The translations under genes were made by a program, and so were the position numbers. Below are positions 1 to 64,000 of a DNA stretch of 64,000 bases, piece after piece. The notes under the pieces are model-generated. The model searched no databases, was not told the DNA's origin, and saw only the letters and a list, made by a program, of their open reading frames with translations. Positions within the stretch are counted from its first letter, which is position 1; every line of letters starts with the position of its first letter. The stretch is taken from positions 770,001 through 834,000 of the forward strand of contig NZ_CP022680.1 in assembly GCF_003595525.1 (NCBI RefSeq), written 5' to 3'. The stretch is from Streptococcus respiraculi. GTDB taxonomy: Bacteria; Bacillota; Bacilli; Lactobacillales; Streptococcaceae.

Positions 1-1248
1 GCCTTGAATATGGATATTCACCAGCACATGCACTTTGACCGTAAGAATTATTTCTATCCGGATAATCCTAAGGCCTATCAAATTTCTCAATTTGATGAGC
101 CAATTGGCTACAATGGTTGGATTGAAATTGAATTAGAGGACGGATTGACCAAGAAAATCCGCATTGAGCGGGCACATTTGGAAGAAGATGCTGGGAAAAA
201 TACGCATGGGATAGACGGCTATTCCTACGTTGATTTGAATCGTCAGGGTGTGCCTTTGATTGAGATTGTCTCTGAAGCTGACATGCGTAGTCCCGAGGAG
301 GCGTATGCCTACTTGACCGCCTTGAAAGAAATTATCCAGTACACAGGCATTTCAGATGTGAAAATGGAAGAAGGTTCGATGCGGGTCGATGCTAATATCT
401 CTCTTCGTCCGTATGGTCAAGAGGCATTTGGTACCAAGACAGAGCTGAAGAATTTGAACTCCTTTAACTACGTGAAAAAAGGTTTGCAACATGAAGTCGA
501 GCGTCAAGCGAAAATTTTGCGTTCAGGTGGTCAGATTCAGCAAGAGACACGCCGCTATGATGAAGCAACGGGGGAAACGATTCTCATGCGGGTCAAAGAG
601 GGTTCAGCGGATTACCGCTATTTCCCAGAGCCAGACCTGCCTTTATATGAGATTGAAGATAGCTGGATTGCAGGAGTCAAATCTACCTTGCCTAAGTTTC
701 CTAAGGAGCGCCGTGCAGATTATATGGAGCGTTTGGGCTTGTCAAGCTATGATGCGGGTCAATTGACGGCAACGAAGACACTATCAGACTTCTTTGAGGC
801 AGCTGTAGCCCTTGGTGGCGATGCCAAGCAGGTGTCTAACTGGTTGCAGGGTGAGGTAGCTCAGTTCTTGAATGCTGAGCAAAAGAGCTTGTCAGAGATT
901 GCCCTTTCACCAGAAAGTCTGGTCGAAATGATTGGACTGATTGCAGATGGCACGATTTCGTCGAAAATTGCTAAGAAAGTCTTTGTGCATTTGGCGAAAA
1001 ATGGTGGTTCTGCGCGTGAATACGTAGAAAAAGCAGGTTTAGTACAGATTTCAGACCCAGCCGTTTTGATTCCAATCATTCATCAAGTCTTTGCGGACAA
1101 CGAAGCAGCTGTGGCAGACTTCAAGTCTGGTAAACGCAATGCGGACAAGGCCTTTACTGGTTTCCTTATGAAAGCAACGAAAGGTCAAGCCAACCCGCAA
1201 GTGGCGCAACAATTGCTGGCACAAGAATTACAGAAATTAGTAGATTAA
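1..1248 (+). CDS. gatB: Asp/Glu-tRNA(Asn/Gln) amidotransferase subunit B, 5'-truncated by window edge
   Basis: Subunit B of the GatCAB complex, which binds mischarged Glu-tRNA(Gln) or Asp-tRNA(Asn) and hands it to the amidase subunit GatA for transamidation in the cytoplasm. The open frame runs through base 1, so the start lies upstream. About 415 codons are present against roughly 475-480 in the family, so some 60 N-terminal residues are missing. What is seen is the cradle domain with DANISLRP and [11 protein letters not shown], and the C-terminal YqeY-like tail ending in [11 protein letters not shown], which contacts tRNA. GatC and GatA are presumably upstream. The gene ends close to a transposable repeat and a strong bidirectional terminator shared with galR. 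Identification is firm; only the 5' end is unknown. Confidence 0.97.
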
Positions 1249-1283
1249 GTGCGATATTTATGCACACACATATATATACCTAG

Positions 1284-1386
1284 TATAGGGATTGAGAAAG
1301 GAATAGGACAAGGCAAGGAGCTGCAGATAGAACTGGCATTTGTCAAAGCGACTTGATGATGTCCTAATCTTTATTCAATTCACTAG
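1284..1386 (+). repeat. TATAGTG-end MITE-like repeat, family A copy 1
   Basis: A non-coding unit of about 103 bp that begins TATAGGGATTGAGAAAGG and ends CAATTCACTA. Further copies, recognisable by the core GGAGCTGCAGATAGAACTGG and the inverted ends, lie at 22716-22819, 29631-29735, 34213-34296 (partial), 59806-59887 (inverted, partial) and 61417-61509 (inverted). No protein is encoded, so it must move in trans or be a relic. Here it lies between gatB and its terminator. Confidence 0.8.
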
Positions 1387-1430
1387 AAAAGGCTCAAAAC
1401 CAATGAACTACTATTGGTTTTGAGCCTTTT
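1387..1430. terminator. Bidirectional intrinsic terminator between gatB and galR
   Basis: A perfect 18-bp stem, left arm 1387-1404 (AAAAGGCTCAAAACCAAT), 8-base loop, right arm 1413-1430. It has A/T-rich flanks on both sides, so it can end the convergent gatB and galR transcripts. Confidence 0.9.
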
Positions 1431-1445
1431 TAGCTAGGTGGTTCT

Positions 1446-2447
1446 TTATAAACTGCTCTCTCTCAAGGTTAATTGTGTGCCAAGCTTGACCATGCGGGGG
1501 TGGTATGTGGTTGGTTTTTTCAACATGGCGTCCACTAAATCAACTGCTTGAATTCCCATTTCTTCAGTAAAGACGGTAATGCTTGAGAGGGTGGGGTATA
1601 CTTGTTTGGTAATTGGGGTATCGTTAAAGGTGATGATTTGAACTCGATTTGGAACGGAGATTTGGGCTTCGTGTAAGGCACGAAGGGCACCGACAGCAAG
1701 GCTATCATTGGCAACGAAAAAGGCTGCTGGCAAGTCGTCTCCCAAGTTATCAATGGCCTCTTTCATCAACTGGTAGCCAGCTTGGCTGGTAAAGGGGCCT
1801 GTAAAGACAAAGCGATTCTGGTAGAGGTCACGATCAGACAGGTATTGTTTGAAAGTCCGCAATCGTGGATCTGACAAAGTTAATTCTTTATCGTAGGTTT
1901 CTTCTTGGCCTGCAATCATTCCGATTTCCGTAATGCCCTGTTCAAGATAATGGTCAATGACTTGAATGACCGAGCGGTTGAAATCAGTTGTCACGCAGGA
2001 AAAACCATCTGCCAGAGTATCAAAATCCACAAAGACTAGCTGTTTGTGAATCCCTGCTAATTCTGTCATTTGCTGCTGACTAAATTTTCCGATGGCAATC
2101 ACGGCATCTACCTCTTTTAGAAGTGGCGAAGCAATATCGTGGAAACAGCGAACGATGTCATAACCTAGTGCAAAGGCACGCTGTTCTAAGCTAATCCGAA
2201 TGGAATAGTAGTAGAGATCATCCAATTCCCTGCTTTCGGTATACCATTGGAGGATACCGATTTTTCGTACACTGCTATCAGGACGTTGCTTGCTCAGATG
2301 CTTGGTATAGCCTAATTCTTGGGCAATAGCAAAGACCTTTGCGCGCGTATCAGGACTGACAGACAAGCTCGCATCCTCTTTTAAGACACGAGAAATCGTC
2401 GCAGTGGACAACTGCGTTTTTTGTGCAATATCTTTTAAAGTAACCAT
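1446..2447 (-). CDS. galR: LacI-family repressor of the galactose operon
   Basis: A 333-residue LacI/GalR-type regulator. An N-terminal helix-turn-helix (residues 2-25, [20 protein letters not shown]) is followed by a hinge and a periplasmic-binding-protein-like sugar-sensing domain (about 60-330). It is divergent from galK. A perfect TTTTAGTAAA/TTTACTAAAA palindrome in the shared intergenic region is the likely operator, so autoregulation plus control of galKT is expected. In streptococci the gene at this place is GalR, responding to galactose or a galactose metabolite; the effector is inferred from context. Confidence 0.9.
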
Positions 2448-2518
2448 AATCCTTCTCCTCAGTTCTCTTTTATTATACCATAGTTTAGTAAAAATAACAG
2501 ACTATAAAAGAGAGTTGG

Positions 2519-2539
2519 TTTTAGTAAAGTTTACTAAAA
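2519..2539. promoter_or_regulatory. GalR operator candidate (perfect palindrome)
   Basis: TTTTAGTAAA (2519-2528), one base, TTTACTAAAA (2530-2539): two perfect 10-base arms placed immediately upstream of the galK -35 box. A half copy, TTTAGTAAAA, lies at 2483-2493 near the galR start, so a two-site looped or cooperative arrangement is possible. Assignment to GalR rests on position. Confidence 0.75.
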
Positions 2540-2542
2540 ATA

Positions 2543-2571
2543 TTGACAAACCAGACAAATCAGTTTACAAT
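2543..2571 (+). promoter_or_regulatory. Sigma-A promoter of galKT
   Basis: TTGACA (2543-2548), a 17-base spacer, then TACAAT (2566-2571). The start site would fall near 2578, about 25 bases ahead of the galK ATG, which is preceded by the ribosome binding site GGGAGGG (2592-2598). Confidence 0.8.
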
Positions 2572-2604
2572 AAAATAAAAACGGTTACAATGGGAGGGCT
2601 GTAT

Positions 2605-3777
2605 ATGAACACAGTAGAGCTTCAACAAGCTTTTGAAGGGATTTTTGGTAAGGAAGCAGATGCGACCTTCTTTTCCCCAGGACGGATTAACTTAATCGGA
2701 GAGCATACGGATTACAATGGCGGGCACGTTTTTCCAGCTGCGATTACCTTAGGGACCTATGGTGCAGCTCGTAAGCGTGAGGATCAAGTATTGCGCTTTT
2801 ATTCTGCCAACTTTGAGGACCTGGGGATTATTGAGGTTTCGTTACAGAATTTGGTGTATGATAAGGCGGACAATTGGACAAACTATGCTAAGGGTGTCTT
2901 GAAATATTTACAAGAAGCAGGACATACCATTGATTGCGGGCTAGACGTCTTTGTCTATGGTAATATTCCAAATGGATCTGGCTTGTCATCGTCAGCTTCC
3001 TTAGAATTATTGATTGGGATTATCGCAGAGGAATTGTTTGATTTGGACTTGACTCGCCTTGATTTGGTCAAGATTGGCAAACAGACGGAAAACGAATTTA
3101 TCGGGGTTAATTCTGGTATCATGGACCAATTTGCAATCGGCATGGGCGCAGATCAGCGGGCCATTTATCTAGATACTAATACACTTGAGTATGGACTAGT
3201 GCCACTCGATTTGGGTGACCATGTCATCGTCATCATGAATACCAATAAGCGCCGGGAACTGGCAGATTCCAAATACAATGAACGCCGAGCAGAATGCGAA
3301 AAAGCAGTTGAAGAATTAAATGCAGTGTTAAATATTCAGACCTTGGGTGAGTTAGATGCGCAGACCTTTGATGAATACAGCTACTTGATTCAGGATGAAA
3401 ACCGTATCAAGCGGGCTCGCCATGCTGTTTGGGAAAATCAGCGGACCTTGCAGGCAAGACAGTCCTTGGAAGCAGGAGATTTGGAGCAATTTGGTCGCTT
3501 GGTCAATGCTTCTCATGTGTCTTTGGAACATGACTACGAAGTAACAGGGCTAGAATTAGACACCTTGGCGCATACTGCTTGGCAGCAAGAGGGTGTGCTT
3601 GGTGCGCGGATGACAGGAGCTGGATTTGGCGGTTGTGGCATTGCCATTGTTGAAAAGGACAAGGTAGATGCTTTCATCGAACATGTCGGCAAGATTTATA
3701 CAGACATCGTGGGCTATGCGCCGAGCTTTTATATCGCTGAAATTGCAGCAGGTTCTCGCGTTTTATCCCGAAAATAA
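2605..3777 (+). CDS. galK: Galactokinase
   Basis: ATP-dependent galactokinase, first step of the Leloir pathway (galactose to galactose-1-phosphate), cytoplasmic, 390 residues. The open frame extends upstream through the promoter, but the ATG at 2605 follows GGGAGGG at a normal distance and gives the family N-terminus. Seen are the GHMP-kinase signature [15 protein letters not shown] (residues 26-40), the ATP-binding [11 protein letters not shown] motif and the C-terminal [12 protein letters not shown] motif. galT follows 13 bases downstream, so the two are cotranscribed under the GalR operator and the promoter at 2543-2571. Length and motifs are typical. Confidence 0.97.
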
Positions 3778-3790
3778 GTAGGTAGAATAC

Positions 3791-5275
3791 ATGACAAAGA
3801 GTGTACTAGACAGGTTTGTGGACGGGGTCATCTCAGAAAGTAATTATGAGGAAGTTGACCGTATCTATCTGCGGAATCGTGTTATGGCTCTCGTTGGTGA
3901 AAGCGGAGTAGAGCGCGAAAGTCAAGCCACGACAATTGTGGAAGCCAAGGATGAACTGGTTGCGATTGCAGTTGCAAATGGTATGGTTGGAAATCTCCTT
4001 GAAGAGCAGGAAGTTCTTGGAGCGGTGCTAATGGACTTCATCACACCAAGTCCTAGTCAGGTTAACCAAGCCTTTTGGTCTCAGTATGAGAACAATCCTG
4101 ACCAGGCGATTGCAGATTTTTATGAACTCAGTAAGCGTAACGACTACATCAAGGTCAAGGCTATTGCAAAGAATATCTATTATCAGGTGCCGACAGAATA
4201 TGGTGATTTGGAAATTACCATTAATTTGTCGAAGCCCGAGAAAGACCCTAAGGCGATTGCGGCAGCTAAATTAGTAGAAGCTGCCAACTATCCTAAGTGT
4301 CTTCTCTGCGTGGAAAATGAGGGCTATCAAGGGCGTATCAATCACCCTGCTCGTGCCAATCACCGAATTATTCGTTTTGATTTGGGAGGGGAAAAATGGG
4401 GTTTCCAATATTCGCCCTATGCTTACTTCAATGAGCATGCGATTTTCTTGCATACAGAGCATGTGCCAATGGCGATTACGCCACAAACCTTTGAACAGTT
4501 GCTAGATTTGGTAGAGCTATTGCCGGGCTATTTTGTGGGGTCCAATTCGGATTTACCAATAGCTGGTGGCTCTATTCTCACCCACAACCATTATCAAGGC
4601 GGGCGGCACACCTTTGCTATGGAAAAGGCAGAAATCGAGTATTCGCTGACCTTTGCTGGTTTTGAAGAGGTGAGCGCTGGTATCGTCAAATGGCCGATGT
4701 CGGTCATTCGTTTGGCAAGTGAGAACCAAGAGCGTTTGGTGGAGCTTGCGACTAAGATTTTGGAAAAATGGCGGAGCTACTCTGATGAAACGGTACAGAT
4801 TCTTGCTTCTTCAAACGGCGAGCCACATCATACCATTACCCCAATTGCACGGAAAAAAGGTCAACAATTTGAGCTGGACTTGGTCTTGCGGGATAATCAG
4901 ACCTCTGAAGAATTTCCAGACGGGATTTATCATCCGCACCCAGATGTACAGCATATCAAGAAAGAAAATATCGGTCTGATTGAGGTTATGGGACTTGCGA
5001 TTTTGCCACCTCGTTTGAAGATAGAATTACAAGAAGTAGAGGCCTATCTGCTAGGAGAGGTGGATCAGGTTGCGGACTACCATCAAGATTGGGCCGATGC
5101 CTTGAAAGACCAGTATCCTGAGATTTCTAAAGACAAAGTGACCCAGATTGTGCATGATGCGGTCGGTCAAGTCTTTGGACGCGTCTTAGAAGATGCCGGT
5201 GTTTACAAACGTACACCAGAAGGCCAGGTAGCCTTCTTGCGCTTTGCGGAATATGTCGGCCTAGTCAATCAATAA
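3791..5275 (+). CDS. galT: UTP-hexose-1-phosphate uridylyltransferase (Firmicute GalT type)
   Basis: Second Leloir enzyme: transfers UMP from UDP-glucose to galactose-1-phosphate, giving UDP-galactose and glucose-1-phosphate. The 494-residue length and the absence of the short Enterobacterial form mark the Firmicute-type GalT family (two GalT domains). An active-site-like [10 protein letters not shown] lies near residues 260-270, and the [13 protein letters not shown] segment (about 173-185) is a typical nucleotide-binding region. It lies 13 bases after galK. galE is not in the window, so the epimerase must be encoded elsewhere. A hairpin terminator follows directly. Confidence 0.95.
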
Positions 5276-5295
5276 GTAAGTGTTTTCAAAACGAC

Positions 5296-5323
5296 AGCAG
5301 ACGAAATTTTCGTCTGCTTTTGT
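5296..5323 (+). terminator. Terminator of galKT
   Basis: AGCAGACGAAA (5296-5306), one base, TTTCGTCTGCT (5308-5318), then a short T run. An 11-bp perfect stem with almost no loop directly after galT. Confidence 0.8.
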
Positions 5324-5362
5324 GTTACAATAGATTCAAGTGAAAACAAGGAGATATGCTAG

Positions 5363-6289
5363 ATGAACGAGAAGATGAAGGGGACTCTTTTGACCCTGAT
5401 AGCAGGGATTGCCTGGGGCTTATCAGGTGTCAGTGGCCAGTTTGTCATGGCAAGAGGTGTGAATGTGGAGACGCTAACTGCCCTGCGCCTAGTGATTTCT
5501 GGTGTCCTCTTGGTTGCCCTAGCGGCAGTTCAAAATCCGTCGCAGCTCAAGCAACTCTTGATGGATAAGAAAGCCATGATTCGTCTGCTTCTCTTTTCAA
5601 TTTTTGGCCTAGTCTTAAATCAATCTGCCTATCTAACTGCCATTTATCATACCAATGCAGGAACGGCAACAGTGTTGCAATACCTCTGTCCTATTTTGGT
5701 TTTAGCCTATGTCTGTTTGAAAGAGAAACAACAGCCGACAGCGGTTGAACTAATTGCGATTGTCTTTGCGGTTCTTGGGACATTTCTGATTGCGACCCAT
5801 GGACAGGTCAATCAGTTAGCTATGACACCAAAAGGTCTATTCTGGGGCTTGTTTTCTGCGGTGACCTATGCGCTTTACATCATTTTGCCAACAGCTATTA
5901 TTAAAGAGTATGGCAGTCTAGTTGTGATTGGCGTATCCATGCTCTTGGGATCGTTTGAGGTCGGTCTAGTCTTTCAACCTTGGCAGCATGTCATGCCTTT
6001 TACTAGTGAGATTCTCTGGGGGTTGGTTGGTATCGTAGGAGTCGGGACTGTCTTTGCTTACACTGCCTTTTTAAAAGGGGTGAGTATGGTTGGCCAGGTC
6101 AATGGGAGTTTGCTTGCCTCAATTGAGCCGATTGCCTCGGTCTTTTTCGCCGTTTTAGTGGTCAATGAAGTCTTCTATCCGATGGATTTGGTCGGTATGG
6201 TTCTCATTCTGCTTGCGGTTCTACTTGTTTCAGTTAAAGACATGCTCATGGCACGAAAAAAGCAAAAGATGACAGCTATAAAGGAGTAA
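5363..6289 (+). CDS. DMT-superfamily (EamA) transporter
   Basis: A 308-residue integral membrane protein with about ten hydrophobic helices arranged as two EamA repeats (about residues 5-135 and 150-290), the layout of the drug/metabolite transporter superfamily. Substrates in this family range from amino acids to nucleotide derivatives and cannot be read from sequence. The start ATG at 5363 follows AAGGAGATATGCTAG. It is preceded by the galT terminator and a TACAAT-like -10 near 5326, so it is probably its own unit, perhaps with cutC 63 bases downstream. Confidence 0.9.
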   Translation: MNEKMKGTLLTLIAGIAWGLSGVSGQFVMARGVNVETLTALRLVISGVLLVALAAVQNPSQLKQLLMDKKAMIRLLLFSIFGLVLNQSAYLTAIYHTNAGTATVLQYLCPILVLAYVCLKEKQQPTAVELIAIVFAVLGTFLIATHGQVNQLAMTPKGLFWGLFSAVTYALYIILPTAIIKEYGSLVVIGVSMLLGSFEVGLVFQPWQHVMPFTSEILWGLVGIVGVGTVFAYTAFLKGVSMVGQVNGSLLASIEPIASVFFAVLVVNEVFYPMDLVGMVLILLAVLLVSVKDMLMARKKQKMTAIKE

Positions 6290-6352
6290 GTACGCCACTT
6301 GCTCTTTTTTATGTTATACTAAAAGAAAAGGCTTACATGATGGAGGTCATCG

Positions 6353-6979
6353 ATGAAAGAATTTTGTGCAGAAAATCATGTGCGGATTGCGCATGCCATT
6401 GCTTTGGGTGCAGGTCGGATTGAGCTGTGTGACAATCTAGCGGTGGGTGGAACCACTCCCAGCTACGGTGTCATTGGTACGGTATGCGATATGGCCCATG
6501 AACAGGGAGTGCCCGTCATGACCATGGTGCGGCCCCGTGGAGGTGATTTTTGCTACGATGTAGCAGAAAAGAAGATGATGTTAGAAGACGCCAGAATTGC
6601 CAAGGAATTGAGAACGGACGGACTTGTTTTTGGTGCTCTTACCGAGGATAATTGGCTAGATGAGGACTTTTTATGTCAACTGATTGCAGAAGCTGGAAAT
6701 CTTGAAACAGTCTTTCACATGGCATTTGATATGATTCCGCGAAAACGCCAGTTTGAAGCAATCGACTGGCTAGTCGAACATGGTGTGACACGGATTTTAA
6801 CGCGTGGTGGGATTCATGGTGCTGCGGGTGACAATGTAGACTGGATCAAGGAGTTGCTTGCGCATGCCGATAATCGAATTGAAATCCTAATCGGAGGCGG
6901 TGTGACAAGAGACAATGCTGAGCACTTGATGCAAGAGCTTGGGGTTACACAGGTTCACGGTACACGTCTGTTTTGGTGA
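6353..6979 (+). CDS. cutC: CutC family protein
   Basis: A 208-residue TIM-barrel CutC homologue. The family was first linked to copper homeostasis, but its biochemical role remains uncertain. Seen are the N-terminal CAENHVRIAHAIALGAGRIE, the VMTMVRPRGGDFCY motif (about residues 55-68) and the C-terminal ILIGGGV phosphate-loop-like turn. The start is set by TGGAGG 6-7 bases before the ATG at 6353. A promoter-like TTATACT lies at 6312-6320, so it may be transcribed alone. Confidence 0.93.
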   Translation: MKEFCAENHVRIAHAIALGAGRIELCDNLAVGGTTPSYGVIGTVCDMAHEQGVPVMTMVRPRGGDFCYDVAEKKMMLEDARIAKELRTDGLVFGALTEDNWLDEDFLCQLIAEAGNLETVFHMAFDMIPRKRQFEAIDWLVEHGVTRILTRGGIHGAAGDNVDWIKELLAHADNRIEILIGGGVTRDNAEHLMQELGVTQVHGTRLFW

Positions 6980-7100
6980 TTGCTAGCGGGTATGCTTTCC
7001 CATTGAATAACTATTTTGTTTTCTTTTGAAAAACAAGATATGTTATACTATACCTAATAAAAAAAGAAAGATGAAAGTAGAACATTTTAAAGGAGATAAA

Positions 7101-7325
7101 ATGACGACAAATAAACAAAAGAAAAAATGGTTGAAATTTGCTTACCATGGCTGGTTGCTTCTTGCAGTTATCTATTTTGCTTTTTATATTTTGGTGGATG
7201 CCAAGGTGATTTCTGCGACACAACCTGTTAGTTTGATTGTAGTGGCGATTGCAGTTGGGGTTGCTCCAAGTATCAAAAAATTCATCGAAGCTAAACTCGA
7301 TGAGAAAAAGGACGATAGCCTGTAG
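7101..7325 (+). CDS. Small membrane protein, unknown function
   Basis: A 74-residue protein. The longer frame from 7026 lacks a ribosome binding site, whereas AAAGGAG (7089-7095) precedes the ATG at 7101. It has a lysine-rich start (KQKKKWLKF), two hydrophobic segments (about 14-32 and 39-55) and a charged tail ending DEKKDDSL, so it is a two-helix membrane protein. Similar short proteins are common in streptococci; no function is known to me. Its transcription terminator was the target of the insertion sequence that follows. Confidence 0.75.
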   Translation: MTTNKQKKKWLKFAYHGWLLLAVIYFAFYILVDAKVISATQPVSLIVVAIAVGVAPSIKKFIEAKLDEKKDDSL

Positions 7326-7338
7326 ATATGGATAAAAG

Positions 7339-7372
7339 AGGTGCTTGATATAGGTCGGGCACCTTTTGTTTT
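7339..7372 (+). terminator. Terminator of the small membrane gene, split by an IS
   Basis: AGGTGC (7339-7344) pairs with GCACCT (7359-7364), followed by TTTTGTTTT. The right half of this hairpin belongs to the 25-bp target duplication, so the second copy at 8486-8510 is only a half-terminator. Confidence 0.7.
7348..7372. repeat. Left copy of 25-bp IS target duplication
   Basis: Identical in all 25 bases to 8486-8510; abuts the IS left end at 7373. Confidence 0.9.
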
Positions 7373-8485
7373 TGTACCTTTGTCAATGATGTGAGACCAA
7401 ACTTTTATTTTTAGAAACCATGATATGCTATTCTATCTCCAAGGAGCTAGCTCCTTGGAGAAATTTTCTTGTTTCAATAGGGGATTTCCAACCTAGGCTC
7501 TGCATGGGGAGTCTGTTAGAGGTGTAGAGGTATCGTTTCATCTGCCTGATGAGGTCATCGTAGGAGTAGAATCGCAAGTGTTGGTAAAAGCGTCTGTTAT
7601 CGTTTCTGTGGCTGCGTTCCACTTTGCCGTTGTGTCTAGGTGTTCGCGGTCGAATGAGCTTGTGCACCATGCCCAGCTCCTTACAAAGCACATCCAAGGG
7701 GTGAATCTGCTTGGTTTCCTTGAAGTGAGTAAACTCAAATCCATTGTCGGTCTGAATAATTTGTGGCTTGTAGCGAAAGTGTTTAATGGCCATTTTGACA
7801 AACTGGACAGTGGAGTAAGAGGACTGTTCCTTGAAGGGATAGATAAATCGCTCTCTGCTTGCTTCGTCAATGACAGTGTACTGGTAAAATTTTTCAGGCA
7901 TCGTGCCAGTGTAACAGTGCTTAGGGACGTACTTCACGTCCATTTGCCACTTGATTCCTAATTTCGTGGGTGTATCATAGGGTTTAGGAACATAGGCCTC
8001 TTTCTTGGTTTCAGCCGCCTTGAAGAATCCCATTTTTCTCAAGAGCCGAAAGAGAGAGCAAGGGTGTCTGTCGTATCCCTTGTTGGCTCTTAGCTTGTAG
8101 AAAATCTCGATGAGGGTTGCATTTGGATTTCTGCGGATGCAGTTTTTAATCCACCTGATTTCTTGCTCAGTATGAGCTTTGGGGTGAGTTTTGTGTGGTC
8201 TGTGGGACTTATCTTTGAGAGAGTCCTTGGTTCCGTCAAATCGCTTATTCCAGCGCATGAGAGAGGCTTTTGAGACCTTATACCGCCTGCAGATGAATGC
8301 GACAGAAGCCCCACCACGATACGTTTTCACCGCGTGGTAACGTGTGTCGAGCGTGTGTGGCAAATAACGAAGGTTTTGTGGTATACTAGTCATGAGAAGA
8401 TTCCTTTATGAGAAGTGTGGTTACTTTTATCATATCAGGTTTCTTCTTTTTTGTACTCAGGTCTCACATCTATTGTAAGGTAACA
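7373..8485 (-). mobile_element. Insertion sequence, IS481-like, 1113 bp with 25-bp target duplication
   Basis: The ends are TGT at 7373 and ACA at 8485, within imperfect 26-bp inverted repeats (7373-7398 and 8460-8485; the inner ATGTGAGACC is identical, 18 of 26 positions overall). It is flanked on both sides by the same 25 bases, 7348-7372 and 8486-8510, beginning ATATAGGTCGGGCACC. One transposase gene fills the element on the minus strand. TGT/ACA ends and the single-ORF DDE transposase fit IS481, but 25 bp is longer than the 4-15 bp usual there. Confidence 0.85.
7428..8393 (-). CDS. DDE transposase of the IS481-like element
   Basis: A 321-residue transposase. The N-terminal helix-turn-helix (about 20-60, YRGGASVAFICRRYKVSKAS) binds the ends, and an integrase core (about 140-310) carries the catalytic triad D152 (WQMDVKYVP), D216 (IIQTDNGFEF) and E259 (NGKVERSHR). 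The frame is intact and full length, so the element could be active. It lies wholly inside the inverted repeats and is read opposite to the neighbouring operons. Family assignment (IS481 rather than an IS3 orfB or an orphan group) is by general resemblance. Confidence 0.88.
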   Translation of the reverse strand: MTSIPQNLRYLPHTLDTRYHAVKTYRGGASVAFICRRYKVSKASLMRWNKRFDGTKDSLKDKSHRPHKTHPKAHTEQEIRWIKNCIRRNPNATLIEIFYKLRANKGYDRHPCSLFRLLRKMGFFKAAETKKEAYVPKPYDTPTKLGIKWQMDVKYVPKHCYTGTMPEKFYQYTVIDEASRERFIYPFKEQSSYSTVQFVKMAIKHFRYKPQIIQTDNGFEFTHFKETKQIHPLDVLCKELGMVHKLIRPRTPRHNGKVERSHRNDNRRFYQHLRFYSYDDLIRQMKRYLYTSNRLPMQSLGWKSPIETRKFLQGASSLEIE

Positions 8486-8510
8486 ATATAGGTCGGGCAC
8501 CTTTTGTTTT
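8486..8510. repeat. Right copy of 25-bp IS target duplication
   Basis: Identical to 7348-7372; abuts the IS right end at 8485. Beyond it the original host sequence resumes (CCATTCGCTATTTG). Confidence 0.9.
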
Positions 8511-8616
8511 CCATTCGCTATTTGTACTGAATTATGGTAGAATAAAATGATTAGCTTCTTTGGTGAGATGAGTAAGTTTGCTTTTCTTATCAGGAAAAAT
8601 GATAGTGGAGAATAAT

Positions 8617-9144
8617 GTGACAGTTGAGAATTATATGCCAGATTTTGTGCTTGAAAAAGCCTATGATGTGACAGTAGAAAGTTTGCAAAAATACCATATT
8701 CGAACAGTTTTTGTGGACTTGGATAATACCTTGATTGCCTGGAACAATCCAGACGGGACCCCTGAGATGCGCAAGTGGTTGCATGATTTGCGAGATGCGG
8801 GAATCCATGTGGTTGTTGTGTCAAATAATAAATATGAACGTGTGAAGCGGGCAGTAGAGCGTTTTGGAATTGATTTTGAAGCCTTTGCTCTGAAACCTTT
8901 TACTGTTGGAATTGAGCGCGCCATTAAACGTTTTGGCATTAGGCGCGAAGAAGCGATTATGATTGGTGATCAGCTGATGACGGATATTCGAGCTGCCAAG
9001 CGGGCAGGGATTCGTTCGGTCTTGGTACGGCCGCTCATTGAGACAGACTCGATTAACACTCAAATTAATCGTTGGCGTGAACGCCGTATGATGAAGAGAA
9101 TTACCGCCAAATATGGCGCATTTGATTACAAGAGGGAAATGTAA
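8617..9144 (+). CDS. yqeG: YqeG family HAD-type phosphatase
   Basis: A 175-residue HAD superfamily IIIA phosphatase. A GTG start at 8617 is chosen because GTGGAG lies 6 bases upstream and because the product then begins as other YqeG proteins do (M-x-VENYMPDF). The catalytic motif DLDNT is at residues 34-38 and the late acidic motif GDQLMTDI follows. Its substrate is not established. It opens the conserved Firmicute cluster yqeG-yqeH-yhbY-nadD-yqeK-rsfS, and its stop codon abuts the yqeH start, so translation is probably coupled. A mitochondrial homologue dephosphorylates phosphatidylglycerophosphate, but that role is not shown here. Confidence 0.92.
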   Translation: MTVENYMPDFVLEKAYDVTVESLQKYHIRTVFVDLDNTLIAWNNPDGTPEMRKWLHDLRDAGIHVVVVSNNKYERVKRAVERFGIDFEAFALKPFTVGIERAIKRFGIRREEAIMIGDQLMTDIRAAKRAGIRSVLVRPLIETDSINTQINRWRERRMMKRITAKYGAFDYKREM

Positions 9145-10251
9145 GTGGAAGAATTGTATTGTATTGGCTGCGGAGCCTTGATTCAGACCGAGGAAAAAGA
9201 AGGGGTAGGCTATACGCCCCAATCTGTCTTGGAAAAGGGATTAGAAACAGGCCAGGTTTACTGCCAGCGCTGTTTCCGTCTCCGTCATTATAATGAAATT
9301 TCAGATGTCAATATTTCAGATGATGAGTTTCAGACCCTGCTCCATAGTGTAGGGGACAGTGATGCTTTGGTGGTCAATGTCATTGATATTTTCGACTTTA
9401 ATGGCTCTGTCATTCCAGGCTTGTCACGCTTTGTATCCGGCAATGATGTCCTTTTGGTCGGGAATAAAAAGGATATTTTGCCTAAGTCTGTCAAGGACGG
9501 GAAAGTGACCCAATGGCTGACCGAACGGGCTCATGAGGTAGGCTTGCGTCCGATTGATGTGATGTTAACATCTGCTCAAAACAAGCACGCCATAAAGGAC
9601 TTGATTGACAGGATTGAACAGTATCGCAAGGGTCGTGATGTCTATGTGGTCGGTGTGACCAATGTTGGGAAATCAACGCTGATTAACGCCATTATTCAGG
9701 AAATTACAGGAGACAAGGACGTAATTACCACCTCTCGTTTCCCCGGTACAACCCTTGATAAGATTGAAATTCCTCTCGATGATGGGTCTTACATCTACGA
9801 TACTCCGGGGATTATTCATCGTCATCAGATGGCCCATTATTTGTCTGCCAAAAATTTAAAATTTGCTAGTCCACGTAAGGAAATCAAACCCAAAACCTAT
9901 CAGTTAAATCCTGAACAAACCCTCTTTTTAGCTGGTTTAGGACGGTTTGATTTTATCGCAGGAGAAAAACAGGGCTTTACCGCATTTTTTGACAATGAAT
10001 TAAAACTTCACCGCACCAAATTAGATGGTGCGACAGCATTTTACCAAAAACACGCAGGTAGTTTACTAGTGCCACCAACTAGTGCAGAATTAGAAAACTT
10101 CCCAGAATTGGTCCGGTATGAATTTACTATTACTGAAAAAACAGATGTCGTCTTCTCAGGTCTAGGTTGGATTCGTATCAATGGCGTAGCCAAAATCGCA
10201 GCCTGGGCACCAAAGGGTGTCGGTGTTGTGATTCGTAAAGCAATCATATAG
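9145..10251 (+). CDS. yqeH: Ribosome biogenesis GTPase YqeH
   Basis: A circularly permuted GTPase required for 30S subunit assembly, 368 residues. The start is GTG at 9145, with no gap after yqeG. An N-terminal zinc finger holds C6-x2-C9 (CIGCG) and a second CQRC pair near 34-37. The GTPase motifs appear in permuted order: NKKD (G4) near residue 110, then GVTNVGKST (G1) near 170, then DTPG (G3) near 215. The C-terminal domain is the treble-clef/RNA-binding part seen in YqeH. Operon context with other ribosome assembly factors supports the call. Confidence 0.96.
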   Translation: MEELYCIGCGALIQTEEKEGVGYTPQSVLEKGLETGQVYCQRCFRLRHYNEISDVNISDDEFQTLLHSVGDSDALVVNVIDIFDFNGSVIPGLSRFVSGNDVLLVGNKKDILPKSVKDGKVTQWLTERAHEVGLRPIDVMLTSAQNKHAIKDLIDRIEQYRKGRDVYVVGVTNVGKSTLINAIIQEITGDKDVITTSRFPGTTLDKIEIPLDDGSYIYDTPGIIHRHQMAHYLSAKNLKFASPRKEIKPKTYQLNPEQTLFLAGLGRFDFIAGEKQGFTAFFDNELKLHRTKLDGATAFYQKHAGSLLVPPTSAELENFPELVRYEFTITEKTDVVFSGLGWIRINGVAKIAAWAPKGVGVVIRKAII

Positions 10252-10265
10252 AAAAAGGAAATACT

Positions 10266-10577
10266 ATGACATTAACATCAAAACAACGGGCCTTTCTTAA
10301 CAGTCAGGCGCATAGTTTGAAACCTATTATCCAAATCGGGAAATATGGCTTGAATGACCAGATTAAGACCAGCGTCCGTCAGGCCTTGGATAGACGAGAG
10401 TTGATAAAGGTGACGCTACTACAAAATACGGATGAAAATATCCACGATGTGGCTGAAACCTTGGAAGAAGAAATCGGGGTTGATACCGTGCAAAAAATTG
10501 GTCGAACCTTGATTCTCTTCAAGCAATCAAGCAAGAAAGAAAATCGAAAACTCTCTATCAAAGTGAGAGAAATCTAG
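10266..10577 (+). CDS. yhbY: YhbY family ribosome assembly RNA-binding protein
   Basis: A 103-residue CRM-domain protein that binds pre-50S particles. The GxxG loop GKYG lies at residues 25-28 (IQIGKYGLND) inside the characteristic alpha-beta fold. The start ATG at 10266 follows AAAAAGGAAAT. It sits 14 bases after yqeH and 42 bases before nadD in the conserved cluster. Confidence 0.95.
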   Translation: MTLTSKQRAFLNSQAHSLKPIIQIGKYGLNDQIKTSVRQALDRRELIKVTLLQNTDENIHDVAETLEEEIGVDTVQKIGRTLILFKQSSKKENRKLSIKVREI

Positions 10578-10619
10578 TGAGAATGGTCCAAGAATGGATG
10601 AGTTGGATAAGGAGTCTAC

Positions 10620-11252
10620 ATGGCAATTGAGCTCTTAACACCCTTTACAAAGGTTGAGTTAGAAGTTGAAAAGAAAGAAACAAATCGCAAGCAGGTTGGT
10701 ATTTTGGGAGGGAATTTCAATCCTGTTCATAATGCCCATTTAATTGTGGCTGACCAGGTTCGGCAGCAGTTAAAATTAGATGAGGTCTTGCTGATGCCTG
10801 AATTTCTACCGCCTCATGTCGACAAAAAAGAAACGATTGACGAATTGCACCGCTACAACATGCTCAAAATGGCGATTGCAGGGATTGAAGGTCTCGGGAT
10901 TGAAACGATTGAGTTAGAGCGCCGTGGCATCAGCTATACCTATGACACGATGAAACTCTTGAAAGAAAAGAATCCTGATACGGATTACTATTTCATCATC
11001 GGCGCTGATATGGTGGACTATTTGCCCAAGTGGCATCGGATTGATGAGTTGATTCAGCTGGTGCAATTTGTTGGTGTACAGCGCCCACGTTATAAGGCAG
11101 GAACTTCTTATCCGATTATCTGGGTAGACGTTCCCTTAATGGATATTTCATCCAGTATGGTTCGCCAATTTATTCAGCAAGGTCGTGTGCCAAACTTTAT
11201 GCTACCACATGAGGTTTTGGACTACATTGAAGAAAAAGGATTGTACAAATGA
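10620..11252 (+). CDS. nadD: Nicotinate-nucleotide adenylyltransferase
   Basis: Converts nicotinate mononucleotide and ATP to deamido-NAD in NAD synthesis; cytoplasmic, 210 residues. The nucleotidyltransferase signature [11 protein letters not shown] (about 30-40) and the C-terminal ISSSMVR motif are present. It has an N-terminal extension of about 22 residues before the core, as is usual in streptococcal NadD. Its stop overlaps the yqeK start (ATGA at 11249-11252). Confidence 0.96.
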
Positions 11253-11836
11253 TTGCAGCAGATTTGTCTTTTGACCGTGAACAGCTCCTTGAAAAAATCA
11301 GTTCTGCAATGTCAGAAAAACGCTTCCGCCATGTTCTGGGTGTGGAAGAAGCAGCGCTAGAGCTGGCTCGTCAGTACGGTTGTGACGAGAAAAAAGCGAG
11401 TCTTGCGGCTCTTCTCCATGATTATGCCAAGGAAGTGGACGACCAAGTATTTCTGGACTTGATTGACCAGTATCAGTTAGGTGAAGACTTGAAAGTCTGG
11501 GGCAATAATGTCTGGCATGGGATGGTCGGCTCCTACAAAATTCGTCAAGATTTTGGGCTAAATGACTCAGAAATTTTACAAGCCATAGAGCGCCATACGG
11601 TGGGAGCAGCGGAGATGACCTTACTCGATAAGGTTCTCTACGTGGCTGACTACATTGAACCAAACCGTGCTTTTCCAGGGGTTGATGAGGCAAGAAGATT
11701 AGCTAAGGTGTCGCTTGAGCAAGCTGTAGCGTTTGAGACAGTCCATACAGTAGCGCATTTGGTCCAGAAGAGCATTCCTATCTATCCCCAAACGATTGAA
11801 ACCTACAATGCTTATGTAGGATATTTGAATCAGTAA
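11249..11836 (+). CDS. yqeK: HD-domain hydrolase YqeK (symmetrical Ap4A hydrolase type)
   Basis: A 195-residue HD-superfamily metal-dependent hydrolase. Histidine in [10 protein letters not shown] (about 29-38) and the HD pair in [10 protein letters not shown] (about 58-67) are the metal ligands. Members of this family from Firmicutes hydrolyse diadenosine tetraphosphate to two ADP. It overlaps nadD by 4 bases and is followed 18 bases later by rsfS, so it is translated as part of the same operon. Confidence 0.93.
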
Positions 11837-11854
11837 CCAATAATGAGGTAAAAC

Positions 11855-12205
11855 GTGAAAGAAAAAGAATTAGTAGAATTGGTCGTTAGAGCGGCCGATG
11901 AAAAACGGGCAGAAGAAATTGTAGCGTTAGATGTCACATCTCTGACCAGTGTGACAGACTATTTTGTCATTGCAAGCTCGATGAACAGTCGCCAGCTTGA
12001 GGCGATTGCGGAAAATATCCGTGAAAAGGTCAAAGAGGCGGGCTTTGCAGGGAGTCAAATCGAGGGTGATTCGGCAGGTGGCTGGGTTCTCTTAGATCTA
12101 GGCGGTGTCGTTGTCCACATCTTCTCAGAAGAAATGCGTGCCCACTACAACCTTGAAAAATTGTGGCATGAAGCTGAGAATGTTGATGTAGCTGACTGGC
12201 TGTAA
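11855..12205 (+). CDS. rsfS: Ribosome silencing factor
   Basis: A 116-residue RsfS/Iojap protein that binds uL14 on the 50S subunit and blocks subunit joining when nutrients are short. The start is GTG at 11855, with the weak site TGAGGTAAA just upstream. Typical family segments are [19 protein letters not shown] and the C-terminal [18 protein letters not shown]. It is the last gene before a hairpin-forming repeat that may end the yqeG operon or attenuate into the methyltransferase gene. Confidence 0.96.
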
Positions 12206-12229
12206 GACTGTAGAAAGAATACAAAACGA

Positions 12230-12285
12230 AGAACCTGTATTCACAGCTCAACAACTCTAATCGGGAGCTTATGAATACAGGTTCT
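12230..12285. repeat. AGAACCTGTATTCA-end repeat (family C), short copy
   Basis: Perfect 14-bp inverted ends AGAACCTGTATTCA (12230-12243) and TGAATACAGGTTCT (12272-12285), 56 bp overall. A 146-bp relative is at 52936-53081 and a right-end remnant at 17060-17090. As RNA it forms a long hairpin and may act as a terminator after rsfS. Confidence 0.85.
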
Positions 12286-12311
12286 TAGTTGGGAGTCGAC
12301 AGCTACTCTAT

Positions 12312-12336
12312 GTCAGACTTTGATTTTTGACGAGTA
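12312..12336. repeat. Right-end remnant of family B repeat
   Basis: GTCAGACTTTGATTTTTGAC (12312-12331) plus GAGTA matches the right end of the 213-bp insert at 34188-34212 in nearly every position. No left end is present, so this is a remnant. It lies directly upstream of the methyltransferase gene. Confidence 0.7.
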
Positions 12337-12367
12337 TGCGTTTTTTCAAGAAAAGAAAGGAAACAAC

Positions 12368-13102
12368 ATGGCGACGTATGAAACTTTTGCCTCGGTCTAT
12401 GATGCGATTATGGATGACCATCTCTATGACCAATGGACCGATTTTAGCCTGCGGCATTTCCCAAAAGGAAAGAAAAAACTGCTTGAATTAGCTTGTGGGA
12501 CAGGGATTCAGTCCATTCGCTTTAAGGAGGTAGGCTTTGATGTGACGGGGCTTGATTTGAGCCGTGAGATGCTTGAGTTGGCACAACAACGCAGTCAAAA
12601 AGCGGGTCTTGCCATTCCCTTTTTAGAGGGCAATATGCTCGACTTATCCAGTCTCGGTCAGTTTGATATGGTGACCTGTTATTCGGATTCGATTTGCTAT
12701 ATGGAAGATGAAGTCGAGGTCGGTCAGGTCTTTCAAGAGGTGTATCAACATCTCAATGAGGGTGGTCGTTTTCTTTTTGATGTGCATTCGACTTACCAAA
12801 TGGATAAGGTTTTTCCAGGCTATAGCTACCATGAAAATGCGGAAGACTTTGCCTTTGTCTGGGATACCTATGCAGATGAGCCACCGCACTCAATCGTTCA
12901 CGAGTTGACATTCTTTGTGCAAGAAGAAGATGGTCGTTTCAGCCGAATGGACGAGATTCATGAGGAGCGGACCTATGATCTTTTGACCTATGATGTCTTA
13001 TTAGAGCAGGCAGGTTTTAAACATGTTAAGGTCTATGCGGATTTTGAGGACAAGGAGCCAACGCAAACAAGCGCTCGCTGGTTCTTTGTAGCAGAAAAAT
13101 GA
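12368..13102 (+). CDS. Class I SAM-dependent methyltransferase (YqeM-like)
   Basis: A 244-residue methyltransferase. The start at 12368 is chosen over the in-frame 12320 because AAAGGAAAC precedes it and [17 protein letters not shown] is the usual N-terminus of this group. The SAM-binding motif [13 protein letters not shown] (about 38-49) is followed by the acidic DVTGLDLS. The gene takes the place of yqeM after rsfS in many Firmicutes; the substrate is unknown. Its stop overlaps tmcAL (ATGA at 13099), so the two are coupled. Confidence 0.88.
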
Positions 13103-14193
13103 CCGTCACTGGTATCATAGCGGAGTTCAATCCCTTTCACAATGGTCATGCCTATCTCCTCTCGCAAACAAAAGGGCTAAAGATTGTCGCCATGAGTGGT
13201 AATTTTACCCAGCGGGGGGAGCCTGCGATTGTGGACAAGTGGACGCGGGCGCAAATGGCACTTGAAAATGGTGCAGATTTGGTAGTTGAGTTGCCCTTCT
13301 TGGTCAGCGTTCAGGCAGCGGACTTCTTTGCCCAAGGTGCCGTGGCTATTCTCGCTCGTCTGGGGATTGACCAGTTATCCTTTGGGACGGAGGAGTTGTT
13401 GGACTACGGGAAAATAGCAGAGCTCTACGAGGCAAAAGGAGCAGAAATGGTAGATTTTCTAACTCGCTTACCCGATAGCTTGAGCTACCCTGAAAAAACG
13501 CGGCTCATGTGGGAAAGGTTTGCGGGTCTCAGTTTTTCAGGGAATACACCAAATCACGTTCTCGCTCTTGCCTATGCCAAAGCCGTTGCAGGAAAAGGAA
13601 TCGCCCTATGTCCAATCCAGCGAAAGGGAGCTGGTTTTCATTCCTTGGATGTCCATTTGGAGTTTGCCTCGGCAACGGCTCTGAGAAATCGGATTGACGA
13701 TGCCCAGTTTGTTACAACTTTTAGCCCAAGTGGGCACTTACTCCAGCAAGCACCGCGTGTTTCCTGGTCAAATTATTTTCCTTACCTGCGCTACCAAATT
13801 CTCTCCAACCCTGACTTGACAGAGATTTACCAAATGAACCAAGAAATGGCAAGTCGTATCATCGAAGCCATTAAAACGGCAATCTCTATTGATGAATTAG
13901 TCGAGAAAGTTGCGACGAAACGCTATACTAAGGCACGAGTGAGAAGGCTTTTGACCTATATCTTAGTCCAGGCAAGGGAAACTTCTCTTTCTGAGGCCAT
14001 TCATGTCCTAGGTTTTACTGAAAAAGGGCGCAAGCATTTAGCGAGCTTGAAGCAGGAGGTTGCCTTTATCAGTCGGATTGGAAAAGAACCGTGGGACATC
14101 CTGACCCAGCAGGCTGATAAGATTTACCAGCTGGGACATCCTGAACTGGTAGAACAAAATATCGGACGCGTGCCGATAGGTGTTGGCCAGTAA
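13099..14193 (+). CDS. tmcAL: tRNA(Met) cytidine acetate ligase
   Basis: A 364-residue nucleotidyltransferase-fold enzyme that forms N4-acetylcytidine at the wobble base of elongator tRNA(Met) using acetate and ATP (formerly YlbM). The N-terminal [13 protein letters not shown] motif (about 5-17) includes the HxGH nucleotidyltransferase site. The middle part carries VELPF and GTE motifs typical of the family. It overlaps the methyltransferase gene by 4 bases. Confidence 0.93.
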
Positions 14194-14226
14194 CAGTTGT
14201 CAGACATGATAGAAAGAGGTGAGCAG

Positions 14227-14637
14227 ATGATGCGACCAATTATGAGAGATATTTTCTTTTTACAAGGACCGTCAGAAAAAGCAACCAAGGCGGATCTAGC
14301 GATTGGGCAAGATTTGCAGGATACCTTGCAGGCGCACCAAGATGCTTGTGTCGGTATGGCGGCCAATATGATTGGGATTAGGAAGCGGATCATCATTGTC
14401 AATATGGGATTTACCAATCTAGTCATGTATAATCCCATTCTTCTAGCTGCTAGACAGCCTTATCAAACCGAAGAAAGTTGTCTCTCCCTAGACGGTGTAC
14501 GCCCTACTCAGCGATTTGAAGAAATCGAGGTCTCCTTTTTCGACCAAAATTGGCAGGAAAAGCGTCTAACCTTGACAGGTTTCACCGCCCAGATTGTTCA
14601 ACACGAACTGGACCATTTAGAGGGCATTATTATTTGA
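14227..14637 (+). CDS. Peptide deformylase-like protein (second, short type)
   Basis: A 136-residue member of the peptide deformylase family, starting at the ATG at 14227 after AAAGAGGTGAG. Metal-site motifs are kept: EESCLSLDG (family EGCLS) with the metal cysteine, and QHELDHLEG with both metal histidines and the catalytic glutamate. Motif 1, normally GxGLAAxQ, reads VGMAANMIG, so the catalytic glutamine is replaced by methionine. The same short form is known as a second Def in other streptococci. It may be a weak or altered deformylase rather than the essential enzyme, which must lie elsewhere. Confidence 0.88.
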   Translation: MMRPIMRDIFFLQGPSEKATKADLAIGQDLQDTLQAHQDACVGMAANMIGIRKRIIIVNMGFTNLVMYNPILLAARQPYQTEESCLSLDGVRPTQRFEEIEVSFFDQNWQEKRLTLTGFTAQIVQHELDHLEGIII

Positions 14638-14646
14638 TGAAAAAAG

Positions 14647-14673
14647 AACTAAATCAGTCGATTTGGTTTTTTT
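14647..14673 (+). terminator. Terminator after the deformylase gene
   Basis: AACTAAATC (14647-14655), loop AGTC, GATTTGGTT (14660-14668) with one mismatch, then a T run. It isolates clpL from the upstream operon. Confidence 0.7.
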
Positions 14674-14685
14674 ATTAGAACAATT

Positions 14686-14702
14686 GGTCAAAAAAAGTCA
14701 AA
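14686..14702 (+). promoter_or_regulatory. CtsR box 1 upstream of the clpL promoter
   Basis: GGTCAAAAAAAGTCAAA, a direct heptad repeat separated by three bases, matching the CtsR operator pattern (GGTCAAA-NNN-RGTCAAA). It ends 7 bases before the -35 box. Confidence 0.85.
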
Positions 14703-14709
14703 AAAGATA

Positions 14710-14738
14710 TTGACATTTACTGACCAATGGTGTATAGT
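14710..14738 (+). promoter_or_regulatory. Sigma-A promoter of clpL with overlapping reverse CtsR box
   Basis: TTGACA (14710-14715), 17-base spacer, TATAGT (14733-14738). Read on the minus strand, 14725-14709 gives GGTCAGTAAATGTCAAT, a further CtsR-like box that covers the -35 hexamer, so repressor binding would block polymerase directly. Confidence 0.8.
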
Positions 14739-14802
14739 AGTAGTGTAAGGTTGGGAAATCTTATAGATTCATTATCTCAAAGAGTTTTCTTTTTCAGATA
14801 AT

Positions 14803-14925
14803 GGTCAGTAAACATCAAACAAATGGGAAGCCTGGCTTCGATTTCTTTTGTGAAATTGGTCAGAAAAAGTCAAACGCGATACACGGTATCCTTTCTTTTT
14901 TAAGAAAAGGTCAGGGAACGTCAAA
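14803..14925 (+). promoter_or_regulatory. Three further CtsR-like boxes in the clpL leader
   Basis: GGTCAGTAAACATCAAA (14803-14819), GGTCAGAAAAAGTCAAA (14858-14874) and GGTCAGGGAACGTCAAA (14909-14925). Spacing is 55 and 51 bases, close to five helical turns. They lie in the transcribed leader between the promoter and the start codon. Confidence 0.7.
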
Positions 14926-14947
14926 AAAGAATAAATGAGGTATGAAC

Positions 14948-17050
14948 ATGAACAATCATTATAACAACTTTAACAACATAGACGATATTTTCAATCAACT
15001 AATGGGACGCATGCAGGGCTACAATACAGAAAGTCGCCGCTATCTCATCAATGGTCGTGAAGTGACACCGGAAGAATTTGCTCATTACCGTGTAACCGGT
15101 CAGTTGCCACAGACAGAAGAGCAAGCGGAAAGTACGCACAATCCGCATTTTAAAAAAGATGGCATTCTAGCAAAGCTTGGTCGCAACTTGACAGCTGAAG
15201 CAAGAGAAAGTATGCTCGATCCTGTCATTGGACGCAATAAGGAAATTCAAGAAACTGCGGAAATCCTTTCTCGCAGAACCAAGAATAATCCTGTATTGGT
15301 TGGGGATGCGGGGGTCGGGAAGACTGCGGTTGTAGAAGGGCTAGCCCAAGCGATTGTTCGTGGCGATGTACCAGCTGCGATTAAGAACAAAGAATTGATT
15401 TCAATTGATATTTCCGGACTTGAAGCAGGTACCCAGTACCGCGGTAGCTTTGAGGAAAATATCCAAAATCTGATAGCAGAAGTTAAGGAAATGGGCAATG
15501 TTATCATCTTCTTTGATGAAATTCATCAGATTCTCGGTGCGGGTAGCACAGGTGAAAGTGCTTCAAAAGGTCTTGCGGATATCTTGAAACCAGCTCTTTC
15601 TCGGGGAGAATTAACCGTGATTGGGGCAACGACTCAGGACGAATACCGCAATACGATTTTGAAGAATGCAGCTCTGGCGCGCCGTTTCAATGAAGTCAAG
15701 GTCAATGCACCGTCTGCTGAAGACACCTACAAAATCCTTCAAGGAATCCGGGACTTGTATGAGGCGCACCACAATGTTATCTTGCCAGATGAGGTTTTAA
15801 AAGCAGCTGTTGACTACTCTGTCCAATACATTCCGCAACGGAGTCTTCCTGATAAGGCAATTGACTTGCTCGATGTGAGCGCAGCTCACTTGGCAGCGCA
15901 ACACCCTGTAACAGACATTCATGCTCTTGAAACAGAAATTGCGCAAGAAAAAGAAAAGCAGGAGAATGCCGTACAAAAAGAGGACTATGAGGCAGCCTTG
16001 AATGCTAAAGTTCGCATTGAAGAAATAGAAAAACAAATTAAAAACCATTCTGAAGATACTAAGGTAACGGCTAGCATCAACGATGTGGCAGAGTCTATCG
16101 AGCGCATGACAGGCATTCCTGTTTCGCAAATGGGGTCAAGTGACATTGAGCGTTTGAAAGGGATGAGCGATCGCCTCAAGACTAAGGTCATCGGCCAAAG
16201 TGATGCGGTCGAAGCCGTCGCCCGTGCCATTCGTCGGAACCGTGCAGGGTTTGATGAGGGCCGTCGCCCAATCGGTAGCTTCCTTTTTGTTGGACCAACT
16301 GGTGTTGGGAAGACCGAGCTAGCAAAACAGCTGGCGCTTGACCTCTTTGGGACAAAAGATGCGATTATTCGCCTAGACATGTCTGAGTACAGTGATCGTA
16401 CGGCTGTTTCTAAGTTGATCGGAACAACAGCTGGCTATGTGGGCTACGATGACAATAGTAACACGCTGACCGAGCGTGTCCGTAGAAATCCTTACTCAAT
16501 CGTTCTGTTGGATGAGATTGAAAAGGCCGACCCGCAAGTCATTACGCTTCTTTTGCAGGTGCTTGATGACGGACATTTGACAGACGGTCAAGGAAATACG
16601 GTCAACTTTAAAAATACTGTCATCATTGCGACCTCAAATGCAGGATTTGGCTATGAAGGAGCAAGTCATGATGAAGCTGACAAATCTGATATTATGGACC
16701 GTCTCAAACCATTCTTTCGCCCAGAATTTCTCAATCGTTTCAATGCCGTGATTGAATTTCTCCACCTAGGAAAAGAAGACTTGGCAGAGATTGTTGAGTT
16801 GATGCTGGCAGAAGTTAATCAGATGTTGGCTAAAAAAGAGATGCACTTAGAAGTGACAGAGAGCGCTAAAGAGCATTTGATTGAGAAAGGGTATAACGAA
16901 GTCATGGGTGTGCGCCCACTCCGCCGAGTCATTGAACAAGAAATCCGCGATAAGGTGACCGATTTCTACCTTGATCACCTAGATGCTAAAGAATTGTTTG
17001 CAGATATGGTAGAGGGCGAGCTAGTGATTAGTGATACTCGTCAAAAATAA
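14948..17050 (+). CDS. clpL: ATP-dependent Clp protease ATP-binding subunit ClpL
   Basis: A 700-residue HSP100 disaggregase/chaperone induced by heat and stress in streptococci. GAGG at 14937-14940 favours the second of two close ATGs (14948 rather than 14942). The short N-terminus is Asn-rich ([12 protein letters not shown]) and carries the ClpL segment [17 protein letters not shown]. Two AAA modules follow: Walker [11 protein letters not shown] near residue 120 and [10 protein letters not shown] near 455, with a UVR-type middle segment (about 345-365). It lacks the double Clp N-domain of ClpC. Control by CtsR is indicated by up to five operator-like boxes upstream. Confidence 0.96.
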
Positions 17051-17059
17051 GCTCTCGAT

Positions 17060-17090
17060 TAGAATGACTTTGCTTGTGAATACAGGTTCT
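17060..17090. repeat. Right-end remnant of family C repeat
   Basis: TGAATACAGGTTCT (17077-17090) preceded by about 17 bases resembling the inner right flank of the 52936-53081 copy (AAGAATTACTTGGCTTA). The left end is missing. Confidence 0.65.
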
Positions 17091-17109
17091 AAAAAGACTT
17101 TTTCTTTAA

Positions 17110-17825
17110 AGTCATAACCACCCGTGAAAACGGGTGGCTTGTACACCGGCTATAAGCCGTTTCCCTCCAGCGGGCGTCTAAAGACGCTCGCTGAACTTCG
17201 TTCAGGTTAGCTTCTATTACTTGACTAATGCCCGTAACAACGGGCTTTTATCTTGTTCTAAAACCTCCATCTGAAAATGGATCTTCATACTCTTTAACAC
17301 TCAACTTATCAAGAGCGATGTCAGTCTTTTCCTACTCACGGATATACTTCGCAACAGTTTTCTCGTTTAATCCTACCGTACTGACGTAATAGCCTCTTGC
17401 CCAAAATTTGCGATTTCCATACTTATATTTTAAATTCGCATGTTTATCAAATATCATTAAGGCACTTTTACTTTTCAGATAGCCCATAAATTCAGAAATC
17501 GCAAGTTTTGGAGGAATGAGAACTAACATGTGAACATGATCTGACATCATGTGACCTTCAATAATTTCAACTCCTTTATATTGGCATAGATGACGGAAAA
17601 TATCGATTAAATCCTGCCTAATTTTGTAGTATATGGCTTTTCTTCGGTACTTCGGTGTGAAGACAATATGATATTTGCACATCCATTTGGTGTGTGATAA
17701 ACTATAACTACTTTTAGTCATTTATTTTTCCTCCTTTGTCTAACCTGAACAATTAGATTATACTAGGAAAGATAAATGAAAGCTAGAAGCCTTGTTAGCC
17801 ACCAGCTTAGCTGGTGGTTTTCTTG
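17110..17825 (-). mobile_element. IS200/IS605-type element with hairpin ends
   Basis: One TnpA gene (minus strand) is flanked by subterminal hairpins rather than inverted repeats: CCACCCGT/ACGGGTGG (17118-17137), GCCCGT/ACGGGC (17230-17245) on the 3' side, and CCACCAGC/GCTGGTGG (17799-17817) on the 5' side. More hairpins (CGGCTATAAGCCG and GCGGGCGTCTAAAGACGCTCGC) lie at 17145-17190. This is the layout of single-strand transposing IS200 elements. Exact cleavage ends cannot be set without a copy-free site. There is no tnpB. Confidence 0.8.
17248..17721 (-). pseudogene. tnpA: IS200-type TnpA (HUH/Y1 transposase) with an in-frame amber codon
   Basis: The readable frame (17332-17721) gives 129 residues ending YIRE at a TAG at 17332-17334. 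In the same frame the sequence continues as EKTDIALDKLSVKEYED through to a TAA at 17248-17250, the usual C-terminus of the family, so one CAG-to-TAG change (Gln to stop) explains the truncation. The full protein would be 157 residues. The catalytic HUH motif (SDHVHMLVLIPP) and the GYYVSTVG tyrosine region lie before the stop; the lost part is the C-terminal helix that carries part of the dimer interface. Activity is doubtful but not excluded. Confidence 0.88.
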
Positions 17826-17891
17826 TTCTTCTCTGCGAGAAGAACTGGCTTGAAGCCATAATGAAAGGAACTGGAGCAGTCCAGTTCCTTT

Positions 17892-18602
17892 TTATCGTTT
17901 AGCAGTTGAGGTGAAGGTGATTTTATCAGGGCGATAGCTGATGCTGCCATATTGAAAGGGCTTGCCGTTATCGAGGTAGCTGGTACTTGTGACAACAACG
18001 ACCATGTCATAATCCCCTAAATCAAGGTGATGACGCTCTTCGTCATTGGCATAGCGGAAGGAGATTTCACGCTCGGAATGGCTGATAGTGAGGTTCAATT
18101 CTTGTTCCAGATAGTGGTAGATGGATCCTTCTGCAATCTCGCGATTGAGGTAAGGCACGATGCGGCGGTCAAAATAAGAAATCTCATACTCGACGGCTTC
18201 TCCGTTAATGGTACGCGAGCGTCCCACACGGTAAAAATCGACACTGTCCCCGACCTGAAAGGCCTCCATAAGAAGGGGCTCACCTTGGACAATATAGAGG
18301 CTCGTCAAGCTTGTCTTGACATCGTGGGTATGGGGGTGATTCAGCTCCCCTACTGTTTTAATCTCTGATAAGGGCTGTGGCTTGGTCAATTGAGGTTCCA
18401 GCACAATGGAGTTTCGTCCCTGCTGTTTGCGGATATAGCCGTCACGCTCAAGGAGTGACAGGGCTTTTCGAATGGTATCCTTTGAGAAATGATAGTGGTG
18501 CATCAGATCGTTTTCACTGGGCAGTTCTTGATTGGCTGGAAATAGATCTGCGAGAATCTTTTTTTTAATGTCTTCATAGACAGTTTTGTACTTACTCATC
18601 AC
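17892..18602 (-). CDS. GntR-family regulator, TreR/HutC type
   Basis: A 236-residue repressor with an N-terminal winged helix (about residues 5-70, ELPSENDLMHHYHFSKDTIRKAL) and a C-terminal UTRA ligand domain (about 90-230). It resembles trehalose repressor TreR, but no trehalose PTS or phospho-alpha-glucosidase is adjacent. It stands head to head with malQ-glgP and three TACGTA sites lie in the shared region, so it may control the maltodextrin genes or itself. The start at the second ATG (18599) is equally possible. The specific effector is unknown. Confidence 0.85.
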   Translation of the reverse strand: MMSKYKTVYEDIKKKILADLFPANQELPSENDLMHHYHFSKDTIRKALSLLERDGYIRKQQGRNSIVLEPQLTKPQPLSEIKTVGELNHPHTHDVKTSLTSLYIVQGEPLLMEAFQVGDSVDFYRVGRSRTINGEAVEYEISYFDRRIVPYLNREIAEGSIYHYLEQELNLTISHSEREISFRYANDEERHHLDLGDYDMVVVVTSTSYLDNGKPFQYGSISYRPDKITFTSTAKR

Positions 18603-18651
18603 CTATCGTCCTCTCTTTTTTCTTAGTATATCATAAAAGTAACAAAAATTA

Positions 18652-18709
18652 TACGTACAAGTCTTGGGAAAATATCTCTAAATTACGTAAAACAAAAACT
18701 GTTACGTAA
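18652..18709. promoter_or_regulatory. TACGTA-containing operator candidates between the GntR gene and malQ
   Basis: ATACGTAC (18651-18658), TTACGTAA (18683-18690) and TTACGTAA (18702-18709). The last two are 19 bases apart, about two helical turns, and sit just upstream of the malQ -35 box. GntR-family proteins bind short palindromes of this kind; the link to the neighbouring regulator is inferred. Confidence 0.55.
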
Positions 18710-18715
18710 AAGATA

Positions 18716-18744
18716 TTGACAAACGCAAACGTTTGCGTTAGAAT
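18716..18744 (+). promoter_or_regulatory. malQ-glgP promoter with MalR-type operator filling the spacer
   Basis: TTGACA (18716-18721), 17-base spacer, TAGAAT (18739-18744). The palindrome AACGCAAACGTTTGCGTT (18722-18739) occupies the whole spacer. It matches the operator type of the LacI-family maltose repressor MalR of streptococci (CGCAAACGTTTGCG core). malR is not in this window. Confidence 0.85.
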
Positions 18745-18776
18745 GAAACGGTAAGGAAAAAGAAAGGAAGACGAAT

Positions 18777-20285
18777 ATGACCAACCGTACAAGTGGTGTT
18801 TTGATGCACGTTACTTCCCTACCGGGGAAATTTGGTATTGGAACATTCGGGAAAGAAGCCTATGAATTTGTGGATTTCTTGGTAGAAACCAAGCAAACCT
18901 ACTGGCAAATCCTTCCGTTGACAACGACTAGCTATGGGGATTCTCCCTACCAATCTTTTTCTGCCATTGCAGGAAATACTAATCTCATCGATTTTGAGTT
19001 ATTGGTCGAGGCTGGTTGCTTGCAAGTCACAGATTACGAGAAAGTCGATTTTGGAGAAAATCCAGAAGAAATTGACTATGCGCGGCTATTTACCACGCGC
19101 CGTCCGATTTTGGAAATGGCGGTAAAAGGCTTTTTAGCCCAAGACAAACACATTGCAGCATTTAGAGAATTTGAAAAGGCCAATTCATCATGGTTGAATG
19201 ACTATGCTGAATTTATGGCCATTAAAGAACATTTTGGAAACAAGGCGCTTCAGGAGTGGGAAGACAAGAAAGTCCTTGCTCGCAATGAAGAAACGCTTGA
19301 AAAATACCGTCAGGACTTGGCAGAGCAAATTGACTACTTCAAGGTTACCCAATATTTCTTCTTCAGCCAATGGAAGGAATTAAAGGCCTACGCCAACCGC
19401 AAGCATATCAAGATTATTGGAGATATGCCAATCTATGTTTCAGCAGACAGTGTAGAAGTATGGACCAAGCCTCATCTCTTTAAGCTTGATAGCGAGCGTA
19501 AGCCCCTTTATGTGGCAGGTGTTCCGGCGGATAACTTTAGTGCAGACGGTCAGCTCTGGGGCAACCCGCTCTATGACTGGGCAGAGCATGAAAAGACAGG
19601 CTTTAGCTGGTGGATTTACCGCATTCATGAGAGTTTCAAGCTCTACGATGTCTTACGGATTGACCATTTCAAAGGTTTCTCTGATTTCTGGCAAGTAGCA
19701 GGAGATGCTACAGTTGCCAAGGTCGGCACTTGGGAGCCAGGACCAGGCTACAGTCTCTTTAAAGTAGTCAAAGAGGCCTTGGGGGACTTGCCGATTATTG
19801 CCGAAGATTTGGGAAATATTGACGCGAAGGCTCGGAAACTCTTAAATGACTGTGGCTATCCAGGCATGAAAATCTTACAATTTGGGTTGGAAGATGTGGG
19901 CGGCAAAAGTATTGACAGTCCGCATCGCTGCATTCCAAACTCCGTATCTTATACAGGAACGCATGACAACGACGTCATCAATGGTTGGTATACGACCTTG
20001 ACACCCAAGCAACAGGAATATGTCGATGATTATAGCAACCGCAAGCCGATTGAGCCTGTGACTCAGGCTATGCTTCGGGTCTTGTTTGCGACCGTGAGTG
20101 ACACTGTTATTGCTACCATGCAGGATATTTTGGATTTGCCGGGTTCATCGCGGATGAACATGCCGTCTACTATTGGTGGCAATTGGCAATGGCGTATGAA
20201 AGCAGAAGATTTAACCCAAGATAAGAAAGACTTTTTAGTGAAAATTACGAGATTATATCAACGAGGAAATGAACAAAATGACTAA
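18777..20285 (+). CDS. malQ: 4-alpha-glucanotransferase (amylomaltase)
   Basis: Disproportionates maltooligosaccharides, releasing glucose and building longer chains for phosphorylase; cytoplasmic GH77 enzyme of 502 residues, the usual length. Seen are the N-terminal [19 protein letters not shown], the catalytic region [10 protein letters not shown], and the acidic PIIAEDLG and [11 protein letters not shown] motifs that hold the GH77 active-site carboxylates. The start follows AAAGGAAG by 7 bases. Its stop overlaps glgP by 8 bases, so the two are translationally coupled. Confidence 0.97.
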
Positions 20286-22542
20286 CTTTACAACATTTGC
20301 AGAAGCAAATACAGCAAAAACAGTAGCTGAATTGACCAACGAGGAAATCTATTTCCAACTATTAAGCTATGTCAAAGATGCGGCAGCGACAAAAGCTAAA
20401 AACACAGGAAAACGCAAAGTTTACTATATTTCAGCAGAATTTCTAATCGGAAAACTCTTGTCTAACAACCTGATTAACCTCGGTATCTACAAAGACATTC
20501 AATCAGAACTTGCGGCAGCTGGTAAATCACTCAGTCAAGTAGAAGACGTAGAGCCAGAACCATCACTTGGAAATGGTGGTCTTGGACGTTTGGCATCTTG
20601 TTTTGTCGATTCTATGTCAACGCTTGGAATCAATGGAGAAGGGGTCGGACTCAACTACCATTGCGGTCTTTTCAAGCAAGTATTTGACAAGAATGAGCAA
20701 GAAGCAGAGCCAAACTTCTGGATTGCAGATCAATCTTGGTTGATTCCTACAGATATCAGCTATGAAGTTCCGTTCAGAGACTTTACCTTGACCTCTAAAC
20801 TAGACCGTTTGGATATATTGGGTTACAAGAAAGACACGAAAAACTACCTCAACTTGTTTGACATTGAGCATGTCAACTATGACTTGATTCAAGACGGTAT
20901 CGCCTTTGACAAGACAGATATTAAGGAAAACTTGACCCTCTTCCTTTACCCAGATGATTCAGATAAAAACGGGGAATTGCTCCGTATTTATCAACAGTAT
21001 TTCATGGTGTCAAATGCTGCGCAACTCTTGATTGATGAAGCATTGGAGCGGGGCAGCAATCTCCATGATTTGGCGGAATACGCATACGTACAAATCAACG
21101 ATACCCACCCATCTATGGTTATTCCAGAGTTGATTCGTCTCTTGACGGAAAAACATGGCTTGGACTTTGCAGAAGCGGTTGAGATTGTCCGCAATATGAC
21201 TGGTTACACCAACCACACTATTTTGGCAGAAGCTTTGGAAAAATGGCCACTTGATTTCCTAGAAGAAGTGGTGCCACACTTGGTTACCATTATCAAAGAA
21301 TTGGATGCCATGGTGCGGGCTAGTTATCAAGATCCTGCCGTTCAAATCATTGACGAAACAGGCCGTGTACACATGGCTCACATGGATATCCACTTCTCAA
21401 ACTCTGTCAATGGGGTGGCAGCACTCCATACCGAAATCTTGAAAAATTCTGAGTTGAAGGTTTTTTACGACCTCTATCCAGAGAAATTCAACAACAAGAC
21501 CAATGGAATTACCTTCCGTCGTTGGTTAGAATTTGCCAACCAAGACTTGGCAGACTATATCAAGGAGTTGATTGGTGATGGCTATCTTGAAAATGCGACA
21601 GAGCTCGAAAAATTATTGGCCTATGCAGATGACAAGGCCGTACATGCCAAGTTAGCCGAGATTAAATTCCAAAATAAACTGGCCCTCAAACGGTATCTTA
21701 AAGACAACAAGGGGATTGACTTGGATGAACATTCGATTATTGATACCCAAATCAAGCGATTCCATGAATATAAGCGTCAGCAGATGAATGCCCTTTACGT
21801 GATCCATAAATATTTGGAAATCAAAAATGGCAACCTGCCAAAACGCAAGATTACCGTTATCTTTGGTGGGAAGGCAGCTCCTGCTTACATCATCGCTCAA
21901 GACATTATCCACCTCATTCTTTGCTTGTCAGAATTAATCAACAACGATCCTGAGGTCAGTCCATATCTCAATGTACATTTGGTAGAAAACTACAATGTCA
22001 CCGTGGCAGAAAAATTGATTCCTGCAACGGATATTTCAGAGCAGATTTCTCTTGCTTCTAAAGAAGCATCTGGTACTGGAAATATGAAATTCATGTTGAA
22101 TGGTGCTTTGACATTAGGAACCATGGACGGTGCCAATGTCGAGATTGCAGAGCTTGCTGGTAGCGCAAATATCTATACATTCGGTAAGGATTCAGATACG
22201 ATTATTGACTTGTATGAAACCGGCGGCTACGTATCACGTGAATACTATGCCAATGATGAAGAAATCAAGCGTGCGGTTGACTTTATTGTGAGTGAGGACT
22301 TGGTCCGTCTCGGAAATAACGAACGCTTGGAACGCCTGTACCAAGAACTCTTGAACAAGGACTGGTTTATGACCTTGATTGACTTGAAAGAGTATATTGC
22401 TGTCAAAGAGCAGGTCTTGTTAGACTATGAAGACCAAGAGGCGTGGAACAAGAAAGTGATTCATAATATCGCAAAAGCTGGCTTCTTCTCCTCAGACCGC
22501 ACGATTGAGCAGTACAATGAGGATATTTGGCATAGCCGCTAA
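20278..22542 (+). CDS. glgP: Glycogen/maltodextrin phosphorylase
   Basis: Phosphorolyses alpha-1,4-glucans to glucose-1-phosphate using pyridoxal phosphate; GT35 family, 754 residues. Of two ATGs, 20278 is at the better distance from GAGG (20263-20266) than 20269. Motifs seen are [17 protein letters not shown] near 85-100, the glucan/phosphate region [13 protein letters not shown], and the PLP-lysine region [14 protein letters not shown] with the lysine in GNMKF. Together with malQ it forms the maltodextrin utilisation pair under the MalR-type operator. Confidence 0.96.
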
Positions 22543-22659
22543 TACTTAGTTTGCCACTACTGCGAAAGGATTGCCTGTCGCTTATCTTGTTCGTGCGATG
22601 TTCTTTCAACAAAAGATGAAAAGACTGATTATGAGTTGTGGTGAATACAAATCGTATGG

Positions 22660-22711
22660 ATATGAAAACAGGAGAACTCGGTGTTGAATCTGCGCCAAGT
22701 TCTCTTGTTAA
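22660..22711 (+). terminator. Hairpin after glgP
   Basis: AACAGGAGAACT near 22668 pairs with AGTTCTCTTGTT near 22699, with mismatches near the loop. It is a weak terminator candidate for malQ-glgP. Otherwise 22543-22715 holds nothing recognisable. Confidence 0.5.
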
Positions 22712-22715
22712 ATAG

Positions 22716-22819
22716 ATAGTGGATTGAGAAAGGAATAGGACAAGGAAAGGAGTTGCAGATAGAACTGGCGTTCATCAAAGCGACTGAACGGTGTTCTAAC
22801 CTTTATTCCATTCACTATA
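22716..22819 (+). repeat. Family A MITE-like repeat, copy 2
   Basis: Begins ATAGTGGATTGAGAAAGGA and ends ATTCCATTCACTATA: the same unit as at 1284-1386, full length, in the same orientation. It lies in the leader of the next gene. Confidence 0.85.
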
Positions 22820-22860
22820 AAATCAAACGAAAACAGAAAGGAGGTACCAGAACAGTTGCT

Positions 22861-23652
22861 ATGAAATTACTAACGCTCAATGTTCATGCCTGGTTAGAAG
22901 ACCAACAGGCAGAAAAAATAGATATTCTAGCTCGGACCATTGCTGAAAAGCAGTATGATGTGGTGGCGCTTCAAGAGGTCAATCAGCTGATGACGGCACA
23001 TCTAGTAACCAAGGATATCAAAGAGGATAATTACGGCTTGCTCTTGGTGGAAAAAATCAACCAGTTGAGCGAGGCTCACTATTCCTTATTTTGGAGTAAT
23101 TCGCATATTGGCTATGACAAGTACGATGAGGGAATTGCCTTTCTCACCAAGCTACCAGTCTATGAAGTCGATTCGTTTTACTGCACGGAACTTCAGACGG
23201 TGCAATCGATTTTATCACGCAAGATTATTGGTATCACGGTTGTTTATCAGGGGCAACTCATCGATTGTTATTCCTGCCACATGAACCTGCCAGATTGTCA
23301 GGAGGAAGATTCGATTGCCAATCTGCGAGCGATTGTGGAGCGTTCTCGCCATTCTCGCCTGAAGATTTTAATGGGTGATTTTAACACCGATGCTATTTCT
23401 GCCCCAAAAGACTATGAGGCGATGAAAGGAGTCGGATTGCTTGACACCTATGAACTAGCCCAGGAAAAGGATGCGGGGATTACTGTATCAAATGCTATTG
23501 ACGGTTGGAGCAGTCACGGAGCTGAAAAGCGAATTGACTATATCTTTCTAAACCAGGAACGTGAAGTTCTCTCAAGCCATGTCATTTTTAATGGAGAAAA
23601 TCAAGCAGTTGTTTCGGATCATTTTGGTCTTGAAGTGTATGTGAAATGTTAG
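22861..23652 (+). CDS. Endonuclease/exonuclease/phosphatase family protein
   Basis: A 263-residue protein of the EEP (DNase I-like) metal-dependent phosphoesterase fold. The start ATG at 22861 follows AAAGGAGGT, though the gap (about 15 bases) is long; the frame continues upstream through a repeat and is not likely coding there. Motifs seen are LNVHAW near the N-terminus, ALQEVNQ (catalytic glutamate), LMGDFNTD and the C-terminal RIDYIFL and VSDHFGLEV. Substrate unknown: lipid, nucleic acid and sugar phosphates are all used in this fold. It lies 10 bases before a PTS gene, so a sugar-linked role is possible. Confidence 0.85.
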   Translation: MKLLTLNVHAWLEDQQAEKIDILARTIAEKQYDVVALQEVNQLMTAHLVTKDIKEDNYGLLLVEKINQLSEAHYSLFWSNSHIGYDKYDEGIAFLTKLPVYEVDSFYCTELQTVQSILSRKIIGITVVYQGQLIDCYSCHMNLPDCQEEDSIANLRAIVERSRHSRLKILMGDFNTDAISAPKDYEAMKGVGLLDTYELAQEKDAGITVSNAIDGWSSHGAEKRIDYIFLNQEREVLSSHVIFNGENQAVVSDHFGLEVYVKC

Positions 23653-23662
23653 GAGAATAGAA

Positions 23663-25834
23663 ATGAAAAAATTTCTCAGTTTTGAATTTTGGCAAAAATT
23701 CGGAAAATGTTTAATGGTCGTGATTGCTGTTATGCCCGCTGCAGGTTTAATGGTGAGTATCGGAAATTCCTTACCATTATTGAGTGCAGACTCAGAACTT
23801 TTGGCTCGTATCGGCAATATCATTGCCCAAATCGGTTGGGGAATCATCGGCAATCTTCATCTCTTGTTTGCTTTGGCTATCGGTGGTAGCTGGGCTAAAG
23901 AACGTGCTGGTGGAGCTTTCTCAGCAGGGCTTGCCTTTATCTTGATTAACTTGATTACAGGGAACTTCTTTGGGGTCACTGTCGGTATGTTGTCAGATGC
24001 AGAAGCACATGTCAGTACAGTCTTTGGAACGCAAATCCCTGTTGCCAACTACTTTGTCAACGTGCTTGGTCAGCCAGCACTAAATATGGGTGTCTTTGTC
24101 GGAATTATCGCTGGTTTTGTCGGGGCAACAGCCTTCAACAAATACTACAACTATCGCAAGTTGCCAGATGCTCTGACCTTCTTTAATGGGAAACGCTTTG
24201 TACCGTTTGTGGTGATTTACCGATCTGTCTTGGTGGCCCTTGTCCTTGCCATTTTCTGGCCTGTGGTTCAGACTGGAATCAACAGCTTTGGGAAATGGAT
24301 TGCTAATTCACAAGACACCGCACCAGTCTTTGCACCATTTATCTATGGTACCTTGGAGCGTCTCTTGTTACCGTTTGGTCTGCATCACATGTTGACCATT
24401 CCGATGAACTATACCTCACTCGGTGGAACTTACGAAATCATGACCGGGGCTCAAGCTGGTCAGCAGGTATTTGGACAAGACCCATTGTGGCTCGCTTGGA
24501 TTACAGACTTGATTAACTTCAAAGGTGCAGGCGATATGAGTCAGTACAAGGATCTTCTAGCAACGGTCACACCGGCTCGTTTCAAGGTCGGACAAATGAT
24601 TGGCTCAACCGGTATCCTCATGGGATTGACCCTTGCGATGTACCGTAATGTGGATCCTGATAAGAAGAAAAAATACAAAGGGATGTTTGTCTCATCTGCC
24701 CTTGCAGTCTTCTTGACAGGTGTAACAGAGCCAATTGAATACATGTTCATGTTTGCTGCTATGCCACTGTATGCAGTTTATGCGGTCATTCAAGGGGGAG
24801 CCTTTGCCATGGCAGACATCGTGAACTTGCGCGTGCATTCATTCGGAAATATCGAGTTCTTGACCCGTACACCAATGGCTATCAAAGCGGGTATTGGCCT
24901 TGATGTGGTCAACTTTATCTGGGTATCTGCCCTCTTTGCTGTTCTCATGTACTTGGTTGCAGACTTCATGATTAAGAAAATGAATCTTGCGACAGCAGGT
25001 CGTAATGGAAACTATGATACTGAAACAGCTGATGATACACCTGTTTCTGGAGACGCAGGCGTTGCAGATGGGAATTCGCAAATTGTGCAAATCATCAACC
25101 TCTTAGGTGGTCGTGACAATATCGCTGATGTCGATGCTTGTATGACCCGCTTGCGCGTGACGGTCAATGATGTCAAAAAAGTTGGTGAAGAAGTGGCTTG
25201 GAAGCAGGCAGGCGCCATGGGCTTGATAATCAAAGGTTCAGGAGTGCAGGCAGTTTATGGACCAAAAGCTGATGTCTTGAAGTCTGACATTCAAGATCTA
25301 CTTGACTCTGGACTTGAAATTCCTAAAACGACTGTAGTCGTTACAGAAGAAGCACTTGTAGAAGACCAGTTTAAAGGTATTACCGCTGAAGTCCATGCTG
25401 TAGCAGACGGTCATGCAATGGCGATTACCGAGGTGAGTGATCCTGTCTTTGCGCAAAAAATGATGGGAGATGGCTATGCCGTTGAGCCAGTAAATGGCAA
25501 TGTCTATGCACCAGTTTCTGGTCTTGTGACGAGTGTCTTTCCAACCAAGCATGCAGTCGGTCTTTTGACAGACAGTGGTTTGGAAGTCTTAGTTCACGTT
25601 GGCTTAGATACAGTTGCCCTAAACGGTGCTCCGTTTTCAATCAAGGTATCAGACGGGCAACGTGTGGAAGCAGGTGACTTGCTTCTTGTCGCAGACCTTG
25701 AAGCGATCAAGTCAGCAGACCGTGAAACCACGATTGTCGTTGCTTTCACCAATACCGCTGAAATCAAGGCAGTTCGTCTGCAAAACCTTGGAACCGTCAC
25801 CAAAGATACCGTTCTTGCCCAAGTAGAATTGTAA
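23663..25834 (+). CDS. PTS transporter IICBA, glucose/maltose type
   Basis: A 723-residue phosphotransferase permease that imports and phosphorylates a sugar. Domains in order: membrane IIC (about 1-440, with GLHHMLTIPMNY and GVTEPIEYMFMF), IIB (about 470-550, phospho-cysteine in ADVDACMTRLRV) and IIA (about 590-720, His in TKHAVGLLT and LVHVGLDTV). It belongs to the glucose/glucoside family; the streptococcal relatives of this arrangement include MalT (maltose) and PtsG. With malQ-glgP nearby, maltose or maltotriose is the likely substrate. It forms a two-gene unit with the upstream EEP protein and ends at a strong terminator. Confidence 0.93.
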   Translation: MKKFLSFEFWQKFGKCLMVVIAVMPAAGLMVSIGNSLPLLSADSELLARIGNIIAQIGWGIIGNLHLLFALAIGGSWAKERAGGAFSAGLAFILINLITGNFFGVTVGMLSDAEAHVSTVFGTQIPVANYFVNVLGQPALNMGVFVGIIAGFVGATAFNKYYNYRKLPDALTFFNGKRFVPFVVIYRSVLVALVLAIFWPVVQTGINSFGKWIANSQDTAPVFAPFIYGTLERLLLPFGLHHMLTIPMNYTSLGGTYEIMTGAQAGQQVFGQDPLWLAWITDLINFKGAGDMSQYKDLLATVTPARFKVGQMIGSTGILMGLTLAMYRNVDPDKKKKYKGMFVSSALAVFLTGVTEPIEYMFMFAAMPLYAVYAVIQGGAFAMADIVNLRVHSFGNIEFLTRTPMAIKAGIGLDVVNFIWVSALFAVLMYLVADFMIKKMNLATAGRNGNYDTETADDTPVSGDAGVADGNSQIVQIINLLGGRDNIADVDACMTRLRVTVNDVKKVGEEVAWKQAGAMGLIIKGSGVQAVYGPKADVLKSDIQDLLDSGLEIPKTTVVVTEEALVEDQFKGITAEVHAVADGHAMAITEVSDPVFAQKMMGDGYAVEPVNGNVYAPVSGLVTSVFPTKHAVGLLTDSGLEVLVHVGLDTVALNGAPFSIKVSDGQRVEAGDLLLVADLEAIKSADRETTIVVAFTNTAEIKAVRLQNLGTVTKDTVLAQVEL

Positions 25835-25893
25835 TCGACAAGTGACCTTTCATTGGCCGAACGATAATAATACTTAATATTTATAAACAATGA

Positions 25894-25921
25894 ATCCCTA
25901 GCACCCTGCTAGGGATTTTTC
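25894..25921 (+). terminator. Terminator of the PTS gene
   Basis: ATCCCTAGCA (25894-25903), loop CCC, TGCTAGGGAT (25907-25916), then TTTT. A perfect 10-bp stem. Confidence 0.92.
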
Positions 25922-26073
25922 ACAAACTTTTCAGCCCAATATCTTGTGTTTTTTTGAAAAATATGTTAGTCTAAAATAAATGCAAAAGATATAGTGAATC
26001 CCTTCTCTATAAAGGAAATTGGTTGTTAAAACAATCACGAAATATATTTAAAAAAGCATATAAAAGAGGGTTT

Positions 26074-26691
26074 ATGAGAAAGTTTTTACAAAATGTTGTG
26101 ACGGAAATCGTGTATTATCTGGAGTTGATGTTGTCAGCAATTTTAGCAGTTGCGCTCCTGATTTTATCACTCTTGTTACTAGGAGATTTGGTATCGGCTA
26201 TTCCTAATGGGATTCATGGGGATACTTTTCTGAAGGAATTTTTAGATCGAACCATTACACTTGCGGTTGGCGTCGAGTTTATTAAGATGCTATGCAAACA
26301 GTCGCCACGTACGGTGATTGAGGTGCTACTCGTTGCCATTGCCCGCCAGTTGATTGTTGAGCATGCTTCAAGTACAGACTATTTAATTGGGATGGTTTCT
26401 GTAGCGATTCTTTTTGCAGTACGGAAGTATCTCTTCATCCAGTTCGATGATTCAGATAATATCGTCATGCGGGCGAGTCAAAAAGTGAAAGTAGCGAACA
26501 TCCTTGCACGGGTGAAAATTCCTGGTGAAAAAGGCGAGACCTTGCGCGATTTTGTAGTCCGCAAACTCAACGAGGAAGAAAAAACCATCTCTATTGGTGC
26601 CTGTGTTTATCTGAAAAATGTCGCCCTACGCATTGACAATATGCATGGAGATTTGGTCACTCGGGTCGAAATTATCAAGAGTATGTATTAA
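26074..26691 (+). CDS. PsiE-like membrane protein with a soluble C-terminal domain
   Basis: A 205-residue protein started at the ATG at 26074, after AGAGGG; the frame from 26023 has no ribosome site. Four hydrophobic segments span about residues 10-130 (LMLSAILAVALLILSLLLLG first), with a pattern like the phosphate-starvation-inducible PsiE family. A charged C-terminal domain follows (about 140-205, KIPGEKGETLRDFVVRKLN) and resembles small ligand-binding appendages of transporters. Function unknown. It seems to be monocistronic between two terminator-like regions. Confidence 0.75.
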   Translation: MRKFLQNVVTEIVYYLELMLSAILAVALLILSLLLLGDLVSAIPNGIHGDTFLKEFLDRTITLAVGVEFIKMLCKQSPRTVIEVLLVAIARQLIVEHASSTDYLIGMVSVAILFAVRKYLFIQFDDSDNIVMRASQKVKVANILARVKIPGEKGETLRDFVVRKLNEEEKTISIGACVYLKNVALRIDNMHGDLVTRVEIIKSMY

Positions 26692-26722
26692 AATATGTAT
26701 TAAAACAGGACTGAACGATTGT

Positions 26723-27343
26723 TCACTCCTGTTTTTTAGGTTTATTTTTATAAGCTACATAGAGGTAAAAAAGGGCGCCTCCTAAGATAATGAGGGCAGG
26801 GAACATACTTCGCAAAAGGGCAAAGGGAGTTTCAAATAGAAAAGCCGACCAGAAGTCAAAACCTGATTTTTCCCATAAATTTGGAGTCAGATAGAGTTCT
26901 TTCAAGTTCCAAATGTTTTGTTGGTGATGAGAGCTGAGTTGGAAGATAATAGTGAAGTTTGCTATAAAGATAGTAAAAAGAGTCAGAGCCTGCTGTCTCA
27001 CACGCTTGTAGAGGGCATTGCGGGATTCGTTATCTGAAAAAATATCAGCGTCACCGTCATTGTCAGTATGCGTGAAATACTGACAGCTTTCGCGGTTGCT
27101 ACCAGGAATCAGAGTCCAGCCACATTCTGCAAAGAGAAAAAGATAATCGAAATAATCCTGCTTAGAAGCAAACTTTCGGTAGTCAATCCGTACGATGGGT
27201 ATGTCCGTTTTTTGCTCAACTTTTTCAAAGGTATAAGCTGCTGTATAGGGGTTGACCTTTATCAATCGATAGCCCTGAGATTGAATTTGGTTAATCCATT
27301 TTTCTTCATCTGGGATTGTTACAAAGATTTTATGCTTTTTCAT
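26723..27343 (-). CDS. DUF2812 domain-containing membrane protein
   Basis: A 206-residue protein. The first 110 residues form the soluble DUF2812-type part (KWINQIQSQGYRLIKVNPYTAAYTFE), followed by two hydrophobic segments (about 120-140 and 180-200) and a basic tail KNKPKKQE. Genes of this family are usually paired with PadR regulators, as here: the padR gene ends 11 bases upstream of this start. Function unknown; often thought to act in stress or membrane sensing. Confidence 0.82.
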   Translation of the reverse strand: MKKHKIFVTIPDEEKWINQIQSQGYRLIKVNPYTAAYTFEKVEQKTDIPIVRIDYRKFASKQDYFDYLFLFAECGWTLIPGSNRESCQYFTHTDNDGDADIFSDNESRNALYKRVRQQALTLFTIFIANFTIIFQLSSHHQQNIWNLKELYLTPNLWEKSGFDFWSAFLFETPFALLRSMFPALIILGGALFYLYVAYKNKPKKQE

Positions 27344-27354
27344 AGGGAAACTCC

Positions 27355-27666
27355 TTAAAAATCAAAACGACTAGCCACTTGACTTAATTTCCGAAGGCGT
27401 TCGGTTTCAAGTTCTAGAATGCTCTTTCCTGTCGGGGTGATATGGTATATTTTCCTACGACTGTCTGTGCTGGGTACGGCGATAATCCAGCCCAACTTGA
27501 GCAGATTTTCAATCGCTCCGTACATGGTCCCAGCTGCGATGCGTACATCACCGTCACTCATGCTTTCGACCTCCTGCATAATGGCGTATCCGTGATTTGG
27601 CTCGAGGAGGGCGAGCAGAATATAGTAGGTTGTTTCGGTCAGTGGTAGGTGTTTATTGCGTTTCAT
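27355..27666 (-). CDS. PadR-family transcriptional regulator
   Basis: A 103-residue winged-helix protein of the short PadR type (residues 10-80, ETTYYILLALLEPNHGYAIMQEVE). It is the first gene of a two-gene unit with the DUF2812 protein, and such regulators normally repress their own operon. Upstream, 27698-27745 contains AT-rich inverted repeats (TATAGTTTTA and ATACTATATA, and CTGTATAC) that could be its operator. Confidence 0.88.
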   Translation of the reverse strand: MKRNKHLPLTETTYYILLALLEPNHGYAIMQEVESMSDGDVRIAAGTMYGAIENLLKLGWIIAVPSTDSRRKIYHITPTGKSILELETERLRKLSQVASRFDF

Positions 27667-27694
27667 GATTCTCTTTTCTTTTTATATCGCTTAA

Positions 27695-27745
27695 CTGTAT
27701 AGTTTTATTATATATCGTTATACTATATAAGTCAACTGTATACTT
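27695..27745. promoter_or_regulatory. Candidate PadR operator region
   Basis: Inverted elements CTGTATAGT (27695-27703) and ACTATATAAG (27723-27732), with another CTGTATACTT at 27737-27746, surround the presumed promoter of the padR unit. PadR sites commonly are ATAC/GTAT palindromes. Binding is inferred. Confidence 0.45.
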
Positions 27746-27823
27746 AAAAAATAGCAAAAATCTTCTCAAATAGCCAATCTTGTGATATAATAAACCGATT
27801 GAAAAAAATGTAGGAGGTTCCTC

Positions 27824-28540
27824 ATGGGACGTAAATGGGCCAATATTGTAGCCAAAAAAACAGCTAAGGATGGAGCAAACTCAAAAGTTTATGCTAAATT
27901 CGGTGTGGAAATCTATGCCGCGGCGAAAAAAGGCGATCCAGATCCAGAAACCAATACAGCCTTAAAATTCGTTATTGACCGTGCTAAGCAAGCGCAAGTA
28001 CCAAAACATATCATTGATAAAGCCATTGACAAGGCAAAAGGAAACACAGACGAAACCTTTGTAGAAGGTCGCTATGAAGGATTTGGTCCAAATGGCTCAA
28101 TGCTCATCGTTGACACGCTTACTTCAAACGTGAACCGTACAGCGGCAAATGTTCGCGCGGCTTTCGGTAAAAATGGTGGAAATATGGGAGCGAGCGGTTC
28201 TGTTTCCTACTTGTTTGACAACAAGGGAGTGATTGTCTTTGCGGGTGACGATGCTGATAGCATCTTTGAGCAATTGCTAGAAGCAGACGTTGATGTAGAA
28301 GATGTGGAAGCAGAAGAAGGAACGATTACAGTTTATACTGCACCAACTGACTTGCACAAAGCTCTTGTAGCCTTGCGTGAAGCAGGTACAAGCGAATTCC
28401 AAGTGACTGAGCTAGAAATGATTCCGCAGTCAGAAGTGGTCTTAGAAGGTGACGATTTAGCAACTTTTGAAAAATTGTACGATGTCCTTGAAGATGACGA
28501 GGACGTCCAAAAAATCTACACCAATGTAGAAGGATTTTAA
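27824..28540 (+). CDS. yebC: YebC/PmpR family transcriptional/translation regulator
   Basis: A 238-residue YebC/TACO1 family protein of the shorter-start YeeN type found in streptococci. Typical features are [20 protein letters not shown] at the N-terminus, the [20 protein letters not shown] segment and an acidic C-terminal domain ([20 protein letters not shown]). Family members were described as transcription regulators and more recently as factors that help ribosomes through proline-rich stretches. The ribosome site AGGAGG precedes the ATG by 7 bases. A hairpin follows the gene. Confidence 0.94.
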
Positions 28541-28553
28541 TGTAACAATCAAT

Positions 28554-28588
28554 CTCTCTTGGATAGCAGATGGCCAAGGGAGGTTTTG
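28554..28588 (+). terminator. Terminator after yebC
   Basis: CTCTCTTGG (28554-28562) pairs with CCAAGGGAG (28574-28582) with one G-U pair, followed by GTTTTGTTATT. Confidence 0.7.
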
Positions 28589-28692
28589 TTATTTGATATA
28601 AGGGGGCTAATAGAACAATTACGACACTGCTTACAGTTGGTGCTTTTCCAAAATTTTGGTATAATAAACTACGAATACAGGGAGGTATGACA

Positions 28693-29574
28693 ATGAGACA
28701 GAATCGTGCTGTGATGTTTGTGGCTCTCTTATTTAGCGTTTTTTGCATTATTTCGTGTGGAATCAGAACAAGAGAAACTGCTAAAACAAGAGGAAGTAGC
28801 CAAGAAGTTCAAATGGCTGAAGAGGCTGTTCGTAAAGATGCGGATACCCTACTAAGAAGCGTAGTAACGAAAAGCGATGTTGGTTTTTCTCAACTTTATG
28901 GAACATCCTATGATCAATGGACTAAAGAGACTATTTTCCCTGACCAGATTGCAGCTGCGATTAAAGACAATGGCTGGACACCTGAGAGCAAGTATACCTA
29001 CCAGTATGCGAAAGGGTTTGAGAAGTTAAAAGTTGCAGAGATTATAGGGAGATTTTTAGAAACCAGACGGGATAATATCAAGGATATAAAAGAATATAAA
29101 GTGACAGATGTCGAGGTATCCGATGACAAGGCAACGGTCACGTTTGTCTCTCGCCAAATCAATAATACTGCAACTGCAGCTGCGCTTAACACTCTTTATT
29201 TAGCCGTAGCAGATAGCACGATTGATGTGTTTGCGGCTCTTAATAAGGCTAATGAAGCAGATAGTGAGTTTAAGAAGTTGCACACCTTGGTCTCGGATTT
29301 TCTCTACTATGCTAATTTCAGCGATTTGTTAAATGGTGATAAGAAAATTCCAAATCGCTTGAATGAAACACCCTTGACAGAGGGGACTTATGAAATTACC
29401 TTTGATTTAGAAAAAGATAGCGAAGGTCATTGGGTGATTTCGGAACAGAATTATAAGAATTTGATTTCTGATTTGTTAAACTACGATGAGAAGGCAAGTC
29501 AAATTGTGTATCCAGATGGCACACACGCTAAAAACGGATCAACAGGAACAAGTTCTTCGACGAATGTAGGCTAG
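28693..29574 (+). CDS. Putative lipoprotein, unknown function
   Basis: About 293 residues, started at the second ATG (28693), which is 7 bases after GGGAGG. A hydrophobic signal segment (about 7-22) ends in the lipobox-like IISC, so lipid attachment at that cysteine is likely. The mature part is hydrophilic with an internal hydrophobic patch near 165-185 (NTLYLAVADSTIDVFAAL) and a Ser/Thr/Gly-rich C-terminus (NGSTGTSSSTNVG). I recognise no domain; it looks like the streptococcal secreted proteins with a DUF-type ligand fold. It has its own TATAAT promoter (28660-28665 region) and terminator. Confidence 0.72.
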   Translation: MRQNRAVMFVALLFSVFCIISCGIRTRETAKTRGSSQEVQMAEEAVRKDADTLLRSVVTKSDVGFSQLYGTSYDQWTKETIFPDQIAAAIKDNGWTPESKYTYQYAKGFEKLKVAEIIGRFLETRRDNIKDIKEYKVTDVEVSDDKATVTFVSRQINNTATAAALNTLYLAVADSTIDVFAALNKANEADSEFKKLHTLVSDFLYYANFSDLLNGDKKIPNRLNETPLTEGTYEITFDLEKDSEGHWVISEQNYKNLISDLLNYDEKASQIVYPDGTHAKNGSTGTSSSTNVG

Positions 29575-29590
29575 AAAAAATGCTGACTGA

Positions 29591-29625
29591 AAAATGCCCC
29601 GTGGGAATATCCAAGGGGCATTTTT
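29591..29625 (+). terminator. Terminator of the lipoprotein gene
   Basis: AAAATGCCCC (29591-29600) pairs with GGGGCATTTTT (29615-29625) around a 14-base loop. Confidence 0.9.
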
Positions 29626-29630
29626 GTATT

Positions 29631-29735
29631 TATAGTGGGTTGAGAAAGGAATAGGATAAGGAAAGGAGCTGCAGGTAGAACTGGCGTTCATCAAAGTGAC
29701 TTAACGCTATCTTCACCTTTATTCAATTCACTATA
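29631..29735 (+). repeat. Family A MITE-like repeat, copy 3 (supplies the NUDIX stop)
   Basis: TATAGTGGGTTGAGAAAGGA at the left and TTCAATTCACTATA at the right, 105 bp, with inverted ends TATAGTG(G/A)(G/A)TTGA. The convergent NUDIX frame reads 45 bases into it and stops at 29691. Confidence 0.88.
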
Positions 29736-30158
29736 TTGTCCTTTTCTAGGAGCAGTTGGGATAAGATCGTAGAGATAAGGTACAATCTGTTCTCCCTCTA
29801 ATTCCTCCAAAGATTTAATCCAGCGGAAATCGGTGTGTTCTTCTGGGTCAAGCTCAATAGGGCGTTTCTCTTTTAGGTGAGCGGCATAGACCAATCGTGT
29901 AAAAACGGTCTGTTTATCAGAATCAAACTGGCTATCTTCGTGGAGAATACCAGAAATAGTAATAAGTTGATTGGCTTCTTCAAGTGTCTCCCGAAGAGCA
30001 GCAGCCTGAGGTAATTCATGTAATTCGACACCGCCTCCAGGAATATCCCAGTAGTTTGGGTAAACATTGGCTTTTCCTCGTTTGATACTAGAATGTTTGA
30101 GGACAAGGTAGCTGTGTTCCTTTTTAATCAAAGCATGGGCAATCAGTTTGACAGACAT
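29691..30158 (-). CDS. NUDIX hydrolase with repeat-derived C-terminus
   Basis: A 155-residue NUDIX-family pyrophosphohydrolase. The NUDIX box region GGGVELHELPQAAALRETLE (about 36-55) keeps the RE and EE residues, but the late glycine is replaced (EEANQ), so it is slightly degenerate. The last ~15 residues (YSELNKGEDSVKSL) are encoded by the inserted family A repeat. The start ATG at 30158 follows AGGAGG, which lies in the tail of the displaced mnmE fragment: an older arrangement had this gene directly behind mnmE. Substrate unknown (nucleotide-linked). Confidence 0.85.
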   Translation of the reverse strand: MSVKLIAHALIKKEHSYLVLKHSSIKRGKANVYPNYWDIPGGGVELHELPQAAALRETLEEANQLITISGILHEDSQFDSDKQTVFTRLVYAAHLKEKRPIELDPEEHTDFRWIKSLEELEGEQIVPYLYDLIPTAPRKGQYSELNKGEDSVKSL

Positions 30159-30170
30159 GGTATCCTCCTA

Positions 30171-30339
30171 TTTTCCGAGACAGAACTGGCTAAAGAGCTG
30201 GGTAATCAGTTCATCGGGTTTGGCGTCTCCTGTGATTTCTCCGAGAATCTGCCAGCAGTGGATCAAATCCACTTGGGGTAAGTAGACAGGCTTTCTATTT
30301 CAAGTCCCACATTTACCGTCTGCAGAGCCTCTATGGCTT
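30171..30339 (-). pseudogene. Displaced 3' fragment of mnmE
   Basis: 169 bp matching 32546-32715, the last part of the intact mnmE, with about nine in ten bases identical over the first 100. On the minus strand it encodes [16 protein letters not shown], then after a frame change [19 protein letters not shown] and the terminal FCLGK plus stop, exactly the MnmE C-terminus. It is broken by small indels and has no start. Together with the intact gene it brackets a 2.2-kb segment holding an epimerase-like gene and an IS30 copy. Confidence 0.88.
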
Positions 30340-31241
30340 TACCACCGTGGCTCAGCTTCAAAAATCCAGCAGCGTTTCCAGCTAAAGGATTGGCCGGGTG
30401 CAACAGTGATCTTTTGGATAATTTCTGGACTGACGATATGATCAGTTGCCCAGAGTAAGAGGCTAGTCGGTTGGACTTCATCGATTCCTGTCACGCTGGC
30501 CTTAGCCCCCTTGTGGAGTAGTGTCCATGTGAAGGTGGTCTTGTCTGTCTTGGGAATGGGTAGAACACTGAGCGACACCTCCGTCTCGCATTGCTTAAAA
30601 GCGATAGCTTTGCCATCTGCCACAAAATTATTGTGGTCATAACCGCCAAAACCTTCCAGCCCTTGATGACCCAAGTCAGGCATATCAGGCAACTCCAAGC
30701 GGTAGTCAGGTGAAATAGCCATACCGTCAATGCTGAGGAAATTATGACAATATTCTTCGGTCTCGATGACCTTGTCCCCGACATTGGTGATGGAGGCTTT
30801 CAGAGTCACTCGATTTTCCTCGATGCTGATTGTTTTTCCCATAGTAGCTGCGATACCGCGGCAAGGCACTGCCTTCGTGACAAAACTGGCACTAGTCTGC
30901 GTGTGTTTCATCGTTACAGGATAAGGCTCAACCTCATCATACTTATGAGCAAATTGGTAACCTAAATCTGAATCCTGCTTGATGAGCCCAACGCCTAATT
31001 TAGGGAAAAATTCGCAGACTGCAGCTCCAGAGCTGAAATCTCCACTAAATTCACAACAAAGCCCCCGACCACCAGAAGACAAATGGCGCAAGTTCATGGG
31101 CTCATTGGCACAAAAATGGGTATCTCCGTCAAGCGTAACCTCCGAAATGAACCCTGCCCTGTCAAAGCGGAAAGTATCATTCGGACGCTCACCAGGTTCG
31201 GAAATTTCCACCCTCAAGCGGTTATTGGTTAGTACAATCAT
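30339..31241 (-). CDS. Aldose 1-epimerase family protein (galactose mutarotase-like)
   Basis: A 300-residue protein with the galactose mutarotase-like beta-supersandwich, similar to proteins annotated as aldose epimerase or DUF4432 family. Hydrophobic beta-rich repeats run through the whole length; ETEEYCHNFLSIDG (about 150-163) and LLLWATDHIVSPE near the end are conserved-looking. It probably acts on a sugar or sugar-phosphate anomer. The start ATG at 31241 follows AGGAGG. Its stop codon abuts the displaced mnmE fragment, so the present C-terminus (IFEAEPRW) may be at a junction. No partner enzyme is beside it. Confidence 0.8.
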   Translation of the reverse strand: MIVLTNNRLRVEISEPGERPNDTFRFDRAGFISEVTLDGDTHFCANEPMNLRHLSSGGRGLCCEFSGDFSSGAAVCEFFPKLGVGLIKQDSDLGYQFAHKYDEVEPYPVTMKHTQTSASFVTKAVPCRGIAATMGKTISIEENRVTLKASITNVGDKVIETEEYCHNFLSIDGMAISPDYRLELPDMPDLGHQGLEGFGGYDHNNFVADGKAIAFKQCETEVSLSVLPIPKTDKTTFTWTLLHKGAKASVTGIDEVQPTSLLLWATDHIVSPEIIQKITVAPGQSFSWKRCWIFEAEPRW

Positions 31242-31282
31242 AGCAACCTCCTATGAATTTTTATGATTACATTACTTTATTT

Positions 31283-31301
31283 CCCAGACTAAATCATCGA
31301 A
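31283..31301. repeat. Left direct repeat flanking the IS30 copy
   Basis: CCCAGACTAAATCATCGAA; matches 32369-32387 in 18 of 19 bases. Confidence 0.7.
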
Positions 31302-32368
31302 AGTTCTAAAATGAAGTTAGCCACTCAAGGGTATAAAAAAACATCTCAGAGAGATATAATTGTAATCACCACAAGAACAATTAGAAAGACTCTGAGATGC
31401 AACACTATTATACACCAAAAAGGAAACATTTGACACTAGCTGAACGTAGAATGATTGAGCGTTGGCTTCAAGAAGGGCTCTCAAATCGTGAAATCGCTAG
31501 AAGATTAGAGAAGGCTCCTCAAACCATTCACAACGAAGTCAAACGTGGTCTGGTTAGGCAACAAGTGCGTAAAGGAAAATTTGAAATAATCTACTCAGCT
31601 GACTTCGCTCAAAAAAACTATCAAAATAATCGTAAACATTCTGTGAGGCAGACTTCCCTAACCAAGGAACTCAAAGAAAAGATTCTTCACTATATCAAGC
31701 AGAAATACTCTCCTGAGATGATGGTAAAAGCAAAAGGGATATCTGTCTCCGTCTCCACCATTTACTACTGGATTCATCATGGACACTTAGGATTGACCAA
31801 GGATGGCATGCTTTATCCTCGCAAGGAGAAAACGAAGAAAAAACAAGCGAGTCCCAACTTTAAGCCGGCTGGAAAATCGATTGAGGAACGGCCAGAAAGC
31901 ATTAATCAACGTGAGAATGTTGGTGATGTTGAAATTGATACGGTTATTCAAACACGGGCAAAAAATGAGTGTCTGTTGACTCTAACTGATAGAAAGAGTC
32001 GTTATCAAATCATCCGACTCATTCCCGATAAGTCCGCGTCTTCAGTCAATCAAGCTCTGAAAATGATCCTCAGAGATTATCAAATTAACTCAATCACAGC
32101 TGATAACGGGACTGAATTCAGTCGTTTAGCAGAAGTTTTTGGCCCCGATCATATCTACTATGCCCACCCTTATTCCTCTTGGGAGCGTGGAACTAATGAG
32201 AATCATAATAGACTCATCAGGCGTTGGTTGCCTAAGGGAAGCAAAAAGGCGACGCAGCAACAAGTCGCATTTATTGAAAACTGGATTAACAACTATCCAA
32301 AGAAGATATTGGGTTACAAATCTCCTAGAGAATTTTTACAGACTGGCTAACTTGAACTTGAAATTTGC
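31302..32368 (+). mobile_element. IS30-family insertion sequence
   Basis: About 1.07 kb containing one transposase gene. Inverted ends are partial: AAGTTAGCCACTC at the left (31314-31326 region) against GACTGGCTAACTTG at the right (32341-32354). Outside these lie 19-bp direct repeats with one mismatch. IS30 elements normally duplicate 2-3 bp, so the outer repeat may belong to the element or to an older event; the exact ends given here are a best estimate. Confidence 0.75.
31397..32350 (+). CDS. IS30-family transposase
   Basis: A 317-residue transposase. The N-terminal helix-turn-helix LTLAERRMIERWLQEGLSNR (about 11-30) and EIARRLEKAPQTIHNEVKRG are the IS30 DNA-binding signature. The rve integrase core (about 170-315) keeps the DDE residues in GDVEIDTVI, SITADNGTEF and RGTNENHNRLIR. 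The frame is complete, so it may be active. A TATAAT at 31355-31360 inside the element could drive it. Confidence 0.95.
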   Translation: MQHYYTPKRKHLTLAERRMIERWLQEGLSNREIARRLEKAPQTIHNEVKRGLVRQQVRKGKFEIIYSADFAQKNYQNNRKHSVRQTSLTKELKEKILHYIKQKYSPEMMVKAKGISVSVSTIYYWIHHGHLGLTKDGMLYPRKEKTKKKQASPNFKPAGKSIEERPESINQRENVGDVEIDTVIQTRAKNECLLTLTDRKSRYQIIRLIPDKSASSVNQALKMILRDYQINSITADNGTEFSRLAEVFGPDHIYYAHPYSSWERGTNENHNRLIRRWLPKGSKKATQQQVAFIENWINNYPKKILGYKSPREFLQTG

Positions 32369-32387
32369 CCCAGACTAAATCATTGAA
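32369..32387. repeat. Right direct repeat flanking the IS30 copy
   Basis: CCCAGACTAAATCATTGAA; one mismatch against 31283-31301. The following stretch to 32542 is AT-rich with nothing recognised. Confidence 0.7.
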
Positions 32388-32542
32388 GCTTTTACTTTGA
32401 ATTTAATATACTAAAGTCCCTTTTTTAACATTGTAAAATATGAAGTACACTTACATTATACGCCAAATTTTATCCGTGCAAGGCATAGTTATTTAATAGG
32501 ATTCTTGATACCAAGACAAGCAGTTTGAGTCTTTTTGAACAT

Positions 32543-33916
32543 TTATTTTCCTAAACAGAATTGGCTAAAGAGCTGGGTAATCAGCTCATCAGGCGCGGCG
32601 TCTCCTGTGATTTCTCCGAGAATCTGCCAGCAGCGGGTCAAATCTACCTGGAGCAAGTCGACAGGCATACCCATTTCAAGTCCGTCGTTTACCGCCTGTA
32701 GAGCCTCTACCGCTTGTTCAATGAGGGAGATGTGTCGGGCATTGGAGAGGTAAGTGGCATCTTGTTCAACGAGTCCTGCATTTTCAAAGAAGAGCTGATT
32801 AATTCGTTCTTCAATCTGGTCAATGTTTTGATTGTGAAGTACGGAAATCGCGATGATGTCAGAGGGAAGCTGGTCTTGTTCAATTTGCATTGGGAGGTCG
32901 GTTTTATTAAGCAAGATAATCCGATTGCTCTCTTGGCTAATTGCTAGTAGTTGGCGGTCTTGTGGGGTCAATGGTTCGCTAGCATTTAAGACGAGAAGGA
33001 CTAAATCAGCCTCTTCGAGGGCTTTTTTGGAACGTTCGACTCCGATTCTTTCGACCACATCGTCTGTTTCACGAATCCCTGCGGTATCAATCAGTTTGAG
33101 GGGGACACCATTGATGTTGACATATTCTTCAATGATGTCGCGTGTTGTTCCCTCGATGTCAGTGACAATGGCCTTATCCTCACGCAGCAGATTATTTAAG
33201 AGACTTGATTTGCCCACATTGGGACGACCGATAATAGCTGTTGCAATACCTTCACGAAGGATTTTGCCTCGACGTGCTGTTTTGAGCAGGCGTTCTAGCA
33301 AAGCCTGAAATTCCATGGTTTTCTCACGTACTAGCTCGGTTGTAGCTTCTTCGACATCGTCGTATTCAGGATAGTCAATATTAACCTCGACCTGAGCTAG
33401 CGTATTTAGAATTTCCTGTCTGGTATTATTGATGAGGGTAGAAAGCGAGCCGTCTAGCTGCCGAACAGCTTGGTGCATGGCCTTATCTGTCTTAGCACGG
33501 ATAATATCCATGACTGCTTCTGCCTGCGTGAGGTCGACACGACCATTTAAAAAGGCTCGTTTCGTAAATTCTCCGGGTTCTGCTAGTCGTGCTCCTTGAC
33601 GGATGACTAGTTGGAGAATTTCATTGGTCACCGCAATTCCGCCGTGGGTATTGATTTCAACGATATTTTCCCGTGTAAAAGTCTTAGGAGCTTTCATGAC
33701 AGAGACCATAACCTCGTCGACCACGATGTCTGCAAGAGGATCAAGAATATGCCCGTAATGAATGGTATGGCTAGCTACGTCAGCTAAATTTTTTTCTTTA
33801 AAAACGCGGTTTGCAATCTCAATAGCCTGATTTCCAGACAAGCGGACAATGCCGATAGCCCCTTCTCCCAAAGGAGTGGAAATGGCTGCAATCGTATCAA
33901 ATTCTTTTGTAATCAT
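32543..33916 (-). CDS. mnmE: tRNA uridine-5-carboxymethylaminomethyl modification GTPase
   Basis: A 457-residue GTPase that, with MnmG, installs the cmnm5 group on wobble uridine of several tRNAs using methylene-tetrahydrofolate. Order: N-terminal folate-binding domain (about 1-120), helical domain, and an inserted GTPase domain with [12 protein letters not shown] (about 226-237), DTAGIRET and NKTDLP. The C-terminal FCLGK holds the conserved cysteine. The ATG at 33916 gives the family start [13 protein letters not shown]; an upstream in-frame TTG at 33934 lies near GAGGG and is a less likely start. The 3' end is duplicated at 30171-30339. Confidence 0.96.
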
Positions 33917-33986
33917 AGCTCTATTGTAACGCAAAACACCCTCTCTATCAAGAAAATAGAAAGGAAAGGGGGAAATAGGAAGGCTC

Positions 33987-34296
33987 TATAGTGGATTGAT
34001 ACTCTATAAAAATCAAAATCTGACTACCTTCCACAATTGAGAATTGTGGAAGGTGAGAAATAAAGCGAGCATGCTCGTCTCCACTGAACCACTAGTTCGG
34101 ACTAATGTTAGCTGAGGATGATTGCATAATCCTGATTTCCAACCTTCAACAGTCCGAGGGACTGTTGAAGCAAGGTGAGTTAACGACGTCAGACTTTGAC
34201 TTTTGACGAGTACGAGAAAAGAATAGGACAAAGTAAGGGACTGCAGATAGAACTGGTGTTCATCAAAGCGACTTAACGATGTTCTATACTATACAG
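33987..34296 (+). repeat. Composite A/B repeat (family A unit interrupted by a 213-bp family B insert)
   Basis: TATAGTGGATTGA (33987-33999) is followed by an insert at 34000-34212 and then by GAGAAAAGAATAGGACAAAG, the continuation of family A. The insert has its own inverted ends: TACTCTATAAAAATCAAAAT (34000-34019) with CTGAC, against GTCAGACTTTGACTTTTGAC (34188-34207) with GAGTA. Its interior holds a perfect hairpin (CTTCAACAGTCC, 34144-34155, with GGACTGTTGAAG, 34159-34170) and CCTTCCACAATTGAGAATTG, another hairpin. The family A right end is damaged. Fills the 372-base gap between mnmE and metF. Confidence 0.75.
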
Positions 34297-35149
34297 TGGA
34301 ATGTTTGAAGAGAGAGTAAGTAGCATGGTGGATATAGTTGGCAACCTGTGAGTTATTCATCGTATAGAGATGGACCCCTGCGACATCTTGTGTGACCAAA
34401 TCGACAATCTGGTCAATGGCATAGGCTAGACCTGCTGCCCGCAAGGATTCGGGGTCGTATTCGTACTTGTCCAAAATCGCTCGGAATTTCCGTGGTAAGC
34501 GGATGTTTTCACAGGTATTGAGCAAGCGTAGCGCCTGATTGCGGTTGATAATGGGCATAATGCCTGCCAAAATTGGTGCGTCAATGTCTGCCAGCTGGCA
34601 TTTTTCCTGAAAATTGTAAAAGATATCATTGTCGAAAAAGAGCTGGGTGACAAGACTTGAGCAACCAGCGTCCACCTTTTTCTTGAGGTGCTTAATATCA
34701 GACACCTGATTTGGTGAGTCAGGGTGCTTTTCAGGATAGCAGGCGCCGATAATCTCAAAGTGTGGTGCCTCGTCCTTGATAAAAGAAATCAAATCTGTCG
34801 CATAGCGAAAATCTTTCTGCGGCGTAACATCAGGCAAGATATCCCCACGCAGCGCCAAAATCTTGTGAACTCCAATCTGATCAAGAGCAGTTAAAATGTT
34901 TGAAACTTGCACCTTGGTCAGATAGATTGCCGGCAGGTGGGCGATGGATGGAATCCCCAAGTCATTGTGGATATAATCAGCTAATCGCACCGTAGTTTCT
35001 TCGATGTTGAACTTGTTATTGCTTGCGGTCACGCTGATAAAGTGCGGTGCTAAGTCTTGCATGTCGCGGAGGGCTGAAAGGATTTTTTCATTGCCTGCGG
35101 TAGGATTTGGTGGAAATACTTCAAAAGAAAGACTAGGAGTGTGAACCAT
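34289..35149 (-). CDS. metF: 5,10-methylenetetrahydrofolate reductase
   Basis: A 286-residue flavoprotein TIM barrel that makes 5-methyl-tetrahydrofolate, the methyl donor for MetE. Seen are the N-terminal LSFEVFPPNPTAGNEKIL with the catalytic glutamate region, ILALRGDILPD (about 98-108) and TQLFFDNDIFYNF. It is the second gene of metE-metF (49 bases after metE on the minus strand). Its last codons lie against the composite repeat. Confidence 0.95.
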   Translation of the reverse strand: MVHTPSLSFEVFPPNPTAGNEKILSALRDMQDLAPHFISVTASNNKFNIEETTVRLADYIHNDLGIPSIAHLPAIYLTKVQVSNILTALDQIGVHKILALRGDILPDVTPQKDFRYATDLISFIKDEAPHFEIIGACYPEKHPDSPNQVSDIKHLKKKVDAGCSSLVTQLFFDNDIFYNFQEKCQLADIDAPILAGIMPIINRNQALRLLNTCENIRLPRKFRAILDKYEYDPESLRAAGLAYAIDQIVDLVTQDVAGVHLYTMNNSQVANYIHHATYSLFKHSTV

Positions 35150-35198
35150 TGTTTTGTCCTTTCTAGGGGAGTAGGAGAGGTTGGGACAGACTCCCTGT

Positions 35199-37454
35199 CT
35201 AATCAGTAATCGTTTGACGTGCAGCCCGAGCAGCTTTGACTAAGCGAATGAGACTTTCACGCGTTTCTTTGATACCACGTGTTTTTAATCCACAGTCGGG
35301 ATTGATCCAAACTTTGTGACTAGGGACTTTTGCTAGAATAGCTTGAATGGTCTGGTCAATTTCCCCTTCAGCTGGCACGCGTGGTGAATGGATATCATAG
35401 ACTCCAGGACCGACCTGGGTTTGAAAGTTTTGCGCTTTTAATTCATCCAAAATAACGAGATTTGAACGACTTGCTTCAAAGGAGATAACGTCCGCATCCA
35501 TATTGTCAATAGCAGGAATAATATCCGTAAATTCGCTGTAACACATGTGGGTATGAATCTGCGTATCAGCTGCGACGGTTGAATGTACTAAACGGAAAGC
35601 TGGAATCGCCCAGTCTAGGTAATCTTCGTACCAGTCGCTTCTGCGTAGTGGCAATTTCTCACGGAGCGCAGCCTCATCAATTTGGATAATCTTGATACCA
35701 GCCGTCTCTAGGTCCAGTACCTCTTCCTTAATCGCAAGGGCAATCTGTAAAGTAGATTCCTTAATCGAAATATCTTCACGCGGGAAAGACCAGTTAAGAA
35801 TGGTCACAGGGCCCGTCAGCATGCCCTTGACAGGCTTCGTTGTTCTACTTTGTGCATAGCTGGACCATTTGACGGTAATCGGCTGTAAGCGCGTAACATC
35901 CCCCCATATGATTGGTGGCTTCACACCACGCAGACCGTAGGATTGGACCCAGCCGTTCTTACTAAAGAGGTAGCCAGACAGGTTTTGTCCGAAGTATTCT
36001 ACCATGTCGTTGCGCTCAAATTCACCATGAACCAAAACATCAAAGCCAACTTCTTCCTGCCAGTTAATCCAATCATCAATCTGTTTTGCGAGAAATTTAT
36101 CGTATTCTTGAGCGGACAAATTCCCTTTGCGGAAGGCCAGCCGGTTTGCTCGAACCTCTTCTGTCTGCGGGAAGGAGCCAATGGTGGTCGTTGGCAATTC
36201 TGGCAAGTTGAGGCGTTTAGCCTGTAGCTTCTCCCGCTCGCTAAAGGCTGGTAAGCGGGTATAATCCGCTTCTGTCAAACCTGCGATGCGACGTGCCAAG
36301 TCTGTGTTTTTGCCAACACGTTCTGTGTCAAACAAGACCTTGTTCTTTTCTAAAATCTCTTTTTCGCCACTTGTCACAATGGCGTCCAAGTCACGGAGTT
36401 CCGCTAGTTTTTCCACCGCAAAGGCAAAATGCTCTAAGACATCTGCTTCAAATGTTTCATTGGCTGTGGTAAATGGTACGTGGAGTAGCGAACAAGAGGT
36501 GTTTAGCACGATATTGTCAGCAGGAATCTTCTCTAAAATCGCAAGGCTCTTTTCGTAGTTGTTGCGCCAGATATTTTTCCCATTGACAATACCTGCATAG
36601 AGGACTTTATCTGCTGGGAAACCTGTTGAGACGAGGTCAAGCGTCTTTTTCCCCTCGACAAAGTCTAGCCCCAGGCCGTCAATTGGTAAGGCAATCAAGT
36701 CGTCATAGACATCTCGCACATCGCCAAAATAGGTTTGGACAAGGACAGACAAGCCCTTTTTATCAGCTAAGAGTTTGGTATAAAGATTTACGAAAAGGGC
36801 CTTTTCATTAGCTGCTATATCCTTGACTAAACTCGGCTCATCGAGCTGAATGTTTTCAGCACCAAGTCCTGCTAATCTTTCAAAGACTGCTTGATAGGTA
36901 GTGACAATGTCATCAAGATAATCAGTAGCTACCGTACCTTCTTCATAGTCTGCTAATTGGAGGAAGGTAAATGGTCCAATCAGAACAGGACGTGTTAGTA
37001 ACCCTTGGGCTTTTGCTTCTGTAAATTCCTCAAAAATTTTCTGGCTAGCTAGTTCTACTTTTGTATCTTTTTCAAATTTCGGAACGATATAGTGGTAGTT
37101 AGTATTGAACCATTTTTTCATCGGGAGGGCTCTGACATCTCCTTTTTCCCCCTGATAGCCACGTGCAAGAGCAAAGTAACGTTCCAAGTCTGTCAAGTCT
37201 AAATCCTGCACTGTTTTTGGAATCACATTGAGCAAGAATGCGGTATCTAGGACATTGTCATAATGAGAGAAATCGTTGCTAGGGATTTCTGAAATCCCAG
37301 CTTTTTTGACCAAGTCCCAGTGCTTGCTGCGGAGGTCCTTAGCAGTTTCCAGCAATTTTGCTTCACCAATTTCTCCTCTGAAGTATTTTTCCGTTGTAAA
37401 TTTTAACTCACGAAACTCGCCCAAACGTGGAAATCCAATAATTGTTGTTGCCAT
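35199..37454 (-). CDS. metE: Cobalamin-independent methionine synthase
   Basis: A 751-residue 5-methyltetrahydropteroyltriglutamate-homocysteine methyltransferase, the last step of methionine synthesis. Two homologous barrels are present; the C-terminal one carries the zinc ligands in HTHMCYSEF (His and Cys) and [10 protein letters not shown] (Cys), and [17 protein letters not shown] marks its start. Length is normal. It leads the metE-metF operon. A TATAGCTATAAACTATA element at 37536-37552, about 80 bases upstream, resembles the streptococcal methionine-regulator site, so repression by a LysR-type MetR/MtaR is likely. Confidence 0.97.
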
Positions 37455-37535
37455 AAGAAGCCTCCAAATCTTTTTCTTGACACTATCCTAACAGAAAATA
37501 GTGCATTTGTATAATTGAAAATGATTAGGAATAGA

Positions 37536-37552
37536 TATAGCTATAAACTATA
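37536..37552. promoter_or_regulatory. MET-box-like site upstream of metE
   Basis: TATAGCTATAAACTATA: right half AAACTATA is intact, the left half is imperfect. It resembles the site upstream of metQ at 39593-39611. A half site TATAGTTTTTAAA follows near 37589. Confidence 0.6.
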
Positions 37553-37760
37553 TAACATTTTGTGTTATTTCAGTAAAATAGAGAAAATGATATAGTTTTT
37601 AAAAATGATTGCACATAAGATGGTATGAAAAGTGATAAAATCTGAGGCTGTTTATTCCAAAAGATAAAAAATTTTAAAGAGCCGATAAAACATCTATATT
37701 AGACAGAGGGAATGGCGCATGATACTATAACAGATACATCCATAGAAAGGTGGCATGAAG

Positions 37761-38450
37761 ATGAAAAAAGTGATTGTCGGAATTACAGGAAATGAAAAGG
37801 AAATGCCACTCATGTCTGGCTTGACCTATGTTGCGGTGGCGAAGGATTTGGCTGAAGGGGTGAAAGCTGCGGGTGGTCTGCCAATTGTCATTCCAATTGG
37901 GACACCTGAAATGGCGAAAGATTATATTCAGATGATTGATAAATTAATTCTCTCAGGAGGACAGCATGTCAGTCCACAATTTTATGGTGAAGAGCAGTTA
38001 ATCAATAGTGATGATTATTTACTCGAGCGAGATCAATTTGAACTGGCCTTAATCAAAGAGGCATTGAAACAAGAAAAACCAATTTTTGCTGTTTGTCGTG
38101 GTATGCAACTGTTAAATGTTGCGCTAGGTGGTAGTTTGAAGCAAGATGTCAAACACCATTGGCAGCCACAATTAGAGGGAACATTGCATAGTTTGCAGGT
38201 AAGACCAAATAGTCGTGTGAGCCGACTCTTTGCCGAGGGGAGCCAAATCAATTCTTTTCATCATCAAAGTATCAAGGATTTGGCACCTGTGTTAAAGGTG
38301 ACGGCTCGTGATCCGCGTGATGGGACTATTGAAGCTGTAGAAGGGCGTGGGAGATTACCGATTTTAGCAGTCCAGTGGCATCCAGAATTTTTATGCAGGG
38401 ATTGTGACAGTAACCGACAGTTGTTTGACTACCTCGTTCACCGGCTGTAG
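37761..38450 (+). CDS. Gamma-glutamyl-gamma-aminobutyrate hydrolase family protein (peptidase C26)
   Basis: A 229-residue class I glutamine-amidotransferase-like hydrolase, cytoplasmic. The catalytic triad is visible: nucleophile Cys in IFAVCRGMQLLN (about 108), His and Glu in AVQWHPEFL (about 212). Members cleave gamma-glutamyl amides such as gamma-Glu-GABA or related compounds. The ATG at 37761 is preferred over 37755 because AAAGGTGG is then at a normal distance. It stands divergent from metE, sharing the AT-rich region with the MET-box. Substrate is unknown. Confidence 0.88.
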   Translation: MKKVIVGITGNEKEMPLMSGLTYVAVAKDLAEGVKAAGGLPIVIPIGTPEMAKDYIQMIDKLILSGGQHVSPQFYGEEQLINSDDYLLERDQFELALIKEALKQEKPIFAVCRGMQLLNVALGGSLKQDVKHHWQPQLEGTLHSLQVRPNSRVSRLFAEGSQINSFHHQSIKDLAPVLKVTARDPRDGTIEAVEGRGRLPILAVQWHPEFLCRDCDSNRQLFDYLVHRL

Positions 38451-38642
38451 GAGCTTGGCCATAAGAAAATAGAAAACAGAGTGAGGACAATTGAGACTGG
38501 GCAGTCAAGATTCTCCTCGCTTTTTGTATCCGCTGTCACACTTTAGAGCACATATCTAGTGGCTTTTTTCTAGCCTTAGGAGTAGACTATAGGTAAAGAG
38601 GGTTCGTGTTTCTAGCTTAACTTGATGGAAGGAGGCTGTACC

Positions 38643-38936
38643 ATGTTTGAATCTACTCTACCTCATATTAAAAAATATTATCCCCTGCTCATCATTTTAG
38701 GTTTTCTTTTCTGGATTAGTCCCTTCTTTCTTCCAGACGAGATGACTATTACAACGCAAAATCATCTTGGTTGGGGTTATGTTGTGACCTTGTTTATTTT
38801 GCCGATATTAGGTGCGCTCAGCTTTCCATTTTCTCTTTATTTCAAAGAGAAGAAGTGGATGCTACCGAGTCTAATGCTCTTACTAGCTTTTCCGATTTCA
38901 ATCTGTATTCAGATTTTTCTGCTTTTCTTCTTTTAA
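38643..38936 (+). CDS. Small membrane protein (first of a pair)
   Basis: 97 residues from the ATG at 38643, 9 bases after AAGGAGG. Three hydrophobic segments (about 13-30, 45-65, 73-97) and few charges, ending in a phenylalanine-rich tail. The gene 12 bases downstream encodes a protein of similar plan (KKxxSHLILLGFFVLIASV against IKKYYPLLIILGFLFWISP), so the two look like diverged duplicates. No family recognised. Confidence 0.65.
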   Translation: MFESTLPHIKKYYPLLIILGFLFWISPFFLPDEMTITTQNHLGWGYVVTLFILPILGALSFPFSLYFKEKKWMLPSLMLLLAFPISICIQIFLLFFF

Positions 38937-38947
38937 GGAGGCCTTTT

Positions 38948-39295
38948 ATGTTACACGCACTTTCTCAATTCAGTAAAAAACACACGTCACATCTCATCTT
39001 GCTAGGATTTTTTGTCTTGATTGCATCGGTTTTAATACTCGTTACCCCTAAAGTGGTACGAGCTCTATTTTTAGCAGTAACAGATTGGCACACGGTTACA
39101 ATCGTTTGGTTGGTTCCAATTATCGGTGTCCTTGCCCTTCTTTGTTCTCTCTATCTCAAACGCAAGAAATACCTATTTTTCAGTCCTTGCTTAATCTTTG
39201 CCCAACCGCTTTTCTATCTTCTGTGGGTTGCAAGTTTTTATCTCTTTGTTTGGGGATACGGTGTGATTCATTGGCTATATAGTTTCTTTCATTAA
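38948..39295 (+). CDS. Small membrane protein (second of a pair)
   Basis: 115 residues from the ATG at 38948, after TTAAGGAGG. Three hydrophobic segments (about 15-33, 48-70, 77-105), with the basic loop YLKRKKYLF in the same place as YFKEKKWML in the upstream protein. Cotranscribed with it. Function unknown. Confidence 0.65.
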   Translation: MLHALSQFSKKHTSHLILLGFFVLIASVLILVTPKVVRALFLAVTDWHTVTIVWLVPIIGVLALLCSLYLKRKKYLFFSPCLIFAQPLFYLLWVASFYLFVWGYGVIHWLYSFFH

Positions 39296-39393
39296 GGCGT
39301 ATAGCCTAGCCTTGCAGTTGAATGTCGTGCTAGGCAAGGAGTTGCAGGCAAAACTTGAGTTAGCTAAGGATTATGGTATACCCCTATTTTCAA

Positions 39394-39432
39394 CAAGGCT
39401 GAGACAAAAGTGTCCAGCCTTGCTTCTTTTAT
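39394..39432 (+). terminator. Terminator in the metQ upstream region
   Basis: CAAGGCTG (39394-39401) with CAGCCTTG (39415-39422), extended by GACA/TGTC in the loop, then CTTCTTTTATAG. It ends the membrane-protein pair. The rest of the 430-base gap (39296-39725) has a repeat hairpin at 39526-39552 and the MET-box. Confidence 0.75.
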
Positions 39433-39525
39433 AGTTTTAACAGTTTGAAGCTTGTAAAACGTCGAGAAATCAGCATTCTATTAGAAGAGGCTAGCGAACG
39501 TTTTTTTACTACCTTTATTTCCAGT

Positions 39526-39552
39526 CTTCAACAGTCCATTGGACTGTTGAAG
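39526..39552. repeat. CTTCAACAGTCC hairpin (copy 2 of 3)
   Basis: CTTCAACAGTCC, three bases, GGACTGTTGAAG: 12-bp perfect stem. The same hairpin lies at 34144-34170 and, with two changes, at 59945-59971, each inside family B-like sequence and each followed by CAA. Confidence 0.8.
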
Positions 39553-39592
39553 CAAGACACGTTAACGATGTAATCAATGCTAACGGATATAG

Positions 39593-39611
39593 CTATAGTT
39601 AAAAACTATAG
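39593..39611. promoter_or_regulatory. MET-box upstream of metQ
   Basis: CTATAGTT-AAA-AACTATAG, a perfect palindrome with 8-base arms, matching the TATAGTTnnnAACTATA pattern reported for methionine regulation by the LysR-type regulator MtaR/MetR of streptococci. It lies about 115 bases upstream of the metQ ATG. Confidence 0.75.
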
Positions 39612-39725
39612 AGTTTACAAAATACCCATAAAAGATTTTTAAGTGGCACATAAAAATTCTATATTGGTCAAATAGTGGCTCTTGTGATAAGCTATGTATA
39701 GTTCATTTTTAAGGAGTGTAAAATT

Positions 39726-40571
39726 ATGAAATTGAAAAAATTAGCTAGCTTAGCAGTAGTTGCTTTTGCTTCAGTTGCAGCTTTGGCAGCATGTGGTTCA
39801 GGAGCTTCAAAAGATGATAATGTTCTTCACATCGGTGTGATGAGTTTAAGCGGATCAGAAGAAGCACGTTGGGATAAGGTTCAAGAGCTTCTTGGTGATA
39901 AGGTAAAATTAGAGTTCACTCAGTTCACAGACTACTCACAACCAAATAAGGCGGTAGCTGAAAATGAAGTTGATATCAATGCCTTCCAGCACTACAACTT
40001 CTTAGAAAATTGGAACAAGGAAAATGGGGAAGACCTAGTAGCAGTTGCTGATACCTATATCTCTCCAATCCGCCTTTATTCTGGTACAGAAAAAGGAAAA
40101 AACAAATACAAGTCTGTCGATGAAATTCCAGACGGATCTGAAATTGCAGTACCAAATGACCCAACCAATGAAAGCCGTGCGCTTTACCTTCTTCAATCAG
40201 CAGGTTTGATTAAACTAGATGTATCTGGCAAAGAATTAGCAACCGTTGTTAACATCAAAGAAAATCCTAAGAAGTTGAAAGTGACAGAATTAGATGCTAG
40301 CCAAACAGCGAGCTCGCTTCCATCTGTTGCAGCTGCAGTGGTAAACAATAACTTTGTTCGTGACGCAGGACTTGACTACAAGAATGCCCTTTACAAAGAA
40401 CAAAAAGATGAAAATTCACACCAATGGTATAACTTGATTGCAGCGAAAAGCGATTGGGAAAAATCACCAAAAGCAGATGCGATCAAAGAATTGGTGAAAG
40501 CATTCCATACAGACGAAGTGAAAAAAGTCGTTGAAGAATCTTCTGACGGCATGGACGAACCAGTTTGGTAA
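39726..40571 (+). CDS. metQ: Methionine ABC transporter substrate-binding lipoprotein
   Basis: A 281-residue NlpA/MetQ-family lipoprotein that captures methionine outside the cell for MetNP. The signal peptide ends at the lipobox LAAC (Cys23). The binding-protein fold covers about 33-281, with DINAFQHYNFLENWN and IAVPNDPTNESRALYLL as family segments. A MET-box lies upstream and a terminator downstream, so it can be expressed apart from metNP, giving the usual excess of binding protein. Confidence 0.96.
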   Translation: MKLKKLASLAVVAFASVAALAACGSGASKDDNVLHIGVMSLSGSEEARWDKVQELLGDKVKLEFTQFTDYSQPNKAVAENEVDINAFQHYNFLENWNKENGEDLVAVADTYISPIRLYSGTEKGKNKYKSVDEIPDGSEIAVPNDPTNESRALYLLQSAGLIKLDVSGKELATVVNIKENPKKLKVTELDASQTASSLPSVAAAVVNNNFVRDAGLDYKNALYKEQKDENSHQWYNLIAAKSDWEKSPKADAIKELVKAFHTDEVKKVVEESSDGMDEPVW

Positions 40572-40579
40572 AAAAGACA

Positions 40580-40612
40580 AAATGCTATGGTGGATATCCT
40601 CATAGCATTTTC
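40580..40612 (+). terminator. Terminator after metQ
   Basis: AAATGCTATG (40580-40589) pairs with CATAGCATTT (40601-40610), followed by TCTGTT. Confidence 0.88.
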
Positions 40613-40844
40613 TGTTCATCATGCATACTGACATATACCTAATGCTTATTGAAATTCAAAAATAATCAACGTACTCATCATTAACAATCTTAAAACATAT
40701 AAATTGCTTACATTGACAACATTAAGATAGTGATTGGGTTAGTTTGAAAATATGGTAAGCCGAAGGTGTTTGCACATAGGCTATTGTTGATAGTAGTAGA
40801 GTATAAATAGTAGAAATTTCTATTTTTGATAGATTCTTAGGTAG

Positions 40845-40873
40845 TGCAGACGCAATATAGAGTATGATATAAT
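40845..40873 (+). promoter_or_regulatory. Promoter of the M20 peptidase-metNP unit
   Basis: Extended -10 TGATATAAT (40865-40873) with a weak -35 (TGCAGA, 40845-40850, 17-base spacer). The rest of the 346-base gap 40572-40917 is AT-rich; one palindrome AGAAATTTCT at 40813-40822 was seen and nothing else. Confidence 0.6.
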
Positions 40874-40917
40874 AGGACTAGAGAAAAGTGGTAGCTGAAC
40901 CCCGACAAGGAGAAAGA

Positions 40918-42285
40918 ATGGCAAGACAAGCAGAACAAATTAAAAAATTTGAAGCAGATGCGATTACACAGGCTTATTTTGAAAAGTTGAAGGTATTGAT
41001 TTCCAAGAAGTCGATTTTTGCGCAGCAGATTGGACTTTTGGATGTAGCGACCTATCTGAAGGAAATCTTTGAGGAAGCAGGAGCCGAGGTGGTCTTGGAT
41101 GACAGTTATGCAGCGCCATTTGTCATGGCAACTTTTACTAGTCCTTATCCAGATGCCAAGACCTTGATTTTCTACAACCACTATGATACGGTGCCTGCTG
41201 ACGGAGATCAGGTTTGGACGGATCAACCTTTTGAACTCAGTATAAGAGACGGCTATATCTATGGTCGTGGGGTGGACGATGACAAGGGGCATATCACGGC
41301 TCGTTTGTCAGCAGTACAGAAATACCTTGCTCAGCACGAGACGCTTCCAGTCAATATCATCTTTATCATGGAAGGAGCAGAAGAATCCGCTTCGGTTGAT
41401 TTGGAAAAATATCTGGAAAAATACCAGCCCCACTTGGTCGGAGCTGACTTGCTAGTGTGGGAACAGGGCTCTCGTAATGTCTTAGGGCAGTTAGAAATTT
41501 CAGGTGGCAATAAGGGAATTGTGACCTTTGATGTTACGGTGAAAAGTGCGGATTTAGATATTCATTCGTCCTACGGCGGGGTAATTGATTCGGCTAGCTG
41601 TTATTTGATGTCCGCTCTTCAGTCCATGCGAGACAGGGACGGCCGTATCCTTGTTGACGGTATTTATGAGCAGGTAGAAGAACCTAACGAACGTGAACTG
41701 GCCTTAGTGGAAGAATTTGCCCTAGCAACCAGTGAGTCAGTGACCGATATTTATGGCTTGACCCTGCCGACCTTGGTCTCAGACAGAAGAGCATTCTTGA
41801 AACGTCTTTATTTTGAGCCGTCTATGACCATTGAAGGATTTTCAACAGGCTACCTAGGAAAGGGTGTGAAGACCATTATTCCTGCTGAGGCTCGTGCGAA
41901 AATGGAAGTGCGCTTGGTGCCAGGTTTAGAGCCGCATGACATCTTGGATAAGATTCGTAAGCACCTAGTAAAACACGGTTTTGAGAAGGTAGAAGTGACT
42001 TTTACTCTTGGTGAAATGAGTTACCGTAGCGACATGTCTGCGCCAGCTATTTTGAATGTCATTGAGCTTGCAAAACGCTTGACGCCAGAAGGAGTGGCAG
42101 TGCTTCCGACCTCACCGGGGACAGGTCCTATGCACACGGTCTTTCATGCCTTGGGAGTTCCGATTGCAGGATTTGGCCTGGGAAATGCCAATAGCCGTGA
42201 CCATGCAGGCGATGAAAATGTCAGCATTGCAGACTATTACAGCCATATCGAATTAGTAGAGGAGTTAATTGCAAGTTATGCGTAA
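40918..42285 (+). CDS. M20 family metallopeptidase (dipeptidase/ArgE-DapE type)
   Basis: A 455-residue zinc peptidase. The start at 40918 follows AAGGAG; the 30 bases before it in frame are upstream of the ribosome site. Metal ligands: NHYDTVPAD (His/Asp), [16 protein letters not shown] (catalytic Glu pair) and [10 protein letters not shown]. In pneumococci a homologue sits at the same place between metQ and metN, which suggests that it frees methionine from imported peptides, but this is inference from position. Its stop overlaps metN by 8 bases. Confidence 0.9.
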
Positions 42286-43342
42286 GGAGATTATTACACT
42301 AGACAATATTGATGTGACTTTTCATCAGAAGAAACGCACCATTGAAGCGGTGAAAGATGTCACGATTCATATTGAACAAGGCGATATCTATGGGATTGTT
42401 GGCTATTCAGGTGCTGGGAAGTCAACCTTGGTGCGGGTGATTAACCTCTTGCAGGTGCCCACTGCTGGTCGCATTTGTATCAATGATGACGTCATTTTTG
42501 AGGGCAGTAAGGTGACCTTGAATGCCGCTCAATTGCGGACCAAACGCCGCGAAATCGGGATGATTTTTCAACATTTCAATCTAATGGCTCAGATGACAGC
42601 TGCCGAAAATGTAGCCTTTGCCTTGAAACATTCGGGCTTGTCTAAGGAAGAAAAAAAGGCCAAGGTAGCGAAACTCTTGGACTTGGTTGGCCTAGCAGAC
42701 CGAGCTGAGAATTACCCAGCCCAGCTTTCGGGTGGTCAAAAGCAACGTGTAGCCATTGCCCGTGCTCTTGCCAACGATCCGAAAATCTTGATTTCTGACG
42801 AGTCGACTTCTGCCCTTGATCCAAAAACCACCAAGCAGATTTTGGCCTTGTTGCAAGAACTCAACGAAAAATTGGGCTTGACTATTGTCATGATTACCCA
42901 TGAAATGCAGATTGTCAAGGATATTTGTAACCGAGTAGCTGTTATGCAGGATGGACGTTTGATTGAAGAGGGGTCTGTTTTAGAGATTTTCACGCATCCA
43001 AAAGAAGTACTGACACAAGACTTTATCAAAACAGCAACAGGAATCGATGAAGCCTTGGTGAAAATCTATCAGCAAGATATTGTCAAATACCTGCCAGAAG
43101 ACAGTCTCTTGGTTCAGTTTAAGTACGCAGGTTCTGCAACTGACACGGCGATTATCAATGATTTGTATAAGACCTACCAAGTGTCGGCCAATATCTTGTA
43201 TGGAAATATTGAGATTTTAGATCATACACCGGTTGGAGAAATGGTCTTAATTTTAACAGGTCATCAAGAACAGTTACGTGAGGCCTTGACTGCTGTGACC
43301 ACGGCTAATGTAGAGGTGATGATTTTGAAAGGAGAACTATAG
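42278..43342 (+). CDS. metN: Methionine ABC transporter ATP-binding protein
   Basis: A 354-residue ATPase that drives methionine import. Walker [10 protein letters not shown] (about 43-51), signature LSGGQKQR, Walker B ILISDEST, then a C-terminal NIL domain (about 265-350) that senses intracellular methionine and inhibits transport. The ATG at 42278 matches relatives; a TTG at 42269 is nearer to GAGGAG (42259-42264) and cannot be ruled out. It overlaps the peptidase gene and precedes metP by one base. Confidence 0.95.
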
Positions 43343-43343
43343 G

Positions 43344-44045
43344 ATGAATGAATTACTTTCGTGGATTCAGGCCAATTTTCCCCACATTTACAAAATGGGT
43401 TGGGGTGGACAAACGGGCTGGGGAACCGCTATTTACAGTACCTTTTATATGACCTTTGTTTCCTTTGGAATCGGTGGTGCGATGGGCTTGATTTCAGGTT
43501 TATTCCTTGTCTTGACAGGTCCGCGCGGTATTGCGGAAAATCGTGGCGTTTTTTGGATTTTGGATAAGGTGGCTTCTGTCTTACGTGGGATTCCCTTTAT
43601 CATCTTGCTTTCAGCTATCTCACCTGTTACCAGAGCGATTGTCGGAACGTCAATCGGGATGAATGCAGCCCTTGTGCCCTTGTCTTTGTCTGTCTATCCG
43701 TTCTTTGCCCGTCAGGTTCAGGTAGTTCTTTCAGAGTTGGACGGTGGGGTGATTGAGGCAGCCCAAGCGTCGGGTGCTACCTTTGGCGATTTGATTATGG
43801 TCTATTTCCGTGAAGGATTACCAGACTTGATCCGCGTGACAACTCTAACCTTGATTTCCCTTGTTGGCTATACAGCTATGGCTGGAGCAATTGGAGCAGG
43901 TGGGTTGGGACAAGTGGCTCTTTCATATGGCTATTTACGCTCAAATGATGATGTTACTTTCCTTGCGACACTTCTTATTCTGATTTTTATCTTTGTTATC
44001 CAATTTGTGGGCGATTTGATCACCCGAAAAATTAGTCATAAATAA
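43344..44045 (+). CDS. metP: Methionine ABC transporter permease
   Basis: A 233-residue MetI/MetP-type permease with about five membrane helices. The EAA loop that contacts MetN is EAAQASGATFGDLI (about 138-151). It follows metN directly and closes the unit; a terminator hairpin lies at 44183-44209. Confidence 0.95.
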   Translation: MNELLSWIQANFPHIYKMGWGGQTGWGTAIYSTFYMTFVSFGIGGAMGLISGLFLVLTGPRGIAENRGVFWILDKVASVLRGIPFIILLSAISPVTRAIVGTSIGMNAALVPLSLSVYPFFARQVQVVLSELDGGVIEAAQASGATFGDLIMVYFREGLPDLIRVTTLTLISLVGYTAMAGAIGAGGLGQVALSYGYLRSNDDVTFLATLLILIFIFVIQFVGDLITRKISHK

Positions 44046-44182
44046 GACAAAATCAAGAGTTATTGAAAGAAGTAAAAAACTTTCCTAATTTAAGTTTCGA
44101 TTTCCGATTTTCGGAAGCGGAGCGAGCCTCATCAGATACTTTTTGATGTGGTAAAAGTAGCACAAAAGAACTTTTTCAATTT

Positions 44183-44209
44183 AAAACCAAGCGCCTTGCT
44201 TGGTTTTTT
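44183..44209 (+). terminator. Terminator of metNP
   Basis: AAAACCAAGC (44183-44192), loop GCCTT, GCTTGGTTTT (44198-44207) followed by TT. Confidence 0.88.
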
Positions 44210-44245
44210 GCTATACTAGATTTAGTAAACGAATAGGAGGACGAC

Positions 44246-45082
44246 ATGAAAACATATACAATGAATAACGGGCTCACCATTCCAGCACTTGGCTTTGGAA
44301 CTTATTTGTCAAAAGATGGGGACGAAGTCTACAACGCGGTGCGTAAGGCTTTGGAAGTGGGCTACCGCCATATTGACACAGCAGCTTTTTATGGTAATGA
44401 GGAGAGTATCGGACGAGCGATTAAGGATTCGGGAATTGCTCGTGAGGAGCTCTATATTACGACTAAATTGTGGAATGATGCGCATGGATATGAGGAAGCA
44501 AAGGCTGCCTTTGCCTTGTCTATGGAAAAATTGCAGTTGGACTATCTTGACTTGTACCTGATTCACTGGCCAAATCCAGCAGGCATTCGGGACCGTTGGC
44601 AAGAAGCCAATGCTGCTGCTTGGCGGGGCATGGAAGAGTTGGTTGCAGAAGGGAAAATCCGTTCCATCGGTGTCAGCAATTTCATGGTGCGTCACATGGA
44701 TGAGCTCTTAAAAACAGCAACCATTATCCCTGCGGTCAATCAAATTCGTCTAGCACCTGGTGTTTATCAAGAGGAGATTGTCGAGTATTGCCGTGAGAAA
44801 AACATTGTCATCGAGGCTTGGAGTCCGCTCGGTCGTGGGGAACTATTTAACCATCCAACCATGCTGGCCCTCGCTGAAAAATATGGAAAAACGGTAGCTC
44901 AAGTAGCACTTGCTTGGTCATGGGCTCAAGGATTTTTACCTCTACCAAAATCAGTGACAGACAGCCGAATTGTAGAAAATCTGGATTTTGAAGACATTGC
45001 CTTGTCAGAGGAAGATATCGTAGCTATCACAGCCATTACAGGTGTGACAGGAGCCTACAATCCAGATGAAGTGAATTTCTAG
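44246..45082 (+). CDS. Aldo/keto reductase
   Basis: A 278-residue NADPH-dependent aldo/keto reductase (AKR5-like). The catalytic tetrad is visible: Asp and Tyr in YRHIDTAAFYGNE (about 41-53), Lys in ITTKLW (about 77) and His in LIHWP (about 110). The NADP-binding LPLPKSVTDSRI segment is near 235. Members reduce 2,5-diketogluconate, methylglyoxal or other carbonyls; the substrate here is unknown. Its own AGGAGG and a TATACTAG -10 (44211-44218) suggest a single-gene unit. Confidence 0.92.
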   Translation: MKTYTMNNGLTIPALGFGTYLSKDGDEVYNAVRKALEVGYRHIDTAAFYGNEESIGRAIKDSGIAREELYITTKLWNDAHGYEEAKAAFALSMEKLQLDYLDLYLIHWPNPAGIRDRWQEANAAAWRGMEELVAEGKIRSIGVSNFMVRHMDELLKTATIIPAVNQIRLAPGVYQEEIVEYCREKNIVIEAWSPLGRGELFNHPTMLALAEKYGKTVAQVALAWSWAQGFLPLPKSVTDSRIVENLDFEDIALSEEDIVAITAITGVTGAYNPDEVNF

Positions 45083-45138
45083 TATACCAACAGGAGCTTG
45101 TCTTGTTCACTCCCTAGAAATTTTTTACAGAGTATGGA

Positions 45139-45167
45139 TAGACAGCCGAAGGATTTTCTGCTATACT
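45139..45167 (+). promoter_or_regulatory. Promoter of the glyQS T-box leader
   Basis: TAGACA (45139-45144), 17-base spacer, extended -10 TGCTATACT (45159-45167). Confidence 0.75.
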
Positions 45168-45173
45168 AGCAGA

Positions 45174-45355
45174 TAAGAAAGAGGGTCGCTTGGTACAGCC
45201 TTTAGCGAGTTTGGGACAGTGAAAGCCAAACGGAAAGTCAGAGTGATTGGCGCTTTCTCAAGCATTTTTAAGAACAAAATGAAGTAATAAATTAGGGTGG
45301 AACCGCGTTTCAACGCCCCTATGGAAACATAGGAGTGTTGGCGCGTTTTTTGATT
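45174..45355 (+). promoter_or_regulatory. T-box riboswitch (glycyl-tRNA) upstream of glyQS
   Basis: A leader with stem I (AAGAAAGAGGGTCGC onwards), a plausible GGC glycine specifier in GTGATTGGCGC (45242-45252) and the diagnostic T-box AGGGTGGAACCGCG (45294-45307). The competing terminator is a long stem, CGCG at 45304 to CGCG near 45344, with CCTATG/CATAGG around a GAAA loop, followed by a T run. Uncharged tRNA(Gly) would favour antitermination and read-through into glyQS. Confidence 0.9.
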
Positions 45356-45417
45356 TTTCTGCGTGTGGCATGAAGACACCCGACATTTATCACGCTCAAA
45401 TAGAAAGAGAGAAAAGC

Positions 45418-45483
45418 ATGTCTAACAAATTAACTTTTCACCTTGCCAAAGTTGCTAACAAACCTAAAGGGTTGAGCAACTAA
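45418..45483 (+). CDS. Short decoy reading frame copying the glyQ start
   Basis: ATG at 45418 opens MSNKLTFHLAKVANKPKGLS, 21 residues, stop at 45481-45483. Its first seven codons and upstream GAAAGAGAGAAA are nearly identical to the real glyQ start at 45597. It looks like a partial tandem duplication of the glyQ ribosome site and first codons. Whether it is translated is unknown; if so it would act as a leader peptide between T-box and glyQ. Confidence 0.5.
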   Translation: MSNKLTFHLAKVANKPKGLSN

Positions 45484-45596
45484 CGGCAATCGCTATGGCG
45501 AATTGCCTAGGCTATGCACTTGTTTTCCTTTCAAAAGATGGTTGTTTTTGAAAGAAAAACGTCGCAAATGATAAGTATTAAGAAAGAGAGAAACCA

Positions 45597-46514
45597 ATGT
45601 CTAACAAATTAACCTTTCAAGAGATTATTCTGACCTTGCAACAGTTTTGGAATGAGCAGGGCTGTATGTTGATGCAGGCTTATGATACGGAAAAAGGGGC
45701 GGGAACGATGAGTCCTTACACTTTCTTGCGTGCTATTGGTCCTGAACCGTGGAATGCAGCTTATGTTGAGCCAAGTCGTCGCCCAGCAGACGGTCGTTAC
45801 GGAGAAAATCCTAACCGTCTCTACCAGCACCACCAATTCCAAGTGGTCATGAAACCAAGTCCAAGCAATATTCAAGAATTGTATTTGGAATCTTTGGAGC
45901 GCCTTGGGATCAATCCTTTGGAGCACGACATTCGCTTTGTAGAAGACAACTGGGAAAATCCGTCGACTGGTTCAGCAGGTTTGGGCTGGGAAGTCTGGCT
46001 TGACGGTATGGAAATCACCCAATTTACCTATTTTCAACAGGTTGGGGGGCTTGCAACAGCTCCTGTTACAGCCGAGGTGACTTACGGTTTGGAGCGTCTA
46101 GCTTCTTATATCCAAGAGGTGGACTCGGTCTATGACATCGAGTGGGCTGACGGGGTCAAATACGGGGAAATCTTCCTCCAACCAGAATATGAGCATTCAA
46201 AATACAGTTTTGAAATCAGCGACCAAGACTTGCTTCTAGCGAACTTTGAAAAATTTGAAGTAGAAGCAAAACGTTGTCTTGACGAGCACTTGGTGCACCC
46301 TGCCTTTGACTATGTCTTGAAATGTTCGCATACCTTTAATCTGCTCGACGCACGTGGTGCGGTTTCAGTAACCGAGCGGGCAGGCTATATCGCACGGATT
46401 AGAAACCTAGCGCGCGTGGTCGCAAAGACCTTTGTGGCAGAAAGAAAACGCCTTGGTTATCCGCTGTTGGATGAAACAACAAGAGCGCAATTATTAGCAG
46501 AGGAGGCAGAATAA
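45597..46514 (+). CDS. glyQ: Glycyl-tRNA synthetase alpha subunit
   Basis: A 305-residue catalytic subunit of the bacterial alpha2beta2 glycyl-tRNA synthetase. Class II motifs are seen in [20 protein letters not shown] and the [10 protein letters not shown] region. Gene order T-box, glyQ, glyS is standard. The start is preceded by GAAAGAGAGAAACCA, a sequence duplicated 179 bases upstream. Confidence 0.97.
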
Positions 46515-46515
46515 G

Positions 46516-48555
46516 ATGGCTAAAAATTTACTGGTAGAACTTGGCTTAGAAGAGATCCCAGCTTACATTGTGACGCCTGCCATGGTGCAGTTGAAAGACC
46601 GCATGGCACAATTTTTGACAGATAACCGCTTGGATTTTGAAGAGGTTGAGATGTTTTCAACCCCTCGTCGTTTAGCAGTGCGTGTCCGTGGCTTGGCAGA
46701 TCAGCAAGAGGATTTGACAGAAGATTTCAAAGGCCCAAGCAAGAAAATTGCCTTGGACGCTGATGGGAATTTCACCAAAGCGGCAGAAGGTTTTGTCCGT
46801 GGTAAGGGCCTCACGATCGCAGACATCACCTTCCGAGAAATCAAAGGGGAAGAATATGTCTATGTGACCAAGCACGAAAAAGGAAAATCAGCCAAGGAAG
46901 TTTTGACTGGTATTCCAGAGGTGCTTGCTTCTATGACCTTCCCAGTCAGCATGCACTGGGCTTCTAACAAATTTGAATACATCCGCCCTGTTCATACTTT
47001 GACAGTCTTGTTAGATGATGAAGCGCTGAAGATGAATTTCCTTGATATTTCATCAAGTCGTATCAGTCGCGGTCATCGTTTCCTTGGTCATGAAACAGAA
47101 ATTGCGACAGCAGACAGCTACGAAGATGACTTGCGGAAGGAATTTGTCATTACAGATAGCACAGAGCGCGAACAGATGATTGTTGAGCAAATCAGAGCGA
47201 TTGAAAAAGCGCACGATGTGGTTGTTGAGATTGACCAAGACTTGCTCAATGAAGTCTTGAACTTGGTCGAATACCCGACTGCCTTCATGGGAGCTTTTGA
47301 TGCCAAATACCTCGAAGTTCCAGAAGAAGTTTTGGTAACTTCAATGAAGAATCACCAACGCTACTTTGTTGTCCGTGATAAGACGGGTAAACTCCTTGCG
47401 AACTTCATCTCTGTCCGCAACGGAAATGCGGAGTTTCTGGACAATGTCATCAAAGGGAATGAGAAAGTCTTGGTAGCACGTTTGGAAGACGGTGAATTCT
47501 TCTGGCGGGAAGACCAAAAATTAGAGATTGCAGACCTTGTGGAGCGCCTGAAAGCCGTGACCTTCCATGAGAAGATTGGCTCCCTTTATGAACATATGGG
47601 GCGTACAGCAGCTATTAGCGCTCTCTTGGCTGATCAAGCTGGGCTTTCTGAAGAGGAAAAGACAGACCTTGCGCGTGCAGCAGCTATTTACAAATTTGAC
47701 CTCTTGACCGGCATGGTCGGTGAATTTGACGAATTGCAAGGGATCATGGGAGAGAAATACGCTCTTCTTGCAGGGGAGACACCAGCCGTTGCGGCAGCTA
47801 TTCGGGAGCATTACCTGCCAAACAGTGCAGAAGGTGCTCTTCCTGAAACGAAGGTAGGAGCAGTCCTTGCCCTTGCAGATAAATTAGACACGATTTTGTC
47901 CTTCTTCTCCGTTGGCTTGATTCCAAGTGGCTCCAATGACCCATATGCCCTTCGTCGTGCAACCCAAGGTGTGGTACGGATTTTGGAGGCCTTTGGCTGG
48001 ACGATTGCCATTGATGAATTGGTAGAAAAACTCTACGCTCTTGAACATGATAGCCTTGCCTATGAACATCAGACAGAAGTGCTTGATTTCTTCCGCGCTC
48101 GTGTAGAGAAAATGATGGATAAGAGTATACCGAAAGACATTGTGATAGCGGTCTTAAACAGCACCAACTTTGTAGTCAGTGCCATGATTGAAACAGCTCA
48201 TCTTTTGTCAGAAAAAGCCAAAACAGTAGCTTTCAAATCAGCGGTTGAAAGCCTCTCTCGTGCCTTTAACTTGGCAGAAAAAGCAGAGTCAGCCATGGTA
48301 GTAGATAGCAGTCTCTTTGAAAATGCTGAGGAAAAAGCTTTGGCAGAAGCTATAGAGAAGATTTCCTTGACTACAGACTTGGCAAGTGATATCGACAAAC
48401 TCTTTGCTCTTCAACCAGTGATTGACGCTTTCTTTGACAATACCATGGTCATGGTCGACGACGAAGCCGTGAAGAATAACCGCTTGGCTTTACTTGCAGC
48501 ATTGACCACCAAGGCACAACAGGTTGCCCAATTTAACCAAATCAATACCAAATAG
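46516..48555 (+). CDS. glyS: Glycyl-tRNA synthetase beta subunit
   Basis: A 679-residue beta subunit that binds tRNA(Gly). N-terminal [19 protein letters not shown] is the family signature; the HD-like middle part and the DALR-type C-terminal anticodon domain follow. It starts one base after glyQ with GGAGG in the glyQ tail. Confidence 0.97.
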
Positions 48556-48563
48556 GAGGAAAA

Positions 48564-48821
48564 ATGGAGCAAGCAAAGATTGATCGGATCAATGAATTAG
48601 CCAAAAAGAAAAAAGAAGTTGGCTTGACAGAAGAGGAAGTAAAGGAGCAAGCGGCCCTTCGTGAAGAGTACATCGAAGGCTATCGCCGCAGTGTCCGTGC
48701 TCATGTCGAAGGAATCAAGATTATCGATGAGGACGGCAACGATGTGACCCCAGAAAAACTCAAACAAATCCAACGCGAAAAAGGACTTCATGGAAGAAGC
48801 CTAGACGACCCGCATTCATAA
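48564..48821 (+). CDS. DUF896 family protein (YnzC-like)
   Basis: An 85-residue all-helical protein. [19 protein letters not shown] (about 7-25) and [20 protein letters not shown] are the DUF896 signature; the C-terminus [11 protein letters not shown] is typical. YnzC in Bacillus is a small SOS-operon protein of unclear role. Here it is 8 bases after glyS and cotranscribed; a terminator follows. Confidence 0.9.
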
Positions 48822-48822
48822 G

Positions 48823-48853
48823 AAAAAGCAACTGGAATTTTCAGTTGCTTTTT
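48823..48853. terminator. Bidirectional terminator between the DUF896 gene and the MATE gene
   Basis: AAAAAGCAACTG (48823-48834), 7-base loop, CAGTTGCTTTTT (48842-48853). Perfect 12-bp stem serving both converging units. Confidence 0.92.
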
Positions 48854-50186
48854 AAATAGTTCTCTGACGGAGTTTTCTTGTCAAGATAATCGTGCTGGGA
48901 ATTAGGACCATGACACTGCCAATCCAGGCCGCAGGGTTTGCTGCAGCTACACCATAGAAACCGAAATACATTAGACCAACAATAGCGACCCCAGCCCGCA
49001 TGACCAACTCCATGATGCCCGCAAGAGTAGGGACAAAGCTTTTTCCTAGCCCCTGGATAAAGCTACGGAGAATAAAGAGAATGGACAAAATCCAGTAGCA
49101 GGCTCCGTTAATGATGTAATAGACGAGCGCCAGTTGGTAGACTTCTACACTACCATCTGCAAGAAAGAGACGAGAGAAGAAGCGGTTGGCGGTGATGAGT
49201 AAAAGAGCAAAGAAAATGGCCCAAGCAATACTGATAAAGACTGACTTTTTCAAGCCTTCCAAGATTCGTGGGTAGAGCTTTGCTCCGTAATTTTGAGCGG
49301 TAAAAGTTGAAATAGCTAAGCCCAAGTTAATCATCGGGAGCATGGCAAGCTGATCGGTCTTGCTGGCAATAGCCTGAGCAGCAATGGCGTTAGTCCCCAG
49401 TTGATTGAGCATGGCCTGCAAGGTAATAGCACCGATAGCGATAATACTGGCCTGAAAGGCCATAGGAAACCCTAGTTGTGCATGCTTGATGAGATTTGGT
49501 TTGTCCAGCCGAATTTCAGTCCATTTAACATGAAAATAGGGAACTTTTTTAGAAATATAAACAGCCAGATAAAGGACAGAAAAAGCCTGCGCTGTAACGG
49601 TAGCAAGCCCTGCCCCGAAGACGCCTAGACCGACATTCAAGATAAAGAGAAAGTCGAGTGCGATATTGATAAAACAGGCGATGATGAGCGCAATCAAGGG
49701 CGTCGTCGAATCGCCCAGACTGCGAATAAGATTAGACAGATAGTTAAAGAGAACAGAGAAAATAGTGCCTCCAAAAATAGCGGTTAAAAACTGTTGCGAA
49801 TGTGGCAGTAATTCCTCTGGTGTTTGCATAAAAATGAGTAGAGGTCTTAGGAAGTACAGGGCTAGTATGGTCAAAATAAGGCTCGTACAAAGAGAGTAAA
49901 AGAGACCGTGGACAAAACTTTTTTTGATTCCTTCAATGTCATTTGCTCCAAAACGTTGGGCGGTGACAATGGTCAACCCGCTGGTCAAGCCTTGGGCAAA
50001 TCCAAGAATGAGAAAGACAATGCTCCCAGTAGCTCCGACACTAGCAAAGGCAACCTTCCCCAGCGTGTGTCCTACAATAATACTATCTGCAAAATTATAG
50101 GCCAATTGAAAAAAACTTCCAATCAAAAGTGGCAAAGTGAAGCGTAAAATGACGCGAATCGGCTTGCCTTGGGTTAAATCCTGCAT
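48852..50186 (-). CDS. MATE family multidrug efflux transporter
   Basis: A 444-residue membrane protein with twelve hydrophobic segments in two MatE halves (about 10-170 and 235-395). The start is the ATG at 50186 after AAGGAG; 35 upstream codons in the same frame are non-coding. MATE pumps expel cationic drugs or dyes in exchange for Na+ or H+; the real substrate cannot be read. It follows ktrA by about 70 bases on the same strand and could be read through from it. Confidence 0.92.
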   Translation of the reverse strand: MQDLTQGKPIRVILRFTLPLLIGSFFQLAYNFADSIIVGHTLGKVAFASVGATGSIVFLILGFAQGLTSGLTIVTAQRFGANDIEGIKKSFVHGLFYSLCTSLILTILALYFLRPLLIFMQTPEELLPHSQQFLTAIFGGTIFSVLFNYLSNLIRSLGDSTTPLIALIIACFINIALDFLFILNVGLGVFGAGLATVTAQAFSVLYLAVYISKKVPYFHVKWTEIRLDKPNLIKHAQLGFPMAFQASIIAIGAITLQAMLNQLGTNAIAAQAIASKTDQLAMLPMINLGLAISTFTAQNYGAKLYPRILEGLKKSVFISIAWAIFFALLLITANRFFSRLFLADGSVEVYQLALVYYIINGACYWILSILFILRSFIQGLGKSFVPTLAGIMELVMRAGVAIVGLMYFGFYGVAAANPAAWIGSVMVLIPSTIILTRKLRQRTI

Positions 50187-50256
50187 AAAAACTCCTTGAA
50201 AATGAGGGAGAAGAAATGAATATATTAACGACGCAATAAAGAAAACGGAGAGTCTA

Positions 50257-50928
50257 TTAGAGCTTATTCGTATATTCCTCAAAGTGATCAACTGTATGGT
50301 TATCAGTGACAGCCATAATCAACTCTTGTTCGTTAAAGACATAGTTCGGTGAAAATTGCACGTTCAATTTATGAGTGGTTGCATCGCGGTAGCCAATAAT
50401 ATTGAGATTGTAGTGTTGACGCAATTGCAGCTCAGCAAGGCTCTTGCCAATCCATTTTTGTGGTGCATGAAATTCAATAATCGTCACATCACCGTCTAGC
50501 TCAATCAAGTCGGTTGTATCGCGGTGGAGTAAGTGTTTAGCAAGGGAAACCCCTGTTTCTCTTTCTGGAGAAATAACTCGGTCAGCCCCGATTTTCAAGA
50601 GAACTTCCTTGCTTGTCTTACTCTTGACTTTGGCAACAATCTTAGGCACGTTCAAAGCTTTACAATGAAGAACAGCAAGGACACTTGATTCCAAGTTGCG
50701 CCCAGTTGCAACAACCACCGTATCACACCGATCAATCCCTGCAGCCCGCAACAAGTCCTTGTCAGTAATATCACCGACAATCCCCTTAGTCAGAACAGTC
50801 TCTAGCTGATTGATCCGCTCCGCATGGTTATCAATCGCAATAATATTACAGTCATAGTGATGTAAAGTCTTAGCAATCGTAGTCCCAAAAACACCAAGAC
50901 CTAAAATACCAATTGTTTGAGTTTTCAT
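50257..50928 (-). CDS. ktrA: Potassium uptake regulatory subunit (KtrA/TrkA type)
   Basis: A 223-residue cytoplasmic RCK protein. The Rossmann GxGxxG is GLGVFG (about 10-15) with the acidic ligand end IIAIDNH, followed by the RCK_C domain (about 140-220). Such rings gate the KtrB channel with ATP/ADP and, in Firmicutes, with cyclic di-AMP. The partner gene lies upstream on the same strand but is separated by a 0.55-kb tandem repeat, unusual for this pair. Confidence 0.93.
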   Translation of the reverse strand: MKTQTIGILGLGVFGTTIAKTLHHYDCNIIAIDNHAERINQLETVLTKGIVGDITDKDLLRAAGIDRCDTVVVATGRNLESSVLAVLHCKALNVPKIVAKVKSKTSKEVLLKIGADRVISPERETGVSLAKHLLHRDTTDLIELDGDVTIIEFHAPQKWIGKSLAELQLRQHYNLNIIGYRDATTHKLNVQFSPNYVFNEQELIMAVTDNHTVDHFEEYTNKL

Positions 50929-50943
50929 AAAATCTCCTTAAAT

Positions 50944-51490
50944 CAAGATACGAGGGCGTTAAAAAAGCGAAAGAAAAATAGGAAATACGACGAAGAAGCG
51001 GAAGCTTCTAGGAGTATTTATCTTTTTTCCGAGCTTTTAGCCCGAGTTCAATTCCGCAAGATACGAGGGCGTTAAAAAAGCGAAAGAAAAATAGGAAATA
51101 CGACGAAGAAGCGGAAGCTTCTAGGAGTATTTATCTTTTTTCCGAGCTTTTAGCCCGAGTTCAATTCCGCAAGATACGAGGGCGTTAAAAAAGCGAAAGA
51201 AAAATAGGAAATCGAAGCAGGCTGTCTTGCAACCAATGAGATTTATCCCTAAAGGGAGCCACAGATGTAACCAACTAAAGTTAGAACACCTGCGTCTCTT
51301 TTTTCCGAGCTTTTAGCCCGAGTTCAATTCCGCAAGATACGAGGGCGTTAAAAAAGTGAAAGAAAAATAGGAAATCGAAGCAGGCTGTCTTGCAACCAAT
51401 GAGATTTATCCCTAAAGGGAGCCTCTGCTGTAACCAACTAAAGTTGGAACACCAGCGTCTCTTTTTGTCAGTGAGTTGTAGCCCGAGTTC
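50944..51490. repeat. Tandem repeat array between ktrA and ktrB (4 units)
   Basis: Four units begin GATACGAGGGCGTTAAAAAA at 50947, 51060, 51173 and 51336. The first two have a period of exactly 113 bases; the third is 163. Units 1-2 have a middle section with GCGGAAGCTTCTAGGAGT; units 3-4 replace it with CGAAGCAGGCTGTCTTGC and AGATTTATCCCTAAAGGGAG. All share the end CCGAGCTTTTAGCCCGAGTT (changed to TTGTAGCCCGAGTT in the unit next to ktrB). No long open frame. It fills the whole 564-base gap. Confidence 0.9.
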
Positions 51491-51492
51491 AG

Positions 51493-52842
51493 TTACACAA
51501 TCATAGATGATTTTGCATATTGTATGGTTTCTTCCTTGGATAATTTCCGCGCAGAAAGGCTAATTAAAATGGACATAGGGCCAATTCGGCCAAAGAACAT
51601 GAGGGCCATGATGACCAGTTGTCCTAGCTGAGATAGCTCAGGAGTTAGATTGGCCGTTACCCCAACGGTTGCAAGGGCTGACATGACCTCGAAGATGAGA
51701 AAGAGCATTGGCTGTTGAGGGTCGGTCATACTAATGGCAAAGAGTCCCATGAGAAAGACCATGATAAAGACGATAAAAGTTACGAAGGATTTTTGAATGG
51801 TCACATCGTCAATGGTTCGTGCTTTGAAGTTGGTATGGGGAAGTCCGATAATCTCGCTTCTTGCATAGAGGATTAAGGTCAGAAACGCTGTGATTTTAAT
51901 CCCGCCCGCTGTTCCGCCAGGCGCTCCTCCCAGCATCATTTGAAAGATGTAAAAGAGTAGGGTTACAGGATTGGCCTTGGTGTAGTCAATGGATGCAAAA
52001 CCAGCTGTCCGCATGGTCACAGTCTGGAAAAAGCTAGCTAAGACTTTTTCTGGAACACTCAATAAGCCAATCGTTGCAGGATTTTTGTATTCAGTCAACA
52101 GAGTAAGAACAGTCCCAATCAGAAGAATGAGAGCAGTCATGGTGAGGACAACCTTGGTATGGAAACTCAATTTTTTGAAACTCAGTCGCTTTTGAATCTT
52201 AGTCTGCATGTCAAACCAGACAGAAAAGCCCAGTCCTCCCATGATAATCAAGGCTGCAATAGTCAGATTGACCAAGGGATTGGTCGCATAGTTTATCAGA
52301 CTAGTCGAGCCAAAATTATCAAAGCCTGCATTACAGAAAGCAGAAATAGCTAGAAAAATGGAAGAGAAAATCCCCCTTTGCCAGCCAAATTCTGGAACGA
52401 AGTGGAAGGAAAGGCAGACTGCTCCTAACGCTTCAATGGCAAAGGTAAAGCCGAAGACAGACTTGATAAAGCTACGGAAATGCTTGGTTTCTGCCAAGCT
52501 AAAACTTTCTTGCAGGGTTGCCATGTTGATAAAGCTGAGCTTTCGTCCTCCTCTTAGGGCAAAGAGTCCGATAAAGCTAATCAGGCTCAATCCTCCGATT
52601 TGAATCAACAACATACAGATAATTTGTCCCAGAGTATTGTAGGTTTCTGCGACAGGAACGGTAAAGAGCCCTGTTACACATACCATGGAAATGGTTGTGA
52701 AGAGGTGATCCCAGTATCTAGCCTCAGAACTTGCAAGCTGAGAAATCGGCAGAGATAACAGGAGCGAGCCAATCAGGATAACGCCTGCAAAGCTCAGGAC
52801 AATCCGTTGGCTCGGTTTTAATTTTAAACTAAAAGTAGGCAT
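51493..52842 (-). CDS. ktrB: Potassium uptake protein, TrkH/KtrB type
   Basis: A 449-residue K+-translocating subunit. The ATG at 52842 follows GAGGAAATC, giving MPTFSLKLKPSQRIVLSF; the longer frame is not supported. Four M1-P-M2 repeats are seen; selectivity-filter-like segments include SMVCVTGLFTV, SAFCNAGFDNFG and TMRTAGFAS. K+ enters with Na+ or by membrane potential. It pairs with ktrA downstream. The C-terminus ends in YAKSSMIV just before the tandem repeats. Confidence 0.93.
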   Translation of the reverse strand: MPTFSLKLKPSQRIVLSFAGVILIGSLLLSLPISQLASSEARYWDHLFTTISMVCVTGLFTVPVAETYNTLGQIICMLLIQIGGLSLISFIGLFALRGGRKLSFINMATLQESFSLAETKHFRSFIKSVFGFTFAIEALGAVCLSFHFVPEFGWQRGIFSSIFLAISAFCNAGFDNFGSTSLINYATNPLVNLTIAALIIMGGLGFSVWFDMQTKIQKRLSFKKLSFHTKVVLTMTALILLIGTVLTLLTEYKNPATIGLLSVPEKVLASFFQTVTMRTAGFASIDYTKANPVTLLFYIFQMMLGGAPGGTAGGIKITAFLTLILYARSEIIGLPHTNFKARTIDDVTIQKSFVTFIVFIMVFLMGLFAISMTDPQQPMLFLIFEVMSALATVGVTANLTPELSQLGQLVIMALMFFGRIGPMSILISLSARKLSKEETIQYAKSSMIV

Positions 52843-52935
52843 GATTTCCTCTCGTAAATAGGATATGAGGATATTGTAGCATAAATTGCTCAAAATAACA
52901 GAAAAACCTACCAAATTTGGTAGGAAAAGAAGCTT

Positions 52936-53081
52936 AGAACCTGTATTCACAGCTCAGCAACTCTATTCAGAGCTTATTTTCGCTACTCATCGTTGCTTTT
53001 TCGAAATACAGTCAGTATTCCTTCAAAAAAAGCCTTGATGATCGTAAAATAAGAATTACTTGGCTTATGAATACAGGTTCT
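52936..53081. repeat. AGAACCTGTATTCA-end repeat (family C), full 146-bp copy
   Basis: Perfect 14-bp inverted ends at 52936-52949 and 53068-53081. The interior has no coding frame but holds more inverted sequence (TTATTTTCGCTACTCATCG and TGATGATCGTAAAATAA). The last base forms part of the eetB stop codon. Confidence 0.88.
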
Positions 53082-53620
53082 CATTTCCATTCTGCTAAAA
53101 TGATTTGGTTGTAATAGCGGAGTGGGCCGACCTTTTTAAGCAGATAATTGGCTGTGAGTCCGACTAAAAATCCAGATAAAATGCCACTAAAAGACAGAAC
53201 AGGCAGATAGTTTAGGACTAGTAACGATTGTCCAATCCAAGAAAAGACGAGGAGCTGACCGATATTGTGGAGCATACCGCCTAAAATAGAAATGCCAATG
53301 GCGCTGACCCGTTTAGGTCCTAATTGTTTAGCAGAAAGCATGCCGATGTAGCTAAGGGTAACTCCAGCAAAGCCATACAAAAAGGTCGAAAAGGTACCAC
53401 CTAAAAAGGTCGAAATGAGGAGTCTGATACTGACTACCTTGACGCTATCCTTTGTAGGGAGAGTGAAAATCGCAATTAAGCTAATCAAATTTCCAAGTCC
53501 TAATTTTGCCCCAGGAGCAAATGAAAAAGGTGTTGGAATTAAGCGTTCGACTAGCGAAATGACAACGGCTTGGGCAGCCAGCATGGTGATAAACAGTAAT
53601 TTTTGATTTTTTGAATTCAT
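53081..53620 (-). CDS. eetB: EetB-like Gx transporter family membrane protein
   Basis: A 179-residue membrane protein of the family called heptaprenyl diphosphate synthase component I or Gx transporter, with about six hydrophobic segments. The motif PGAKLGLGNLISLIAIF (about 37-53) resembles the ECF-type substrate-binding fold. In Listeria and other Firmicutes a homologue (EetB) belongs to the extracellular electron transfer locus and acts with EetA. It diverges from ndh2. Its stop codon TGA uses the first base of a family C repeat, so the native C-terminus may have differed slightly. The substrate is unproven. Confidence 0.8.
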   Translation of the reverse strand: MNSKNQKLLFITMLAAQAVVISLVERLIPTPFSFAPGAKLGLGNLISLIAIFTLPTKDSVKVVSIRLLISTFLGGTFSTFLYGFAGVTLSYIGMLSAKQLGPKRVSAIGISILGGMLHNIGQLLVFSWIGQSLLVLNYLPVLSFSGILSGFLVGLTANYLLKKVGPLRYYNQIILAEWK

Positions 53621-53698
53621 AAGTGTGTCTCTAGCTAGGGTAGATGCAAAATGGAGGGCAGTTCTATTATTAACTATTTCTCCAATCTTTCTACTTTC

Positions 53699-53704
53699 AT
53701 TATA
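53699..53704 (-). promoter_or_regulatory. -10 element for eetB
   Basis: ATTATA, read TATAAT on the minus strand, about 80 bases before the eetB ATG. No good -35 at normal spacing was found. Confidence 0.45.
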
Positions 53705-53768
53705 CTATCTGTTTTTTAGAAGATATGCAAGTCTTTTTCATAAAATCGTTTGCAAAAAGCAAACTATC

Positions 53769-53800
53769 CAATTGTACAATTGTTTTAAAAGGTGTATAAT
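53769..53800 (+). promoter_or_regulatory. ndh2 promoter with overlapping palindrome
   Basis: -35 TTGTAC (53772-53777), 17-base spacer, -10 TATAAT (53795-53800). The 14-bp perfect palindrome CAATTGTACAATTG (53769-53782) covers the -35 box and is a candidate operator of an unidentified regulator. Confidence 0.7.
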
Positions 53801-53842
53801 AGGCTTTGTTAAAAAACAGACAAACTAAACGGAGGTTATGTT

Positions 53843-55732
53843 TTGACTAAAAATATTGTAATAGTAGGTGCTGGTTATGCAGGGATTTCTGCGGCGCGCT
53901 TACTCGGGAAAAAATTCAAGAAAAACGACGATGTGACCGTTACCTTGATTGATAAAAACTCATTCCATACCTATATGACAGAGTTGCATGAAGTGGCGGC
54001 TGGTCGTGTGGAAAAAGATGCAATCAAATATGACTTGAAACGCATTTTCAACAAGTATCCAAAAGTAAACTTGGTAACCGATAAGGTGCTTGAAATTGAT
54101 TATGACAAAAAAGAAGTGATTGCAGAGCACCAAACACTTCCATTTGACTATCTCTTGCTTGCAATGGGTGGAGAGGCGAACGATTTTGGTATCAAGGGTG
54201 TAAAAGAAAATGGCTTTACTCTTTGGTCAATCGAAGCAGCAGAACGCTTGCATGACCACATCGTTGACTCTTGCTACCGTGCTATGCGCGAACATGACGA
54301 AGAAAAACGCCGTGCTCTTTTAACGTTCACTGTTATCGGTGCAGGTTTCACTGGTATTGAGATGATTGGTGAGCTGATTGATTGGGTTCCAATCTTGGCG
54401 CATGAATTCAAACTTGATCCAGCAGAATTCTCTCTCAAAGTGATTGAAGCTATGCCAAACATCTTGCAAATGGTCACTGAGAAAGAACAGGTTAAAACAC
54501 GTAAATACCTTGAGAAAAAAGGTGTTGAATTGGTACTTGGTGATGGAGTTGCAGCTGTTGAAGTTGACAAATTGGTCCTTTCATCAGGTCGCGAAATCCC
54601 AACTTACACGTCTATCTGGACAGCGGGTGTACAAGCTAATAGCGACGCGAGCGAATTTGGAATTGAAAAAGCACGTGCAGGTCGCTTAGTTGCTAACGAA
54701 TACATGGAAGCAAAAGGCAAGGAAAATGTCTATGTAGCAGGTGATTTGGTGTATTACGAAGAGCCAGGAAATGACGGCAAACCAACACCGCAAATCGTTC
54801 AAGCTGCTGAGCAAACTGGACACACTGCTGCGCAAAACATTATTGCTGCGATTACAGGTGGTGAAAAGCATAGCTACAAAGGGAAATACGATGGCTTCAT
54901 GGTCTCAATCGGTTCTCACTATGGCGTTGCCTTCCTTATGGGCAAATACCATTTATCAGGCTTTATGGCAATGTTCATGAAGCACATGGTCAACTTGCTT
55001 TACTTCTTTACAATCCGTAGCTTCTTCTATATGGGGTCTTATGTCCGCCATGAATTCTTTGATATTAAGAACAAACGCAATATCTTTGGTGGTCATACAT
55101 CAGGGAAAGGGAATCTTCTTTGGTCAGCGCCACTTCGTGTCTTCTACGGTTCTGTATGGCTCTATGAAGGGGTTAAGAAAGCTTTTGGTCTCTTTGGTAC
55201 GACTTCATGGTTGGGAGATCAAGTTGTCTTCCCATTCCCATGGTTAGCAGACCCTGTATCGGGTGCTTCAGCTGCTGAAGCAACTTCTGGTGCTTCTCAA
55301 GCAGTCGCTGAAACAGCCCACGCTATTTTTGGACTCAGTTATGCGTATGGTGAGCAACCAATGACTGTTTTGGATGGCATGCCAGATTGGTTTGCGTCAA
55401 TCATGCAATTCATGATGCCAAACCAAGAAGTTGCCCTCTTTATGCAAAAATTCATGACTATTGCTGAAATCGGAATCGGTCTTGCCTTGATTGCAGGTGC
55501 CTTCGTATGGATTGTCAGCGCAGCAACAGTTGCCTTGGTGGTGATGTTCAGTTTGTCAGGTATGTTCTACTGGGTGAACATCTGGTTTATTCCAGTTGCG
55601 ATTTCATTGATGAATGGTGCTGGTCGTGCCTTTGGTCTTGACTACTGGATTATGCCATGGTTGGGTCGCTTCCTCGATAAGAAGATTTATGGCAAGCCCA
55701 AGCATATTTATAGATTAAAAGATAAACGATAA
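53843..55732 (+). CDS. ndh2: Membrane-anchored type II NADH dehydrogenase (EET type)
   Basis: A 629-residue NADH:quinone oxidoreductase. Start TTG at 53843, 7 bases after GGAGG. The FAD motif GAGYAG is at 9-14 and the NADH motif GAGFTG at 166-171; VYVAGDLVYYEE (about 294-305) is the second FAD contact. Ordinary Ndh-2 proteins end near 400 residues; here about 230 more contain several hydrophobic, DoxX-like helices that embed it in the membrane. The same long form feeds electrons to demethylmenaquinone in the Listeria extracellular electron transfer system. It opens the locus ndh2-dmkB-pplA-fmnB-dmkA. Confidence 0.93.
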   Translation: MTKNIVIVGAGYAGISAARLLGKKFKKNDDVTVTLIDKNSFHTYMTELHEVAAGRVEKDAIKYDLKRIFNKYPKVNLVTDKVLEIDYDKKEVIAEHQTLPFDYLLLAMGGEANDFGIKGVKENGFTLWSIEAAERLHDHIVDSCYRAMREHDEEKRRALLTFTVIGAGFTGIEMIGELIDWVPILAHEFKLDPAEFSLKVIEAMPNILQMVTEKEQVKTRKYLEKKGVELVLGDGVAAVEVDKLVLSSGREIPTYTSIWTAGVQANSDASEFGIEKARAGRLVANEYMEAKGKENVYVAGDLVYYEEPGNDGKPTPQIVQAAEQTGHTAAQNIIAAITGGEKHSYKGKYDGFMVSIGSHYGVAFLMGKYHLSGFMAMFMKHMVNLLYFFTIRSFFYMGSYVRHEFFDIKNKRNIFGGHTSGKGNLLWSAPLRVFYGSVWLYEGVKKAFGLFGTTSWLGDQVVFPFPWLADPVSGASAAEATSGASQAVAETAHAIFGLSYAYGEQPMTVLDGMPDWFASIMQFMMPNQEVALFMQKFMTIAEIGIGLALIAGAFVWIVSAATVALVVMFSLSGMFYWVNIWFIPVAISLMNGAGRAFGLDYWIMPWLGRFLDKKIYGKPKHIYRLKDKR

Positions 55733-55782
55733 TGAATAGTGGTTCTTGATTCCATTATCATTGAAATAGAGTAAAAATGATA

Positions 55783-55830
55783 AGGACTATTCAAAAAACG
55801 GGAGAAAAGTTTGCTGAATAGTTCTTTTTC
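55783..55830 (+). terminator. Hairpin between ndh2 and dmkB
   Basis: AGGACTATTCA (55783-55793) with TGAATAGTTCT (55815-55825) and a T run: a terminator or attenuator that may lower expression of downstream genes. Confidence 0.7.
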
Positions 55831-55850
55831 TATGATGAAGTAGGAGAATT

Positions 55851-56843
55851 GTGGTACATCGAATTTGGGAGAATCATCCAGAAATACAAAGGGGCTTAGA
55901 ACAAGTCAAGCGCATCATGTTGACAGAGATGAAAATGATTCATCCAGCTGTGCGCGAAAAAATTGTTGAATACATGGAAGCGCCGGGGAAATACCTGCGT
56001 TCTGGTTTGTGCCTCTTATTTGCTGAGGCTGTAGACGGAGAAATCAAACCAGCAAAGCTCTATTTTGCCGCTTATGTGGAGGTCTTGCACCTTGCTACCC
56101 TCATCCATGATGATGTCATTGATGAGGCAGAGTTGCGCCGTGGGATTGTGGCTGCTCACCGTCAATTTTCTAATCGGATTGCGATTTATGCAGGGGACTA
56201 TCTCATGGCTTATGCAGGGCGACTATTTGCTAAGGGCATTCGCTTGCTAGATCTTGAGACAACAGAAACGGACTCTTTCAATGAGAGATTGATTGAGGGA
56301 ATTTTAGCAGGGGAACTCGCTCAGTTGATGAACCAGTTTGATGCGAGCATGACCATGAAACGCTACCTCAAGCAAATTCAGGGGAAAACAGCTTTCTTAT
56401 TTGGTCTCTCCTGTCAACTAGGGACTTTACAGAGCGGAACAGCTATCACGCACACTTCACCTGCCTTTCGGGCTGGTCGTTCCTTTGGCATGGCCTTTCA
56501 GTTGAGAGATGATTTAATTGATTACCAATTGACTGCTCAAGAATCGGGAAAGCCAGCTCGCCAAGATATTCAAAATGGCATCTATACAGCTCCACTTCTT
56601 CTCGCTATGGAAGAGGATAAAAGTATTCGGCAGGATTTGCTGGCAGTTATTGAGACTAAGGAAGAAAGACTGATTGAGCAACTGGTGGAGAAAATCAATC
56701 GAACAAAGGCAAAGGAGCGGACAAACTCCTTGATGCAGGCCTATCTTGACAAGATGGAGCAGCAGATATCGTTGTTAAAAACAGGCGGTCGTTCCGTAGA
56801 TTGTGACTGGCTGGCTGAGAAAATGCTAGACCCCTATAGTTAA
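55851..56843 (+). CDS. dmkB: Polyprenyl diphosphate synthase for demethylmenaquinone side chain
   Basis: A 330-residue all-helical trans-prenyltransferase. Start GTG at 55851 after TAGGAG. First aspartate-rich motif LIHDDVIDEAELRRG (about 83-97) and second RDDLIDY (about 220-226) bind the diphosphates. It elongates isoprenoid units to the chain (hepta- or octaprenyl) that DmkA attaches to dihydroxynaphthoate. A hairpin terminator (56862-56895) follows, with a new promoter for pplA. Confidence 0.9.
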   Translation: MVHRIWENHPEIQRGLEQVKRIMLTEMKMIHPAVREKIVEYMEAPGKYLRSGLCLLFAEAVDGEIKPAKLYFAAYVEVLHLATLIHDDVIDEAELRRGIVAAHRQFSNRIAIYAGDYLMAYAGRLFAKGIRLLDLETTETDSFNERLIEGILAGELAQLMNQFDASMTMKRYLKQIQGKTAFLFGLSCQLGTLQSGTAITHTSPAFRAGRSFGMAFQLRDDLIDYQLTAQESGKPARQDIQNGIYTAPLLLAMEEDKSIRQDLLAVIETKEERLIEQLVEKINRTKAKERTNSLMQAYLDKMEQQISLLKTGGRSVDCDWLAEKMLDPYS

Positions 56844-56861
56844 ATAGACAAAAAATTTTTT

Positions 56862-56896
56862 ATGTCCAAATTTACGTTAAACATTGGACATTTTTA
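56862..56896 (+). terminator. Terminator after dmkB
   Basis: ATGTCCAA (56862-56869) with TTGGACAT (56884-56891), then TTTT. The right arm overlaps a possible -35 (TGGACA, 56885-56890) of a pplA promoter whose -10 is TATGAT (56908-56913). Confidence 0.65.
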
Positions 56897-56975
56897 CCGA
56901 AAAAGTATATGATGATAGAGTAAGAAAACGCTTCAGTTTTAAGAGGCTGAGGTAGGGAAAAGGAGTTTTATTATA

Positions 56976-57491
56976 ATGAAAACAACAAAAGTTGTGTTGA
57001 AAAGTGTTGCAGTCTTAGCAGCTGCGTTTGCCTTGGTAGCATGTGGTGCTAAAGAAGAAAAGAAAGACACAATGATGTCTTCATCTGAAACAACAATGTC
57101 TTCATCATCAGAAGCAAAAATGATGGGAGAATTGAAAGACGGTATGTACTCAGCAGAATCTGCTGCTGATGAGCGTGGCTACAAGATTGTTCACACTATC
57201 ACTGTGAAAGACGGAAAAATCACTGAGTCTAAGTTTGACTACGAAGACAAAGACGGTAAAATGAAGTCTGAAAACGAAGAATACAACAAGATGATGAGCG
57301 AAAAAGCAGGTGTTTCTGCTAAAGAAGCAATTGACAAATTGAACGCTGGCCTTGTTGAAAAACAAGACGTAGAAGCAGTTGAAGTTGTTTCTGGTGCTAC
57401 TCATACTTCAGAAGACTTCAAGAAGAGTACAACAGCTCTTCTTGCTGCAGCTGAAAAAGGGGACACTGCAAAAGTAATGCTTGACAAATAA
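56976..57491 (+). CDS. pplA: FMN-binding surface lipoprotein (PplA-like)
   Basis: A 171-residue lipoprotein. The signal peptide ends at ALVAC (Cys23). A Ser/Thr/Met-rich linker (about 30-50) follows, then one FMN_bind domain (about 51-150) with the flavinylation motif VVSGATHTS (about 137-145), where the SGAT threonine (T142) would carry covalent FMN. PplA of Listeria passes electrons from membrane quinone to outside acceptors and has two such domains; this one has one. fmnB, encoding the attaching enzyme, is the next gene. A strong ribosome site (AAAAGGAG) fits high expression. Confidence 0.9.
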   Translation: MKTTKVVLKSVAVLAAAFALVACGAKEEKKDTMMSSSETTMSSSSEAKMMGELKDGMYSAESAADERGYKIVHTITVKDGKITESKFDYEDKDGKMKSENEEYNKMMSEKAGVSAKEAIDKLNAGLVEKQDVEAVEVVSGATHTSEDFKKSTTALLAAAEKGDTAKVMLDK

Positions 57492-57507
57492 TCTAGCATA
57501 AAATAAA

Positions 57508-57557
57508 AAAGGGAGTGAGGACAGTCAGTCAACTGATTGGGGGCTCACTCCCTTTCT
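57508..57557 (+). terminator. Terminator after pplA
   Basis: AAAGGGAGTGAG (57508-57519) with CTCACTCCCTTT (57544-57555), long loop. pplA can thus be made as a separate, abundant short mRNA. The remaining gap to 57803 shows a TACAAT at 57582-57587 and nothing else recognised. Confidence 0.85.
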
Positions 57558-57803
57558 AGTGGATTTTTTGCTAGAAGATGATACAATGGTATAGAAATTA
57601 TACCTTATCCTACTCACTGAGCATTAACAGGAATGTTTTCTTAGGCAGTGAAGATGTACGTAAAATTTTTTGTTTCTCAGATTTTCACTACAGCGAAAGG
57701 ATTACGTCATGTGTGGCTTTTCCAAAACGAGCAGTGGAGTCTGAATGCGAAGGATAAGCTATTGTTGTCGAGTATAAAAGGACTAGAAAAGGAGAATGAG
57801 AAT

Positions 57804-58859
57804 ATGAAATGGAAGTGGCTAGCCATTCCGTTGGTGATTTGCGGCTTTCTATTAGGAGCTTGTCAGTCGAAGCAAACAGTCAAGGAGAGTTTGCTTGTAG
57901 TGGACAAACCCTTGACACGGACGGAGAGCTTGCTCCATACGGTTGTGCAGATTAGTATTTACCATAAAAACCAGGAAGAAGCAATGGACGAGGGGATTTC
58001 CTACGTCAAAGAAATGGAGCGACTCCTATCGACAAATCTGGAAGGTTCGGATATTTACCGTATCAATCAGGCGGCAGGAAAAGAAGCGGTCAAGGTTGAT
58101 CCGCGTACCTTTGAATTGATTGAGAGGGCTTTAGAAATGGGGGAGAAGAGTCATGGCCGTTTTGATGTCTCAATTGGAGCAGTCAACAATCTCTGGAAAA
58201 TCGGTTCAGAAGATGCTAGAAAGCCAAGCGATGAAGAAATCAAGGTGGCTCTCCCTCATATCAACTACAAAAATGTACAGTTGGATAAGAAAAACCAGAC
58301 GGTTGCGGTAAAAGAAGGCATGATTTTAGAGTTGGGTGCCATTTCAAAAGGTTATATCGCTGACGGTTTGAAGCACTTGTTTGCAGAAAAAGGTATTACA
58401 ACGGCTATTATCAATCTGGGTGGAAATGTGGTCGTGATGGGGACTTCCCCTGCCCACAAGGAAGGTTGGAAGGTAGGGGTTCAAGATCCTGATGAAGTGC
58501 GGGGAACCGTGGTCGGCTCAGTCTATGTAACGGACGGCTCAGTCGTGACTTCAGGAATCTACGAGCGCTATCTGGAAGTGGATGGTGTCATCTATCACCA
58601 CATCCTTGATCCAACAACGGGCTATCCAGTTGAGAACAATATCTCAGGTGTGACCGTCTTTACCAAGACTTCTACCCAAGGGGACGCCCTTTCCACAACG
58701 CTTTTTCTCTTGGGAATTGATAAAGGCATGGAATTTATCGACCAACTGGAGGATGTAGAAGCGGTCTTTGTGGATAAGGAACGCGGTGTTCATCTAAGTA
58801 AAGGACTCAAGGAACGGTTTGAATTGAGTAATGAGGAGTATCATCTTGTCAATGACTAA
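57804..58859 (+). CDS. fmnB: FAD:protein FMN transferase lipoprotein (ApbE)
   Basis: A 351-residue ApbE enzyme that attaches FMN from FAD to threonine of flavoproteins outside the membrane. The ATG at 57804 follows AGGAG and gives a lipoprotein signal ending LLGAC (Cys20); 52 upstream codons are not coding. Family motifs: MERLLSTNLEGSDIYRIN, FDVSIGAVNNLW, LELGAISKGYIADGL (about 180-194), NLGGNVVVMG and VTSGIYERY, with the metal site near QGDALSTTLFLLG. Its natural target is the PplA-like lipoprotein just upstream. It overlaps dmkA. Confidence 0.95.
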   Translation: MKWKWLAIPLVICGFLLGACQSKQTVKESLLVVDKPLTRTESLLHTVVQISIYHKNQEEAMDEGISYVKEMERLLSTNLEGSDIYRINQAAGKEAVKVDPRTFELIERALEMGEKSHGRFDVSIGAVNNLWKIGSEDARKPSDEEIKVALPHINYKNVQLDKKNQTVAVKEGMILELGAISKGYIADGLKHLFAEKGITTAIINLGGNVVVMGTSPAHKEGWKVGVQDPDEVRGTVVGSVYVTDGSVVTSGIYERYLEVDGVIYHHILDPTTGYPVENNISGVTVFTKTSTQGDALSTTLFLLGIDKGMEFIDQLEDVEAVFVDKERGVHLSKGLKERFELSNEEYHLVND

Positions 58860-59808
58860 TGAAACAGGGAGAATTACCCTACCCATTTTTTTAGAATTTA
58901 TTGAATTACGGACAAAGGTTGCAAGTGTCTTTCCTATGTTGCTTGGAATTGTCTGGGCCATTTATCGCTATGGTACTTTTAATGGTCTAAATACAGCCTT
59001 CTTCGTCCTTGCGGTCTTGACCTTTGACATGTGTACGACGGCCATCAATAATACCATGGACTATGTCAAGGCTAAGGATCAGGTTTACCGTGAGAAGCGC
59101 AATGTCATCGGGCGTAATCAGCTTGATTTTAGGCAGATGGTACAGATTGTCTTTCTGCTCTTGTTCTTTTCGATTGCGGTCTCGCTTGTCTTAGTCTGGC
59201 GGACGGATTTGATTTTATTACCGCTAGGAGCCTTGTGTTTCTTAATTGGTATCTGTTATACCTTTGGACCGATTCCTCTCTCGCGCATGCCGCTTGGGGA
59301 GATTTTTTCAGGGGTCACCATGGGGCTTGGCATCTTCTTCTTGGGAGTCTTTGTTCAAGCGCCGAATCTGCTTTTAACCAGTCGATTTGTTGGTGAATGG
59401 TTTCAATTGCAGCTGGCTTGGGGCAAATTCATCGAGATTGGTCTTATGAGCCTGCCTCTGGTCTGCTTGATTGCTAATATCATGTTAGCCAATAATCTGT
59501 GTGACTTGGATGAGGATATTCGCAATCATCGCCACACACTGGTCTTTCATATCGGACGGGAAAAGGGCCTCTTACTCTATACTTGTTTGGCAGCCTTACC
59601 GTGGCTTTTGTGGCTAGCTTATCCCCTTCTTGGCTTCTTGCCCTTCTGGGCTTGGATAGGTGGTGGTGTTGCTTTTCTCTCTTACAAGAGTCTAGGACGT
59701 TTTTTAGAAAAGCAAATCAAGCGTGAAACCTTTGTTGAAGCAGTCAAAAGTTTTGTTTTGTTTGCACTGATGTATCTGGTAGTTTTAATTTTAGCAACAG
59801 TACTATAA
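58852..59808 (+). CDS. dmkA: Dihydroxynaphthoate prenyltransferase (UbiA family)
   Basis: A 318-residue membrane prenyltransferase that joins the polyprenyl chain to 1,4-dihydroxy-2-naphthoate to give demethylmenaquinone. Aspartate-rich motifs are NNTMDYVKAKD (about 60-70) and NNLCDLDEDIRNHRHT (about 208-223); about eight membrane helices. The ATG at 58852 overlaps fmnB by 8 bases; starts at 58831 or a TTG at 58846 remain possible. No ubiE or men genes are near, so the product would stay demethylated here and its naphthoate precursor must come from elsewhere. Confidence 0.92.
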   Translation: MTNETGRITLPIFLEFIELRTKVASVFPMLLGIVWAIYRYGTFNGLNTAFFVLAVLTFDMCTTAINNTMDYVKAKDQVYREKRNVIGRNQLDFRQMVQIVFLLLFFSIAVSLVLVWRTDLILLPLGALCFLIGICYTFGPIPLSRMPLGEIFSGVTMGLGIFFLGVFVQAPNLLLTSRFVGEWFQLQLAWGKFIEIGLMSLPLVCLIANIMLANNLCDLDEDIRNHRHTLVFHIGREKGLLLYTCLAALPWLLWLAYPLLGFLPFWAWIGGGVAFLSYKSLGRFLEKQIKRETFVEAVKSFVLFALMYLVVLILATVL

Positions 59809-60155
59809 ATTGAATAAAGATTAGGACATCGTTAAGCTGTTTTGATGAACGTCAGTTCTATCTGCAGCTCCTTTCCTTATCCTATTTAGCACTTTGGGAT
59901 ACTTTCTTAAATCGTGCGGTCGCAAGCAACCTTGTATTTCCGACCTTTAACAGTCCACTGGACTGTTAAAGCAATCTTGAGCCTAAGTACCCAAAAATGC
60001 CGTTCCTAGCAACTATTTTGCTGTTGCTGGTCATTCCACTATTTCGAATGTATCGCTTTTGGCTCACTTCGTTCAATTCATTTTCTTAAAGAGTAGATTT
60101 TTATAAGATAAAATAGTTATTTTTGATTTTCATTGAGTATCACTCCACTATATAA
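59806..60155 (-). repeat. Composite A/B repeat, inverted copy
   Basis: 59806-59887 is the inverted family A unit (TTGAATAAAGATTAGGACAT ... CTCCTTTCCTTATCCTATTT). About 250 bases of B-like sequence follow, then GAGTATCACTCCACTATA at 60135-60152, the outer end. It holds the hairpin CTTTAACAGTCC/GGACTGTTAAAG (59945-59971). It has the same organisation as 33987-34296. Fills the gap between dmkA and the terminator. Confidence 0.7.
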
Positions 60156-60162
60156 AGTATTC

Positions 60163-60196
60163 AAAAGGTCCTGAACGTTGCTCCAGGACCTTTTTT
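60163..60196. terminator. Bidirectional terminator between dmkA and eetA
   Basis: AAAAGGTCCTG (60163-60173) with CAGGACCTTTT (60184-60194) and T/A flanks on both sides. Confidence 0.9.
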
Positions 60197-60198
60197 AG

Positions 60199-60624
60199 TT
60201 AAATCGGTAAAATTAATTCTTCCTCGTCATCGGATTCTTGGTCTTCAGGGACACGAATTTCAATGATGAGATTGTGTGGGAGGCAGACAGCAATTTCTCC
60301 TGGGCGACTGATCCAGCCTGTATTAACAGCTATTTGATCAGGGCTATTGTCTTCTTTGTCGCGAATCCGTTCTCCATCTACTTCAATGATATTGTACTGA
60401 CCTGGATTGGGATGATAGGTCACTTCCTTGTGGGGCGTGCCTTTGGAGAGTTTAAATTCATCGACGACCTCTCCGTTAATACGGACAGAAGCAATCAGAT
60501 AGGGCTCTTCTGGCTGTCCTTGACTGCCCGCATAGGTCACTATTGCTGGTACAAAAGACAACAGTAGGGTAATCCCAATCAGGATAAAATCAAAAGGTTT
60601 AAATTGACGTAAAATCTGTTTCAT
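60199..60624 (-). CDS. eetA: EetA-like protein (NusG domain II)
   Basis: A 141-residue membrane-anchored protein. The ATG at 60624 follows GAGGA. One transmembrane helix (about 10-30) precedes an extracellular NusG domain II-type fold with DQIAVNTGWISRPGEIAVCL (about 95-114), a segment well known in EetA homologues, where the first position group often holds a cysteine (here Ala). The tail is acidic (ESDDEEE). EetA works with EetB in extracellular electron transfer, exact role unsettled. Convergent to dmkA, with its own promoter. Confidence 0.85.
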   Translation of the reverse strand: MKQILRQFKPFDFILIGITLLLSFVPAIVTYAGSQGQPEEPYLIASVRINGEVVDEFKLSKGTPHKEVTYHPNPGQYNIIEVDGERIRDKEDNSPDQIAVNTGWISRPGEIAVCLPHNLIIEIRVPEDQESDDEEELILPI

Positions 60625-60654
60625 TCGTATCCTCATTCTCTCATGAATAAGAAT

Positions 60655-60683
60655 ATTGTAAAGGAATTTGACCACTTTGTAAA
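60655..60683 (-). promoter_or_regulatory. Promoter of eetA
   Basis: On the minus strand: TTTACA (60683-60678), 17-base spacer, TACAAT (60660-60655). Confidence 0.75.
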
Positions 60684-60693
60684 CTGTTTGGGG

Positions 60694-61209
60694 TTATTCG
60701 GATTGTCCCCTTCGCGCTTTAAAAGAAATATAGAGTTGGCAAGCAAGACCAAATAGTGTAGCTCTTATGAAGAAGGAAAGAGCTGCTTTTACGGTAAAGA
60801 GAGAGTCAAAGAGAGGTACGTTTTGTGAGAAGGCATCATATAACCAAAGTATCCCTCCAAAGAGAATCCCAGCTTTTAGTCCCGCAAATTTCATTTGAGC
60901 TTGTTCTTTTTGGTTGAGTTCTTCTTTATCAATATCAGCCAAATGCAGGCTGTGGACTTTGACCAAGGCAAAGGTTGACGTTGTTAATAGGAGTAAGGTC
61001 AGTATGATAGGATAGGCAAAAGCAATCACTTCAGGATATTTGTCAGCTAGAAGTAGGGCAAGTGCATTTCCAATCAGCAGTACCCAAAAGAGCAGGATGA
61101 AACAGATACTGCCGATACGGTCTACTTCTCGACGCTTGTACTCATCGAGTGGACCTGTGATACCATAAAAGCGTTTCATCATTTTGTCAGTAAAGGTTTC
61201 TTTTTTCAT
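60694..61209 (-). CDS. DUF3278 domain-containing membrane protein
   Basis: A 171-residue protein with four hydrophobic segments (about 32-52, 60-82, 110-128, 142-160). The N-terminal KRFYGITGPLDEYKRREVDR is the DUF3278 hallmark. Genes of this type in streptococci regularly follow a small XRE regulator, as here, and may be a membrane partner of that regulator. Function unknown. It is 18 bases upstream of the eetA promoter region on the same strand. Confidence 0.83.
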   Translation of the reverse strand: MKKETFTDKMMKRFYGITGPLDEYKRREVDRIGSICFILLFWVLLIGNALALLLADKYPEVIAFAYPIILTLLLLTTSTFALVKVHSLHLADIDKEELNQKEQAQMKFAGLKAGILFGGILWLYDAFSQNVPLFDSLFTVKAALSFFIRATLFGLACQLYISFKARRGQSE

Positions 61210-61416
61210 GTTTGTTCTCCTTGTGTTTGTTTTATTTTTTGTTTGCTTACCTTATATACAACATTTGAAGTAACAATAAAAATGTGATGAGAATTTGTGC
61301 AACCAATTTGCAATGTAAGATGGTTGGTCATTGACAGTTGTAGGAGCTGAGTTGGATAACGATAAAAGTGATGAGTACGAATGTGGTTTGTAATCGTTTT
61401 TGTCTCATCTTTTCCG

Positions 61417-61509
61417 TTCTATAGTGAATGGAATAAAGGTTAGGTCATCGTTAAGTTGCTTTGCTGAGCGCCAGCTCTATCTGTAGCTCCTATTCCTTTC
61501 TCGAGCCAC
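61417..61509 (-). repeat. Family A MITE-like repeat, inverted copy (supplies the XRE stop)
   Basis: TATAGTGAATGGAATAAAGG at the left and CTCGAGCCACTATAG at the right (about 61417-61511): the inverse of the 29631-29735 unit. The XRE regulator frame enters it and stops at 61490. Confidence 0.85.
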
Positions 61510-61699
61510 TATAGTCTTCCCAGAAGAGGGTGTTGAGGTCTGTATTTAAGGCACGGGCGAGATTGATACAGAGATCAAGAGAGGGGTTGTATTTGTCGTT
61601 TTCAATCATGTTAATGGTTTGTCTGGAAACGCCAATTTGCTTGGCTAGCTCAAGCTGCGACTTGCCGACATCGAGTCGGTATTCTTTAACGCGATTCAT
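61490..61699 (-). CDS. XRE-family small regulator with repeat-derived tail
   Basis: A 69-residue helix-turn-helix protein, HTH at about 12-58 (KSQLELAKQIGVSRQTINMI). The core ends LNTLFWED as in related YozG-type regulators; the final YSGSRKE and stop are read from the inserted family A repeat. It precedes the DUF3278 gene, 280 bases away, with the repeat in between. The start follows AGGAGG. It probably represses its own operon. Confidence 0.88.
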   Translation of the reverse strand: MNRVKEYRLDVGKSQLELAKQIGVSRQTINMIENDKYNPSLDLCINLARALNTDLNTLFWEDYSGSRKE

Positions 61700-61817
61700 G
61701 TGTCCTCCTTTTGGTGTCAGATATATGCGACATGTCTATCTAAAATTTTTTGGAAGCAGGATAGAAGTCGTGATTCCATGGCAATCAGCTTCCTATTCGC
61801 TACTTCCCATTAAGATG

Positions 61818-61889
61818 TGTCAAATATAATAGACATATCCTTAGCTTTATCTTACACCTTTTGAGAGGAAATGTCAACTATATTTGACA
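61818..61889. promoter_or_regulatory. XRE promoter flanked by inverted TGTCAAATATA motifs
   Basis: Minus-strand promoter TTGACA (61877-61872), 17-base spacer, TAAGAT (61854-61849). TGTCAAATATA at 61818-61828 and its exact reverse complement at 61879-61889 frame this promoter, so they are candidate operators. Confidence 0.6.
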
Positions 61890-61932
61890 GTTTTTTTGAA
61901 AATAGTTTTCCGGTTCGTTTTGAGATAAAATA

Positions 61933-61941
61933 TGGTACAAT
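61933..61941 (+). promoter_or_regulatory. Extended -10 promoter of rsmH
   Basis: TGGTACAAT (TGN plus TACAAT, 61936-61941) with no good -35. The expected start site is near 61948, only a few bases before the ATG at 61951. Confidence 0.6.
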
Positions 61942-61950
61942 AGTAAAGAT

Positions 61951-62901
61951 ATGATGAAGGAATTTAACCATACGACCGTATTATTACATGAAACAGTGGA
62001 TCTGTTAGCGGTGAAGCCTGATGGCATCTATGTCGATGCGACCTTGGGCGGTGCAGGTCATAGTGAGTATTTATTGAGTCAATTAAGTGAACAGGGTCAT
62101 CTCTATGCCTTTGATCAGGATGAGACGGCTATTTTGAATGCCCAAAAACGCTTGGCACCCTATATTGAAAAGGGGATGGTTACCTTTATCAAGGACAACT
62201 TTCGTCATTTACAGGTACGCTTGAGAGAATTAGGTGTGACAGAGATTAACGGAATTTGTTATGATTTGGGCGTATCTAGTCCTCAGCTCGATGAGAGGGA
62301 ACGTGGATTTTCATATAAAAAAGATGCTCCCCTTGATATGCGGATGGACCGCACAGCGCCTTTGACTGCTTATGAAGTGGTTAATCGCTATGATTATCAT
62401 GATTTGGTGCGGATTTTCTTCAAATATGGTGAAGATAAATTCTCTAAGCAAATCGCACGAAAAATTGAGCAAGCTAGAAGTGAAAAGCCGATTGAGACGA
62501 CGACCGAGCTAGCAGAATTGATTAAATCTGCCAAGCCTGCTAAGGAATTGAAGAAAAAGGGACATCCTGCCAAGCAGATTTTCCAGGCTATTCGGATTGA
62601 AGTCAATGATGAACTTGGTGCGGCCGATGAGTCGATTCAGCAGGCGATTGAGTTGCTAGCGGTAGACGGACGGATTTCGGTTATTACCTTCCATTCTCTG
62701 GAGGATCGCTTGACCAAGCAGCTCTTTAAAGAAGCCTCGATGGTTGATGTGCCAAAGGGTTTACCTTTTATTCCAGATGATTTAAAACCCAAAATGGAAT
62801 TGGTCTCTAGAAAGCCAATATTGCCGAGCAAAGAGGAACTAGAAGCCAATAACCGCGCTCATTCTGCTAAATTGCGCGTGGCGAAAAAGATACACAAATA
62901 G
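61951..62901 (+). CDS. rsmH: 16S rRNA (cytosine1402-N4)-methyltransferase
   Basis: A 316-residue SAM-dependent methyltransferase acting on C1402 of 16S rRNA (formerly MraW). SAM motif [15 protein letters not shown] (about 26-40), [14 protein letters not shown] and [10 protein letters not shown] are signature segments. It opens the division cluster with ftsL and pbp2X. No ribosome binding site is visible and the promoter is almost on top of the start, so the mRNA may be leaderless. Confidence 0.97.
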
Positions 62902-62910
62902 GTGAAAAAC

Positions 62911-63234
62911 ATGTTACAAGATCAACGAAAAGACGTGACCATGCGTATTATCAGTGAAAAAATCAAGACATTTTCTCGAGTGGAAAAGGCTTTTTATGGT
63001 AGTATCGTCTTGTCTAGTTTGACCTTGGCCGTTGGAATCGTCTTTATGCAGACTCGTCTTTTGCAAGTACAGACGGAGATGGCCCGTGTCAATCAAGAAA
63101 TTAACAGTAAGCAAGTGGAAATTGATGATGCTGAGCAGGCAGTCAATGAATTGATTCGGAATGCCCGCTTATTGGAGATAGCAGAAAAAGCTGGTTTGAC
63201 GTATAAGAATGATAATGTTGGAGTAGCAGAATAA
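62911..63234 (+). CDS. ftsL: Cell division protein FtsL
   Basis: A 107-residue bitopic protein of the divisome. One membrane helix (about 30-50, [20 protein letters not shown]) follows a short cytoplasmic part; the outer part is a coiled coil (about 52-95) that pairs with FtsB/DivIC. The ATG at 62911 follows AGGTG at 8 bases; a GTG at 62902 is in frame but too close. Its stop overlaps pbp2X by one base (TAATG). Confidence 0.92.
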
Positions 63235-64000
63235 TGTCAAAACGCAAACAACAATTGTTACGGTATGTTTTAAAGAAACGCTATATTCCGTCACAAAATC
63301 GTCGTAGAGTGGGGCAAAGTCTCATTCTGCTGACGGTTTTCATCTTTTTCATCTTCTTGATTAATTTTGCCATTATTATTGGAACAGATAAAAAATTTGG
63401 GGTTGATTTGTCAGAAGGGGCAAGAAAGGTTCACCAGACCGAAGTGACTGTCCAAGCGAAGCGGGGGACGATTTATGACCGCACTGGTTTGCCGATTGCT
63501 AAGGATTCGACGACCTATACGGTCTACGCCATTATTGACAAAGAATATGTTTCTGCTCTGAAAGAGATTTTATATGTTGAGCCTCGTCAATTTAATCAGG
63601 TCGCACAGATTTTTAATAAACATTTGGGTCTTGAGACGGATTATGTCATGCAGCAATTAAATCAGCCTAAGCTCAAGCAGGTCTATTTTGGAACATTAGG
63701 AAAGAATATTTCCTACAGCACGATGACGGCGATTCAGCAGGAGATGGAAACTGCAGGTATAAAAGGGATAGCCTTTAACACCAATCCAGGTCGTCTTTAT
63801 CCAAATGGGAATTTTGCATCGAGTTTTATTGGATTAGCTAATCTAGTCGAAGACGAGAATGATGGTAGCCAGCACTTGGAAGGTCAACGGGGGATGGAGT
63901 ATGCCCTCAACAGTATCTTAGCTGGTCAAGATGGAACAATTGTTTATGAAAAAGATAGCCGCGGACGAATTGTTCCGGGAACAGAAAATGTCAAAGAAGC
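63234..64000 (+). CDS. pbp2X: Penicillin-binding protein 2X, 3'-truncated by window edge
   Basis: The first 255 codons of a class B penicillin-binding protein, the septal transpeptidase of streptococci. ATG at 63234 overlaps the ftsL stop. A basic cytoplasmic stretch ([20 protein letters not shown]) precedes one membrane helix (about 31-50), then the dimerisation domain starts with [19 protein letters not shown], the class B signature. The transpeptidase motifs lie beyond the window. Order rsmH-ftsL-pbp2X is the standard streptococcal arrangement. Confidence 0.96.

Follow-up and report, generated by a model that had tools for sequence, protein, structure and literature searches.

Seven genes at positions 53081-60675 of the window, the 64,000-nucleotide stretch of DNA that was analyzed, encode EetB, Ndh2, DmkB, PplA, a lipoprotein ApbE, DmkA and EetA (Table 1), and by sequence this set is the predicted streptococcal form of the flavin-based extracellular electron transfer (EET) pathway. 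The set is nearly complete, although the bacterium is regarded as a purely fermentative streptococcus. The locus probably serves, above all, to respire organic acceptors anaerobically at the cell surface, an explanation that we hold, taken as a whole, with considerable confidence. Ndh2 would oxidize NADH and hand the electrons to demethylmenaquinone, which DmkB and DmkA would make out of imported DHNA. EetB would export FAD together with the general subunits EcfT and EcfA, and the lipoprotein ApbE would attach FMN to the surface proteins PplA, FrdA and UrdA. Electrons may leave the membrane via FMN on an outer loop of Ndh2, after which PplA would serve small or soluble acceptors and iron, FrdA would reduce fumarate to succinate and UrdA would reduce urocanate to imidazole propionate.

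Table 1. Positions in the window, strands and predicted roles of the genes and motifs of the locus.
Feature	Position	Strand	Predicted product or role	Profile match
eetB	53081..53620	-	ECF-S-like FAD exporter subunit	PF07456 156.3 bits (Pfam)
ndh2	53843..55732	+	Type II NADH dehydrogenase, 629 aa	Pyr_redox_2 143.5 bits (Pfam)
Site 1, DPVSGAS codons	55250..55270	+	Ndh2 residues 470-476, predicted outside loop; candidate ApbE flavinylation site	
Site 2, EATSGAS codons	55277..55297	+	Ndh2 residues 479-485; candidate ApbE flavinylation site	
dmkB	55851..56843	+	Polyprenyl diphosphate synthase	polyprenyl_synt PF00348 189.4 bits (Pfam)
pplA	56976..57491	+	Single-domain FMN_bind lipoprotein	FMN_bind 29.3 bits, cut-off 22
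EVVSGAT codons	57381..57401	+	PplA flavinylation site; shares its motif class with Ndh2, FrdA and UrdA	
apbE/fmnB	57648..58859	+	Lipoprotein FAD:protein FMN transferase	ApbE PF02424 291.4 bits
dmkA	58831..59808	+	DHNA polyprenyltransferase	UbiA 75.4 bits; NCBIfam NF004752 299.8 bits, cut-off 289
eetA	60199..60675	-	NusG domain II membrane protein	NusG_II PF07009 86.9 bits

The locus and its spread in Streptococcus

All seven EET-family genes of the original prediction were present at the positions given for them, and Pfam or NCBIfam matches and identities to the Listeria locus supported the assignments, including the profile matches of EetA and EetB. Identity to the Listeria proteins was 60% for EetB, 52% for Ndh2, 46% for FmnB, 37% for EetA and 33% for DmkB; DmkA is absent from the gene table of the Listeria record and was left out of this comparison. 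EetB has been described as an FAD-binding exporter (PMC9973259, partial text). PplA proved to be the FMN_bind lipoprotein with an SGAT motif that had been predicted (lipobox LVAC, by reading), but it has one FMN domain, not two, and this domain was 48% and 38% identical to the two domains of Listeria PplA. Its score with the NCBIfam PplA model NF041941 was 144 bits, under the cut-off of 325 bits, with positions 2-175 of 302 aligned; the protein is PplA-like in kind, short of the full Listeria form. The true start of apbE is probably the ATG at 57804, from which a lipobox, LGAC, results (by reading). Alignments of close relatives to this ApbE begin at residue 42-66, and one at residue 23. The second ApbE of the genome has no signal peptide, unlike the lipobox-bearing ApbE of the window.

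The nearest named relatives, S. cuniculi, S. acidominimus, S. azizii and S. henryi, place the genome in the genus Streptococcus. Such a locus is not unusual in a Streptococcus: of 247 Streptococcus genomes, 42 had the EetB family, roughly one sampled species in six. All seven genes occurred in the same order as here in 30 of 40 streptococcal loci. The other ten comprised four without a detected eetA, three with only eetB-ndh2-dmkB in the stretch, two cut at contig ends and one without ndh2 and dmkB. The gene order does differ from the classical locus, as predicted, when Listeria is the reference; it is nevertheless the usual streptococcal order and not peculiar to this genome.

The intergenic region between eetB and ndh2 was conserved among close relatives only. 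Site searches used strings that we take to be the Rex and cre consensus sequences. A Rex-like site with at most two mismatches was detected upstream of frdA in 24 of 30 cases, and the matches preceding ndh2 and urdA were weak (four mismatches). That one cre or Rex site is common to the entire regulon was rejected because the Rex-like site was convincing upstream of frdA only.

Surface reductases and the source of the quinone

The genome encodes two surface lipoproteins outside the locus, FrdA of the fumarate type and UrdA of the urocanate type. These likely destinations of the electrons were absent from the original prediction. FrdA (504 aa, lipobox LIAC) scored 428 bits as a flavocytochrome c fumarate reductase vs. 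314 bits as a urocanate reductase. A Pfam FMN_bind domain is absent from it, and the motif alone is present, in its linker. Among the 39 FrdA gene matches, 31 sequences were aligned, and all 31 had His as the hinge residue; SGA[ST] occurred in the linker in 31 of 31. One FrdA (G004, L080) had SSAT in place of SGA[ST]. In these features, its lipoprotein nature, ApbE motif and His hinge, the protein appears to resemble the Listeria-type surface fumarate reductase. UrdA (610-aa ORF, lipobox-like MIGC, FMN_bind) scored 605 bits as a urocanate reductase vs. 307 bits as a fumarate reductase. The Y-type hinge Tyr373 and Asp388 were kept in this genome and five relatives, as were seven further checked residues, nine active-site residues in total (residue roles from PMC7921117, partial text); a sixth relative, read by eye, had the same motifs.

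Both reductases tracked the locus. FrdA, counted at E <= 1e-100, was detected in 36 of 42 EetB-positive and 0 of 205 EetB-negative genomes, and UrdA, with 79% as the lower limit, in 7 of 42 and 0 of 205, respectively (naive Fisher tests uncorrected for shared ancestry, 2e-37 and 3e-6). Six of the seven UrdA proteins were 94-100% identical to that of this genome. The six EetB-positive genomes without a FrdA match include two with a broken or shorter frdA (G202 and G124); the others were G018, G091, G174 and G213, the last 74% complete. One genome (G229) kept frdA although ndh2 and dmkB were lost. Eight related FMN_bind reductases read in five EetB-negative genomes (G026, G042, G043, G129 and G207) have no signal peptide at their start and were therefore rejected as counter-examples to the association of EET with surface reductases; G042 holds a further FMN_bind reductase outside these eight.

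The EET assignment in the original prediction thus holds for every gene, but iron or quinones are a weaker guess as natural acceptors, since FrdA and UrdA track the locus. That the locus mainly reduces iron or quinone shuttles through PplA, with FrdA and UrdA fed otherwise, would fit the presence of a short FMN_bind ORF in all 42 locus-bearing genomes (in G213 the ORF is at a contig edge and 111 aa long) as against a FrdA match in 36. We consider this unlikely, as the two lipoproteins FrdA and UrdA carry ApbE motifs and were found only alongside the locus, and Listeria FrdA requires FmnB for its flavinylation (PMC9973259, partial text). If surface respiration of organic acceptors is the main job, the locus would link roughly one in six of the Streptococcus species sampled to it, mostly with fumarate as acceptor and with urocanate in a few.

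HutH was not found in this genome, so urocanate would have to be imported. Nor did HutH track UrdA (2 of 7 UrdA-positive vs. 67 of 240 other genomes, no more than chance), and on these two grounds an endogenous urocanate source was rejected. An association with type 2 diabetes has been described for imidazole propionate, the product of urocanate reduction (review PMC11872695, partial text). The streptococci already named as imidazole propionate producers may use a different, cytosolic route, and the cytosolic and surface routes should be told apart.

A source of DHNA and an fmnA gene had been proposed as targets for a whole-genome search. MenD, the only enzyme searched, was over the cut-off in none of the 42 locus-bearing genomes (best score in this genome 54 bits vs. 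244), so the DHNA for demethylmenaquinone probably comes from outside. With no DHNA supplied, the chain would stand still. Outside DHNA is likewise used for EET by L. plantarum (PMC9888254, partial text). A separate fmnA was not found either: a dedicated FmnA among the five CbiQ genes in the genome was looked for and rejected, the best match to Listeria FmnA (53%) being the general EcfT beside ecfA1A2. Tblastn with these CbiQ queries detected no ECF-T in nine loci of relatives (L020-L028), which reached at most 10 kb to each side of ndh2 and in some cases less; L029 had one, at a distance of over 6 kb from ndh2.

Since this genome has CydA, oxygen might be a further acceptor for electrons from the quinone. 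Streptococcus agalactiae respires through ndh, menA and cydAB on quinone that it imports (PMC6030563, partial text), and the locus might by analogy serve aerobic respiration, its Ndh2 and demethylmenaquinone feeding cytochrome bd. As the main purpose this is very improbable and was rejected: cydA belongs to a different cluster, together with a menA-like gene, a polyprenyl synthase and its own NDH-2 (about 433 aa, without a membrane extension), CydA, the sole quinol oxidase searched, had no match in 31 of the 42 locus-bearing genomes, and apbE, pplA and eetB would be unneeded for aerobic respiration.

A candidate flavinylation tag in Ndh2

The step from quinone to outside acceptors in Gram-positive EET has been stated to be unknown (for E. 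faecalis, PMC9864754, partial text), and a conserved exact ApbE tag in Ndh2 is a concrete candidate for it. Residues 3-626 of Ndh2 align to the Listeria EET Ndh2 at 52%, and the C-terminal membrane extension is present. Its match to DoxX was weak (22.8 bits, under the cut-off of 23.6), and hydropathy revealed only one clear helix. Charges were +7/-2 before the loop, +1/-8 in the loop and +9/-2 at the C-terminus. Within this predicted outside loop, DPVSGAS (site 1) is an exact fit to the minimal seven-residue ApbE flavinylation tag, D-x-x-[S/T]-G-A-[S/T] (PMC12052999). Site 2 was conserved less, relatives often having SSAS.

We tentatively propose, at somewhat below even chances, that Ndh2 of the EET type carries covalent FMN of its own on the outer face, attached by ApbE/FmnB to the final Ser of [D/E]xxSGAS, in the loop that follows the first membrane segment. 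NADH on the inside, the enzyme's FAD, the quinone and a tethered FMN on the outside would then be connected by a single polypeptide, and this FMN would be the route, so far missing, by which electrons reach PplA, FrdA, UrdA, free flavin and iron. Alternatively, SGAS may be a by-product of a flexible Ala/Ser/Gly linker that is never flavinylated, which we regard as an even bet. The linker is indeed rich in Ala and Ser, and FMN is documented on Listeria PplA and FrdA; a limited search of partial texts (PMC11334425, PMC9973259, PMC8238504, PMC9864754, PMC9888254, PMC9094743, PMC12052999 and PMC8906456) found no account of a flavinylated Ndh2. An exact [ST]GA[ST] is missing from six clostridial or Paenibacillus relatives, although all six retain [DE]xx[ST]xA[ST]. 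Against a mere by-product, [ST]GA[ST] occurred in 38 of 38 distinct Bacilli Ndh2 linkers, where shuffling expects 1.75, and all 40 streptococcal Ndh2s read had [DE]xxSGAS with the acidic residue at -3. SGAS was encoded by 21 distinct nucleotide spellings among these 40, and the motif core was also present in Enterococcus Ndh2 and in Listeria's own.

If Ndh2 is flavinylated, it could supply the step to outside acceptors, and this would hold across Bacilli, Listeria included. It would explain why riboflavin-dependent iron reduction by L. plantarum, provided its Ndh2 has the motif, required Ndh2 and EetA/B and not PplA, DmkA or DmkB (PMC9888254, partial text), and why E. faecalis can do without PplA (PMC9864754, partial text). 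The same L. plantarum text reports that riboflavin-dependent anode reduction did require PplA, which counts in favor of an unflavinylated linker.

Comparison with known systems

The Listeria monocytogenes FLEET locus has in common with the streptococcal locus an Ndh2 with the extension, DmkB, PplA, FmnB, EetA and EetB, and Listeria too encodes a flavinylated FrdA outside the cluster (PMC9973259 and PMC8238504, partial texts). The two differ in gene order and strands and in the two FMN domains of Listeria PplA vs. one here; in this genome no separate fmnA and no MenD were found, and a UrdA lipoprotein occurs besides FrdA. The Streptococcus agalactiae chain (cydAB, ndh and menA), which relies on imported DHNA (PMC6030563, partial text), has a similar cluster as its counterpart here, besides the EET locus; that chain is aerobic, and S. 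agalactiae reduces little or no iron (PMC8837199, partial text). NqrB and NqrC are also ApbE-flavinylated membrane redox proteins, with FMN on the Thr of a short motif (PMC12052999, partial text), whereas Ndh2 is a two-dinucleotide-fold NADH dehydrogenase with predicted flavinylation only. Shewanella UrdA (PDB 6t85) shares with the UrdA described here Tyr373, Asp388, Glu177, Phe243, Phe245, Arg390, Phe391, Arg411 and Arg560, all of which are kept, but the streptococcal enzyme is a Gram-positive lipoprotein, presumably fed by Ndh2 and demethylmenaquinone.

EET locus and its distribution in Streptococcus

The window maps to C1:770001-834000 of the 2.06 Mb genome (G000), and all seven EET genes of the original prediction were found where it had placed them. 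Its family assignments were each upheld by profile search, and all but that of DmkA were also borne out when the proteins were compared with those of the EET locus in Listeria. The closest named relatives by Ndh2 were Streptococcus sp. LYSM12 (98%), S. cuniculi (97%), S. acidominimus (97%), S. azizii (96%) and S. henryi (78%). A terminator-like repeat separates dmkB from pplA (Table), and pplA may therefore be transcribed from a promoter of its own. The DUF3278/HTH gene pair between eetA and rsmH adjoins the locus in stretch L016 and genome G229 too.

Among 247 Streptococcus genomes, one per species and evenly drawn out of a larger set, EetB was detected in 42 and EET-type Ndh2 (E <= 1e-60) in 41; the sole mismatch was G229. 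A short FMN_bind open reading frame was present in all 42 genomes with EetB (merely 111 aa in G213, at a contig edge). The gene order had been said to differ from the classical locus. It does, but the complete order eetB(-) ndh2 dmkB pplA apbE dmkA eetA(-) occurred in 30 of the 40 loci read and is thus the normal streptococcal one. The other ten comprised four loci without a detected eetA, three with eetB-ndh2-dmkB only in the stretch (pplA being located elsewhere), two cut by contig ends and that of G229. Decay of the system was seen in single species: ndh2 and dmkB are lost in G229 (L125) and ndh2 is split into two frames in G121 (L160). G116, G121 and G229 have a second short FMN_bind open reading frame (161-184 aa) besides PplA. 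The EET locus of Enterococcus raffinosus and E. gilvus (L170, L171) lies on a plasmid of ~1 Mb, with two adjacent menA genes.

Features of the S. respiraculi genome (C1, its contig; L numbers, DNA stretches read)
Feature	Position	Description
Candidate flavinylation sites	Window Ndh2, residues 470-476 and 479-485	DPVSGAS; EATSGAS
Inverted repeat	Window 56862-56891	Between dmkB and pplA; perfect, ATGTCCAA...TTGGACAT, then T residues
DUF3278/HTH pair	Window 60694-61699	Membrane protein and small regulator
FrdA	C1:57607-59118	504 aa lipoprotein; linker EEAVSGASEKVYTDP ahead of FAD domain
UrdA	C1:1403376-1405205	Lipoprotein-like (MIGC); FMN_bind and flavocytochrome-c domain
FMN_red fusion	C1:231060-233477 (L006:4061-6478)	FMN_red, FMN_bind, FAD_binding_2; apparently cytosolic
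Oxidored_FMN fusion	C1:1135057-1137963 (L007:4058-6964)	Oxidored_FMN, FMN_bind, FAD_binding_2; apparently cytosolic
Second quinone module	C1:1378866-1388433 (L126:2867-12434)	Polyprenyl synthase, cydC/D-like, cydB-like, cydA, NDH-2, menA-like

Candidate flavinylation motif in Ndh2

Alignment of EET-type Ndh2 sequences revealed an Ala/Ser-rich stretch with SGAS in the C-terminal extension. The motif of ApbE (FmnB), a FAD:protein FMN transferase, is D-x-x-[S/T]-G-A-[S/T]; these seven residues suffice, less fully in a surface loop too, and Thr is favored over Ser, an Asp to Ala change being minor and a Gly to Ala change leaving about half the labelling (PMC12052999). [DE]xxSGAS was present in all 40 streptococcal Ndh2 loops (the window and L129-L167; G213, cut off ahead of the loop, was left out), with an acidic residue at -3 in every one (26 Asp, 14 Glu), and SGAS was encoded by 21 distinct nucleotide strings within variable flanks. 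Fifty-five linkers were delimited out of 62 rows, leaving out half of the split G121 gene and six sequences from clostridia or Paenibacillus. All 38 distinct linker strings contained [ST]GA[ST] vs. 1.75 expected on shuffling each, and 34 had the acidic -3 residue; the exceptions were Listeria (TSGAS), Abiotrophia and two Enterococcus (TTGAS). The six sequences of clostridia or Paenibacillus, all distant relatives, do not have the exact core but retain [DE]xx[ST]xA[ST] (five by search, L026 by eye). In the window's 57 larger open reading frames (17,877 aa), [ST]GA[ST] occurred five times and its acidic-residue form only in Ndh2 (twice) and PplA.

The loop is predicted to lie outside, on the same side as the lipoprotein ApbE, because its charges (+1/-8, compared with +7/-2 in the preceding stretch and +9/-2 at the C-terminus) follow the positive-inside rule. 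In the extension, hydropathy marked just one clear helix and DoxX matches were weak, with no firm fold, so the topology is a prediction. NADH would reduce the FAD of Ndh2, electrons would pass to quinone, and an FMN tethered to the loop would receive them from quinol or directly and hand them on to PplA, free flavin or the predicted surface lipoproteins FrdA and UrdA (fumarate and urocanate reductase types). Such a path would fit two published puzzles: for riboflavin-dependent iron reduction, L. plantarum requires Ndh2 and EetA/B and can do without PplA, DmkA and DmkB (PMC9888254), and in E. faecalis PplA is dispensable and the step past quinol is marked unknown (PMC9864754). Against it, riboflavin-dependent anode reduction in L. 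plantarum required PplA, neither EetA nor EetB alone rescued its iron reduction (PMC9888254), EET was normal in Listeria without eetA (PMC9973259), the linker is low-complexity, and passages of the EET and flavinylation literature yielded no report of a flavinylated Ndh2.

Predicted surface reductases accompanying EetB

FrdA (E <= 1e-100) was detected in 36 of the 247 genomes, 36/42 with EetB vs. 0/205 without, and UrdA (at least 79%) in seven, all with EetB among the matches listed. Naive Fisher P values, which ignore shared ancestry, were 2e-37 and 3e-6, respectively. The six EetB-containing genomes without a FrdA match were G202 (L127), whose frdA is in two pieces with the middle missing, G124, which has a shorter relative, G018, G091, G174 and G213. 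None of the eight FMN_bind reductases read from five EetB-lacking genomes had a signal peptide. Thirty-nine FrdA genes were matched in all. The 31 sequences of the linker set, from 30 loci, all had SGA[ST] in the linker and His as hinge residue; G004, among the eight outside the set, has SSAT instead. In 24 of the 30 loci, a Rex-like site (at most two mismatches to the consensus) lies upstream of frdA.

Four proteins of the S. respiraculi genome matched FMN_bind, PplA and UrdA among them. UrdA scored 605 bits with Shewanella urocanate reductase vs. 307 with fumarate reductase. Nine residues discussed in the crystal paper of the Shewanella enzyme (PMC7921117) are shared by that enzyme, this UrdA and five relatives (Glu177, Phe243, Phe245, Tyr373, Asp388, Arg390, Phe391, Arg411, and Arg560; Shewanella numbers placed by hand on the alignment). 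FrdA matched no Pfam FMN_bind domain; its score with flavocytochrome c fumarate reductase was 428 bits. The remaining two proteins (805 and 968 aa) look cytosolic, since they have FMN_red and Oxidored_FMN domains and no signal peptide; a second ApbE (310 aa, no signal peptide) could serve them. The FMN_red fusion has Met at the UrdA hinge position, a class ("M") included by a review among imidazole propionate producers, and is possibly a second urocanate reductase. The Oxidored_FMN fusion adjoins genes reading like type I dehydroquinate dehydratase and shikimate-pathway enzymes and may be an NADH-dependent enoate reductase.

Quinone supply and relation to known systems

In a profile search for MenD, the one men gene covered, none of the 42 locus-bearing genomes exceeded the cut-off, so DHNA, the demethylmenaquinone precursor, is probably imported, as in S. 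agalactiae (PMC6030563) and L. plantarum (PMC9888254). The top MenD score in S. respiraculi, 54 bits vs. a cut-off of 244, was in line with other ThDP enzymes. Its aerobic-type second quinone module (CydA and the NDH-2 domain named by search, the rest by reading of sequences) resembles that of S. agalactiae and, together with the EET locus, brings the genome's NDH-2, menA-like and polyprenyl synthase genes to two of each; the second NDH-2 (~433 aa) is without the membrane extension. CydA was matched in only 11 of the 42 genomes (three in pieces), so most bearing species have the locus without cytochrome bd. Listeria also maintains two chains (PMC9094743).

The streptococcal EET pathway is of a known kind; the flavin-based pathway is complete in 11 of 38 LAB genera (PMC8837199). 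Other organisms are known to have flavinylated fumarate and urocanate reductases at the cell surface (Light 2019, as cited in PMC9973259 and PMC8238504), and S. mutans has been named an imidazole propionate producer (PMC11872695). In the portions of the open-licence literature consulted, neither a genus-wide tie of the streptococcal locus with surface FrdA/UrdA nor an Ndh2 flavinylation site was found. The Listeria form has fmnA, whereas comparison with Listeria FmnA found no dedicated fmnA among the five CbiQ-family genes of S. respiraculi, the top match being the general EcfT beside ecfA1/ecfA2 (53%, 227 bits; runner-up 72 bits). PplA has a single FMN domain here and a tandem in Listeria, an Aerococcaceae genome, Abiotrophia and Tetragenococcus.
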